Positions 1 to 64,000 of a stretch of DNA of 64,000 nucleotides are shown one piece after another. The DNA comes from Labia minor (lineage: Eukaryota > Arthropoda > Insecta > Dermaptera > Spongiphoridae). Position numbers and translations under genes: made by a program. The notes beneath the pieces were generated by a model. It was not told the origin of the DNA and made no database searches. It worked only from the letters and a program-made list of their open reading frames with translations. How positions within the stretch are numbered: position 1 is the stretch's first letter; every line of letters begins with the position of its first letter. Location: NCBI GenBank assembly GCA_963082975.1, contig OY720345.1, forward strand, positions 633,001-697,000, read 5' to 3'.

Positions 1-20
1 TATTATCTCTGGCGAGATAG
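1..20 (+). repeat. 3' tip of a HINE-2 (Helentron-like) element
   Basis: The window opens with the terminal palindrome TATCTCTGGCGAGATAGT that ends every complete member of the HINE-2 family (see 7772-8358 and 35650-36255). Only this tip is inside the window, so the rest of the element lies to the left. Confidence 0.6.
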
Positions 21-129
21 TAATAAAAAACAAAAAAAGTCCAATTAAAACTAAAATTTCAATTATATTCATTTAATACATTATTATTATTAAGTGTTCA
101 GTTATCACATACGTATATATGTCTACAGA

Positions 130-420
130 CACACATGCAAAAGCGAAGCTTTGCCGGGTCTGCTAGTCTTATACATAAAAATGTATCGCAAAATGTGTTA
201 CTAAGGCCATCACTCAATAACGCCTGGACCAATTTTGCCAATTCTTTTTTTAAAATTTTCGTTAAGTCCAAGGATGGTTTTTACGGTGAGAAAAAATCGA
301 ATAATTACCGGGAAAACCCTAAAAATAGCCCTTTTTTCCCTATACATATTTTTCAATATTATGCAATATGTAATTGCTATTTTTAAATATTATGCATTAT
401 GTAATTATTAATTGATAAAA
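130..420 (+). mobile_element. Helitron 3' end joined to a second Helitron 5' end
   Basis: A GC-richer block ends in CTAG at 163-166, preceded by a short stem with arms GCAAA and TTTGC (137-154). This is the arrangement of a Helitron 3' terminus. The next base starts TCTTATACATAAAA, a TC-leading Helitron-type 5' end, so two elements abut with no spacer. The second one has no 3' end that I can place. An 83-codon open frame at 135 runs across the junction and is chance. Confidence 0.5.
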
Positions 421-539
421 ATAATACCTGATATGATAATGACCTGGGATTAAACAGAATATTGCATTTTTAGCTTATTCGAATATTGGGATCTGGGTCA
501 AATTCACGTTGGAAGATTTTACGACAAGACACCGCGTGT

Positions 540-765
540 AAAAAAAAGGTTTTTATCTGCACATTGCTCAGATTTTTTGCGTTTCATGACCTCTAGAATC
601 CAAAAGTGATTTTATAATTTTACATGTCTGTCTGTCCGTCTGTCCGGAAAATAAGGATGTTATAGACTCAAAATTGGCTGGACCGATTTCTACGAAATTA
701 CATCACAATATTCTTATATAGGTACCTCTATTTGAACATAGGCTATAAATTTTATTAACATAAAA
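540..765 (+). repeat. dispersed repeat family C (Helitron/HINE-like)
   Basis: The block contains a (TGTC)-type microsatellite and the phrase GGCTGGACCGATTTCTACGA, typical of small non-autonomous Helitron-type repeats of arthropods. Related copies lie in reverse at about 25450-25640 and 60200-60360, and a short piece at 4320-4370. Ends are not defined. Confidence 0.5.
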
Positions 766-782
766 CAATTATTTTTCCTGTT

Positions 783-1170
783 GATCGATGACCCTGGGAG
801 ACGAGAGTAGATTTAGAGTATTTGTGAGATGAGTATTGTTCGCGGCATTTATAGGCCAAGGGAAGATGAGGTCACAGGGGATTGCATGATCTCCAGATAT
901 AGTTGAGGTTATAAAATCGTGAAGGTTGGGATGAGAAGGGGATGTGGCTGGAATGGGAGAGGCTAGAAAGATCGGCGAAAAATATATTTATTTGGGAGAA
1001 ACCGATTGGGGGAAACATCCGGTGGAAGACTAAGGACGCGGTGGGTGGACAATGAAGGAAGGGACAGGGTGGGATTTGGTTATAGCTCAGGAGAGGAATG
1101 TGAATGCTGCGTCTAAGAACGTTCGAGTACTGTAGAGACACAGAGTTAGATAAATATATAATAACATATA
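783..1170 (+). mobile_element. LINE fragment, 3' end (5'-truncated)
   Basis: Similar to the other LINE tails here (4654-5195, 17943-18640, 24780-25270, 26175-26595, 43002-43432). It starts near the conserved phrase meaning T-L-G-D-E-S-R-F-R-V-F and ends near the conserved 3' phrase GAGTACTGTAGAGACACAGA followed by a GATA-like tail. The coding frame is broken by several small indels. This is the C-terminal part of a non-LTR reverse transcriptase polyprotein. I infer an RTE-like or related clade but cannot settle it. Confidence 0.7.
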
Positions 1171-1529
1171 CAATATTATTATTATTATTTGCGTTTGGAC
1201 CATCTGGGATCACGCAAAGCTCCCACTTTGTGGTTGCTTATTTTTTGAAGTAATCCTGCTGTTGCAGGGTTATTTAGAACCAGGCTTGTCAGTTCCTGGA
1301 GCGGGAGGCAGCTGATGTTAAATTGAATTTATTAGAAAATTTTTGTTCTTGTTTGGAATCGAACGCCGACTTCATGTGTAGAAAATTGCCACTATACACA
1401 CACGGCTAAGCTGCCTCCTATATATACAATAATAATATATAATTAATTTACTGATTAAATTTAATATATTATTATATTTTAAATAAGAACACAAACAGAA
1501 ATGAATGTTTTGTAATATAATATATCTAC

Positions 1530-1626
1530 TGAATAAAACAAAATGGATGATAACCTTTTACATACAGACTTTCAACCAAATACTATGTCCATTAGGGAGC
1601 CCCCGTCTAGGTGCGAAGAGCGCCGA
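1530..1626 (+). mobile_element. Helitron 3' segment, truncated
   Basis: The segment carries the shared subterminal phrase found in intact copies (CAAAATGGATGA, then the CCCCCGTCTAGGTG block) but stops inside the terminal hairpin, right after GAGCGCCGAA. No CTAG end is present. Compare 30520-30651, where the same modules end intact. Confidence 0.6.
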
Positions 1627-1866
1627 AATAAAATAAAAATATTTGTTTACTAAAAATAAGTAAATCATTATAAATCGGATCTATTCCGCCTGTAAGATAG
1701 ATATCCATTCTATCCGCTCATAGTTGACGGGGGAATAAATTAACTTGATGAAATGAAACGTTGAGTTAGTTGTTGTCTGAGAAAAGTTCATTCAAAGAAA
1801 ATCTTTAAATGCCAGATTTATCAATATTTTATCGAATATTTATAGGAAGAAATTTATAGACTAATT

Positions 1867-2462
1867 TTTACCGACCGACGATAGTAAGGGAGGTATTGTT
1901 TTCACACCAAATTTCACATGTGGAGATTTTTACATATCTCCACGAATCATGCATTTTCTTAACAGAAAAAAGTATTTTTAGCATGATGTCTGTCCGTTCG
2001 TCCGTCCGTATGTCCGTCTGTCCGTCCGTATAGATGTGTACAGCTTGAACGGCTCAACGGTTTTTGATGAAATTTGGTATAAGTATATTAACTTAATGCA
2101 TCAGTATGATGAATTGATCAACTTTTGGTGCAAATCCGGAAACCGGAAGTGGTAGTATTAGCGATCGACGATAGGAAGGGAAGGGTTATTTTCATACCAA
2201 ATTTCACATGAGGAGATTTTTTACATATCACCACGAATCATGCACTTTGTGGTGGTTTTATTCTCGAGAAAAATCATTTTTATTAGTTTTTTTCTTAATT
2301 TAAAAATATATGACGTCATCCAGCCATTCATGACGTCACAGCCTGGTCTTACATATATATTATAAATAAAATAATATTAAAATTATTTGAAATTGTTTCT
2401 GTAGCTGGAAATTAATTTATTTCAAACCGTCGGTCGGTTCGGACCTGGCCACAGGTCAACTT
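1867..2462 (+). mobile_element. HINE-1, non-autonomous Helentron-like element, copy 1
   Basis: The 5' end carries ACCGACCGACG (1870-1880). Its exact inverse CGTCGGTCGGT lies at 2428-2438, just before a terminal stem-loop GACCTG-GCCA-CAGGTC (2442-2457). A TCCG/TCTG microsatellite lies inside. Subterminal inverted repeats plus a 3' hairpin plus an internal microsatellite is the layout described for Helentron-associated elements (DINE-1 group). There is no long open frame. A second copy is at 13184-13806. Confidence 0.75.
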
Positions 2463-2487
2463 ATTTAATTTCTTTTTATATTCAGAC

Positions 2488-2861
2488 CAGTGCCGGATTA
2501 AGGAATTTTCGGGCCCTAGACAAGGGCAGAATTCCGGACCCCCCACCCATAAAATAACAGAAAATCCATTATTTATTTTATTTTTCATTTAAAAAAATTA
2601 TTATTGAAGAGTACTTTTTGGAAATAATACAGCAGGGTTGGCCACACTTGGTGATACTTAGAGACTGAAAAATCGTGATCGCAAAATTATTTTACCTTTT
2701 TTTTAGAACCATTTTGAAATAATTTTAAAAAAGTATTTTTTTAAAAAAATATTTAAAAGTTTGATCGCAAAAGTGAAAAAATTCACGATTTTTTTACGGG
2801 CCCCTTGAAATTACGAGCCCTAGGCAATTGCCTATTCTGCCTAGGCCTAAATCCGCCCCTG
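2488..2861. mobile_element. hAT-type MITE with perfect 8-bp target duplication
   Basis: The element begins CAGTGCCGGATTAAGG and ends as the inverse of CAGGGGCGGATTTAGG. It is flanked by ATTCAGAC at 2480-2487 and again at 2862-2869, an exact 8-bp duplication as hAT transposases make. It is 374 bp with no coding capacity. The perfect duplication suggests a fairly recent insertion, just right of HINE-1 copy 1. Confidence 0.85.
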
Positions 2862-2869
2862 ATTCAGAC

Positions 2870-3901
2870 ATTAGAAAGCAATTATTGATAATTAATTAAA
2901 ATAAGCTTTACTTTTGATTTTTTTTTTTAATGAAGTTTATAAAACATTTCTTGGTCATCTCTCTCTAAATATACAAAGTTTTTATTTTGAAAACAAAAAA
3001 AGTAAATAAAATTCCAAAGTTGTATTTAAAGAGTAAAAACAGGTTGGAAAATATGTGCTCAATTTAAAACATACAATATGTCATGTCATTATTATAGAAA
3101 TTTGAATGAAAAAGTTTCTACCTTTTGTATTTTATAATAATTTATAGTAGTTCAAAATTGAATGATAGTACTTCTCATTAAACATAGTATTGGTAATAGT
3201 AAATAATAAACAGGTGTAAAGTAATTATGTAGAAAAGTAAATAACATCTTTAGGTGTCACTAAACTTGAAAAGATAATTTTTTAGGCAAACGCACGAGCC
3301 GAATAATGTCTTTTGACTAACTAATAACTGACATATGCTAATGTTTCTCCCTTCGAACAAGACGAGATTCATTTAGAGAGAATAAAATCAATGTAAATAA
3401 ATACTCGAATAAATAAGAAAAACAATTCATTCCATAAGCATTACTCAGTGTCAGAGAAAAAAAAGGAAAATTCGTGGGCTTAACAAAATTAGAATTTCAA
3501 AAGGAAAAATACAATGGATGATTTGAAAAGTCCAAATTATAAACCACATAGATTAGCATATATTATTTAAAAAAGGTGATTTCAGTGTAGGAATTTTAAT
3601 CTTACTCATCAATTGATAATATGCATAAAATAGGAATAAATAACTTTATACGAAAAGTTGCACCCCGAATTAATCGTAAGCTTCTGTAGGACTAATATAT
3701 TATTATTTTTTTATATCTATTTATCATTGATTACTACTTATCAGCGATATAAAGAAAGATAAATAAAAAATTAATCCCTTCAACTAAATCTTATAGAATA
3801 ACCATTATTAAAGGTTAAATAATTATTATGATAGGTGAGATTAATAAGAAATTCTCAATCGAATTAAAATTGATATTGGAATTGAACGACATGTTTCTTT
3901 T
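2870..3901. other. AT-rich intergenic stretch, nothing recognised
   Basis: No gene, RNA or defined repeat could be supported. Open frames are short and of low complexity. Confidence 0.5.
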
Positions 3902-4035
3902 TACTATCTCGCCACCAGAGATAGTATTGCACATTACGAAAATTTTCGATGTTGAGATTTTGATGTTTTTATACGTTTTGAAGGTTCCTGAATCATTTTC
4001 ACTAATGTTGAGAAAAATGTCTGTCTGTCTGCCTC
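3902..4035 (-). repeat. HINE-2 3' fragment
   Basis: Read on the minus strand this is the last ~130 bp of the HINE-2 family, including the terminal inverted block TACTATCTCGCCACCAGAGA and an adjoining TGTC microsatellite. The 5' part is missing. Confidence 0.7.
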
Positions 4036-4069
4036 TCTCTCTCTGTATATATATCTTCTTCTATCTATC

Positions 4070-4370
4070 TTCTATAATAATAAAAGCAAGTGTAATGTGT
4101 CTGTTTGTCTGTCTGTCTGACCGAGCTCTCCAGGCAAATCTATCGCACGCAGGGACATGGAATTTTTTACACGGAAGCACAAAGGGGCTGGCCACCAGAC
4201 CTTGAAGCCCGATTTTCGATTTTTTAATTAGAAAAATTTTAAAAAAAATATAAAGAATATTAATTAAAAATAGTTTAGTTACCATACTAGATCATAGAGG
4301 CGCTGGTGGCGATAATTTGGCGGTAATTTAAATTCTGAGCAATGTGCAGATAAAAATCTTTTTATATAGG
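4070..4370 (+). mobile_element. Helitron-type 5' segment and repeat debris
   Basis: It starts with TCTATAATAATAAAAGC and a TGTCTGTC run, a pattern common at Helitron 5' ends. It shares a block with the Helitron at 5264 (GATCATAGAGGCGCTGGTGG), which supports membership of the same broad group. A short piece of family C follows. Open frames here are incidental. Confidence 0.45.
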
Positions 4371-4648
4371 TATCTATTGATATTTACAATATCTCAATTG
4401 ATCTTATTGGCCTTTTAAACTTTGAAAACATTCACATTACGGCTATAATTTAATACTATTAATTTTTAAGATTATTTTAATTAAGAAAATTTGATCTCAT
4501 AATTGGATTTTCACGTAAGATTTTAATATATAATATATTTTTTAATATTATTTTTATAGTAGTTTAGTGTTATGCTAATTTTATATTTTATTTTTATTTT
4601 GTTTACTCTGATTTTTTTTAAATAAATTAATAACATTTAAAGTAGCAT

Positions 4649-5195
4649 AAAAAAATTAATCGAGGCAGGAAAATTGATGGGGTTTGAAATTAATAGTGAT
4701 AAGACAAAATAAATTAGTATCAGAGAGAATAATATTTGCAAAGAATTTAAATCGAGGTTGCAATCTGGAAATTATTATCAAAGGGGATCAAAATTATTAT
4801 AATAAATTATTAATTGTATTATATGGGTGGGAGGCATGGTCTATAACCCTGGGAGATGAGAGTAGATTCAGAGTATTTGAGAATAGGATTTTTCCCAGCA
4901 TTTATGGGCCAAAGAAAGATGAGGACACCGGGGAATGGCGGAGACTGCATAACAAGGAATTGCATGACCTCGATGCATCTCTAGATATAGTTAGGGTTAT
5001 AAAAGCGAGAAGGCTGGGATCGGCAGGGCACATTGCTAGAATGGGAGAGGAAAAATATATTGGTGGGGAGTTCGATTGGAAAACGTCCGTTTGGAAGACC
5101 AATTGTGAACAGGGCGGACAATGTAGGAAGGAACGTGAGAGAGATGGGACAGGGTAGGAGTTAGAGGGTTATAGCTCAGAATAGGGACACTCGGG
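4649..5195 (+). mobile_element. LINE fragment, reverse transcriptase C-terminal region
   Basis: A 157-codon open frame (4684-5157) reads G-W-E-A-W-S-I-T, then R-F-R-V-F-E-N-R-I, then a S-I-Y-G-P-K-K-D-E block and R-R-L-G-S-A-G-H-I-A-R-M. This is the tail found after the reverse transcriptase domain in many arthropod non-LTR retrotransposons. The 5' part, with endonuclease and catalytic reverse transcriptase, is absent. At about 5190 the LINE sequence switches abruptly to Helitron 3'-end sequence. Confidence 0.75.
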
Positions 5196-5259
5196 GGGGT
5201 ACAGGGGGCGGAGCCCCCGTCTAGGTGTGGAGAGCGCCGAAGGCGCTCGAAGCAGCTAG
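5190..5259 (+). mobile_element. Helitron 3' terminus
   Basis: A GC-rich block with GGGGGCGGAGCCCCC is followed by the hairpin GAGCGCC-GAA-GGCGCTC, a short spacer and CTAG (5256-5259), then T. Hairpin plus CTRR end is diagnostic of Helitrons. The block follows a LINE tail directly, the same junction as at 5857-5976. Confidence 0.8.
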
Positions 5260-5263
5260 TATA

Positions 5264-5976
5264 TCTTATATATAAAATTCTCGTGTCACAAGACTTTGAA
5301 AGAATACTCCTCCGAAACGGCTGGACCGATTCTTATGAAATTTTTTATGTATATTCAGTAGGTCTCAGGGCATGTCAGACTTCCTTTAGAAAACCGCTAA
5401 TTGGTAAGGTGTGCCCAGGGGGTGGAATTTAAATATAATTAGTTTAGTTACAATGCTAGATCATAGAGGCGCTGGTGGCGATAATATGACATCTATATAA
5501 ATTCTAATAGGGAACTTACAAACAGGAATTGTTCGTAGGTGTGCGGGCATGGGCGTTATCTTATGACTTTGCACCCTCAGTTCGAAACTCGCAAAGGCAC
5601 ATTTTTTTCCTTTAAGTATTATATATTTTTTTTACAAATTTATTAATTTTTATTATTATTATTTTAATATTTTATTAAATTAAATTTTATTATTAAATTT
5701 TATTTTATTAAATTTTATTATTAAATTTTATTTTATATTAAATTTTATTTTATTAAATTTTATTTTATTAAATTTTATTATTAAATTTTATTTTATTAAA
5801 TTAATAATTATGTCAATTAATTTTTTCTGCATAAATAAACATATATAAAAAACTATAGAGATGGGACAGGGTAGGAGTTAGATGGTTATAGCTCAGAATA
5901 GGGACACTCGGGGGGGTAGAGGGGGCGGAGCCCCCGTCTAGGTGTGGAGAGCGCCGAAGGCGCTCGGAGCAGCTAG
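5264..5976 (+). mobile_element. complete non-autonomous Helitron, 713 bp
   Basis: The 5' end is TCTTATATATAAAATTCTCG (5264 on), a well-known Helitron-type start. The 3' end is the hairpin GAGCGCC-GAA-GGCGCTC (5949-5965), a 7-bp spacer and CTAG (5973-5976) followed by T. It encodes no Rep/helicase. Inside are an A/T minisatellite and a ~50-bp LINE tail piece (about 5857-5907) next to the terminal block. It begins four bases after the CTAG of the preceding Helitron. Confidence 0.8.
5641..5810. repeat. A/T minisatellite
   Basis: Irregular tandem copies of units like TTTTATTAAATTTTATTA lie inside the 5264-5976 Helitron. Confidence 0.7.
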
Positions 5977-6007
<31 letters not shown>

Positions 6008-6471
6008 AGACAAGATTACGCAAAAACGGTTTGAGCTAGAATAATGAAATTTGGTATACGGGCATTATTCAAAATTGGTAGTTTTCTATCCACTTTTGAG
6101 AAATGTAGCTCAACCGGAAGAGGGTCATTACCTATAACGTTTTGATTTTTTTCCTCTAAAGTGACCGTAAAAATAAAGATATATGTTTGATAGTTTATCA
6201 TATGATTAAAAATTGTATAAAACTGCTATTGGTATAGAATTTCAGTTTGATCGTTGAAAGTAAACGCGGAATTAATTTTTTAACACTGCAAATCACGCGC
6301 CAACACGTGACGTGGTGCCAACAACAAAGAGCCAAACATGGTGCGCTGGTTTAATAAATATTATTTATTAATTTTAATTTATAATATAGAATTAATTTAA
6401 TTTAATTTAAATATAATTAATATATGTTATTTAATCCAATTCAAATTGCGAGATAGTCGAGTGGAGACACC
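5977..6471 (-). mobile_element. HINE-2 copy, reverse orientation, 3' tip missing
   Basis: The minus strand reads the HINE-2 consensus from the 5' block (GTCTCCACTCGACTATCTCG, inverse at 6450-6470) through the central block to the CA microsatellite. The terminal palindrome is replaced by a TA run that touches the CTAG end of the neighbouring Helitron. Confidence 0.75.
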
Positions 6472-7771
6472 AGATTTATTTTTTTATCTTTCAATGAGCT
6501 TAACATTATATTTTAAAATTTATAAATATTAATTGGTTTTTGTATTCGTGAATTTGCAAAATAAAAACCAGTTCATTTTTTTTTAGTAGTTGATAGGTGA
6601 GCTTAATAAGAAATCGATCAGGTTGACATTGGCAATGAATGACAGATTCCTTCCTATTCATGAATTTGATTAGAATACAATTTCGAGGCTGTCGATTGAA
6701 CTAAACTAAGGAACGACCGACCTTGTCAATACGAAAAAACATTCTCTTTGAAGTATATTAATGTTCAAAGAAGATCGTTAAACAAATAAGAGACAAGAAT
6801 TATAGTCACCTATATTAATTATAGTAGTAAAGAGATGTTAATTATATATATATATATATTTTCTATATGGATAAATTTAAAAGAGAAATACAAAATGTAA
6901 AAATCTATTATATAAATAATTTTGGATGATGATCCGGTCTTTGGGTGAAACTTAATAGCAATCCTAAGGCGAGGCAATTTCTCAAGTCTCACCCTTCCAA
7001 TCCCCACCTCAAGTGCACATATCCCACATTCTAGCATCCAATGATGGATATGATTAATAATCGTCATTAAATCTAATCTATCTAATATCTATAATAAAAA
7101 AAAAAAAACTTTAAACAAAAAATTATTGATTTTAATAATATATTATAATGTAAATAAAGGATATCAGTTACAATATCATTCAAAGAATCCTATTGTACAT
7201 CCTGATATGATAAAATTCTAAATAATAAATATTTATCCATTCATAAATTTTCAAAAGCTAATACTGAAAAATATTTTGAATAATACCAAATGAAAGCGGC
7301 TTCTTTCTCTTTAATTTATCATTTAATGCGCAAATTCTCAAACAATAATAGATTGAAAAATCAATTATAAGAAATCAATATTTTTGTGAGAATCATTTTT
7401 CGTCTTCTTTATGTAAAATACCGACAAATTGTTGATATAATTTTTATTTAACAGTTCATTAAATCAAGAAAATAATATTTCTTAAATACTTAAATATGTA
7501 TATACGATACATACGTAGAGTTTCTTCATTTTTCATATAGTTAAACTTTTAAACATTTTGAAGAAATCAACTTTTAATTATGTAGATTGTTTTAATTTTA
7601 TAAAATATAATAACATTTAATCATTATTTAAATAACAAAATAAAAATTATTTTAAAATTTCTTCCAAAAGAAAAATTTCGAAACAAAATACAAATCATTT
7701 ATTAATGATACGATCATTACAAATATATACATAATGTTAATTCATATTAAGTATGCTTTATTTATTTAAAT
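6472..7771. other. AT-rich stretch without recognised genes
   Basis: I see (TA)n at 6845-6860 and a slightly GC-richer patch at 6930-7065 with a short minus-strand open frame (6819-7067) that resembles nothing I know. Nothing else is supported. Confidence 0.5.
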
Positions 7772-8358
7772 TAGCTGGAGTGTCTCCACTCGACTATCTC
7801 GCAATTTGAATTGGATTAAATAACCTAAATTTAATTAATTATAAATTATAAATAATAAATATTAAACCAGCGCATGTTTGGCTTTTTGTTGATGGCACCA
7901 AGTCACGGGTTGGCGCGTGAGATTTGCAGTGTTAAAAAATTAATTCTGGTAATTTCAGCGAATCAGTCAAGCTGAAATTCTATATATAGCAGTTTTATAC
8001 AATTATCAATCATGTGAAAAATTATCAAACATATATCTTTATTTTTACGGTCACTTTAGAGGAAAAAAAAATAAAACGTTGTAAGTAATGACCCTCTTCC
8101 GGTTGAGCTACATTTATCAAAAGTTGATAGAAAACTACGAATTTTGAATAATGCTCATGAACCAAATTGCATCATTCTAGCTCAAACCGTTTTTGCGTAA
8201 TCTTGGTTACATACACACAGACACACACACACACACACAGACATTTTTCTCAACTTTAGTGAAAATGATTCAGGAACCTTCAAAACATATAAAAACATCA
8301 AAATCTCAACATCGAAAATTTTCGTGATCGCAATACTATCTCTGGTGGCGAGATAGTA
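7772..8358 (+). mobile_element. HINE-2, near-complete copy
   Basis: A reference copy of the family. The 5' end has a small palindrome TGGAG-TGT-CTCCA followed by CTCGACTATCTCGC. A body of about 590 bp contains CA repeats near 8215-8240. The 3' end is CTATCTCTGGTGGCGAGATAGT. The 5' ACTATCTCGC is the inverse of the 3' GCGAGATAGT, so the 3' arm can pair with either the 5' end or its own hairpin. It has no coding capacity. The structure suggests a Helentron-associated (HINE) family, but no matching autonomous element is in the window. Confidence 0.7.
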
Positions 8359-8865
8359 AAAAAAATTGTAATAAATAGGTTTATAAGTGACACAGAGCGA
8401 TAGGACGCAAGCCTATTTACATTTTATTGACATTATTTATAAATAATACATTGGTCGATAAAAATGCAATTTTTTTCATTCATAAGAATAAAAATAAGAA
8501 ATTTTGATTACATTTCTGAATTCAGTGTTCAGTAATTAGATTCCTTTAGATTCTAGTTTTATTATCCTATATAAGTATAAAGGGCGAAACTTATGTTTCA
8601 TTTAGTTCAAGAGAAGATTATTTGTAATTAAAATTATGGTTACTTTTAGTTGTTTTAGAGCTATTATAGTTAAATCTTTTGTTGTGTTTAAGGAACTATT
8701 TTCTATTTTAGATAATGTGTGTTTCTACCACTTTTTTCTGTCTATTTTTATAATGGTTTTGGACAAAATAATCTATTTTTATTAATATAAATATAAAAAA
8801 GGTGAAATAATATATCATCTATTTCTGCTATATTTTAAAGTATTTTAAAGTAAAATAGCAATTCA

Positions 8866-8899
<34 letters not shown>

Positions 8900-10429
8900 C
8901 CGAAATTGATTGTGCAATGTAATATAATAAACACTTTTTTAATAAACTTGTATTCTCAAAGGCGTAGTTGGGTATACATTTTGGGTGAGAGTATTAAAGT
9001 AGTGGGGGAGGCTGTGACATTTTGTTATTCTATGAGTAGCCAATCGGATTCATTTAAGAAATGGCGATTGCGAAGCAACCAGCTGGGCCAAAAGAATCAG
9101 TAATTGCCAATCGAGTAGAGGAGGGGGGCGAGCGCCCACCTCCAAAACCTTTACCAAATTTATGCAGATAGATTCTTTGTGGACAGCAGGAGGAGTTGGG
9201 AAAATGTCAGGGGGTCATTTTTTTACCAAAGTTTATTTAAAAGAAGGGAAATCATCATCTGAGAAACCCCCTCACGATTTCACTATGTATTTTGGAAAAA
9301 TAATTACTAAGAATGGATATTTGGATAAAATGATTTTTATATTCAATAAATCTTGAGTTGGAGGCGGAAGGACAACGACTGTCTCAGGACTGGTTTCTCT
9401 CTCTCTCTCTCTCTCAGCTTCTCTCTTTCATTCCCTTCAACTTAACATTTATATATGAATATATGAATGTCACTTTGTTTTTCTTCAAAGTGTATAATCA
9501 GAAGCTACTGTTTTGAATTTTTTAAATTTACTTTTTCTTCTTGACCGAAAGAAATACGTTAGGAATTAATAAAATGCAAATATTCTTCTAACGTTGTTGT
9601 TTGCTTTGAATCGGTACACCTGCATCATATCTATTTACAAGAGTTTAATGATTCATCGTTTATAAAAGAAAAATGGATATTTTAGATAATATTATAAATA
9701 AATAATAATTAATTAAAACGTGATAATATATAATAATAAAGGATTTTATTTGATCTATATCTATTAAGAGTCCGGCGTATCCGGTGAAGTGTTTCCAAAT
9801 TCAAAACGCTATAAAGAAGTCATATTTCAATATTTTTATTTACTACAAAAGCAATGCTTCACAAACGAAGACAGATTAAATTCGTTTCCATTCCCGATGA
9901 AGCGCTGAATTTGACGAATCCAAAATTTCATATTTTTTTAGTTCATACTCTGGCCTCTAAAATGGACCGAAATCTTGTTGAATGAATTAAAATCTAAAAT
10001 ATGAGTGTAATCATAATACTTTAAAAATTGTAATTTTAATTATAATATTAAAATAGAGGTAAAATAAACGTATGTTATATATTGATTAATTTATAAAAAA
10101 AAAATACTGATTTTAATAATATATATATAGAATATTCGAATATATAATTAAAACCTCTCTCTTTTCTATTCCTCCTCCTTTCCTATTTTAAATTAAAAAA
10201 AAAAACAGAAACAGAAAGTGTTCTAGCTAAATTAACAAATTTAGATGCCTCATGTAACAAATGAAATGGGCTGAAACAGGGGACGACAATTTATAAGTTT
10301 CTTCTAATTCAGATTAGGGCCAGATCGGATAACATTATAATAAATCTGATCTCGCTAAGAACATTCAATATTTCTGTACACAAATTATTCAGAGTCTTAC
10401 TCAAATTGAAATTTATATAAATTAACATA
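8359..10429. other. intergenic; unrecognised open frames and microsatellites
   Basis: The stretch holds (TA)n at 8870-8896 and (CT)n at 9398-9415. A slightly GC-richer patch at 8950-9360 has two overlapping short open frames (8906-9103, 9162-9356) that I cannot match to any family; splice sites are not evident. It may be an old pseudogene or repeat. I assign no gene. Confidence 0.4.
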
Positions 10430-10625
10430 ATGAGACAATGTTTAAATTTTAATGAATGTATATATTGTTAGTTTTATATCGTTAATTAGGTTAGTTTTAT
10501 TTTGATAAATTGTCTCAAGTTTCTAACTTTGAATTTTCTTAAATTTCATTATAAATAAAAATATTCAATAAAAATCAATCAATGAAAATAGAATATCAAA
10601 ATGAAATGATCAAGAAATATTATAT
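10430..10625 (+). repeat. dispersed repeat, inverted partner at 18900-19110
   Basis: The phrase AAATTGTCTCAAG and the following ~130 bp recur in reverse complement at about 18940-19080 with scattered mismatches. The family is unidentified and non-coding. Confidence 0.6.
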
Positions 10626-10626
10626 A

Positions 10627-10999
10627 CAGTGATGCCTCGCATTACGAACGCCTCGCACTAATACTAATACTAATATTTATTAAACCAGCACGTGTGTGGC
10701 TCTTTATTGATGGCACCACGTCACGTGCTGGCGAGTGATTTGCACTCGTGTTAAAAAATTAATTCCGCGTTTACTTTCAGCGATTCAATCAAGCTGAAAT
10801 TCTATACCAATAGCAGTTTTATACAATCTTTAATCATATGAAAAATTATCAAACATATATCTTTATTTTTACGGTCACTTTAGAGGAAAAAAAATCAAAA
10901 CGTTATAGGTAATGACCCTCTTCCGGGTGAGCTACATTTCTCAAAAGTGGATAGAAAACTACCAATTTTGAATAATGCCCATGTACTCTGGCGATATAG
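10627..10999 (+). mobile_element. pogo/Tigger-like terminus followed by internal HINE-2 fragment
   Basis: CAGTGATGCCTCGCATTACG at 10630 follows TA and resembles a pogo/Tigger terminal repeat; only ~30 bp survive. From about 10660 the sequence becomes the HINE-2 body, running to a degenerate end at 10985-10999 (TCTGGCGATATAGT). Part of the HINE-2 3' region, including the CA repeat, is deleted. Confidence 0.5.
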
Positions 11000-13183
11000 T
11001 AAAAAGAATAGGACGGGAGGCAAATTTCAATAAGGATGCTGTTGTTGCTGATGTCATTTAAAATTTTTATTTTCATTTGAGAAAAAACTAACAAAGGTGA
11101 TTTTTCAGAAGACTGGCGGAAATCAATACAGATTGAATTTTATAATTATTATCTATTGAGTGAATTTTTAAAAAAATTTAAACTATCTCACAAATATACA
11201 AATTTATATATATATAATTTTTGATATTATATAAATATATTTATTTAAAAATATTATTTGACCTTACAATTTTACAAAAAGTAAAGAAAAACAAAAGGAT
11301 TTAATTTTTTTTTAAATTTGATTAATATTTTGAATAAATTGAATTTATCCTTGTATGTGGTGTATGTTAAATATTGTAAATGATTCTCATTTTTATAAAA
11401 TAATATATTAACCGAGATAGATAGTTTTTCCTCTCTTTTATAATATTTATATACATTTGAATGACACTCTTCAAAATGAGATAATCATTAGATTTCAGAA
11501 AAGGAAAGTAACTGTTGAAAACATATCGAAATTCGAATTCCCCACTGTTTTTGATAATTACCTTCATTTCTTTTCATATAATTTCACAAATTTAATTTTA
11601 AAGGATAATTGCAATATATCTCATGAATGAAATAAGGAGTAGGTAATGAAAAATTAATTTTAGATGTTATCTATTTAGTAGATAGGTATATACATATAGA
11701 GAGAATATTATTATCATTTGTCTTATCTATCTTCCTATTTTTCTTATGGAGAGTCAAAATTAAAATTTTAATTAATGAATGTGCCTTTTCAAGCAACCTT
11801 TTTTATAATTATTAAATTCATTTATTCTTTTAAAAATATGATGCGAAATTCCTTTTACATTTTTTTCCTAAATATTTGTCCATCTTTTATGATTATTATA
11901 ATATGATTGTTATTTATCTAATATAAAATTTAAGGATACTTTAGAGAAGGGCAATTTCAAAATATAGCATTTAAGTAGATTTGGAGTAATTCAAAGTGAA
12001 TTGCCTTGATATTCAAGATAATTTTGTTTGACACATTGATAGAATAAATTCAATCCAAAATCATCAAAGTTGTTTTTAAAGAAATTGCAAAAATTTCTAA
12101 TATCACTCATGATAATCACTTCCTTTTAGTCGATTTTAGTCTAAAATGTGATGCATTGATATAAAATATCATCGATAACACACTCTCACAGACAAATGAT
12201 TTCGGGGGACATGTTTTTGAAACTAAAACGTGTAGATATATCCGTTAAAAATTTGAATTCGAATTTTTGATCAATTGTAATTCCAAATATACTTAGGTAA
12301 CATAAAAAACAAAAATTAAAAAAAATCATTCATTCATTTCATTCATTTTCAAATTTCTTTTCGGGCTAAAATGAAAATGAAAATAGTACATGTATAGAGG
12401 AATTCTAATCTACACTTTACTTATATAAATGGAAACCTTTAATAAAGTTAAAATTAAAAGTATAATTGTTGTTTAATATTCTAAGAGAGAGAGAGAGGGA
12501 GAGAGAGAGATTCTTCTCGTTCTGAATATATATAACTTTCAGTTTTTATTTCAATTCTTCATTAATAATTTAGGAAACATACCTTTTTCCAATGTTTGAC
12601 TGTCGTTCTCAAGGTCTATTAAATTTCTAAACATATATAAGTGTATACAATATAATACAAGATGTAAGCGAAATGTCTCTAGATAAATGGTTTGTCACCA
12701 GCCCACAACCTGCCAAGTCGGTCGCGACACCTCACCAATACAGAACCAATTCACAAATGCATTGGAAATAAGAAATATTCGATTCTAATGTTAAACTCAA
12801 AGTCTTTTTTAAATAATTTAATTCTAAAATAAAAAATGTAATGTTTATTAAGAGTTTGGAGTTTGGAGTCAAAGAGTCTTTGACCGTCCTATTGTGTAAA
12901 GATTTTAAATACTCCCATAAATTTTCTATAAATGGAAAGGATAGTAATTCTATACGACAGATGATCATAATTATTATTTTATATAAATAAAAGAGTGTCC
13001 GGAAATATTATGTATATTTACTTATTGATATTCAATAAATGGTCAGGAATTTTTCGGGAAGTCATTCCCCATATAGAATAATAATAATATATTATCCTTT
13101 ATTCATATTCAGTTAGTATAGTTTTATTTTTTTTTTTTATTTTTTTTTTTTTTTTTTTTTTTAATAATTACTTCACACTTTTT
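11000..13183. other. AT-rich stretch without recognised genes
   Basis: I see a (GA)n microsatellite at 12484-12510, a poly-T tract at 13126-13162 and short low-complexity open frames. A patch at 12690-12750 is GC-richer and unidentified. No exon with splice signals and family resemblance was found. Confidence 0.5.
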
Positions 13184-13806
13184 ACCGACCGACGATAGTA
13201 AGGGAGGTATTGTTTTCACACCAAATTTCACATGTGAAGATTTTTTCATATCTCCACGAATCATGCATTTTCTTAACAGAAAAAAGTATTTTTAGCATGA
13301 TGTCTGTCCGTCCGTATAGATGTGTACATCTTGAACGGCTCAACGGATTTTGATGAAATTTGGTATAAGTATATTTACTTAATGCATCAGTAGGATGAAT
13401 GGATCAACTTTTGGTGCAAATCCGGAAACCGGAAGTGGAAGTAATACTAGCGTTCGACGATAGGAAGGGAAGGATTATTTTCACACCAAATTTCACATGA
13501 GGAGATTTTTTACATATCACCACGAATCATGCACTTTGTATTGGTTTTATTCTCGAGAAAAATCATCTTTAATAGTTTTTTCTTAATTTAAAATTATATG
13601 ACCTCATCCAGCCATTCATGACGTCACAGCCTGGTCTTACATATATATTATAAATAAAATAAAATTAAAAATATTTATGCTCTATCCATATCTGTTTTTT
13701 ATTACATTAATAGATATATGAAAATTATTTGAAATTGTTTCTGTAGCTGGAAATTAATTTATTTCAAACCGTCGCGTCGGTCGGTTCGGACCTGGCCACA
13801 GGTCAA
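13184..13806 (+). mobile_element. HINE-1, copy 2
   Basis: This matches 1867-2462 along its length. ACCGACCGACG at 13184-13194, inverse repeat at 13775-13785, terminal stem-loop GACCTG-GCCA-CAGGTC at 13789-13804. Relative to copy 1 it carries about 50 extra bp near 13675-13725 and has fewer TCCG repeats. It sits just right of a long poly-T tract. Confidence 0.75.
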
Positions 13807-16618
13807 CTTATTTGTTTTAGATTTGATGAAAATCTAAGAAAAGTTAAAAAACCTTCTGTTATATAGCAAAAATAAAATATTATCAGAAATATAATTTTTT
13901 ATTTTACTCTAGTTATATTTTTAATCATTTTTATTTGTTAATGGAATTTTGAGATCTATACACATTTTAGCCAGCTTTCTCATTTATTTGTTTTAATTAT
14001 TTAATTTAATCATAAAACTAATTGAACTTGGCGTGGTTCGACGTTATGTTCAGCGGGAACTATAACCACTAAGCTATTGAGATTTTGAAAATATATAGGT
14101 ACTATGTAGTATTTTAAAATAATAAATATATATAATATAATTGTAAATAATTGTATAAGTATATAGAATTGTACAAAAAAACAAAATTTTAACAATAAAT
14201 TATTCCTTACCTCTCGTAACAAAAAAATTATCACATAATAATAATTAAAACGAATGATAACAGATAAGATAGTCATAGAAATATTGAAAATTCGAATGGA
14301 TTGTTATTGTAGTAGAGATGTAGAGTAATAGGAGTAGGGGGGTGGGGAGGAAACTGTTAAAAGGGGACAAAACGTTAACTGGTATCGTTCGTTGACAGTC
14401 GATCAACCCATTAGCATTTCTAATGAATGAATGCCTCGAGGGTCAATGCACGGCTACCGCACACTTGCACTTCAAACCTTTCGGGTATCGAACAAGATGA
14501 ATGACAAGTTTAAAACTTCTCTCTTACCTTCATCACAAGAATTCTTTCATAATTGATTGGCAAATTATTTTATTTTCATTATAATTTATTAAAATATGCA
14601 AGATCATGATGACTAATTGTGGTAATTCTATGGTATATTTATTAATGGACGATAATCAATTATTTAAATAAACCATAAAGAAAAAAAGACTATAAGTTTT
14701 TAATAACTAAAAAATGTTTTTGTATGGTTAAAAATTAAAAATAGTTTTCATAGAAATAAGGCAAGTGGAATTCTGGTTGTTAAGAAAATAACTAGCTCCC
14801 TTTATAGGATTGATTTAAGTGTAGGTAATCGCCCCATTTTAGTTTAAAATAAATAAGATTCGACGAAAGATAAGATTATACAATTAGTAAATTATTTGAT
14901 ATAGGAAATAGAACGAACGTTGTAGCAAATAGAAAATCCAAATTAATCTCTTTACTTGATTACTATATAATCATTTATTTTTATCTAATACAAAATACAA
15001 ACAAGGTCTGTTTCGAAATGATTTATATATTGAAAACAGGTATTACGACATCTTGCCATTATCAGTTCAAGTTAATTCAGAAGATTATATATATATATAT
15101 ATAGGATTAAAATGAAAAAGGAAAATTCTTCCAGTTATTAACGACAATTTATAATTTAATAATTAATAAATTAAAGAGATCTCTAAATAGGTACAATTTA
15201 AATTTATGATTGATATCAATTAATGTTGTATATTTGTTCTGACTAAATTAATAAAATTTAATTTTAAAAATCTTGTATTATAATTAGAGAATATTGTAAT
15301 TTAATAAAACTTGATTAAAGATTTTACAGAAATTTTAATGAAAACTAATATAACAAGAAAAAGAAACAAAAACGAAAGATGGATTTAATTTTTTTGGCTT
15401 TTTTTTAAAAAAATGATTTTAGTTTTGATGTTCTTTCCTATCAGAATTCAAATGGATGAGCAATGTTTTAGATGATTCTAAAATAGACAACTCTGTATTT
15501 TTATTGAATAATTGATAGAATTGTATTCCAAAAACATTTATTGGAAGGGATTTGAATAATGAATCATATAAAGAAGGGTGTGTTCTCTTTTATATCTATA
15601 TTATTATTTAATTATTTTTATTTTATTTTTTATTAAATGATTAATATTAATATAATAAAGTTTTATTCTGATAATTTTGGTAAATATTTCATTTAATTAT
15701 TTCGATTTAAAAATTATTGGTCTCTATTCTATATTTTAATAGCTTCAAGGTTTTTATGAAAAAAAAAATATTTCTTAATTGTGTTTTCATTTTGAAAAAA
15801 TAAAATCCAAAAATCATTAATAGATTAATGGTAAATATAGGAGTAGTTATTATTTAATGTCAGAAGCTTTTATATGTGAAGAAATATTAATGTGTCCTAT
15901 AATATATGTTGGCCTTGAAGATATGATCATGATATATTATCCAAGGTGCGATATTGGAAATGTTAATTACAATATTTTTGAAATAAATAATTATATATTA
16001 TACAAATTAACAAAAAGAGAATTTATAAGAATTTGTTTAAGAAAAATATTTCTATTAATAGTTAAAATAATTTATAAATTAAAATAATAATTTTTTATTG
16101 AAAAATTCATAATTACCGGAGATAAGAATTGGCTATTTTGTAAATATATACGTCATACAAAACTCCACAACCACTATCAGATAAAGAAAATTATGAAAAT
16201 GAATGTTTAATATATTATTATTATTATTATAATTTTGTAATAATTATACAATTAATGTAATAAAACATGTTTATTTAATATTTTTTTAGTAAATAAATCT
16301 TAAATAGTAGAGGATTTGATTATTTTATAGGAGAGATAATATTTTATAAATTAACACATATAGATTAAAAAAATATGTAGTTCACTTCTTTATAAGTGCA
16401 TATATACTATATTTTTAAAAGAAACATAATTTTTCACTATATAAAGAAAATTAGTTTAATCTCTTTTGGATATAATGATTTAATAAAATCTAAGATATAT
16501 TTTAATTACAAATGTGTGTGTGAGATGGTAGAAGAGATCACATCTATATAAATGATTTATTTAGAATAATTATATATACGATCTCTATCTCTCTCTCTCT
16601 CTCTCTCTCAATATATAT

Positions 16619-16651
<33 letters not shown>

Positions 16652-17719
16652 TAGAGAGATAGATATCCGTTTCAAGTTAGATTATCCTTCTTAATCTGTT
16701 TTGTTTTATTGAGTTAAAAAAAAATATTTGTGAATAAGTTCAAGTATATTTTAGGACATTTTTACAATCATTTCTTTATTTAGAGAATAGTTTGTATTTC
16801 GATTGTATTGATATTTCACACGCTTGTCTGTTTTTCTACACCCAGCACCACCCAAAGCGTGGAATCGTGCATTGAAAGAAATTTCGTGTTTTGCTAGTGT
16901 CATTTTAATTATAACAATAAAATAAACCTACTTTCTATTATATAAAAATATTTTAATATTAACATCCTATATTATGTGAAAATAACCCGGAAATAACTTC
17001 TCATAGTGTAATTAAAATATATTGTTATTTTTTCCAGATTATATTGAAAATGACCACTTTTCAAATTTGTATGTGTATGTTAATCTGGTAAAAAAAATCT
17101 AAATGAGACATTTTTATTTTGTTAAGTATTTTTATGATTAAATTTTTAAATAAATACATATATGTTGATAAATTGATTTAACAATTTAATTGATTTATCT
17201 TAAAAATCTAATAATAAACATATAACCAATTTTATTGTCTATCTAGTTTTATTATATCAAATTAAAAAGGTATTTAATAAACTAAACAATGTTATCTTTA
17301 TAATTTAATTAAATTTATTATACTATAATTAGTTTTAATTTACCAAATTACAATGTATAAGAAAATCTATTTTCAATTATTATATGTCAAAGTTTAATTT
17401 AATTTAATTGACAATTTAGAATATATTAGTTTAAAAGAATAACTATTCAAAATAGACATTGATAAATATATGTTAACAAACATAAATGAATTAGACAATG
17501 ATTTAAAAATTGTCAAAACTGGATCATAAAATGTTTTTTTGAACCTTTAAAAAAATCTTTAAATGTCACTTTTTATTTGTTATTTAATTATTATTTTAAC
17601 AAAATATTCATTTAAGAAAGTTTCTCTATTGACAAAAATCTGAATATATTATAATTGGATTAAATAAAATAATTTAATATTAGAAAAAAGTGGCTATCAT
17701 ATTTTAGAATATTTATTTA
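13807..17719. other. AT-rich stretch without recognised genes
   Basis: Microsatellites are at 15086-15103 (TA), 16588-16610 (TC) and 16611-16660 (TA/GATA). A slightly GC-richer patch at 14290-14520 could be an old repeat or a non-coding exon or promoter, but nothing in it is diagnostic. The 76-codon frame at 15857 is low complexity with no family resemblance. Confidence 0.45.
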
Positions 17720-17840
17720 CTAGCTGCTCAGAGCTCCTTCGTCGCTCTTCACATCTAGACGGGGGCTCCGCCCCCTGTACCCCCGAGTGGTACATAGTAT
17801 TTGGTTGAAAGTAGTAAAAGGTTTTCATCCATTTTGTTTC
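17720..17840 (-). mobile_element. Helitron 3' terminus, reverse orientation
   Basis: The minus strand ends ...GAGCAGCTAG (CTAG at 17720-17723) after a degenerate hairpin. Upstream on that strand are the CCCCCGTCTAGATG block and the CAAAATGGATGAAAACC phrase shared with 30520-30651 and 1530-1626. A piece of the same subterminal region lies in a SUDS3 intron at 44420-44470. Confidence 0.7.
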
Positions 17841-17942
17841 AAACAATGTATAACATAAAACATTCATTTCTTATTGTTTGATTATTTAAAATATATTTTA
17901 ATTTATTTAGTAAATTAATTATATATATTATTATTGAATATG

Positions 17943-18640
17943 TTATATCTATCTACTCGAAAGTTATTGGCAGCTACAACCACATTTCTCCTAGTGTCCC
18001 CGGTGACCTCATCTTTCTTTGGCCAATAAATGCTGGAAAGAAAAATCTGAATCTACTCTCATCTCACAGGATCATAGACCATGCGTGGCTCAACGGTACT
18101 CGAAAGTTCTTGGCAGCTACAACCACATTTCTCCAAGTGTCCTTATCCTGAACCTATGTTCCATCTCTCGTAAGTCATTCCCTCATCTTTCTTTGGCCCA
18201 TAAATGCTGGGGAGAATCCTATTCTCAAATACTCTGAATCCACTCTCATCTCCTAAGATCATAGACCATGTCTCACACTCATATAATACACAGGCAAAAT
18301 AATTGTTTTATATATTTTAATTTTCATTCCCTTTTATAATAATTTTGATGAGATAAGCCTCTTTACTGCATGATAACAGGCGTTTCCCGATTGCAACTTC
18401 GATTTAAATTCTTCGCAAATATTATTATCCTTCGTGATTACATTCAATTTTTCTACATATTCAAATTCTACATTTTGTTTGTTAATACTGCTCCTGTTTG
18501 TTTCTAAATATATTTATTTATCATTATTAATTTCAATCCTCATCTCTTTTCCTACCTCGATTAATTTTTCCTCGCTATCTGTAATTGCAATTGCCGATTC
18601 TCCTATTATATTTAAGTCGTCTGGGTAACCTAATATTTTA
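17943..18640 (-). mobile_element. two LINE 3' fragments in tandem
   Basis: The minus strand carries the LINE tail twice: a short piece at 17943-18085 and a longer one at 18096-18640 that includes the R-F-R-V-F-E-N-R-I region and the segment before it. Each begins on this strand near the same 3' phrase (CTACTCGAAAGTTCTTGGC-like), so these look like two insertions or a duplication. Neither frame is open throughout. Confidence 0.65.
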
Positions 18641-18899
18641 CAATTGATTTCCACATCTTACTCTTTCTTTACTACCTTCAAGATAAATTTTAAGATCAAA
18701 ATTTAAAAAAGTTTATCCGGATCTATTGAGTCATGCGTAGGTTTTACTAAAGTCTACAAAGAATTAGTGAACAGAAATATTGAATTCGCGGTTTTTTTCC
18801 TAATATCTGTCATAATGAAAATATCTTAATTAATGTTGATCGATTTGGCCTGAACCCGCAATGATATCGTCTAATATTTCCTCCGCCTATAGTTTATAA

Positions 18900-19110
18900 G
18901 TATTGTATATGTTATAATAGAGTATAATATTTCTTGATCATTTCATTTTGATATTTTAATTTCATTGCTTGATTTTTATTGAATATTTTTAATTATAATA
19001 AAATTTGAGAAAATGCAAAGTTAGAGACTTGAGACAATTTATAAAAATTAACGGTATAAAAGTATTGATAAAACTAAAGATAAATTAATAATATATACAT
19101 TCATTAATAG
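18900..19110 (-). repeat. dispersed repeat, inverted partner of 10430-10625
   Basis: Reverse-complement copy of the repeat at 10430-10625, sharing TTGATCATTTCATTTTGATA and the AAATTGTCTCAAG phrase in inverse. Family unknown. Confidence 0.6.
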
Positions 19111-19805
19111 TATTAATTTAAATTAATGGATTTATTTGATTTTTTATTATTAATTTCATTTATTAATTTTTTTAGATCATAGTTAATTCCCTCCCTTAAA
19201 ATAAAAGAAGTATTCAAATATAGAAAGAATAAATACAAAATAAAATTTAAGTTAAATATGATTTAAATATTTTATTATATTAATTAAAATGAGAACTTTT
19301 TTAGAATAAATTATTTAATTGAAATGATATTTGAATATTAGAATTTAAAATAAAAAGTTAAATATTATAATAATTCTTTGATTGGGAATTTCTTTTTTGT
19401 TTGTTTCTATGACAGCAAAAAAGTAAACAAATTACATACATACATACATACAAACACTCTCCTTTATATATATAGATTTATTTATTTATTTTTGACTTAT
19501 TAGTTCTTCTAATTAAGCCTTATCCCTAAGGAAATCTAAACGATACATTTTTATTTTTAAAGCTATTATATTAACGAATGTTTTTAAACATGTCTGTTTG
19601 TAGGATATGAAATTTTATTTAAATAAATTTTAATTTTTATCATCTGTATTAGGTTGTTACATCTTATAAAAATTTCATAAAACATTTATAAAATTTAGTT
19701 AAAATAAACTTCATAATTATTTAAATTCTATTTTTAATTTAAATGAAAATTGAATTATTTTCGGTTTATTAAATTTTTAAAGTTTTAAAAGTGTTTTAAA
19801 TATAA

Positions 19806-19950
19806 CCTGGAGTGTCTCCACTCGACTATCTCGCAATTGTTATTGGATTAAATAACATATATAATATATTATATTTAATTAATTATAAATTATAAATTAA
19901 AATTAATAAATAATATTTATTAAACCAACGCATGTTAGGCTCTTTCTTAA
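19806..19950 (+). repeat. HINE-2 5' fragment
   Basis: It begins CTGGAGTGTCTCCACTCGAC and follows the family for ~140 bp to the GGCTCTTTCTTAATGG block, then ends abruptly. Confidence 0.7.
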
Positions 19951-20994
19951 TGGATATTTGAAATGAATTAATTAATATATTCCAAAGATGATGATGATGA
20001 GAGCATTAAAAAATGAAAAATGAAATAAATGATTCAAAAGTAAGTATAGATAACGTTTAGACGTAAAAATCAAATAATTTAATCAAAAAAAAAAAAACAT
20101 GAATAATTAAAATATTTAAAAATATTCATTTTAATAGAAAGTGTGGATAGAAAACAAACAAGAAATAATATTTCTAGGTGTAATTAAAGAGAATGAATAA
20201 ATTACTTAATACTCTTAAAATACTTAATGAATTACCTGGCAAGGTGGACGGACACACATCACAACCGATCATATTCACTTTGCAATGTAAACTAAAATAT
20301 TTTATTAAAATAAATAAATTCTAATCGTATTTTTTATTTATATTCTGTTTTTCCATGAAATTTAACTGACTGGCTTATCGCACGATTAGAAGAAAAAAAA
20401 ACCATTACTGAAATTGTACTAGTGAGGTCCCTTCTACTTTTTATCTAAAAAAATAAATATTATTTATATTATAATAATAATTTATTATAATGATTAAAAA
20501 AATAATTTAAAAAAGAATATTGACTGATAATCATTTACTAAGAATCAGATATTTATTAAATTATATAATATATTATATATTAATTTATTATTAAATAAAA
20601 TTTTATTTTTGATGAATCTAAATATATATATTTCTAATGATATTATCACAAAAATAAAAATGTAAAGAAAACTTAATTGATATACGCAATGTGTAGATTC
20701 AATATCAATTTTCTATTTGATCCGTTCATGGATTATAATTGATATTTAAGAGGTTGTGATAAGCACAGAACAGAAAAACTTACTCTTCATTATAATAGAC
20801 AGAACAATTACATAATATTTTCATCGCGTAACTATAAATAAATTAATCAATGTTAATAAATAATCATAATAAAAAAGGAGAGGGTTGTAAATATACAATA
20901 AATAATGCATTTAATACTAATCACACTATATATACCAAAATCAATTATCAATCTAAGTTCTTATTTCTTATGAATAATATACCTAACGCGACTT
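19951..20994. other. AT-rich stretch, nothing recognised
   Basis: Only low-complexity sequence is visible. Confidence 0.5.
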
Positions 20995-21371
20995 ATAAAT
21001 TAAAATTAATAATTAATATTTATTAAACCAGCGTGTGTGTGTGGCTTTTTGATGGCACCACGTCACGTGTTGGCGCGTGAGATTTGCTGTGTTAAAAAAT
21101 TAATTCTGGTACTTGCAGTGATTCAATCAAGCTGAAATTCTATAAATAGCACTTTTAACAAATTTTCACTAATAATGTGAAAAACTATCAAACATATATC
21201 TTTATTTTTACAGTCACTGTAGAGGAAAAAAAATCAAAACGTTATAGGTAATGACCCTTTTCCGGTTGAGCTACATTTCTCAAAAGTTGATAGAAATCTA
21301 TGAATTTTGAATAATGTCCATGTACCAAATTTCATCATTCTAGCTCAAACCGTTTTTGCGTAATCTTGTCT

Positions 21372-21438
<67 letters not shown>

Positions 21439-21540
21439 GACATTTTTCTCAATCTTTGTGAAAATGGTTCAGGAACATTCAAAACGTATAAAAACATCAA
21501 AATTTTCGTGATCGCAAGACTATCTCTCTGGCGAGATAGT
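20995..21540 (+). mobile_element. HINE-2 copy lacking the extreme 5' end
   Basis: It follows the family from the TATTTATTAAACCAGCG block to the terminal palindrome TATCTCTCTGGCGAGATAGT. The CA repeat has expanded and merged with a (TA)n tract (21375-21434). The 5' CTCCACTCGACTATCTCG block is missing. Confidence 0.7.
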
Positions 21541-21661
21541 AAAAATTAATATTTATTATTTTATTATATTAGAACATTCAATGTTCTCATTTGAATTTGA
21601 ATTTCTATTTCTCTGGGATCTTATCCAAGAATATACTATTAATAATTACTTTACTACAGAG

Positions 21662-21858
21662 CAGTGCTTTCAAACCTATTCAAGTCCTATTTTTTTTTTT
21701 TTTTTTAGTTTAGATTGCTTAAATTTATAATTTTAAATTACTTTTACTAGTCTATAGATGCATTTACTAATGTTAACAATGACCTTATTTAATTATTATA
21801 ATTTATGTGTCACATTTTTCGAAATTCCACGGCCCCCCACTTTGAGAATCTAAGCTAT
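21662..21858. mobile_element. possible hAT-type MITE remnant
   Basis: CAGTGCTTTCAAACC at one end and a GGCCCCCCACTTTGAGAATC-like block near the other form imperfect hAT-style inverted ends. No clean 8-bp duplication is visible. Confidence 0.35.
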
Positions 21859-24240
21859 TTTTTTATTATTTGTGTATTCGCAAAATAAAGCAACGACTTG
21901 TTTTTTACTTAAGTGTCCATTTGGATTCAACCCCTGGGGCGCAGGTGGCTCTCGTTGGCCTTCGGCTTTGCTTTTCAGCAACAAAGAATTCCTCTCTTTC
22001 TGTCTTTAAAAATCATCTTCTAAAAAGATCCGTCTTAAAGCAAAATCAATATTTATTTCTCAATACCTTGTCGTTACTTCATGGAATTTGTTTGTTTTTT
22101 TATTTTTTAATTTTTTTTTTATATTCATTCAAGTGTTTAGAACATTGACCCTAGGATATAAATGATGTGTGTGTGTGACAGGGGGACTTTTATTAAAATA
22201 AATTATAATTAACAAAATAAATTCATATATTTCTTCTCCCTACTATCAAGATAATTTCTTCTAAACTGTGTGAGTGTGTCAGGTGAGTAAATATTTAATT
22301 TGTATAATGAAATGATTAAAATTAATAAGAATGACCAATTTATGTATTATTTTATTTTTATGTACAAAAGTCATTTAAGAAATATGTCATTTCACTAAAC
22401 TGCTTATCATTTATTTTATTGAAATACTTATAATTATTAGAAGCAATGATTGGAATTTGTAATTAACAATTATAATATATTCTAAAAAAAAAAATAGCAA
22501 CGATAAACTCTAAAATGGCATTTGGGAAAATAATCTTTATTTTACGCGAATAAATTATTATTCAAAAATAATATTCTTCACAACTTGGTAAATTTTTAAT
22601 CAAATTTTAAATTTGAGATTAAATAATAGTTTCATAAAAAATATTTTTTTCATTTTAAATTTTAAATATAACAAATTATATTCAATACAAATGATACAAC
22701 AGATAATGTTTTTTGATTGTGAATAAATATCAAAAAGTTTCAAGGTTTTTAATCTGACACCTAATAATTAAAGTTTGTTGTTATTTTTTTAATGCCACAT
22801 AAGTTATTTTGAAACTCAAAATCCCCATCAAATCAAATAAAAGATTTAATATCAAGGGCATATTTATCTTGGAACAAATTAAGTATCTCAATTATTTATT
22901 GCATAAAAAAAATTGATTAATATCTTGTTCCAATTTTATTTTTAAATCATTGGACACAATGATAATCTTAATTTAATTGAAAAAATATTTATTAAGTAAA
23001 TTTCTAAAACTTCTGAAATTATGAAATTTTTTATAAATGAATAATATTTTTTTTAATTAAATAAAGTAATAATAATTAATTTGTTTATATTATACAACAT
23101 TAATTATTATAAATAGTGTCATCTTACCAAAATAAAGTCAATGGTTCCTCTTCTCCCAAAATATGGCAACCTAGTAGGTCGGTTAATTAAACTATTAATG
23201 GAATTAAGTCAAATTCAATTTAATAATAACAAATATTTAAATTTTTTTTTTATATATATATATTATAGATATGTAAATTTATAAAAACATGTTTTTATTT
23301 TATTATCAATTTTTTGAGATTATATTTATTTTTAAATTTAAAAATTATACTTATAAAATTGTTTTTAAAAATAATATTAATATAAAATATACTATTTTAA
23401 GTATATCTACAATTACATGATTTAAACCTCTTTTTCTAAGTACCATTGACCATTACTTAAAAAGACAGTGGGTATATAAATTATTGGAAGAAAATAGTCC
23501 AAATATTACATATTACTGTCAAAGAAAACACACAATCTGTTAAAATACAATACAATTATTTTAAAAATAAATAAATGATAAATTTTCATGCATTTGAAAT
23601 AAGTATAAAATTATATAAATATTGTTGTTATTAATTACATGTACTAATATATTATATTGTGTGGAAATAATTAATTTTAAAATATATTTATTTTCAAAGT
23701 TATTTAAATATGACTATAAGAATATTTATAAAATAATTTATTATAGCGATATCTTAATTAAAAATTGTGAAATTATAATTATATGTCAAAATATATCAAT
23801 TACAAACTTTTTAACTATTTTATTATTTCCATGAAATAATATACTAATTTTAAGAGGAAAAAAAACAATTTCAACATAAAAAGTTTTTATTTTGTAATTT
23901 TTATTTGTATAACTTTGACTTGTGTTTCTAAATAAAATAGCATTCAATGGATTTTTTCCAGATTTGGCGAGTGATATTTTCTCAATGCCGCTGTTAATGA
24001 TCCTTAGAATTATTTTTGGAAAACAATTCCTAATCAGAAGAAATCCTATTTAGATATTAATATTTTATATTTATATTTATATAAAAATACAAAAAACATT
24101 TAAGATAATTAAGTATTCTAAAAACGAAGCATAGTAGTTTAATCCTTGCCTCAAATAAAGACCATTTTATTTTCATTTTAGAATAATTATAAATTTAGAT
24201 TGATAATTATAGATGAAGAGTGATGTGTAACGTAGAATAA
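21859..24240. other. AT-rich stretch without recognised genes
   Basis: The 92-codon frame at 21870-22148 has a normal-looking GC-richer start but no family resemblance and no splice partners that I can see. The rest is low complexity. Confidence 0.45.
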
Positions 24241-24244
24241 TGAT

Positions 24245-24412
24245 GTACCTGGGTGTGCTGCTCGTCGATGGGGGTGTCTGTCGGGTGCGGGCACCGGGGC
24301 GACACTGTCGGCCATCGCGACGCTTCCAGCCGCCAAACCTTGGCGAGGGGACCTGGGCCAAGGCGACGGCCATTGCGCCCCTCCACACCCAATAACCGGG
24401 TCTACAAAAACA
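24245..24412. other. isolated GC-rich island of unknown origin
   Basis: About 170 bp rich in CpG interrupts sequence that is otherwise almost all A and T. All six frames are partly open because of composition. On the minus strand ATG codons in good context (GGCGCAATGGCC, GTCGCGATGGCC) are followed by proline/arginine-rich reading, then CCCAG-GTACAT, which could be a splice donor. It could be a first exon with a CpG promoter, a transposon piece or foreign sequence. I assign no gene. Confidence 0.45.
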
Positions 24413-24605
24413 CAAATTCGATACAAATAGATCTTGAAACAATAAGCAAAGTTTCGATTTCACTTAGTTAGTTTTAGTTAGAAGTTTGCCTAACTTACAG
24501 GCGCACTACTTTACGAATTTTTTTACTTTTGAAATATTAAATTAATTTTAAATTGTTTATTAGTTGTTTTTTTTTTTTTTGGTATATTTACCAAATAATA
24601 AATAA

Positions 24606-24641
<36 letters not shown>

Positions 24642-24779
24642 CAAATTCTTTTAATAAATTAATTAAGTTTTTAAACTAATATTAATTCATGTGTTTATAT
24701 ATACACCATATATATTATATGTTTTAATAATAATGATTTAAATATAATAGAAGATTCGACAAATTCAATTAATGATGTG

Positions 24780-25320
24780 TGAGAAAAATTTATAAATGTT
24801 GGAAAAAGAGTTGGGGTTCGAAATTAATAGTTCTAAGAGACAAAATATTTAGTAGCAGAGAGGAATAGTCCTAACTCACAAAATCTTAACATACAAAACA
24901 GAATTTGAAATTGAAGAAAAATTTAAATATTGTACTTTCTATAGGTTCTGTAATCACGATGGATAATAATATTAGAGAATAATTTTTATCGAGGTTGAAA
25001 TCGGGGTATGCAGTAAAGGGGCTTATCTCATTAAAACAATTATCAAAGGGAAAAAAAAAATTGAAATATATAAAACAATTATTTTGATGTATTATATTTT
25101 GTGTGAGGCATAGTCATAGTCAATGACCCTGGGAGACGAAAATAGATCTAGGGAATTTGAGAATAGGATTCTTCGCAGCATTTATGGACCAAAGAAAGAT
25201 GAGGTCACCGGAGCATAGCAGGGTATTGCATTACCTCTATGCATCTCTAGATATAGTTAAGGTTATAAAATCAAGTCCCTGTCTAGGTGCAAAGAACACC
25301 AAAGGCGGTCTGAGCAGTTA
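24780..25320 (+). mobile_element. LINE fragment fused to a degenerate Helitron 3' end
   Basis: LINE sequence resembling 4649-5195 runs from about 24785 to 25270 (phrases for F-E-I-N-S and E-N-R-I-L-R-S-I-Y-G-P-K-K-D-E). It then passes into a decayed copy of the Helitron end (CCCTGTCTAGGTGCAAAGAA... GAGCAGTTAGT), with TTAG in place of CTAG. The LINE breakpoint differs from that at 5190. Confidence 0.6.
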
Positions 25321-25449
25321 GTATTATAATAATTCTTTATTTGGGAATTGCTAGAATTATTAATTTCATATTCATTGTGTAAAATGAATCGACTTCTTCA
25401 CTGAGCCACGAGGTGCTTGCTCTTGAATGAACAACATGGAGCATTATAG

Positions 25450-25640
25450 AAATTTTTAAAAATTAATTTCTGCGGTTATTGAATAGATTTTGATATAATT
25501 TCTATCCTATGTTCAAATAGAGTTATATAAGAATATTGTAATTTCATGGTAATCGGTTCAGCCTAATTTGAGTTTATAACATCATAATATTCCGGACAGA
25601 CATGAAACATTCTAAAGTCACTTTTTTCTGAATTTATTCG
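25450..25640 (-). repeat. dispersed repeat family C, reverse copy
   Basis: Reverse complement of the 540-765 block, including the inverse of TGTCCGGAA and the TATGTTCAAATAGAG phrase. Confidence 0.55.
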
Positions 25641-25905
25641 TTGTTCACATTAAACTTTGCATTTTCTGTGCCCAATCATCAATTATACAACTGTTAAGAA
25701 GGATTCACCTAAGTTCATCATTAAGTTTTCATTATGACAATTAGATAAAACTTCAGGTACAATTATAGAAGATTCACTAATGGAGAATAAAAGCAATAAT
25801 TATCTCACATCCAGAGTTGAACAAAATGACTAATATGCTATTAGTTGGCTTGAATTATAGACGGGAAAATTTTTTCACACATTAACAAGTTTGAAAGCTC
25901 TAGAT

Positions 25906-26170
25906 AAGCGGTCGCCAAACTTTTTGACCTCACGGACCAGTTAATTCATAATTTAAATCCCGCGGACCACTAATAGGATTTTTTAAGTGTGTTAAATATA
26001 TATTTATAAATAACACAATTGTGTGATCAAAGAACACATAAAATAACTTATCACGTAGTGTTATGAATTGAATCATGTTTTAATTTTAATGCATCTCTTA
26101 AAACATAACTTAACATGATGAGTAAGTATATTCCACATTTTTCTGCGGACCACCACTTTGGCAACCGCTG
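25906..26170. mobile_element. hAT-type MITE with near-perfect target duplication
   Basis: Ends are AAGCGGTCGCCAAAC and the inverse of CAGCGGTTGCCAAAG, the classic hAT start. Flanks CTCTAGAT (25898-25905) and CTCTAAAT (26171-26178) are an 8-bp duplication with one mismatch. 265 bp, non-coding. The element splits two stretches that both lead into LINE material. Confidence 0.8.
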
Positions 26171-26174
26171 CTCT

Positions 26175-26595
26175 AAATAATGATTGAAAAATTAATCGAA
26201 ACAGGAAAATTAATAGTGATAAGACAAAGTATTTAGTAACAGAGAGGTACAAGTGTCACAAAGTCTTAACATACAAAATATAGAATAGAATTTGAAAATG
26301 TAGAAGAATTTAAATCGAGGTTGCAATCGGGTAACGCCTGTTATCATACAGTAAAGGGACTTAACTCGTCAAAATTATTATCAAAGGGGATCAAAATTAA
26401 AATATGTAAAACAATTATTTTGCCGGTTGTATTATAGGCGTGTAAGGCATGGAGAGGTCTATGGCCCTGGAAGACGAGAGTAGATTTAGAGTATTTGAGA
26501 ATAGGATTTTTCGCAGCATTTATGGGCCAAAGAAAGATGACCTCATCTCATGTCGAATTTCGGGTTCGTTAGAGCCACAGAGATAGATAGATAGT
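26175..26595 (+). mobile_element. LINE fragment, internally deleted
   Basis: It follows the LINE tail from the ATTAATAGTGATAAGACAAAG phrase region to the PKKD block, then jumps to the 3' terminus (GTTAGAGCCACAGAGATAGA) and a GATA tail. The region between is deleted. Confidence 0.65.
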
Positions 26596-26599
26596 TTTA

Positions 26600-28280
26600 T
26601 TATATAAATATAGTTTAATAATTTAAACCTACAAAATTAAGATCTTGTATATTCACATTATGTAGTCTAATTTTTTTTTTTTTTTTTTTTTATAATAATA
26701 AAATATATAATAAATTGATCAAAAAACCGCTTTTTGCCTTTGGGCTTAAAAAGGAGCGTAGATAGGAGTAGCCTGAAGAGCCCCAAAATCATCTTTAGAA
26801 ACTCTGTTTTCTCTCTCTGTCCCTCCATTCCCAAATTTCCACACCATTCAGCAGAAATGATTGCACTAATGAATTAAGTTATTGCTGGCTATAATTTTCT
26901 ATATCGCTTCTTTTCATCAGACCCCAAGTGTTTTTTTTTTATAATTCTCCCTGTTTTAGAACATTGGTTTCTAATGTGCTCTTTTATGTTGTTATATATT
27001 CAGCAGATTTAAGCAATAACCTAAATATGTTATCCTTTCTACTTATTATATATTATTATCTCCGTATTTCTATATATTTTATTTTTTCCCTCTTCCTTCC
27101 TTTATTTCTAAATTTTATCATTTTTGATTTCTCACTATCTACTATAACCTTTTTGAGAAGTGGATCAAATTTTGATCATTATTTTTTTAGGTCTAGCTCG
27201 TGAGTCACTAACATTAAAAATTTTAAAATAAAAGTCTGGTCGCAAAAATCATTTTACCTTTTTTTTCTAGAACCATATTGAAAAAAATTTAAAAGAAAAA
27301 TCGAAAATGTTCATAAGTTTGTCTACAAAATAATCTTCTTACCTTTGTTTTTTTTTAGAAAAAAATTTAAAAATTTATAAAAATAAAAGGGTGCATCAGT
27401 GTCTGACCCATGGGTCATAGATTCGCCATCACGGACTGTACAGGTATAAGGTAATTTTCTTCACAACACATATGTTTTATTTAACAATCCTAAAATAAAT
27501 CAGTCACTGATTCATGATTTGAAATACATGACTCATGATGGTATTTCCGATTACCATGGAAAATGTTTGAGTAAAAATAACTTCAATTTATAATATAAAT
27601 ATAAATTAATTATAAGTTTTTACTTTGATGAGGAAATTTGAAAATTAACAAAAAATAACAAAATATAAAGTGAAATAAAATGAAATAATTTACTTAAACA
27701 AAATAAAAAATATTCAATGTTATAGGCTATAGATAACAAGTATTTAAATAGTGAGCTCGATACTTGTTCAAAGATTTTTGACTTTCACAATATATTGTCT
27801 AAATTTTTCTATTTATTTGAAATTAAAAAATTTTAATAAATAAAAATATTTTGTATATTTTGAATTAAATTTAGCCTTAAATTTACCTATTCTCCCTGTC
27901 CCAAGGTCAAATCTGTAAGATTATTTATTTAAATGTTAGAAAAAACTATTCTGGATTCAATATATAATTTACATGAAATATTTTTCAGTTATATTTAAGA
28001 CTAGTATTTACTTTATAGATGAAACTAGAATTTTTAATTATTTATCTAATATTTTAAATTATATTTAAAAAAATAAATACAAAAAATTATTTATAATTTT
28101 AATTTTTATAATATTTAATCTTATTGATTGAGTGGAAAAGTTGGTGTGGAGTTTGTGAGTAAAAGTCACACGCAGTGATTAGGCAAACAAAATCTTTATT
28201 CAATCAATGATATATTCTCCCATCGTTTTCTATAATCTTTTCTCAACTTTCTGGCAACAAAAGCTTGCGTATTTAGCTGA
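26600..28280. other. AT-rich stretch with repeat debris
   Basis: Poly-T at 26670-26690. A block at 27170-27430 with a repeated CTTACCTTTG/TTTTAGAA phrase and GTGTCTGACCCATGGGTC may be a degenerate hAT-type element. A 91-codon frame at 26928 is hydrophobic and low complexity. No gene is supported. Confidence 0.4.
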
Positions 28281-28289
28281 CATTTTTTG

Positions 28290-28930
<641 letters not shown>

Positions 28931-29039
28931 AAATTAATTTATCCAAAATTAATTTAATTAGTAATATTTTGGTAAAAGTCTGTAGTGTCACAAAACTATC
29001 GACAGATGGCGCTACATATAAACTTAAACATTCAAATAT

Positions 29040-29560
29040 TTTTAATTTTTTTTAAACTTAATATTTCTAACTTTGTATTACAATACAATAATGAGACGGA
29101 ATTGTTGTGTGTTAAATTAGATTTTATAAATTGAAAACCATTAGTTATACTCTTAAGTTATTTAGATTTATTGATCACATATCTGGAAAAAATCATCTTC
29201 ATTAGTTTTTTTTAATTTAAATGTATATATGTGACCTCACAGTTACCGCCTTTTAGATATATATCTATTCTTAAAATAAAATTAAAAATATTTATATTAT
29301 ATTCATAAAAATTTGTAAAATAATAATTATATTATTTTAATATTCCTATAAGTTGGTATCACAATTTATTATTATTATGAATTATTTATAAGTAATTAAT
29401 ATTATTAATTGGTATTAATAAATAAATAATATTAATTATATTAACTTAATATTTCTAACTTTGTATTACAATAATGAGACGGAATTGTGTGTTAAATTAG
29501 ATTTTATAAATTGAAAACCACATTAGTTATACTCTTAAGTTATTTAGTTATTAACAAGAT
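29040..29560 (+). repeat. direct repeat pair of about 100 bp
   Basis: The block at about 29050-29165 (ATTTCTAACTTTGTATTACA, AATGAGACGGAATTG, GAAAACCA) recurs at about 29447-29548 with small indels. The ~290 bp between are AT-rich. This may be a local duplication or two overlapping element copies. Confidence 0.65.
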
Positions 29561-29978
29561 AAGAATTGACTATAAAAACCAATTTGTTTTTAGGTAAGAA
29601 TATATTATTGTATTTATTGTAATTATTTAAAACTTTTCTAATGTAATAAGATGTTTTTAGCAAACAAATCTGTCTATAGTCCATTTGATTAAACCTACCA
29701 TCTTATATTATATATAGATTGTCGTGTATAAGATATTAGGGGTGAGGTATTTTATAAGAAAAATTGGGTTAAAAATAAGTTTAATTAATTGGTAGCACTC
29801 TGGATTGAATTTAGAATAATTAAAAGGGATATTGAAACCGCGTAGGTTGATTAGGGAATGACAAGATTGAATAGGTTCAATTAAAAAATGCTTATATAAA
29901 ATTATAACTAAAAATTATTTATTTAATAAAATTTTAAGAATTTAAATTACAATAGATAACTCAAGAAATTAAGATGAA

Positions 29979-30090
29979 TCTATATATATAAAAGGCAATG
30001 TCTGTGTGTCTGTCAAATACTCAAAAACTACCCGTCCGATTACGGTGAAACTTTCAGGGATTGTTGTGGGCATCCCAGGGAAGGTTTTAA
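29979..30090 (+). mobile_element. Helitron 5' end, interrupted
   Basis: TCTATATATATAAAAGGCAA starts after an A at 29979 and matches 28800-28930. At 30091 a second Helitron start interrupts it. Confidence 0.6.
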
Positions 30091-30651
30091 TCTATATATA
30101 TATATATAAAAGGCAATGTCTGTGTTTCTGTCTGTGTTATTGTTTTGTGTTTTGTACATATATATGTGTAAAATATTTATATTTACCTCTACCTACTTAT
30201 ATCACCCTCTAGCGGACATCTAATTACTCATATAAATATTTTACATATGTAAAATAAAGAACAAACAGAAATAAAAAAATAAATTTTAATTAATATAATT
30301 TATAAAAAAAAATAATGTTCATAAACTTAGAATATTAATTATTTAATTAATTAAAATCTACTTAAATAAATGCAAAGAGCCACAAATATATTAGTAAATA
30401 TATAAATAATAATATGAAATAGTCAATAAATCTTACTTATTATACTAGGAAAATTTGTTGTTGCTTAAATTAAAATATATTTTCCAAGAAAACAAATATA
30501 TATCTTATCTACTTATACTGATTGAAACAAAATGGATGAAAACCTTTTACATACAGACTTTCAACCAAATACCATGTATCATTCGGGGGTACAGGGGGCG
30601 GAGCCCCCGTCTAGGTGTGAAGAGCGCCTGGAAGGCGCTCGGAGCAGCTAG
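30091..30651 (+). mobile_element. non-autonomous Helitron, 561 bp
   Basis: 5' TCTATATATATATATATAAA at 30091; 3' subterminal phrase at 30525-30560, a GGGGGCGGAGCCCCC block, hairpin GAGCGCC-TGGAA-GGCGCTC (30622-30640) and CTAG (30648-30651) followed by T. It carries no protein. It lies inside, or just after, the 5' end of a related Helitron at 29979. The pairing of this 5' and 3' end is inferred from their order and spacing. Confidence 0.6.
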
Positions 30652-31244
30652 TATATATATATATCTGAAAGATAAATACAGAAACAGGATAAATGCAAAC
30701 CTGATCTAAGATTGAAATTGTCAGATATTGAGCCTAACTTTGAATTGCTTTGTTCTATCAAACAGCCACAAATATCCCATTAAGAGTACATAAACATAAG
30801 AACCATTTTGTTAAATTTATCTTGTTTTCAACTTTTATAGCCATCATTTAAGTATTATTAATGTTTTATTTCAATGTTTCACGATTAATATAATCAATTG
30901 TAATACAATATGAAAAATATATATTCTATAAAATTTTATTGCTTTTTTTACCTGTCATTAACAACTACATAGGGGTGATAGGGGGTTCGTCAAATTTATT
31001 CGGACCTTTCTTTTGGTACGCGAGGAAAAAAGGTTGGGAAACACTGATCTAGATGAAACGAGCAATTCAATATATAATTAATATCTTTTTAAAGATGAAA
31101 TAAAATTAATAAATAAATAAATTTAAATTAACAAATAAAATAAGACCAAGTAAATCTTCCGGGTTTTTCCCTGCAGGAATTGAATTTGTTATATCTGCAA
31201 AAATAGCAAATTTTATACATTTTATTTAAAATTAATTTAAATAT
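30652..31244. other. AT-rich stretch, nothing recognised
   Basis: A phrase at 31000-31045 (GGTACGCGAGG, GGTTGGGAAACACTGATCTA) resembles a hAT-type end. Nothing else is supported. Confidence 0.4.
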
Positions 31245-33360
31245 GGTAATGGTCCATCGTAACTAATCCCTCAACGGATCGAAAAAAAAAATACCAGTGC
31301 GTACCTTAGATTATCCTGATTGATTTTTGATATGAAATAATTGGTGCTCATTTCGTGTTTACGGGAGAAAAATTAATATAATTTGCATATAAATTGGGGG
31401 TGGGGGCCATGTTTTGATAGTTATAGTATGACATATGATCAAAAGAGGGCGAGATCTTCACCTTGTTCAGTAGATAGCGCTATTAAATACAATTTGAATT
31501 TAAATATATATTAATTTCAACATTTGCCTAAACATTTATAAAAATAAATATACATATGAAATACGTTTAATATTAAAAATAAATAAATATACATATGAAA
31601 TTTGTTTTTTTAATATTAAAAAATATTTAATTTGAGATTAATTATATATAAAAAGATCAACTATCAAATAGATTCAAACTTTTATTTTCTTTGATTAGAT
31701 TATAATTAAATATTATTTATATTATTTAAAAATTATTATTTTTCTATTTATTAAGGATGTCTTTTAAAAAATTGTAATTAACCCTATCATATGTCAAATA
31801 TTATAGCTAAGTTTTTTTGAATTTTTTAAAATTATAATAAATATTAATTAAATAAAAAACCTTTGTACTGTATAACTCTAAATTATATAACCTTATACAA
31901 ATAATAATATCCTAAAGGATTTTTAGAAATATAATATAATATAAGGTTATATAATTTAGAGTTATACAGTACAAAGGTTTTTTTATTTAATTAATATTGA
32001 TTTTAATTTTAAAAAATTCAAAAAAACTTAGCTATAATATTTGACATATGATAGGGTTAAAGCAAACACAATAGTGAAGGCCCCGCCATCTCTTGGCCTG
32101 TCTTGACCTAAAGCCAAGCGTGGTTGTTGGTTACGCCCTCTTAGGGACAATCATTTCTATCTCGGAGCCACGGATGTAAATAATTACCTTAAATATATAT
32201 ACATATAATATATATAATTATATAATTAATATAACATTATATTTGGATGCCTAATCTAGCTGAGATAAAAATATTTTAAAATAGGTTAAGATATAATTTA
32301 AATCAATAATAGTTATAGGTTATAGGTAATTACTCAAAAGAGCTTTTGGTACATGGATTTGGATAAAACTTTACCAGTGGGTTCCTTTTGCAATTCCAAA
32401 TAAACTTTTCTTATGAAATTTTTTCGGGCCTCTTCTAGTTCACGAGATAAAAATTGCAAAAGGAACCCACTGGTAAAGTTTTATCCAAATCCATAACTGG
32501 ATGACTGTTCTGTATAATTACCCTAAATATATGTATATAGTATATAAATATAATATAATATATATATATATATATATATAGTTTAATAATTAATAATAAA
32601 ATTATACCTTCATTAAAAGCTATTTTGTTTACATTTGATATTAAAATAATTACCACAGACCATCCATATGATTATACAACAAGCCAGCCATGTTGTCTTC
32701 TGTAGCGCCATCTATTACCACAAGACAGAAGCAAACTCAGTTTCAGAACTCTAATATAAGTGTCATCCCCATGGTTACGATACGGTGACTGCGAGATCGA
32801 AATGATTGGCCCCAAGAGGGCGAGACCTTCACCACTGTGATTGCTTTGCCCAGTAGATAGCGCAATGGAATGGGAGGGATATACAATTTGAATTTAAATA
32901 TTTAATATATACATATATATATATAACACAATTTTTTTTAGTTAGTGATAATTGCAAAATTTCCCTAAACCTTTATAAAAATAAATATTCATATAAAATA
33001 ATTTTTTTTGAATGATTTTAGTATGAATTTAACTTTTTCTAAAATAAAATAAACCGAATTCAAAACCGAAAAAGTGTATAATCATGTATATATTTAAATT
33101 AAAATTGATTATCCCTCCCATTCCATTGCACTATGTACTGACCAAAGCAATCACAGTGGTGAAGGTCTCGTTCTCTTGTGATCATAGGCCATACCTACTA
33201 TAACTGTCAAGAAATGGCCGCCCACCTCCTATTTATGCAAATTTTAATAATTTTTATCTCGTAAACTCGGAGCAAGCACCAAAAATTTGAAAAGAAAAAT
33301 CTATCAGAATAATAAAACGCACTGGTAAAGTTTTTTATCGAAATCCATGGCGGAAGGAAC
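31245..33360. repeat. locus of nested inverted repeats
   Basis: Five sets of arms are visible. Outer: 31245-31470 against 33155-33355, about 200 bp and diverged. Second: 32812-32880 against 33113-33176. Third: 32128-32166 against 32791-32828. Fourth: 31778-31896 against 31940-32060, near-perfect with a ~43-bp loop. Fifth: 32352-32395 against 32451-32494, near-perfect with a ~55-bp loop. The phrase AGAGGGCGAGA-TTCACC recurs in several arms, so one foldback/MITE family has probably inserted repeatedly into itself. There is no coding frame. The arms would fold into long hairpins if transcribed. Confidence 0.7.
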
Positions 33361-33559
33361 GTTTGATATCATTACCAAAATAATAATTGTGAATATTATT
33401 ACATATTTTAAATTTTAAATTATTTCACAGATTACTTTTTTCAAAACAACTTGATATTGCATATAATTTACTTTTTTATAATATACATGTTAATTTTAAA
33501 CTTATATTCATATAAATATAATCTCAATTGTAATATTTTTTTGATATTTTAGATATGAG

Positions 33560-34526
33560 GCCAACAGGATCAAGGGGGCAATGAAAGGCTGAAGTAGTTT
33601 ATAGAATCGGTATTTAGTTATTGTTGACGTGTTCGGGAGTAGAGGTTACAAAGTTGGTGTTGTTGAAGTAATCGAAGTCGGCCAAAGGCGGATCGCCGGT
33701 GCGGGACCCAGAGTACGAAGTCCTCTCGGAGTGCTGCTAGATGGCCCTGGGCGGTCGGTATGCGATGCGACCGAGTCGGAGGATGGTCCGTGAGCAGTGT
33801 GCGGGGACCGGAGGGCGACTCGTGGCCGATGGGTGGTTGACCGCAGGGCGACTCGTAGACGATGGGTGGTTGACCGCATGGCGACTCGTAGACGACGTAC
33901 TGGAGGACGATGCCCATGGCCTGGAGGGTAGTAGTGGCTTGCGGAATCTCAATCTGCCTACTCCCAGCAAGCCGGAAAGGATAAGTGAGATATGGCTTAC
34001 AGAGTCTCAATCTGCATACTCTCTGCAAGCCAGGAAGGTGGCGACAATGTCCGAGGCGATGAAGATGACGGCGGCGACCTCAGCGGCAGTGGGAGCGATC
34101 GCGATGGTGTCCGGAGGCAGCGCCGTCGTGTCATCGTCGTTGATGGAAACGGCAAGGAAGCCGGGAAAGGATCGAGATATTTGCTGGAGACACCCCCAGG
34201 GTTTATTCAACCGGTTCCAACAAATATCACGTCGGGGTCACCAATTTAGAGGACATGTGTATAGGAGAGGATGGTGAGGATGGGACTGGGTGACTGGACT
34301 GTTGTCGAGCTGCCTTTATATACCTCCAGCGCTTGCCTCTGGTCCGCCCTGTAGGGCGTGTCCGGAGGCGGAGCTATATCTTCTAGAATATTCTCGTAGC
34401 GTCTATAATCTTCTCGTAGCGTCTGGAATATTCTCGAGCGTTTGAGTTCGAGCATCATTGATAGGGACGCCTTGTGTGACGCCACAGATATACTAAATGT
34501 CATTTCAATCGTGTTTGGCGATAACA
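33560..34526 (-). mobile_element. Ty3/gypsy LTR element fossil, incomplete
   Basis: On the minus strand a GC-richer LTR of about 280 bp starts TGTTATCGCC near 34526 and contains a GTATATAAAGGC promoter motif. It ends at about 34244, directly before TGGTGACCCCGACGTGAT (34226-34243). That primer site is complementary to the 3' end of an insect tRNA-Trp, a primer known from the CsRn1 clade of Ty3/gypsy. The leader and start of a gag-like region follow, with a ~33-bp tandem repeat at about 33816-33900. Only one LTR is in the window and pol is absent, so this is an incomplete, dead copy. Its age cannot be estimated without the partner LTR. Confidence 0.65.
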
Positions 34527-35184
34527 TTAAAATAAAGAGATGATGTATTTACATATTATGTATTAATATAAATATTAACTATTATATAATTAGTTATTGA
34601 TATAAAATAAATAATTTTGTTAATCTCCTTTACGAATGAATGGTTTATTTCTTTTGGCAAACTTAAAATTTTTTTGGAATATCCAGTGTTTTTACGCAAT
34701 TTGTCAAATTCATTGAATCGAAATTATAAAAATTTTAAGAGAAAATAAAAGAGCTTATAACAGTTGTGTTTCATGGGTGCAAAACTGGTTGATTCCCCAG
34801 GAAATGGTCCTTACGTTTTCAAAGTACTTGCTCAAGTATATCACAGAACTTCACATTGAAACCCACAAGACGAAGATTTAAAAAAATACGCCCAATTCTA
34901 TGTCATAGATTCCACACAGACCACAGCCCAGCGCAACCAACAAATGTCAATATTAAACATAGACTTATTGACAGAAGAGATCGTTTTTTTAATTTTTTAA
35001 TATCCAGGACCAGAACTCCCAACAACTTTAAATTAAAAATTAAAGAAATCTCCACTCAAGGCAGATTACTAAAAATTGATCATTAGGTATACGAAAAATA
35101 TTGTTTTCAAAGAACTATTTAATTAATTGCTACAAACCACGATAAATTAATTTTAAACTTAGATTGCAAACACCGTTTGGTCTG
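34527..35184. other. intergenic, one unrecognised short frame
   Basis: The 76-codon frame at 34856-35086 is basic and has no family resemblance that I can name. It may be part of an old transposon. Confidence 0.4.
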
Positions 35185-35649
35185 TGGTCTTGAGCATAGG
35201 CACAACCAGGGGGGGGGGGGGGGTTGGGGTTAAAACCCCCTCAGGAGAGAAAAAAAATATAAATTGCTGTATATTATGTACTATATTACAAATAGAAAAG
35301 AAAAAAAAAGAATTCTTAAAGTATAACTTAGTGTATAATAAGTAAGTTTATTTTATTTTAAAAAAATTTTAACAAAAATAAACTTTTTTCGTACAGAATT
35401 AAATATAAGAAATAAAAAATTATTTTATTATTTCTCCTAAATCATAAAAAACAAAAGACTTAATATAAGATTACTAGATGATTGTGAAATTTTCCAATTT
35501 GACTATTATTTAAATATAAAATAAATAAAAATATTACTCAAATTCTAAATATATTTTATTAATAATACATTAATTGCTAATTTCATAAAAATTATGAAGC
35601 GAAGACTAATTTTTTCAAAATGGAAACGGGTAAAAATCGCTAAAGGAAA

Positions 35650-36255
35650 TTAGCTGGAGTGTCTCCACTCGACTATCTCGCAATTTGAATTGGATTAAAT
35701 AACATAATATATTATATTTAAATTAAATTTAATTAATTATAAATTATAAATAATAAATAATAAATATTAAACCAGCGCATGTTTGGCTTTTTGTTGATGG
35801 CACCACATTACGTGTTGGCGCGTGAGATTTGCAGTGTTAAAAAATTAATTCTGGTAATTTTAGCGAATCAATCAAGCTGAAATTCTATATATAGCAGTTT
35901 TATACAATTATTAATCATGTGAAAAATTATCAAACATATATCTTTATTTTTACGGTCACTTTAGAGGAAAAAAAATCAAAACGTTGTAGGTAATGACCCT
36001 CTTCCGGTTGACCTACAATTCTCAAAAGTTGATAGAAAACTATGAATTTTGAATAATGTCCATGTACCAAATTTCATCATTCTAGCTCAAACCGTTTTTG
36101 CGTAATCTTGCCTACATACATACACACACACACACACACAGACATTTTTCTCAACCTTAGTGAAAATGATTCAGGAACCTTCAAAACGTATAAAAACATC
36201 AAAATCTCAACATCGAAAATTTTCGTGATCGCAATACTATCTCTGGCGAGATAGT
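35650..36255 (+). mobile_element. HINE-2, complete copy
   Basis: 5' TAGCTGGAGTGTCTCCACTC, body as at 7772-8358, CA repeat at 36118-36140, and terminal palindrome ACTATCTCTGGCGAGATAGT (36236-36255). It directly abuts the inverted end of the MULE remnant. Confidence 0.75.
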
Positions 36256-37405
36256 AAAAATCCATAAAAGTCAAAAATCCCTAAAACCGAAAATCCCCCA
36301 AAGCGAAAACCCCTAAATAAAAATATCGCGGACTGAAAAAATCCCTAAAAGAATAAATCACAAAAAACAAATTTTTTCATTTTTGTATTAATTTTAATTG
36401 TGACTCAGAAAATTAAATCACATGACACCCAGTTGCCTGAGACACGACCTCCCAAGGAGGTAATCGGGCCTGGGCCGAAAGTAGGGAAAAATAGGTCAAA
36501 AAATACATAGGGCCTACACACGTGATTTTTCCAAAAAATTAGGGGTGTCAAATTCGTATGTAAAATAAAGGGAATTTACTCAAATTCCGTTTATTAGCAT
36601 AGGTTTTAATAGTTTAATGATTCCAAATACAAAATACACCATTTGCACGGTATATTTCACCAGGGAATATATAACACAATATGTGAAATTTACTATCATC
36701 AGAGGTTGTCTTTTTCATTTTGCTCAATGCATTTATAGAAACATCAAATCAATGCCAGAAGTTTTGAAGCTCCATAATGATATAAATAATCCTGACATCT
36801 CCACTCATTTACGAACTCTTGCAGCTTTAGTTTTGGTTCCACCATCAAAAGTCATTGTAGCCTACCAAGCATTAGCTGGACGACCAACAGGGTAAAACTT
36901 CGTGATCTTTTTTCTTACTTCGAGCGCACTTGGCTAGGTGAACAATTTTTGGCTGGTTTTTATGACCCCGAATTCGACATTGGAACATTGGAACATCTAC
37001 GATGCCACTTTGATGGATTTGCCTCGAACAAACAATGCATTGGAAGGTTATAACAATGCTCCTTGTTCACCCTTAGAAGGTTACAAGACATCAGTATGGG
37101 ACCTGATTAAGCAAATCCATATTGAGCATAACCTTATCTCTTTGGAAATCTGTCGTGATGTTCGTGGTAAGAAGCCTGATCCACCAAGGAAACGATTCAG
37201 CGACTCGCATGAGCTTCTAACCATAATGAAGGCAAACCATGAAAAATGGGACGCTAAAAAAACAGATGGAACAGATGTGATGACACTACCTCATTCAAGT
37301 CTCTTCGGCTATTCATTATTAAATAAGTAAAAAAAAATTAGGGAAATTTTTTATTTAGGGATTTATTCTTTTAGGGATTTTTTCTTAGGGATTTTTACAT
37401 GATTT
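36256..37405 (+). pseudogene. Mutator-like (MULE) transposon remnant with transposase C-terminal part
   Basis: Inverted ends containing AAAAATCCCTAAAAGAATAA (about 36339) and its inverse (about 37355-37380) enclose two open frames. The first (36617-36895) has G-C-L-F-H-F-A-Q-C-I-Y-R, then I-S-T-H-L-R-T-L-A-A-L. The second (36938-37330) has W-N-I-Y-D-A-T-L-M-D-L-P-R-T-N-N-A-L-E-G-Y-N-N-A. F-H-x3-C and L-P-R-T-N-N-x-x-E-G are typical of the C-terminal half of MULE transposases. The N-terminal zinc-binding and first catalytic regions are missing and there is a frame break between the parts, so it is inactive. Confidence 0.75.
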
Positions 37406-38165
37406 CTTTCAAAATATCCTGCCACTACGGGCGGACGAAAAGCTTTCGATCTTAAAGTAGTTTTTTATAAAGAACTCCTTTATTATTAAGTTTAGGTAAA
37501 AATGAATATAATGAAACTTTTAGTAAATTCGATTCCCTATAAAGTTAATACGATAGTATGATAATTCTCATAAAAATCGGTATTTATTGAGAAAATCAAT
37601 AAAATGTGCTTTAACACCTCTTTAAATTACCCTTACTTATGGTCTGATCCGAAAACAATCCAATCCCCGCCCATCATTCCCAAAAAAAACATCTAAATAT
37701 CAAATTTCAAGACAATATCTCATTTTGTTTAGTCGTAATCTCGGTAACGAGCCGGTTCAAAAATTTTTTTTGCAGTTTTGGATTCAGAACCGTCTGAAAA
37801 GTGGAAATCTCGAAGAATCTCGGAGCAAATATTTTCAAAATTTTCCGATCATTGTATAAGCTATCCTTATTTCATGAGGAAAGCTAAAATGATTTTCTTA
37901 TAGCTGGAAAAAAATATTTTCTTTCTAAAACAGTGAATACGAGTAAATAAAATACAAAATTAAATTTTTTTGCCAGATTTTGTAAAATCAGTGTTTCATT
38001 TACAAAACTTTTTTAAATATTTAATATAAAAAAAAATCTTAATGAAAATTTGTCTTTGAGAGAGCCCGGGGGGGGGGGGGGGGCGCGCCATAGGAAGGTG
38101 TAGCGGCTAGTCAACCCCCCCCCCCTCCAGGATCAAATCCTGGTTGCGCCACTGGTCTTGAGCAT

Positions 38166-38729
38166 TAATTAGTTCAAAAATGAATGATATATTAATTTTT
38201 GGTTTATTTAGCTGAAATACTAGAATTAAATGTAAATAATTTCGAGGGCATTGTCCTCTTTTTTAATATATAATTATAAGTTATATAGAAAAAAAAATTA
38301 AAACATAAATTCAAAAATAAAAATATGTGGTTAAAATTTACAAAATTCCGTTATAAAAATGGAATAGTTAGTCTTTTTTCCAATTTCAGTTGTTTTTATT
38401 ATTTTTTAATCTTAATGTGTTTTATTTTGTTTATATATTTATATCATATATAATAATGAAAAAAACTAAATGTTCTAAATATAAATTTTATATTTTTATT
38501 ATCTGTGGGAAATATTAATTTTGGTTATTCAAAAATAAAAGGAGAGGAATCTACCATCATTTACAAAACTATTGAAAAAAATATATATTATTTATCTTTA
38601 AATATTTAACATAATAGAATCACTTTTATAATAAAATTGGCAATGTCTATTAATTAAACATAATCATAAATACATAAAATAAACAAAGTCGGACAATATA
38701 TAAAATAAGCAATCTTATCTTTACTATTT
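38166..38729. other. 3' flank of MED8, no gene seen
   Basis: AT-rich sequence that probably includes the MED8 3' UTR. No repeat family was recognised. Confidence 0.5.
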
Positions 38730-40164
38730 CTATCTTCCTGTATAAGGATGAATTTGTGATGCAGCTTTAATATTTGTCTTAATTGCACTTGGTGCTTTAT
38801 TCATTGCCCCCACTAAAATAAATAGATAAACATAAAATAAAAATATTTTATTATTTTTGATAATAATAATAATAATAATAATTACTTTGGCCTGGTTGTG
38901 TAGGTGCCATACCTCCTGGCCCTTGATTTGTCGGTGGACCAGCACCTGGACGACCTACTGGAGCTACCATCATCCCCTGAGGAACTGATTGCACCTGTTG
39001 CGGGACCATTGGCTAAAATTAATATTTCATATTAATATAAATAATTATATATAAATGAAACATTAAATATAAAACATGTGAGTTCATATATAATTTTAAT
39101 ATAATTATTAAACCACACACACAAATATTTATAAAATAATTATAATTTATGTATAGGGAGAGTCGATTATTGGCTGATGTTATGATCCAAATAAGAACAA
39201 AAAAAACAAGATGTGATGAAGGCACTCAGTTAACTGAAGAAAGGATTGATAAAATACATGATTTTGTATTTACACTAATTTGAGATAATTATATATATTA
39301 AAAATTGTAATATATTTAATAATTAACAATTATATTTTGATGAATAAGAGTACATAATATAAGAGTTTTTCGATTACCTTAAGTCCTTTTCCCATGCCAA
39401 CAGCAGCCACAAGTGCATGTGTATCAGCTACACTTGAAGTTTGTGCAATACCAGCACGAGCGCCTGCATCACTATCCCATTCTTCTCTTGCTTTACTCAC
39501 CATTTCCCATACATTATTTACAACTTTAAAATAGGCTGCTACTTGTTTCTAAAAAGAAAAAAAGAATTTTTAATAAAATAAATAAAGACATTAATAATTA
39601 ATATAGTTGAAGAGAACCTAAATAAATGAGTTTATAAATAGAAATGTCTAGTCTCAATAAATTATAATTTGTTTTAGAAATAAATAAGAAAAACTTACTT
39701 GTGCATTATCTAAACTAATATTGGCTACTTTATGTTCTATATGCATCATTTTATGTTCCATTTCTGGTTCAGTCTTTGTTCGTAGATAATCTGGCACAAG
39801 ATCATGATTAAAAATTGGAACTCGATGTTCAGTTAATTTTAATAATTCTTCATCCCTTTCTGGACTTAGAAGTAATGGAAGAACAGTAAGATTTCTTAAT
39901 GCTGGAGATTTATCATGACTTAAAATTTTTGATAGGGCTGTAAGCTAAAAAAATTATACTGTAAGAATAAATTTTAGTATAATAAATTGTTTAACTTACA
40001 TGTCCAGAAATAATGGCAAAATTATCTAAAAATGTTGGCCAATTTAATGTTTCATATTCTAATTCAAGTTTCATAATCATTGAACCAATGGAAACTTTTA
40101 AATCATTCACTCGTTGAATAATTGCCTCAAGTGAGGCTTCTAATTGTTTCTCCTCACGTTGCAT
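38730..40164 (-). CDS. MED8: Mediator complex subunit 8
   Basis: MED8 belongs to the head module of Mediator, which links activators to RNA polymerase II; it acts in the nucleus. The protein opens M-Q-R-E-E-K-Q-L-E-A-S-L-E-A-I-I, the conserved MED8 N-terminus, followed by a helical region with T-L-N-W-P-T-F-L-D-N-F-A-I-I-S-G. A proline/glycine/glutamine-rich tail ends in I-H-P-Y-T-G-R. Five exons in transcript order: 40164-40000, 39944-39699, 39548-39378, 39012-38886, 38812-38730. All junctions are GT-AG and phases agree, giving 263 residues, close to metazoan MED8. The ATG at 40164 is chosen because family conservation begins there. The neighbour SUDS3 starts about 4.9 kb upstream on the same strand. 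The gene looks intact. Confidence 0.93.
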
Positions 40165-40917
40165 TATTTTATAGAATAAATAAATAACTTTATGTCACTT
40201 GATAAGCAGCTTTTAAATATGAGTTAACACATGATGTTAGATGGCGTTGAAATCGATAATTTGTATTCATTTCAAAATTGCTATCTATTATTATTTTTAA
40301 TTTCTTAAGTTCTTTATAGTTTAGTTTTCTCCAGATGTTAATTATTAATATATATATATATATATATATAATATATTTACCATCTTTTTCTATTAACATT
40401 GTAAGTGTTAGCTATCTAAAATAAAAAAAGTACTTTAGTTGAAGTCTTTTTGAAATTCGCCCAACTATTCTTACCATAGTATTTCAATTTTATTTAACAT
40501 TGATTAAGCAAGTTTAATCAATTTTGTTAAGTTTTAAAAAAAATTTCAAATCAATTATATTAAGGTGACCAACCAAAATTTAAAGAATTTCTATCATATC
40601 TTTTTTTCAAAAATAAATTTTTTATAGATGTATTTAGTAAGTTAAATTCATTTTGAATAAAAATTGAGATATAATTTGATAACTTCAATATTTATTATTT
40701 TAGGCTTTAAATAAATTAATAAATTAACAAGTGCTTTTTAACTATAAAAAACGAATGATTTATTCAATTTTATTTTAATTTTTTCCATTCGTTAATTTTT
40801 TTTTCTTTTTCAATATTTATTTAAAGTAGGATATTTTTTAAAACATTTTCGAGAATAAAGATCTTGTTTTCTCTCATAAATATCATAATAGAATTTGCCT
40901 TTGATATGGGATATACT
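40165..40917. other. MED8 upstream region
   Basis: Contains (TA)n at 40350-40370 and otherwise AT-rich sequence. Presumed 5' UTR and promoter of MED8; no specific motif can be claimed. Confidence 0.4.
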
Positions 40918-40920
40918 ATA

Positions 40921-41301
40921 TGGACTGAAAAGTCCCGGGATTTTTCACTACTTTCACCTTCATAGGAAAAATGAAAAAACAGGATTATCGCGTCTTGATT
41001 AAACATTGTTTTTTAATGGGAAAAATCATTGCAGTGGTTGCAGGAATGTTATCGATGTTATCCCACATCTTCGAGAACAACAGTTTATCAAGACGCGATA
41101 TTCCTGTTTTTCCATTTTTCTTATGAAGGCGAATGTAGCGTCACTCAAACGACTGTAGCTTGTAAACGAATGGACTGGAATGGACGAAATGTCATGATAA
41201 TTCATAAAATAGTGACAGATGAGCCTCTCGAAATGAGTCATGTTCATTTTCTAGTGGCGTCACGACAGTGAAAAATCCCGGGACTTTTCAGCCCATGTAG
41301 T
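40921..41301. mobile_element. palindromic mariner derivative: two 5' ends head to head
   Basis: The outer ends are TGGACTGAAAAGTCCCGGGA and the inverse of TGGGCTGAAAAGTCCCGGGA, mariner-type terminal repeats next to TA. From the left (+) a frame reads M-K-K-Q-D-Y-R-V-L-I-K-H-C-F-L-M-G-K. From the right (-) another reads M-E-K-Q-E-Y-R-V-L-I-N. Both are the mariner transposase N-terminus. So both halves derive from the same 5' end, joined near 41080 in opposite orientation. The left half lacks part of the leader. No catalytic D,D,D region is present, so it is non-autonomous. Confidence 0.75.
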
Positions 41302-41662
41302 ATACATTTTTTTTTAATTTTTAGCACAGAAAATAAAAAATAACCATTAATTTATTATTATAATGACATAGATTTTAATTAAAATGATATTTTATGATCA
41401 TTACGAATGAATATTTTGATCCAAATATAGAAATAGTACTAAAAAGTTGCAATGGTAAAATCATTCTCTTTCGTACTTCTAAGACTTTGGAAAATGCATG
41501 TGGTGCTGAAGTTAGACTATTAGATGATGAGAATCATACAAGTATAGTCAAATATTAAATATTTAAAATTATCTAAATATAATAACTTTAGTCTTTATTT
41601 ACGAATTACAAAATATTTGAAAGAAAAAAAAAATTAAATATTATAAATTTTCTTAGAAATTA
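41302..41662. other. intergenic, nothing recognised
   Basis: A short patch at 41405-41560 is codon-like but has no recognised family or splice context. Confidence 0.35.
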
Positions 41663-41670
41663 CTATATAG

Positions 41671-41898
41671 CAGGGCTTCTTAAACTTTTTTCATTCGCGA
41701 CCCCATTTATGATTGCGACTTTCCTGGTGACCGGTATAAATATAAAAGAAAGATATATAAATATTTTTTGATAATTTATTTTTTAGGTAACAATATACAT
41801 ACATATAAAATTTATTTACATTATAAATCTATATTATAAATCTAAAATTAAATATTTGACATTAAAATCTCTCGCGACCCATAGTTTAAGAAGGCCTG
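41671..41898. mobile_element. hAT-type MITE, 228 bp
   Basis: Ends are CAGGGCTTCTTAAACTTTTT and the inverse of CAGGCCTTCTTAAACTATGG. Flanks CTATATAG (41663-41670) and CTATATAC (41899-41906) form an 8-bp duplication with one mismatch. Non-coding; it lies 3' of SUDS3. Confidence 0.8.
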
Positions 41899-41906
41899 CT
41901 ATATAC

Positions 41907-42403
41907 AATATCAAGTCTAGCTCGACAAAGGAATTTTTGGAAAAAATTTAGTGTCTTGTCACACTCAATCTAAGGTAACTCCAGTCGTTATGTTTATTTA
42001 TTTATGATATTATAGGTATAATAATTCTATATAAACAAAATAAAGCATATTATGCTCTTACTAATGTGAATCTTTATTTAAATAAAAAAACTAGAAGGGT
42101 TTTATTATATAAGATAATATAAAACAAATAAGACAGAAAAATCACACACATATTAAAAATAATATAATCTTGTTAAAGAGGCGTATAAAATATTTTATAA
42201 TTTGAAGACACTATGACTTATTTTTGGGAACTATTTGAGAATCCAATTATTTATTATGATAATTTAGATAGTCAAAAATTTATTAAAAAATCAATCAACA
42301 GAATCTCCTTCTATATATTTCATATAAGTAATATAAATAAATTATATAATTTACAAAAATAGGAGAAAAAATTTCATTTATAGAAATCATACATTATTAA
42401 CAA
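41907..42403. other. SUDS3 3' flank
   Basis: AT-rich, with the presumed SUDS3 3' UTR on the minus strand. No further feature is supported. Confidence 0.4.
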
Positions 42404-45032
42404 TTAAGAAGCTCGTCTTTTAATTGAATATTTCCCTCTTGCTAAATGTCCTATATAAATTTTCACTTTAACACTATCACTAAGTTTTTTCACCCATAGC
42501 TGTAAAATAAAACAGATAATATTAATACAATTATAATAGTCATAATTAAGTTTGTATATTTATTAAATTACTAACCACATCATTACTAACTGCAGAAATG
42601 ATGGCAGGATATTTTATGTCTTTTCCTTCGACGAAGATTGGTTGTCCCCTATGAAACCTAAAATATTAATATATATTAAGACCAATATTTTAAATAGTTG
42701 ATGAACAATGGAATAAAGGAAATTTAATTTACCATCGTTTTTCGTGTAATAATTTTCCATCTTCTACTCTGGTTTCAGATAATGATTCGGTATTCATATT
42801 TGATGTTGAATTGAATGAAGAACTAACCATAACTGTAAATATATGGATATATATATAGATATATATTTATAAACTATATTGAGAGTAAATTAGTATAATA
42901 AAGTTGGTACAACTTAATAGCCACATATATATATATATATATATATATTATTTATAATAAACTAAGTGACATATTAATATATTCATAAGATATTTTTATC
43001 TATCTATCTATCTCTGTGGCTCTACTCGAAAGTTCTTGGCCGCAGCAACCACACTTCTCCAAGTATCCCTATTCTGAGCCAGAACCCTCCAATTCCTTAC
43101 CTCTCCCATCTCTCTCACGTCCCTTCCTACATTATCCATCCACCGCGTCCTTGGTCCTCCAAGCGGACGTTTCCCATTCGGAATCCCTATAAAATATATT
43201 TTTCGCCATTCTATCTTCTACCATTCTAGCCACGTGTCCTGCCAATCGTAGCCTTCTCGATTTTATAATTCTAACTATATCTGGAGATGCATAGAGGTCA
43301 TGCAATTCCTCGTTATGCAGTCTCCGCCATTCCCTGGTGACCTCATCTTTCTTTGGCCTATAAATGCTTCGCATAATTCTATTCTCAAATACTCTAAATC
43401 TAATCTTGTCTTCTAAGGTCATAGGAATAGTTTATTGATAAAAACAAAATCTAAAATTAATTATTTTATTTACCTGGTTTTCTTACAGGACTTATCATTT
43501 TTGCTCTGTTTATATGTTTTAAATCACTTTCTACTTCTTTTTCATCAAGTAAATAATTTAATTGAGTCTGAGGTGGTTTTCTTCTTTTTTCAGGAGCGGG
43601 TGCTGGTTCATTAGGCCTTCTTCGAAGCTTTCTTGTCATTACTGGTTTAACTTCCATTGAATCCCCTGTCAATTCCATTGTGTACCTTTCAGATTCAATT
43701 ATTCTTCTCTTTTCTTCCAAATCTGCTATTAAATTTTCCTTTAATTCAATTTTTTTTTCATCGAATTCTTTAGATGCTGCATTTTTTTCTAATTGGAAAT
43801 CTCGTTCTATCCATTCAAGTAAAAATTCTTTAGTAACACCATTTATACGTATCCTAGAATTTATATAAAAGAAATTATCAAAATTAAATTTAAATTTAAT
43901 TATAAAAAATGAATGATAATATATTATATTTAAAAATAGGTCGCCCTTTTAATAAATTGGGATTTAAAAACATTTGGTTGACAATAGACCCCTTAAATGA
44001 CCACATATTGACTAAAAATTTTACAAAGATAATCTATAGCTTAACATACAATATACTACCGGCTCAAGGTACTGGGTATTTGGGCAGTTGAAGAAGCGCT
44101 TTTAACCTCAGAAATATCAAATTTTACGATGTCATATTCCACATGTCAATATCAGTGTTGCCAATTCTCAATACATAAATAGTAGCCCTCGTATTAACCT
44201 TTAAATGACCAGTTAAACACGTTCTCGCCGGCATGTACCACCGGTGGTTCATGCCGCCACATCAAATAAATAGACAAATTATGTAGCCGGCGGGATTAAT
44301 TCTATAGTCACCTATTAATGGATATCAAACAAAAACTATAAGTCAGCTGAAAGCAGCTGTGTTGCCAATTCATTTAAGAGACGAGAAATTAAAAAGTCAC
44401 GGACTTATTGACCTGCACTCGTACATTACATTTGGTTGAAAGTCTGTATGCGAAAGGTTTTCAATCAGTATATTAAAACATTAATATCTTTTGTTTTCTT
44501 ATTTAAAATATATTTTAATTTAATCAGTAAATTAATTATATATTTTCTTGTATGTAATGTTATAGTAGAGTATATTTCTTAATAATTTCATATAATATAT
44601 AATAATAAAAAATACCTTTCTCTAAAGGAAAAATTCAATTTTTTTAGTTTTTTATTATATTCAGGATGCGTGCCTTGTTTTAATTGCTCTAATTGTCTTC
44701 TTAAACTTGCTTGTCTGGTCTGGTACATTCTAAAAATTAAAAATTAAATGATTAAAATTATATAAAAATATAATTAAATTCAAATATTTATTTACTGTTC
44801 TTTAAGTTCAGTATATTCTTCATTCTTTCCCATCTCACTCTCGCTTGCTTCTTCTGTATCTAAAATAAAAATAAAGATTTATTAAAATAAGATTTAAAAA
44901 AATTATAGGTGTTATTGATTTAAAATAAATACCTTCATCACTTTCTTCTAGATCCTCATAATATCTATCATCGAAAAGATATTCATCATTTTCATCATCA
45001 AAATCATATTCATCATTTAAATTAAACGACAT
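42404..45032 (-). CDS. SUDS3: Sin3 histone deacetylase corepressor subunit SDS3
   Basis: A subunit of the Sin3-HDAC corepressor that bridges Sin3 and deacetylase in the nucleus. The acidic N-terminus is followed by Y-Q-T-R-Q-A-S-L-R-R-Q-L-E-Q-L-K-Q-G and T-H-P-E-Y, the Sds3/BRMS1 signature, then a coiled-coil stretch, a basic proline-rich linker (P-E-K-R-R-K-P-P-Q-T-Q-L-N-Y-L-L) and a C-terminal part beginning F-H-R-G-Q-P-I-F-V-E-G. Seven exons: 45032-44933, 44859-44796, 44729-44616, 43853-43474, 42832-42733, 42657-42576, 42499-42404. Phases agree throughout, giving 311 residues. SUDS3 is preferred over BRMS1 because of the length and C-terminal extension. The intron between exons 4 and 5 contains a LINE fragment; the 762-bp intron between exons 3 and 4 contains other repeat pieces. 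No break is seen in the coding sequence. Confidence 0.9.
43002..43432 (-). mobile_element. LINE 3' fragment inside a SUDS3 intron
   Basis: The minus strand, the same orientation as SUDS3, has a 96-codon frame with R-F-R-V-F-E-N-R-I-M-R-S-I-Y and R-L-R-L-A-G-H-V-A-R-M. It ends in the family 3' phrase (GAGTAGAGCCACAGAGATAG) and a GATA tail. It is one of the less decayed tails in the window, 5'-truncated. Confidence 0.8.
44050..44475. repeat. repeat pieces in the third SUDS3 intron
   Basis: A GC-richer block at 44215-44300 (GCCGGCATGTACCACCGGTG) looks like a small DNA element with internal symmetry. At 44420-44470 a piece of the Helitron subterminal region appears in reverse (inverse of CAGACTTTCAACCAAATG). 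Confidence 0.4.
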
Positions 45033-46122
45033 AATGCTTGATTTTACTTATTTACTTATTATGCATCAAAAATAATTCATAAAAATAGTAAAAGAAATAT
45101 TAAATAAATTAAAAAATAAAACATATGAGATATGTAAGCTTATTTATAATCATATTTATTAAAAAACTAAATTAGAACATTAAGTTATGATGGATACTAG
45201 TCAAATTCAGTGCAGTGTGATTGAGTGTGATGCAGTGTTTTGGAAAATAACAAATGACAAATTAAGGAGGATCGTTCGTTCCTGAATGAACGGGTCACCT
45301 AATTGAACGTGTAATAACAGTTCAATTGGCGGTCTTCGTTCATTTTTAGTTTATTTCTGTGCATCGTTCAATCAGTTCATAGTTAGTTTATGTGTATGTA
45401 GTGGTTTTTAAAAGTTATTTATTTTTAAATAAAAATATTTACTATAATCTTAAATCTTTCTTTCATTATTTAACTCTCTGAAATAAAAGTTTGAAAATAA
45501 GATATAAATGGTCTGTGATGTAAACAAAACATTGAACGGGTCTTCAAAAATGAACGAATATTCCATCAGTATGCCAAAGGATAGGTATGGTGAACTTATG
45601 AGTTTAAAGAAGTGTTTATAATTTGCCAACTGTCCAAAATAAAATTAAAGAGAACTTTTAAACTTTTTTATTTAAATAAATTTTAATTAAATACTTATTA
45701 AAAATTTTTAAACAATAATTTGTATCTTTTTTTTAAAATTCAAAAAATAATTAATTTCCAAAAATATTTATTTATATTTAATTATTTAATTGATTCAAAT
45801 ATTTATTTTTAACATAGAATACAAAAAAAAAATAATAATACTAATTAAAATAATATATTTTTTTAAACAACAAATTAAATCATATTGTTGTAATAAATAA
45901 AATGTTAAAAACTAATTGAATTATTGATTTTTTTCATTTTTAATTTCATATTTTTACTTATTAATATTTCTTTAACAATGAAATTGCTCAAAAATAGTTT
46001 TTATAAATAATTTGTTAAATTTAAAATAATTTTAAATTTAAATTTTTAAATAAATTTTAAACACTTCTTTCAACTTTCATAAAAATTAATACTTGTCTTG
46101 TGAATTTTTTTAATTAATAGAA
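45033..46122. promoter_or_regulatory. divergent SUDS3 / LYRM9 upstream region
   Basis: About 1.1 kb separates two divergent start codons. The part at 45190-45620 is GC-richer and has repeated TGAACG/CGTTCA phrases, partly palindromic (CGTTCCTGAATGAACG). It could be a small transposon or a regulatory block; I cannot tell which. The rest is A/T-rich. Confidence 0.35.
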
Positions 46123-46723
46123 ATGGTGTTTTTATCATTATCACTTTTGAGTATTAGTAAAAATGGTAAAAATATAAATAATTCTAAACAATTATTCAAA
46201 TATCTTTTACGTCAATGTGAAAAATTACCCAAAGAGGCACAATCATATTATAAACATACTATTAAAGTGGTAAATTATCAATTTCATCTGTCAATTAAAG
46301 TAATTTTTATATTTATGTTTTTGTATTTTTTTAAAGAGTTACAAACAACATCTGGATGAAACGGATACAGATCGTATAAATCAAATAATTAATAGATCTT
46401 TGGAAGATGCGGAATGGATTTTAAGAAAAGTCAGTTCAAAAATTTGTCCCAACTTTAATTAGATTAGAAAGTAATATTTTCGAAAAATACAAGTTTATTA
46501 TTAATTTTTGTTTAATTAATTTATATTTAAAAATATACTTTACAATAGATTATTAAACAAAAATATATTTTGTTATAGGAATATAATTTTTAATAAATTA
46601 AAAAATGCCTTCTTCATAATCTTAGATTATATTTTGAAAAACTATTAACTTAAATGTCAGGAATATTGAAAATGTCTAATTATCTAATGTATTAATATTT
46701 TCCAGTATTCAAAGAAGAACTAA
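46123..46723 (+). CDS. LYRM9: LYR motif-containing protein 9
   Basis: Small LYR/complex-1 family protein; family members are generally mitochondrial assembly factors, and the precise role of LYRM9 is poorly known. Exons 46123-46269, 46337-46429 and 46706-46723 give 85 residues, with GT-AG introns in phase 0. Residues 23-32 (Q-L-F-K-Y-L-L-R-Q-C) hold the LYR-like motif. Q-S-Y-Y-K-H-T-I, then S-Y-K-Q-H-L-D-E, then R-I-N-Q-I-I-x-R-S-L-E-D-A-E-W-I follow, and the protein ends K-Y-S-K-K-N, matching the K-Y-K-K-Q-N end of vertebrate LYRM9 as I recall it. The final coding exon is 18 bases. If the second intron is retained, reading continues to a stop at 46462 instead. The first ~20 residues are less conserved, so a later start is possible. 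The stop is one base before the TRMT44 ATG. Confidence 0.85.
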
Positions 46724-46724
46724 A

Positions 46725-48669
46725 ATGAATATTGAGTTAGAAGAGAGATTTTCTGGAGAACCAGATGCATTTTGGAACGGAATATCAATTTGGCATAATA
46801 ATCCACATCTTCTTAATAAACGAATTGCAGGACAAAATATAGTCTTTTCAGGAAAAGTTTGTGAGAAAATTGCTTATGAATTATTATTGCAAGAAATTCA
46901 AACATATATTTCTAAAGATGAAAATATAAATTTAACAAAAGAGAAGCTCTCAATTTTTCTTAAAAATATCTTTTTACCATTTGATACAAATAACATTTTT
47001 AATCCATCTAATCAGGATAATTATTTTACTCTAAGAGAATTAATATATAAAAAAAATAATATTCCATCAGAACTAGAATTATGTTATCTAGGTAAAAATT
47101 TTATAACACTAAAATTAATTGAGAATTAAATGTAATTATGATGTTATAATTTATTGTTTTAGATAAAAAATCTACTTTAATTACTATTATAAATTTACAA
47201 AGTAAATTAACTTACACGTTAAAATTGAATAATGGTTATATAATTCTTACCTCATTTGATTTACAATCTGAAATTGCCAATTGGTTAAAAAATAAATTTT
47301 TTCCAAAAGTAATAAAATGGATGCTAAATAAAATTTGTCAAACAGATAATATTAAATCACATGGATTATTAAAACAAGATAGATATGTAACATTATATCA
47401 AGATTTAAAAGAGAAATATGGAAAGAAAATGGTTGAGGTTGGTTATAAATTTATTAATATTTTCTTCTTTTTTTAACATTATTTAGTTTCTAATCATTTA
47501 GATATGGCCAGAAAATACTGATCCCTATAAATTTGTATATGAAGACATAGCAATAGCCTGTTATTTGCTTTCATTATGGGAAACTTATGAACCAAATAAA
47601 AAACAAAAATTTATAGATTTAGGATGTGGAAATGGGCTTCTCGTGTTCATTTTAACAAATGAAGGTCACATTGGTTCAGGAATTGATGTGAGAAAAAGAA
47701 AAATTTGGGATATGTATCCAAAAAATATAATTCTTAAGGCAAGTTATTTTTTTATTTAAATAATAAATAGTAATTTCTTTTTATCATTTTCTTGTTATAT
47801 ATTTTAATACTTTTTAGGAATATGTAATTACTCCTTCCAATAGTTGTTTATTTCCGGATGTAGATTGGATAATTGGTAATCACTCTGATGAATTATCTCC
47901 TTGGATACCTATTATTGCAGCAAGAAGTTCTTTTCAGACTAAATATTTTCTATTGCCATGTTGTGCATTTGAATTTGATGGATCCAAATTTCAAAGAAAA
48001 AATTCAAATTTATCTCAATATCGAGCATTTCTTGAATATTTAAAGAATATTTCGTTAATTTGTGGATTTGAAACATCAATTGACAGATTAAAAATACCTT
48101 CTACCAAGCGGATTTGTTTAATAGGTTTGAAAAGAAATTACCAAATTAGTGATTACAAAGAAATAAATAAAAATATAGAAAATTTATTGAGTGACAAAAG
48201 TTCTGATAAAACCGAACAATTTAATTCAAATGATTTATGGGTAAATAATTTCAAAACTAGAGAAAAAGAAGAAAAAGTAAAAAATTGTACCAAAATTAAT
48301 GTTATAATTATATATGAAATTGTTAATTTAGTAATAAGAGAATTACTAAAAAAGAAAAATTATATTATCTTAGATGATGGAAAAAAATGGAATTGTGGAA
48401 CAAAAATTTCTTTAAAGGAAATTGCAAAACTAATACCTAAAACGAAATTAGCTGAATTGAAAAAAGAATTCGGAGGTTTAAAAACTCTTTTAAAAAATAA
48501 TCATCAGATCTTTCAAGTAATTAATGGAGATATAACAATTAAAATACCAGTCATTTCAGAGAAATTATATAATCCCAATTGGAAAACGAAAGATTGTTGG
48601 TTTTATCTTAATCATCCTGATGGATGTCCTCTTGAAAATGAAAAATGCAAATTTAATCATAAAAAATAG
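46725..48669 (+). CDS. TRMT44: probable tRNA (uracil-O(2)-)-methyltransferase
   Basis: Predicted to 2'-O-methylate uridine 44 in tRNA-Ser in the cytoplasm (yeast Trm44 activity), using S-adenosylmethionine. Exons 46725-47091, 47163-47437, 47502-47738 and 47818-48669 give 576 residues with consistent phases. W-P-E-N-T-D-P-Y-K-F-V-Y-E-D-I-A-I-A precedes the methyl donor-binding motif D-L-G-C-G-N-G-L-L in exon 3. Exon 4 has L-L-P-C-C-A-F-E-F-D-G and ends in a CCCH zinc finger (C-W-F-Y-L-N-H-P-D-G-C-P with C-K-F-N-H), as in animal TRMT44. Intron 3 starts GCAAGT, a GC-AG intron; the others are GT-AG. The ATG lies one base after the LYRM9 stop, in the same exon. Convergent with the THAP gene on the right. 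Confidence 0.9.
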
Positions 48670-49639
48670 TTGAACAATGATAAAAAATAATATAAAATTA
48701 TAATATGAAAATGATTTATTTTATACAGAATCATTATACAATACTAATTATATACAGCCTTCGGCCAGCCAAAGTTAAAACTTTTGAAAATAAAAAAAAT
48801 GTTAAGTTAACTTACACCATTTATTATTTATTTTAAATTTAAATTCAATAAATTATTTATTGCTTATATTATATTATTAAGAAATTTTGTTAAAAATTGA
48901 AGTATAAGGCAAAATTTATAGTTATTAAATAAATAGGATTATATAAATAAATCATGTATATAAAATAATAATTTTTATTTTTTTTATATCAAAAATTATT
49001 AAATAAATAATACATAATTTCGACTAGAATAAAAACTATAGGTAGTAAAATTATTAGGGCTTCAATAAAACTTTGGTATTTAGAAAATAAAAAATTGAAC
49101 ACAGAGTATCACATAATAAAATATTTATATATAATTATATATATATATATAAAATTTAATAAAATTAATACTACACCACTTTTGGAAAGATTTAATAATT
49201 AATGAAGATTAAAAATTAAAATATAAATAACATAAGTTCGAAATCTAATTCTTAAAATTTATCTACCATATTCTTATTTAGATTTTGTTTAATTTTAAGA
49301 ATTTTTAAATTTTTTATTTTTATATAACATATATAATTGAGTTACACAATAAATGGAGTACAATAAATTGATCTTAATCTAATTATATTACTTTTTTAGA
49401 ATGTATTTTTCTTCTAAAAGAGTAGAAAATCAATTATTTCGAAATAAAATATATAAATATATAAGAAAAAAAATTTAAAAAGGAAATAAACAAAAATCTC
49501 TTTGGTATAAAAGAATATTTACTTTCTTAAAAATAAAATATAAAATTGTTATAAAATGGCACTTGTATATCTTGGTCCTCAAATAAATAATACTTACATA
49601 ATGATTAGAATATAACAAGTTAGGTATGATATTACTAAC
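48670..49639. other. 3' region of TRMT44 and of the THAP gene
   Basis: AT-rich. On the minus strand a short run at about 48748-48785 (reading L-T-L-A-G-R-R-L-Y-I-I-S) follows an AG in the phase left open by the THAP exons, so it is a weak candidate terminal exon. The 61-codon minus frame at 49475-49660 merely reads through the THAP intron. Confidence 0.3.
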
Positions 49640-49972
49640 CAAATATCGTTGGAACAGCATATTTAGTCAATCTATTGTTACTTGAATTAGCAAATTGATC
49701 AGCAGTAAAATGCAATGAACAAATGCGCCGAGATGTCAACTGTCTCAAAGGCATTGAATTAAGATCTTCTCTTCCAACATTTTCCAACCATTGTTTAAGT
49801 CTAAGAAAAAAATATTCTTAATAAATATACATTATAATTAAATTAAATGAATTATATTTAAAAATGTATGCCTTTCTGGATGTCTGACTGGAAATCGAAA
49901 AAAAGATAAGTTGGGATTTTTAACTCTTGTAGATCCACAACCGGTTATAACGCAACCATGGTGGCCCACCAT
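49640..49972 (-). CDS. THAP-domain protein, 5' exons (partial model)
   Basis: A THAP-type zinc finger is a DNA-binding domain derived from P-element transposase, found in nuclear regulators. Exons 49972-49872 and 49800-49640 encode a complete domain: M-V-G-H-H-G-C-V-I-T-G-C (the first two zinc cysteines), F-F-R-F-P-V, then W-L-E-N-V-G-R-E-D-L, then I-C-S-L-H-F (C-x2-H) and the closing A-V-P-T-I-F. The first intron would start GCATAC, a GC-AG intron; no GT nearby keeps both frame and domain. The second exon ends in phase 1 at a GTTAGT donor, so more exons should follow leftwards, but I cannot place them securely. Only ~87 residues are certain. The neighbour RNPS1 starts ~950 bp away, divergently. 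Confidence 0.8.
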
Positions 49973-50921
49973 AATAAATTTCTATTAAATATATTACTTA
50001 TATTTTAGTTAAATTATTATTTTTATAATTAAGGACGTATTTGATTAGCGAGGCCTTAAGAAAGTGACTTTAATTTAATATTTAAATTATATTATAAAAC
50101 GTTTTTATTAAATTAAAAAAATACTCAGATTTATGGCGCCAAAATATAGAAATGTCAATTGAAACATAAACAAATCGAAAATGGCGTCAATTAAATTCAA
50201 GCAAAGTCAAAGACTTGGTAATAAAGATATAGCAATAAACTAAAGGAGGGTAGTAATGATTTTAACCATTTACAACTGTAAGATTTGGTCTGTATTTGTA
50301 AAAATAGCTTTAATTTACTGAAATTATGATAGTTATTTTTAATATTATTTTCAAATATATTGTAATTATAATTTAATAACTTTTCATTTTAATTTATTAT
50401 TTTTTCTTGTTTAATAATTAAATAAAAAAAATAATTAAAGACATTAATCAAATTAATATAAATATAAATAATTAATAAATTACCAATATTTTAAAAACAA
50501 TCAACATAAATTGCTTGGTTATAAAAAAAAGTAAAACTAGAATACTCTCACTGTCAATATTATTTTTAATAAATAAAATATCCTAATAATTTAATTAATT
50601 AAGTATTTTAAAAAAGTAAAAGTAAATAGAAAAAATAAATTTGGTAAATATTTTAAATTGGTTAAATTATATTTAATATTTTTATTCAATTTTTACAGTT
50701 TATTTATACCATTTTGAAATTCTGTATATAGATGTTTACCATCTGAAGATATCTTTGATATTAAAACCAAGCGTTAGCAAGATTTTTGTTTCCAAATACA
50801 TAATAATTTTTTTTTATTGCATTTTATTGATATTAAACATTTTTAATATTAGTATAGATATTTTATTACCTTTGGAAATATATTTAATAAAATAACAATA
50901 ACATTTCCTTAATCAAACTTA
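49973..50921. promoter_or_regulatory. divergent THAP gene / RNPS1 upstream region
   Basis: About 950 bp between two divergent start codons. It includes a modestly GC-richer patch at 50100-50240 (GGCGCCAAAATATAG, AATGGCGTCAATT). No motif is named with confidence. Confidence 0.4.
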
Positions 50922-52507
50922 ATGCCGGGCGAAAAGGAATCCAAAGAAAAAATGTAAGTTTAAAACAATTAATAACTTTTTATTTTAAAACATTATAAAG
51001 CATATTATTTTTTTTATTTAATATTAATTATATTGAGAACTTTAATAAGTTATTTTAGAATTATGTTTTATTTATTTCCTTTTTTAGGGCAAAAAATAGA
51101 AGAGAAGGTAATGCTAAAAGTGATTCCGACTCGGAAACTTCTGATAAAGAAAATAAGAAAGAAAGAGGAAGAGAAAAAAAGAAAAGAAGTGCATCTACTT
51201 CTTCTGGTAGTAGCAGCAGTAAAAGGTATTCAATTTTGAAATAAATCTACACTGTTGAATTACATAATTATAATTTAATCAATATAATACCCTAATTTTT
51301 AGTTCAGACAGTAGTAGTTCAAGATCGTCAAGTGGCTCTAGTTCTCATTCAAGTTCTAGTAGTCATTCTTCTTCAAGATCGAGTTCATCTTCAAGTACCT
51401 CTTCGAGTTCTAGTTCTAGTTCTGGAACTAGAACCCGTCCTAAAAGAAAGTAAGTTATATAAACCTAATTATTTGTTAGCTTTCCATCACTTAAATAATT
51501 TTTGAACATCTACTAAACTAATAATTTTAAATAATCGTTAATATGTATTTTAATTAAAAATTTAATCTTATTTATATATTTTTTTATTACATTTTAGACC
51601 TTTAGTTCCCAGTCGAAGCAGAAGTAAAAGCGCAGAAAATAAAAAAATTAAAGAGAAAGAAGAAAAGAAAAAGAAACCAGAAAAACCCCCCAAACCTATT
51701 AAACCTAAAGCAAGGTATTTATTTATTTTTTCTAAGATTATATTTATATTTATTTAATTTTTATTTTCATTAACTAATATCTATGAACATTCAGTCGATC
51801 ACCTTCTCCAAAACGGAAAAGAAAGGAAAGGTCTCCAACTCCGAGACCGACAAAAATTCATGTTGGTAGATTAACGAGAAATGTGACAAAAGAACACATA
51901 TTCGAAATATTTTATACTTATGGAACTGTGAAAAATGTTGAATTTCCCACTGATCGTCTTCATCCAAATAATGGAAGAGGATTTGCTTATATAGAATTTG
52001 AAAATGCTAACGAGGCAGAAAATGCGATGAAGCATATGGATGGAGGTATAGAATTTTAAAAAAACTTATATAATATAGAAATATAAACAAAACATATTTC
52101 TTTATTTTTATATTTATATTTTTTTTAGGGCAAATTGATGGTCAAGAAATTACTTGCGCCCCTGTACTTTTGCCCAAACCTAGGCCACTTCCACCAAGAC
52201 GTTCTCCACCAATGCCAATGCGTAGACCGATGATGCGTTGGGGAAGATCACCTCCAAGGTAATAAACTTAATTTTTTATTATTTTAATAAATAAAATTAT
52301 ATTTTTTGTGTATTTACATACTATATCTATGATTATTCAATTTTAAAATATTTTTTTTTTAGATTTTTAAATAGGTACCGGAGAAGATCACCTCCTCCAA
52401 GACGACGATCACCACCTCCACGACGTCGTCCCAGAACTCGATCTCGTTCACGAAGTCCAGCACGTCGTCGTCGTTATAGCCGCTCTAGTTCAAGCAGCTC
52501 ACGATAG
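50922..52507 (+). CDS. RNPS1: RNA-binding protein with serine-rich domain 1
   Basis: RNPS1 is a nuclear factor of the ASAP/exon-junction complexes that promotes splicing and mRNA surveillance. Seven exons (50922-50953, 51088-51225, 51303-51449, 51598-51714, 51795-52045, 52129-52258, 52363-52507) give 319 residues, close to the family. Order: acidic/lysine-rich start; a long serine stretch; a lysine/proline-rich linker; one RRM with I-H-V-G-R-L-T (RNP2) and R-G-F-A-Y-I-E-F (RNP1); and an R/S/P-rich tail ending R-Y-S-R-S-S. All introns are GT-AG. Exons 2, 3 and 4 are multiples of three between phase-2 introns. The coding sequence is intact. The ATG at 50922 matches the M-P-G-E start that I expect from insect orthologues. 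Confidence 0.95.
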
Positions 52508-53324
52508 TGGAAAAGTGACTAAAATTTTAACATCTATATATTTTCTAAACTTAAAGATTTTTATTTTATTTCTTCATTAAAAAAACTAGTTATTAAACAA
52601 ATTTCCTTTTTTTATTTATTAAATAAAAAAATAATTATAAGTTCTTTTACTATTGTTTTTTTTTTATTAAATTTAAAACCATTTATAAAATTTTATAACA
52701 ATTTATTTAAACTATCCAAATTTATCTATTTTCATAATTGATATGATATTTGTTAAATGACTTCTAAATACATTTACTTACTATGACAGAACAGCATAAA
52801 CCCAATATATATATATAATTATATAACATTACTTAAAGCATTTATATAATAAATAATTAGAAGAAAAATTATAATTTTCTTTTTAATTATAATTTATTTC
52901 AATTATGATTAATCAGGCTTTTTATAGATTCTATTTCAAAATTTGATTCGGATTTTTTTTATTTGTTTATTTATTATTATTATATTATTTTGTTTTATTT
53001 TTATTTTTTTAAGGTATTAAAAATTCATTTAATAAAACATTAATATTTTGTTTATGATATATATAAAAATACTTTTTAATTTATTTAAAGTGTGAGATAA
53101 TATAATATACAAATTTACATATTATAAAGATTGGTAAATCTTGTTTTAACATATTTAAATAAATTTTAATTTATATATAATGAAAGAATAAAGTATATAT
53201 ATATACTCTGTATTTCTTGAAATCAATTACAATGGATGACATTATAAATAAAAAAAATGATGAATTATCATATTATTTTTTTTCTCTTTAACATATAATT
53301 TCATATATGGCAAATTTTATGCAT
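52508..53324. other. convergent RNPS1 / ZXD gene 3' region
   Basis: Two genes converge here. AATAAA-like signals lie near 52618 (+). The stretch is otherwise A/T-rich with no recognised repeat. Confidence 0.5.
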
Positions 53325-54506
53325 TCACTGTAAATCTTGCAGATTTATTGTTGTTACTTGAGTTCCACTTGAGTCTAAAATAGGCATCAGCTGTAAATCT
53401 TCATGAAGTAAAAGCGTTGGAAGTGGAACCATTTCTTCTTCTAAAATTTCAGCATTATCATCTTCATCTTCAGAAATAGGAATTTCTTAAAAAAAAAAAA
53501 AAAAATAAAGGTCTTACTTATTCACATTTCCTTTAATCAAGAGAAATTTATATTTCTTACCTGTAAACTTGATATTATTTGAACTTGAACACCTGGTACG
53601 AGCTGCAGTGCAGGAAGGATCATCAATTAGATTGCGATTTGTATCTTGAATTTCTTTCTCTTTAACTTGATTTTTTTCCTAAATAAAAATTGGATATTTA
53701 GATAAATAAAAAAAATTCAAATTTTTTAAAAGTTCTATTGAACAAATAAATAAATACTTCATCAGCTTTATGTCTTTTAATGTGAACATAGAGAGATGAT
53801 TTTGCAGAAAATCCTACTCCACAACCTGGTTTCCTACAAAAATAGTTTCGTTGTGCTGGTGATTGATGTGTCAAAATATGTTCTCGTAAATGCTCTGAAC
53901 GCATAAAGGCTTTTCTACATGTTGGTTCAGAACAACGAAATTTCCTTTCATTGGTATGTTTATGTTGATGGCGACGCAATTTAGATGCTGATGCAAAAGC
54001 CCAAGAACATCCAGGGAACCTGCATGGATATGGCTTCTCCCCAGTGTGTACTCTCATATGGGCTCGAAGACGACACGGTTTAGTAAATAACTGTTGGTAG
54101 ATTTTATAAAATTTATATTATAATAAATAATATCTTTTTATGTAGTAACTGATTTTTTTATTTCTTACTTTATTACAATCTGGCCAGGAGCATCGTAATT
54201 CAGAATCTGAATGCATGTGACTTCTTGAGTGTGAATTTAGTGAGTTAGCTGAATAATAATGTTTTCCACAACCTTCAAAAGTACATCGATACGGAGCAAC
54301 ACTTGAGTCATGAACCTTAAATAGCAAAATTATTATTCCTAAAAATATGTTTAAATATAAAAAAATACAAAAGAGAACTATAATACAATGGATTTAACTT
54401 TATTTAATCATGTAGATTTGAAGAAATTTTCTATAATAGTTATATTAGTTTTTTTTTTTTAAATTAATTATATCTATTGTATAAAGATTTATATACTATT
54501 AATATT

Positions 54507-54537
<31 letters not shown>

Positions 54538-56014
54538 TACTTTTAAATGAAGTTCTAAACGTCTTCTAGTTTGAAAGCGATCCGGACAATCCGGGACAGG
54601 ACAAGGAAGTTCTGCTGGTCGACTATGTAATTTTTCATGAGAATGAAGATTATAAATGGTTGTGAATCTTCTACCACAATCTGCAACTGTACAAATAAAA
54701 TCTTTCCTTTTTAAATGTGTTTCTTTATGCCTTTTGAGTTTATAAAATGTATAAAAGGCCCAATCACAACCAGCTTCTGAACATTTATATGGCCTCACAC
54801 CGAAATGTTTTAAAATATGAACCTAATATAAAAAAAAAATAAAATAATTAATTAATTAATTATAAATATAAAGTTATAGTTGTAATATAAAAATGTAAAT
54901 CCATCCAAATACTTACCTTTAGTAATGTCTGCCTTGCCAAAATATTAGAACATCCATAAATTGGGCACATCCAAAATTTATTACCAAATTCATTTATAAT
55001 TGTGGGTATCTTATCAAGTTGAATACCTAAATGAGCTAAAGCTTCCACAGTAGGTTTTTCTTCAAATTCCGCAAGACAAGTTAAGAGATCATTACTCACA
55101 ATGGGTTTTAATAATTGTTCAGAATTGGATGAAATAGGTAAAGAATTATTACTTAGTTGATGAATTTCTGCTGGTTTTAAAATTATCGATTGACCTGTCC
55201 TTGTAAGCACTTTTTCTAATTTTTCTGGGCACTTTGTATTTGACACTTTCATAAGCTCGGAAGTGCAACCTTTAAAAATTTGTTCTCCTTTCGAGGTATT
55301 GATGACTATCTCAGTCATATTTTTGGACTTATCGGTAGAAATGGCGATAATTGCCATTGAAGGATTAACATTTTCAGGTTTAGAAAATTGATTTGTCTGA
55401 TTAGCATTGATTGTTCTTTTCAAAATGCTTCGGGGATTGGGTGAAGGTTTCACTGCTAGGGATTTAGAATTGGAAGGACCTGCTTTGGGAGCTGAAATTT
55501 TTGGCAGTGAGGCTGGTTCTACGCTATGAACAGGCTCAGATTCATTTGGAGGAGAGGTTAAGATTCTTATTGGTTCACTTATGTTCTCAGTTGTCAGTTG
55601 AGTCAAAAGATTGAATTCCTCTGGAAATTCAACATCATTATCCCAACTCGGTTTACCACTAAGTGAGTCTTTAGCACTTAAATTAAGATGATCCTCGAGG
55701 TTTTGAATAAACGGATCTGAGTCGATCGAAGTTTTTATTAAATTTAATGGAAAATCTGGAACACAAAATATATCAACAGGAGTGAGGGTGTCTCCAGGGC
55801 TCATTACGTCCATATCCACACGGGTTTTAAGCCACTCATCAGACGAATCAGAAGAGGTGGATGAAACTTCAAGGATATTGGTTGTGAGTACGACATCTTG
55901 GGCTGTTGGAGACTTAATGGCATCTTGAATATCGATGTGGACATAATTTGACGGCACTTGGAGTGGACCGTCTTCATGTCGAGTTTCTTGAATAGACATT
56001 GGAAATTGAAACAA
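53325..56014 (-). CDS. ZXD-family zinc finger protein (ZXDC-like)
   Basis: ZXD proteins are nuclear C2H2 factors; human ZXDC co-activates CIITA and MHC class II genes. The insect role is unknown. Six exons: 56014-54917, 54822-54541, 54315-54169, 54090-53758, 53678-53561, 53485-53325, giving 712 residues with consistent phases. The first ~340 residues are Ser/Pro/Asn-rich without fingers. About ten fingers follow, many of the C-x4-C type of this family, with phrases such as [24 protein letters not shown] and [11 protein letters not shown]. An acidic tail follows ([13 protein letters not shown]) and the protein ends I-N-L-Q-D-L-Q. The ATG at 56014 is the first in a long open exon; M6 is an alternative start. 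Fingers are split by phase-0 introns. Likely intact. Confidence 0.87.
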
Positions 56015-56146
56015 AATGGGGCTACAAAAATGTAGAACACCCGATAATACTTAATGAATTCATTTGATTTGATTTTAGAACATTTCCTAATGAAAATAGT
56101 TGATTTCACTCAATTTCACTGTCAGTTCAGTGTGCTGCGCAGATCC

Positions 56147-57130
56147 ATGAGTATAGAAATAAAATCAGGGAGGCAAACCATTTCATTTGCACCTGTATTT
56201 GCAAAAAATTCTAAACATTTCAAGTTTCAAAAGACGTTGGTAACTATTTTTATATTCAAAGTATAAAATATAGACAACACAAATAAGTGAATTTATTTAA
56301 TTATATATCTAAAACCGCTAATTTTAAATAACACATTACAACTAATCAATACTTATAAAGTAGGACATTATTAAAAAATTTCTTATAAATCGATAAATAT
56401 AATAAGAGAAATATAATTATTATTTTTAGTTTGATTTAATATGTGAATTTGAAAAATATTTTTAAAAGAAAGCATATTCTCTAAGTCTATTAATACAATA
56501 CAATACCAAAACAAAAGTCAATTTATTATTATTATAACTGTCACTTGATTTTATTGAAATGTTTTATATTTTAATTAATTAATTAATGAAATAAAATATT
56601 ATAAATATAATAGTGTTCTGATTAATAAAATAATAATAGATTAATTTTATAGAACGAATTTTATCTTTGCATAAGTACTTATATTATAAATTTTTGATGA
56701 ATTTTTTTTTTATTTTCCTATTATATTTATTGAAAATATAAAGTAATTATAGCGATTGGTCTGTGAATTATAGTTTAAAAGTGTGCTTTGAATTTTTATA
56801 AATTTCATTTCAGGAATTTATGAGGAAAATATTTTTCCCAAAATAAAAATAAATACTAGAATATATATCATTCAAAATGTACCTAAAAATATATTTGAAA
56901 ATATTACAGAAGGAGGAACATTGAATGAAATATTGGGTTGGGGAATAAGTTGGTGCGTTTTTTTACAAAGAGCTTTACTTAAACAAAGAACAATAATTAT
57001 AACAATAAATTATGTATTTGATGTTACTGTTTATCATCTCTTCCCACCTCTCGACCAATTTGTTCATGCTATTCCGCCAAAAATCACCTGGCCAGGTGTC
57101 GAAGAAGTTGGTGTGCCAGTTTTTAAATAA
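56147..57130 (+). CDS. unrecognised gene, candidate first and last exons
   Basis: A candidate first exon (56147-56239) reads M-S-I-E-I-K-S-G-R-Q-T-I-S-F-A-P-V-F and ends at a GTAACT donor in phase 0. A clearer last exon begins after TTTCATTTCAG at 56815 and runs to a TAA at 57130, reading I-Y-I-I-Q-N-V-P-K-N-I-F-E-N-I, then W-G-I-S-W-C-V-F-L-Q-R-A-L-L, then L-F-P-P-L-D-Q-F-V-H-A-I-P-P-K and ending P-G-V-E-E-V-G-V-P-V-F-K. This looks like constrained protein, but I do not recognise the family. The last exon needs a phase-1 partner, so the two pieces do not join directly and an exon may be missing between them. The first exon lies 133 bp from the ZXD start on the opposite strand, suggesting a shared promoter. 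Confidence 0.5.
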
Positions 57131-58437
57131 AATGTTTGACATATTTCTTGTTTATGTTTTTAAATTTAGTTTACAATAAATCTATTTACTGTTAAATCTA
57201 ATAAATTCTTGATAATCTGTATACTTAATAAATAAATAAAATAATTTATGTCTGTACATTCAAATATTTACATTTCTTTACATTTCATAAAGTGGAAAAT
57301 TTGAATATCAGAGATCTATTGGGAAAGATTGAAAATTTTGAGAATTTATTTAAATTTCGCATAGGATTAGATTGTTATACAAAATATAGTAATTATTTAT
57401 TATTTGATAATTTTATATTTATTTATTAATTAATTATTATTTGTAAATATAAATTGTTGTTTTTGTTGTTATTATTTTTTGCATAGTTAATTGTTGTTAT
57501 TTTTATTATTATATATTCTAGACATGTTCAATAGGGACCCCTTTACAATTCCTTTTTGAGCAGTAATATTTTTATTATTTATTCAACTATTTATTTATTG
57601 TATATTGTGTTTATTGATTGATTATTTATTGAATAATTGTTTTTGGTCTAAAAGGAAAATTCATCCTCTACAAGTGATCTACCCAGTGAGCGTTGAGTCT
57701 GACGCAATGGAATCGGTCAGGATTCAGTAATTTACTGTTTGCCTGGCTGTGCCCCGTCAAAGAAGATGAGATTCTCCCGTATAGAGATAAATGAGATTTA
57801 TCTTGTACGATGGATGATTTCTTTAAGGCACAAATGGCCATAGTTGCTGAAGTGCCTCGATCTTCAAATAATAATAAAATAATTGAGAATCTTAAAAAGT
57901 TTTTGAATATTTCATGGTTTTCCGGGATTTTGTAATGTTATAAACAGAAAATTGACTACGATAATTATAATGAAATTATTCAATGATATTTTTCATTTAT
58001 AACCCTATTTGAACTTACATAAGCTTTATTTAGATTGATAGTTTATTAGGATCTATTTGTATTTTTTCGAAGCCAAAAACATGTTTTTACTCGATACTAT
58101 ATATATATAGAAAATCGAGCGGATGGTACTTACAATAAATATATGGCCATATTTTTTATTAATAGATAGATTGAGAGAAAATTAAAAAAAGGCGAAATAT
58201 ATAGATTTAATTAAATAGGGATAGGAATTTCATAATTGGAATTATCATCAATAACATCATCTTTCTAATAGATTTATTAATAATAATTTTTAAGATAAAT
58301 TGTAAGTTTTTAGTTAATATTTGAAAATAAATAAATAAAAAAAAAAATATGTTTGAAAATAAATAGAATTTGTTAATTAAGAAATTGTATTTCATTTTTT
58401 AAATAAATGTGTAAGGTTGTGGTATATGAGTGAAAAA
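57131..58437. other. intergenic, unrecognised patch at 57640-57940
   Basis: Mostly A/T-rich. The patch at 57640-57940 is GC-richer with codon-like sequence (an ATG at about 57809 reading M-D-D-F-F-K-A-Q-M-A-I-V-A-E-V-P). It might be an old retroelement fragment; it is too short to class. Confidence 0.35.
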
Positions 58438-58752
58438 GCTAGAGTCTTCACTCGACTATCTCGCAATTTGAATTGGATTTAATAACATAATATATAATAT
58501 TTAAATTAAATTTAATTAATTATAAATTATAAATTAAAATTAATAAATAATATTTATTAAACCAGCGCACCATGTTTGGCTCTTTGTTAATGGCACCACG
58601 TCACATGTTGGCGCGTGAGATTTGCAGTGTTAAAAAATTAATTCTGGTACTTTCAGCGATTCAATCAAGCTGAAAAACTATATATAGCAGTTTTATACAA
58701 TTATTAAACATGTGAAAAACTATCAAACATATATCTTTATTTTTACGGTCAG
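58438..58752 (+). repeat. HINE-2 5' half
   Basis: It begins AGCTAGAGTCTTCACTCGAC and follows the family to TTTATTTTTACGGTCA, where a different repeat starts. Confidence 0.7.
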
Positions 58753-59029
58753 TTGTTCCCAAAGAGGTATATTTCGACCCCCAGAGGTTTATGGCATCCA
58801 GCATGGTGTCTACGCCAGCGAATAAAAAATTTGGGGTCCATGAAATGAAAATGGGGGTCTACGATAGTGGATCTCAAGCGTATTTACTTATTATCTTATA
58901 ATTCAATTCAATATGACTCTTAAAAAAAAAGGTAAATTCTTTTTCCGATATGGCTCTTAAACATTTTCGATTTTTCAATAAGGCTCTATAAAAAATTTAA
59001 GTAAAAAGAAATCTTTTTAAAAAATACAC
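58753..59029. repeat. hAT-like element fragment
   Basis: CAGTTGTTCCCAAAGAGGTA at 58750 is a hAT-style start, followed by GACCCCCAGAGG and GGGGTCTACGATAG blocks. No second end or target duplication was found. The last ~45 bp (58990-59030) recur inverted at about 59570-59612. Confidence 0.4.
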
Positions 59030-59912
59030 TTGGTAAATGAATTCGACTGGGCCTAATCGTGCTAATCGTACAACATTAGATCAATAGAACCCCTACTTAA
59101 CTAGAAATAGATTTGATTTTTTGTAAAAAAATTTTACCTTTTTTATACACTTTTACTTAACTCACTCTGTCCGGTTGTACGCGGGTTGTCCGCGGCATTT
59201 TATAATCGATATTTCAACAACTTCCCGTCATTCAATCAACTTGAAATTTTGCATACGCACTTGCTCCTGCTAATAATACACGATTCAATTGAAAAATCCA
59301 CTGAATTATTTATCTATTAGTGGTAATTAATTAACTAAACTTTCATATGCGGAATATGGAATAGTTCACTATTTCAATCATAGATGGCGATAGCAGTTAT
59401 AGGGGCGCTGAATACGACTAAAAAGTAAAAAATAAAATCACTTTAAAGTGTGTGCGCTCAAATTATAATAAGACCGTAAAACATTTAACACCGTAAAACA
59501 TTTGCTTCCATTTGGTGTTATTTTTATTTATTTTTTACTTTTTAGTGCAATTTTAAGTAAAGTGTATTTTTTAAAATGATTTCTTTTTACTTAAATTTAT
59601 TTTATACTTTTTAGTCGTATTCAGCGCCCCCCTATAACTGCTATCGCCATCTATGATTGAAATAGTGAACTATTCCATATTCCGCATTTGAAAAATTTCA
59701 AGTTGATTGAATGACGGGAAGTTGTTGAAATATCGATTATAAAATGCCGCGGACAACCCGCGTACAACCGGACAGAGTGAGTTAAGTAAAAGTGTATAAA
59801 AAAGGTAAAATTTTTTTACAAAAAATCAAATCTATTTCTAGTTAAGTAGGGGTTCTAATGATCTAATGTTGTACGATTAGCACGATTAGGCCCAGTCGAA
59901 TTCATTTACCAA
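59030..59912. repeat. long foldback element
   Basis: The end TTGGTAAATGAATTCGACTG is matched by its exact inverse at 59893-59912. Arms 59030-59252 and 59690-59912 are almost identical in inverse. A further pair, about 59349-59432 and 59606-59690, continues the palindrome, with ~95 bp unique to the left arm. There is no coding frame. Arm identity by eye is very high, so the structure is either young or kept alike by conversion. A clear target duplication is not visible. Confidence 0.75.
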
Positions 59913-60073
59913 TCCATGTTGCATGAGGCAGCTAATTTTCTAAATTTGCCTAGAACACTTTCCGTATTTTTACAATTTACAGAGAGAGAGAGAGAGAGAG
60001 ATTAGATAAATTCTAATTATAAATATACGATAATAGTCTATTATTATTAATTTTAATTTTTTTATAAATTTAT

Positions 60074-60117
<44 letters not shown>

Positions 60118-60813
60118 TTTATTTAATTTTATTCTAAATATTCTCAAATAATACCTAAATTTTATTATTAAAATTAAATATACAAATTATATATAAAGAA
60201 TTATAATTAAACTCATATTTCCGGGCAGATGGACAAATAGACAGGCATGAAAATTTTTTAAGTCCCTTCTGGATTCTAGAGGTAATGAAATATGATGATT
60301 TGCAAAGAATTTCAAATTCTGAACAATGTGCAGACAAAAACCTTTTTATATTTAAATAGATTTAAATTTTTATTTTAATTGATGATAGAAAAAAAGAAGA
60401 TAAGATAATAAAATTAAATAGAAAGGCATTTAAATTATCAAATTAAAAATCACTTTTGCTTCTTTTTAATATTTTTGATTGACATTTTCTTTAAAAAAAC
60501 CAAAAAAAAAAAAAAAAAAAAAAAATTAAATATTTTCAGATATTAAAAAACATAACTTACCACTTGAAAATTTACAAATTTTGATTTTCATTTATTGAAT
60601 CAATATCCATTATGATTCTTTGAATTATTAATTTCTAATTACAAATTAAATAGAGTTAATAGGCAATCTATTTTTTATGCTCATTAATCTAAACATTATA
60701 AATAAATGATGATACATCTATTCAAACGTTGAAAATTTTCGTATATAATTATCATTTAGTAAATTAATAAACACAGTTTTTAACCAACCTATTATCATTC
60801 AAGTCAAAATAAA
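59913..60813. other. odorant receptor upstream region with repeats
   Basis: (GA)n at 59981-60000, (TA)n at 60077-60111, a reverse piece of family C at about 60200-60360, and poly-A at 60500-60525. The odorant receptor promoter presumably lies at 60560-60813; no motif is claimed. Confidence 0.5.
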
Positions 60814-62482
60814 ATGACAACGGCAAAAGAAGTCCCTAGGCAGAAAAATATATTTTCATTAAATCTTATCTTTCTTACAATTTATGGTTTATGGAATCCT
60901 TTTCAGAGAAAATTGCCAAAAAGAATTTATCATATTTATTCACTTTTGATTTTACTGATTTCAATTGAAAGTTTTCTTTTAATGTACATTGATGTGATTG
61001 TCAATAGACATGATATAAATATTATTGCCTCTAGTTTGCCAGCAACCATAACAGGCACCACCAATATTATTAAAATAATTTATTTTTTATTTAAACATGA
61101 AACATTAGTACGCGTGATTAAGGATTTAAATAAAGGGCTCTATCCAGGAGAGACTGAACCTTTCTTAAGGGAGGAAGAAATTAGAGCCAAAAGAAGATCC
61201 TTTAATTTTACTGTTTTAATGATAGGCGCAGCAATCTTGTCGGCTTTGTCGAGTTATGTAAAAACTACAATTGATGTAGTTGGTATGGACTTGACTGATT
61301 TAACAATTAATGATACTCAGACGATTATGAATAACATGAGAGTTCGACAATGGTTTCCACAATCATGGTATTACAAATATCCTGTATTCGTCTTGTACAG
61401 CCCGCTAGTAGGAATACTATCCTTTAGTCCACCAACTGATATGGGTTTCGATTCATTGATGGCTGCTCTATATATTCATACCACATGTCAATTTGAATTA
61501 ATTCAAAAACGAGTATTTGATTTTCAAGACAAGCACCAAATTAAAGATTCTGAACGTTATTCTTTATTAAGAAAATCTCTAGTTTTTCATCAAAATTCTA
61601 TTAGGTAAAATGTTAACATTCTAAATTCTAAATTATTTCAGATAAAATAATAGATTTTAATCTTTTGTTTAGATTTGTTCAAGTTTTACAAGATCTGATT
61701 GGCCCGTTTCTTTTTGTTCAATTTCTTTGCAGTACAATAATTTTAGGAATTGGAATATTTCAATTTGCTATTGTAAGTATTTTAATAAATACTTTAATTC
61801 TAGAAATAATTAATAAAGATTTTTCTTGGAGTTTCATATACCCCCTTGATCTCAACTAATCTCAGCTATCTTTTTATCATATGGATTAAACAATTCTGGT
61901 GAATAATATACACTACCTCGTTGAAAGCAATTTGCGACTTGGAATCGTAAAGAAGGTTCATTGTCTTTGCTATGAATGATCTGCTCTTACAACATATTTC
62001 AAATAACTTTAATAAAGTCTTCATAGAATCCTTTATTAATCATTTTGTTTTATAATTGACATCTTTCCAAACATTGTTTTTCAAGGAAAAAACTTGAGGC
62101 AAGGATGCTGAAATTGGCTGAGGTGGGATCAAAATGAAAGAGAATAAAGATTTATAGAAAAAAAAAAAAATATACATATATACTTAAAATTCTTATAATC
62201 AATACACATATTTAAATTTATTTACAATAAAAAAATTAACAAAATTAAATACCGTATTGTGAGAGGAAAATTACAATAGATGTATATTTATAAAAAATAA
62301 TTCATTAAAATTTTAGTTAAAATGAACAAATTGTTTAATTTATTATTTTTAATAGACTTCTCATTTTTTATCTTTTTTAGTTGGCTGATACTTCACAAAG
62401 ATTAGTATTATTGCCATATATGATAAATATGCTTTTTCAATTATGGTTTCATTCTTATTTTGGAGAACAATTATCGACCCAA
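60814..62482 (+). CDS. insect odorant receptor (7tm_6), partial
   Basis: Ligand-binding odorant receptors are inverted seven-pass membrane proteins that form cation channels with Orco in olfactory neuron dendrites. Exons 60814-61604, 61673-61772 and 62381-62482 keep phase and give ~331 residues. Exon 1 starts M-T-T-A-K-E-V-P-R-Q and has hydrophobic segments near residues 45-60, 70-95, 133-150 and 190-205, with the extracellular-loop-like W-F-P-Q-S-W-Y-Y-K-Y-P-V-F. Exon 2 has the V-Q-V-L-Q-D-L-I-G-P-F-L-F-V-Q-F region and exon 3 ends F-H-S-Y-F-G-E-Q-L-S-T-Q, before the usual C-terminal exons with the last transmembrane segment. These exons are not in the window. The following intron is loaded with transposons. 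No stop or shift is seen in the visible exons. The exact receptor cannot be named. Confidence 0.88.
61773..62380. other. odorant receptor intron 2
   Basis: A GC-richer patch at 61840-62140 reads partly open on the minus strand and may be an old pseudogene or transposon piece. I do not recognise it. Confidence 0.35.
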
Positions 62483-62504
62483 GTATGAATTTATATATAT
62501 ATAT

Positions 62505-63015
62505 ATACGAGGGTTATTCAATAATTTAAGTCCTTAGAAAAGGTGATACTCGTAGTATTTAGTAAGCGCCCTCACTAGACTGTTTTTAAAATTGGAGCTA
62601 TATTCGTCACGTAGTTACAATGTTACGGTTAATTGAAGAAATTTTTGTTTATTTAATAAAATGGAAGGATATGAGTTTCACGCGAGATTAGAAAACCCTT
62701 CTAATTAAAAGGTTTATTACCAAAATAGATCAAAACTGAGTTGAATAAAGTCATCTGCTTGCTCCTGTGTATACGACTGTTTAAATTGGGTAAATGATTT
62801 ATGCACAAGTGATGATCATCGATAGTGACTTCTTCTAATTTGATTAACAAAATTCACATTATGGTTTAGAGAGCTCGACAAATTGAAATGCCCGAAATAG
62901 TTGAAACTACAAGGTGATAGAATTTTTGTACAAAAAATGAGCTTGAAAAGAATCTCGGTAAGAATGGGAGCTGCGTTAGAGAATAAACACAGTCGTGGGA
63001 TTAATTCAGAGGCTG
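62505..63015 (+). pseudogene. decayed mariner transposon, 5' half
   Basis: The end ACGAGGGTTATTCAATAATT lies in a TA run and resembles mariner terminal repeats. The leader is followed by an ATG at 62661 reading M-E-G-Y-E-F-H-A-R. Later pieces read I-E-M-P-E-I-V-E-T-T and F-x-K-N-E-L-E-K-N-L, corresponding to the helix-turn-helix region of mariner transposase. Several stops and frame changes are present and the catalytic half is missing. It sits in an odorant receptor intron, in the same orientation as the gene. Confidence 0.6.
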
Positions 63016-63099
63016 GTTTAGCACTTATTATTATTATGATCCGAGTTTTCACACTTACTCAGCACAAGTACTGGTAAACTTTGACCTGCCCCAGTCGTT

Positions 63100-63104
63100 C
63101 TTTT

Positions 63105-63135
<31 letters not shown>

Positions 63136-63150
63136 GGGGGGGGGGTTAAG
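63100..63150. repeat. poly-T followed by poly-G
   Basis: Homopolymer runs of about 30 T and 10 G at the edge of repeat sequence. Confidence 0.8.
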
Positions 63151-63239
63151 CTCGAACGCTGTGGAGAGAGAATTCACCCTAACCAACAGTTATTCTCCTT
63201 TTTTGTTTTTCTCTATATTAAATTACATTATTATTATTA

Positions 63240-64000
63240 TTATTATTAATTATTATTATCCGATTTTACCTCACTTTCTCAGCAAATTGCTGGAAAACAT
63301 TCACCATTCATCCATTTTGATGTTTGTTATTGTAAATTTATTCAAAGAATACAAAAGATATACACAACGTTTCGATTGCTACTTCTGCAATCGTTATTAA
63401 GCGACTGCACTGTCCGAGCGTCCAGTGAGTGGTTCTTTGAATTTACTATTTGTATTTTTCAGTTAAGCGAAGAGTAGAGGTCATTCTCTACTATTTCAAT
63501 TATATTGGCATTTGTATGGCATTGGAAATACGAGCGCACCCGCCCAATCTGACTCGAACAGAGGTCAGACCACGCCCACCTTCAGAACGAGGCAGGATTT
63601 TTGGTGATGGTAGTTCAATTTATTCAGGAGCCTTCTTGTCAATCGGTCCAGGTCCTCTAGATCAGTTTTGGTTCATTTAACAACTCCGGTGTTAATGGCT
63701 TTGATAAGGTTCTTGGAGTTGAGCTTAGAATTTAGTAGCTTGCCGAGCCTATAGGATTATACTTTTCGGTCAGCGCTAGAAAGGTGATCAACTTGGGATG
63801 GGACCTTGTAAAGTTCCAAACTTTTAATGAGCCAGTTGTGAGGAACAGAGTCGAAAGCCTTCGAATAATCAATATAACAGGAATGGATGTTGCGTTTCCT
63901 TTTCAAAGCATGCTGCTCTGTGATTACTTCATCGATGTAGAATTGCTCTTTACAGCCCAGCGATTTTCTTATACAGCCTTTTTGTTCGGGCGCTAAGATG
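63240..64000 (-). mobile_element. LINE, 3' part, different from the other family
   Basis: The minus strand reads C-Y-I-D-Y-S-K-A-F-D-S-V-P-H-N-W-L (64000-63800 region), a reverse transcriptase motif A. Further on it reads D-R-L-T-R-R-L-L-N-K-L-N-Y-H-H and a trace of the G-G-R-G-L block. It then ends toward an ATT/AAT-repeat tail near 63225-63250. Frames are broken. It continues beyond the window edge. It lies in the last visible odorant receptor intron, in antisense. Confidence 0.6.

Follow-up and report, generated by a model that had tools for sequence, protein, structure and literature searches.

Adjoining LYRM9 and TRMT44 reading frames share an exon in Labia minor and probably a dicistronic mRNA

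In a 64,000-nucleotide window of the Labia minor genome (the whole stretch analysed here, G000:C2:633001-697000 of the 604-Mb assembly that was searched), the stop codon of a LYRM9 gene and the start codon of a TRMT44 gene are separated by a single A (46724) and lie together inside one exon that runs to 47091, the TRMT44 frame being +1 relative to the LYRM9 frame (Table 1). An earlier sequence-only reading of the window had placed the stop and the start at these positions, and re-reading of the sequence found its coordinates exact. Judging from this layout, both genes are probably carried on one mRNA, a shared message being the simplest reading of the arrangement. We propose, with moderate confidence, that the two genes make up a single dicistronic transcription unit in which translation would restart at the TRMT44 AUG after the LYRM9 stop.

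Table 1. Features of the LYRM9-TRMT44 locus and its neighbours, and the AltMIEF1-type LYR gene found elsewhere in the genome (positions are those of the window unless a genome interval is given)
Feature	Position	Strand	Details
Sds3-like gene	43466-45047	-	PF08598 8.1e-7 on 43469-43948
LYRM9 coding exon 1	46123-46269	+	ATG 46123-46125, context ATAGAAATGG
LYRM9 coding exon 2	46337-46429	+	donor GAAAA/GTCAGT at 46429/46430, phase 0
LYRM9 intron 2	46430-46705	+	276 nt
CTAAT branch-point-like motif	46684-46688	+	second A 18 nt upstream of last base of the 46706 acceptor
LYRM9 last coding stretch, Y-S-K-K-N-stop	46706-46723	+	TAT TCA AAG AAG AAC TAA; TAA 46721-46723
TRMT44 coding exon 1	46725-47091	+	ATG 46725-46727, context ACTAAAATGA; donor TCTAG/GTAAAA
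TRMT44 coding exon 2	47163-47437	+	
TRMT44 coding exon 3	47502-47738	+	methyltransferase motif DLGCGNGLLV
TRMT44 intron 3, GC-AG	47739-47817	+	AAG/GCAAGT
TRMT44 coding exon 4	47818-48669	+	CCCH zinc-finger-like C-terminus; stop TAG 48667-48669
THAP-domain gene converging on TRMT44	49635-49981	-	PF05485 5.1e-11
Odorant-receptor (7tm_6) gene	60784-61605		
L020 AltMIEF1-type LYR protein, 67 aa	G000:C1:55895800-55900200, 470-634 and 1024-1062		release-factor ATG at 1078, 15-nt gap, same exon

Both gene calls of the sequence-only reading hold, each protein scoring above its Pfam cut-off. The spliced LYRM9 protein has 85 aa with the C-terminal end ...AEWILRKYSKKN, and matched PF05347 (Complex1_LYR) at 1.4e-9 and 38.1 bits (cut-off 24.8); this cut-off was passed even though the tripeptide of the LYR family reads L-F-K, not L-Y-R, at the expected place (SKQLFKYLLRQC). 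The name LYRM9, as distinct from another LYR protein, is provisional and leans on a YKH block and a C-terminal K-Y-x-K-x-N, both features of human LYRM9. No LYR protein was matched in a PDB sequence search with LYRM9. The genome search returned four LYRM9 matches, of which the two strong ones are at this locus (the other two had E values of 1.38 and 2.65), and 4/4 TRMT44 matches also fell here; no second copy of either gene was found in the genome, and both appear to be single-copy.

TRMT44 is the tRNA uridine-44 2'-O-methylase, acting on U44 of tRNA-Ser, and its family features a C-terminal CCCH zinc finger. The predicted protein (576 aa) matched PF07757 over residues 192-293 (4.7e-35, 120.7 bits versus a cut-off of 27), and a C-x9-C-x6-C-x3-H arrangement was found by eye in its C-terminus (CWFYLNHPDGCPLENEKCKFNH). 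Its N-terminal block (AFWNGISIWHNNPHLLNKR) is similar to that of human TRMT44, and the ATG at 46725 is for this reason taken as the natural start. A PDB search with TRMT44 gave just a weak methyltransferase match, and the exon-4 protein had no confirmed relative in scans of viral_contigs and genome_contigs. CG14130, a candidate for the fly TRMT44, was set aside after a passage of PMC5998591 did not confirm it.

The weak point of the LYRM9 model is its 18-base last exon, which the sequence-only reading had described as supplying the C-terminus expected of the family. Human LYRM9 ends in ...KYKKQN. In our model the join between exon 2 and the last exon reads ...WILRK-YSKKN-stop, the acceptor is ...TATTTTCCAG/TATTC at 46705/46706, and CTAAT, a branch-point-like motif, lies upstream of it at a spacing typical of branch points. 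AG acceptors between 46430 and 49500 were screened for a following tail of five residues with Y first, at least 3/5 of them identical to the human LYRM9 tail, and then a stop. Only one of the 133 acceptors, that at 46706, opened such a tail. When 20,000 sequences were drawn from a first-order Markov model of 400 nt from the region, any such acceptor occurred at a frequency of 0.00195. The description of this exon as the family C-terminus is thereby supported, with a probability of chance origin of about 0.002 relative to the human tail. If instead intron 2 were retained, LYRM9 would run to a stop at 46462 (...KVSSKICPNFN) and be polyadenylated after, for example, the AATAAA at 46592, and the two genes would share nothing. 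The donor GTCAGT is short of the best consensus, and AATAAA/ATTAAA hexamers occur in intron 2 at 46552, 46592 and 46597, both in keeping with retention. However, the hexamers mean little, since 22 of them (non-overlapping count) were found over 46000-49000, and the spliced tail KYSKKN fits the family C-terminus, whereas the retained tail is unlike it; we therefore give retention a very slight probability.

The sequence-only reading further held that any transcript using the 46706 acceptor carries both frames. This does not hold in general: a different first exon would bring only the last 15 coding bases and the stop of LYRM9, so that a transcript of this sort need not carry LYRM9. A TRMT44-only mRNA could be made in this way by alternative splicing, if a promoter upstream of LYRM9 produced a non-coding first exon joined straight to 46706. 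No AUG occurs in the 19 bases from the acceptor to the TRMT44 ATG, which would suit such a message; we nevertheless consider it decidedly improbable. A LYRM9-TRMT44 fusion protein made via another donor was rejected, the frames differing by +1 and 0/5 of the GT/GC sites in 46340-46462 restoring the TRMT44 frame from 46706; the frames might conceivably be bridged by a +1 slip at AAC UAA A. A retrocopy of a spliced LYRM9-TRMT44 mRNA would have proved the dicistronic transcript, and none was seen in genome searches with the DNA and with both proteins. Elsewhere in the genome, the DNA search gave five weak matches (74-83% identity) to query bases 356-496, around and inside LYRM9 intron 2.

It had also been concluded that either a bicistronic mRNA or a separate TRMT44 promoter inside LYRM9 intron 2 must exist. 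We keep this as a choice of two, while "must exist" is too strong for a conclusion drawn from sequence alone. With its own promoter in intron 2, TRMT44 would be translated in the ordinary way, and the mRNAs of the two genes would overlap only in the shared exon. This explanation is the main rival of the shared mRNA, though unlikely in our judgement. Intron 2 has about four times the length of the remaining introns of LYRM9 and TRMT44 (four introns of 64-79 nt), and an initiator-like site matching the arthropod initiator TCAGTT lies at 46431. Furthermore, the strong LYRM9 AUG and the five AUGs internal to its ORF would make translation of TRMT44 from a shared mRNA inefficient. Against an intron-2 promoter, the TCAGTT site coincides with the splice donor of intron 2, which it overlaps, and the number of such sites is near chance (two found in 931 nt versus 1.3 expected from base composition). 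Moreover, four AUGs are present in intron 2 (46605, 46654, 46672 and 46687), so an AUG-free unspliced leader would need a transcription start within about 46690-46720. Finally, a shared exon also accompanies published dicistronic genes, namely the AltMIEF1-release factor and TFB5-zf-HIT pairs described below.

On the dicistronic reading that we favour, transcription would start upstream of 46123, and splicing of LYRM9 introns 1-2 and TRMT44 introns 1-3 would produce an mRNA in which an 85-codon LYRM9 cistron comes first and the TRMT44 cistron follows after a single spacer base. Some of the ribosomes stopping at the LYRM9 UAA would stay bound and initiate again at the adjoining TRMT44 AUG, a minority skipping the LYRM9 AUG could reach TRMT44 via five very short internal ORFs, and TRMT44 output would thereby be low and coupled to that of LYRM9. 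Simple leaky scanning is unattractive, because the context of the LYRM9 AUG is strong (G at -3, G at +4) and five AUGs follow it, and it was discarded as the main route to TRMT44. The internal AUGs open five ORFs of 1-12 codons; four of these finish upstream of the TRMT44 AUG, and the last one finishes on a TGA that overlaps it (ATGA). Synonymous sequences would contain 4.4 internal AUGs on average, so the five present give no indication that AUGs were removed from LYRM9. The internal AUGs alone are not decisive, since TFB5, a published first cistron, has five AUGs in the exon examined. The more likely route on a shared mRNA is thus restart after termination, perhaps supplemented by reinitiation downstream of the short internal ORFs.

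Several points speak against this favoured dicistronic reading. It is unusual for ribosomes to restart across a 1-nt spacer when the first ORF has 85 codons, and restart is described as poor in plant cells after ORFs of more than 34 codons (PMC2276209). In viral termination upstream ribosome-binding sites (TURBS) a UGGGA motif is looked for some 40-90 nt ahead of the stop, and the final 120 nt of the LYRM9 ORF contain none; MOCS2A and MOCS2B, moreover, are 827 nt apart in this genome. In a stricter form of the proposal the bicistronic mRNA would be obligate and conserved in insects. All TRMT44 would then come from termination-reinitiation coupled across UAAAAUG, with no ribosome-binding motif of the viral type, and translation of the mitochondrial LYR factor would set the output of the tRNA-Ser methylase; we regard this version as improbable.

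As controls, four published insect uORF/main-ORF pairs, of the CG30100, CG31917, CG10238 and CG33671/CG33672 types, were sought in the same genome. Stop and start were found in one exon at 2/4 of them, one pair (MOCS2) was adjacent at a distance, and one (BolA) was unusable. The case for a shared LYRM9-TRMT44 mRNA is strengthened by these two published pairs having the same stop/start-in-one-exon layout here. LYRM9-TRMT44 has the shortest gap between cistrons (1 nt, versus 15 nt for the AltMIEF1-type/release factor pair and 31 nt for TFB5/zf-HIT). MOCS2A (ThiS) and MOCS2B (MoaE) were found in order with 827 nt between them, and therefore not every dicistronic pair keeps the shared-exon layout. 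In the BolA-mevalonate kinase control, the best BolA gene of the nine places listed had no recognisable kinase beside it in the ORF list, and this control was dropped; the gene examined is perhaps a different BolA paralogue. TFB5 (PF06331 5.0e-16) is followed in the same exon, after a gap of 31 nt, by the ORF of a zf-HIT protein (2.4e-9); we take this protein, and likewise the main ORF of CG31917, to be ZNHIT1. Two of the five TFB5 AUGs are in the TFB5 frame, this count being for the sole exon examined (the first coding exon was not located).

At the CG30100-type locus (L020), the first cistron encodes an LYR protein whose best PDB sequence match was the MIEF1 upstream ORF protein 5ool_v (8.9e-10; LYRM4 gave 2.3e-4), and the second a 146-aa RF-1-family release factor (PF00472 3.8e-23), presumably MTRFR-like. 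The first cistron has no internal AUG versus 0.85 expected (P 0.15, not significant alone), and its first AUG has C at -3 and no purine there (GTTCAAATGA). These features fit leaky scanning of the kind that was tested in algae (PMC11291117). The AltMIEF1 homologue precedes an RF-1 release factor here, not MIEF1, so that one microprotein is paired differently in human and in this insect. A segment of the release-factor exon occurs twice in close succession (2230-2287 and 2324-2381 of the locus), with 7/58 bases differing and a GTATAT donor after each copy; the repeated segment is possibly a duplicated, alternative exon. A 2015 review, PMC4381221, lists an LYR domain "fused" to an RF-1 release factor in five insects, and this "LYRM4-RF1 fusion" is probably the AltMIEF1-release-factor pair seen here. 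From the same listing we infer that the 70-aa uORF of fly CG30100 is this LYR protein; a pairing of LYR with a release factor in insects would, by our inference, follow from PMC2276209 and PMC4381221 combined.

The genome search with PF05347 pointed to eight places, six of them above the cut-off; the LYRM9 locus is missing from these six because its exons were scored separately. A second gene in a shared exon was found at two LYR loci, LYRM9-TRMT44 and the AltMIEF1 type. L011 (G000:C1:42117835-42120963) has an SDHAF3-like LYR gene with a kinesin-like gene 490 nt downstream on the same strand (both named by eye) and four AATAAA/ATTAAA hexamers in the gap; it is an ordinary tandem, in contrast to LYRM9-TRMT44. 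At L007, L009, L010 and L012 no recognisable second cistron was seen by eye in ORF lists covering about 1.5 kb of flank with introns ignored, so that these are not firm negatives, and the LYR match at L014 has a stop inside. In the window itself, the Sds3-like gene may diverge from LYRM9, and the region of about 1 kb between them may be a two-way promoter region common to both.

The pairing of an LYR protein with a tRNA methylase on one transcript had been presented as undescribed to the reader's knowledge. As a claim of novelty this is too broad, as human MIEF1 and green-algal cases of LYR proteins encoded together with a second protein are in print. The human MIEF1 uORF contains PF05347 (PMC4383229), MIURF-MIEF1 is among the 14 human dual-coding transcripts retrieved (PMC13303939), and the conserved bicistronic genes found in green algae are said to include some for LYR-motif proteins (PMC11291117). 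In the open-licence literature, LYRM9 with "bicistronic" gave nothing, LYRM9 with TRMT44 only mouse implantation work (by title), LYRM9 with "insect" only one review, and LYR with "dicistronic" or "polycistronic" only rat hippocampus work (by listing); PMC4568590 has no mention of LYR. Two-gene messages, LYR-family ones included, are thus already known, and LYRM9-TRMT44 is a new pair, an exact pairing that may be new within the open-licence literature.

In flies, 44 conserved uORFs were described with a mean length of 76 +/- 44 aa, those kept beyond Brachycera measuring 92 +/- 29 aa (PMC2276209). They include the 70-aa uORF of CG30100 (release factor), kept as far as Ixodes, and the TFB5 uORF of CG31917, which is conserved to Bombyx. 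Also listed are CG10238 (MOCS2) and CG33671/CG33672 (BolA and mevalonate kinase), and the genes with conserved uORFs are reported to be enriched for mitochondrial-import and methyltransferase genes, 2/48 each (PMC2276209). LYRM9-TRMT44 fits this description, with an ORF of 85 aa for a mitochondrial-type protein upstream of a methyltransferase. The mitochondrial function of LYRM9 was listed as unknown in 2015 (PMC4381221), and a fixed TRMT44 partner would hint at it. If the shared mRNA is real, LYRM9-TRMT44 would become one of the few dicistronic genes of eukaryotes, with a second LYR protein as first cistron within one genome. Having a single spacer base, a strong first AUG and further AUGs inside the first ORF, it would serve well as a natural test case of reinitiation versus internal promoters in insects. 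Were obligate coupling true, this pair and the AltMIEF1-release factor pair would together represent a recurrent linkage of LYR proteins and translation factors on common mRNAs.

Among the known systems, human MIEF1 mRNA is similar in having a short Complex1_LYR (PF05347) first cistron followed by an unrelated longer protein (PMC4383229), but its LYR protein is AltMIEF1, not LYRM9, and its second protein is other than TRMT44. The insect CG30100-type pair resembles LYRM9-TRMT44 in the order of an LYR protein and a translation protein and in having stop and start in one exon; however, its AUG-free first cistron and weak first AUG make leaky scanning look possible, whereas LYRM9 has a strong AUG and five internal ones. 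The TFB5 pair (CG31917) also shows a short first cistron, a common exon and five AUGs in the TFB5 exon examined, and differs in that its first protein is a TFIIH subunit and not an LYR protein. In green-algal bicistronic genes the context of ORF 1 tends to be weak and leaky scanning is backed by reporters (PMC11291117), unlike the strong context of LYRM9. Termination-reinitiation in caliciviruses and influenza B takes place at stop and start codons within a few bases of each other, as here, but the viral restart sites carry a UGGGA motif (PMC3542737), and LYRM9-TRMT44 has no UGGGA upstream.
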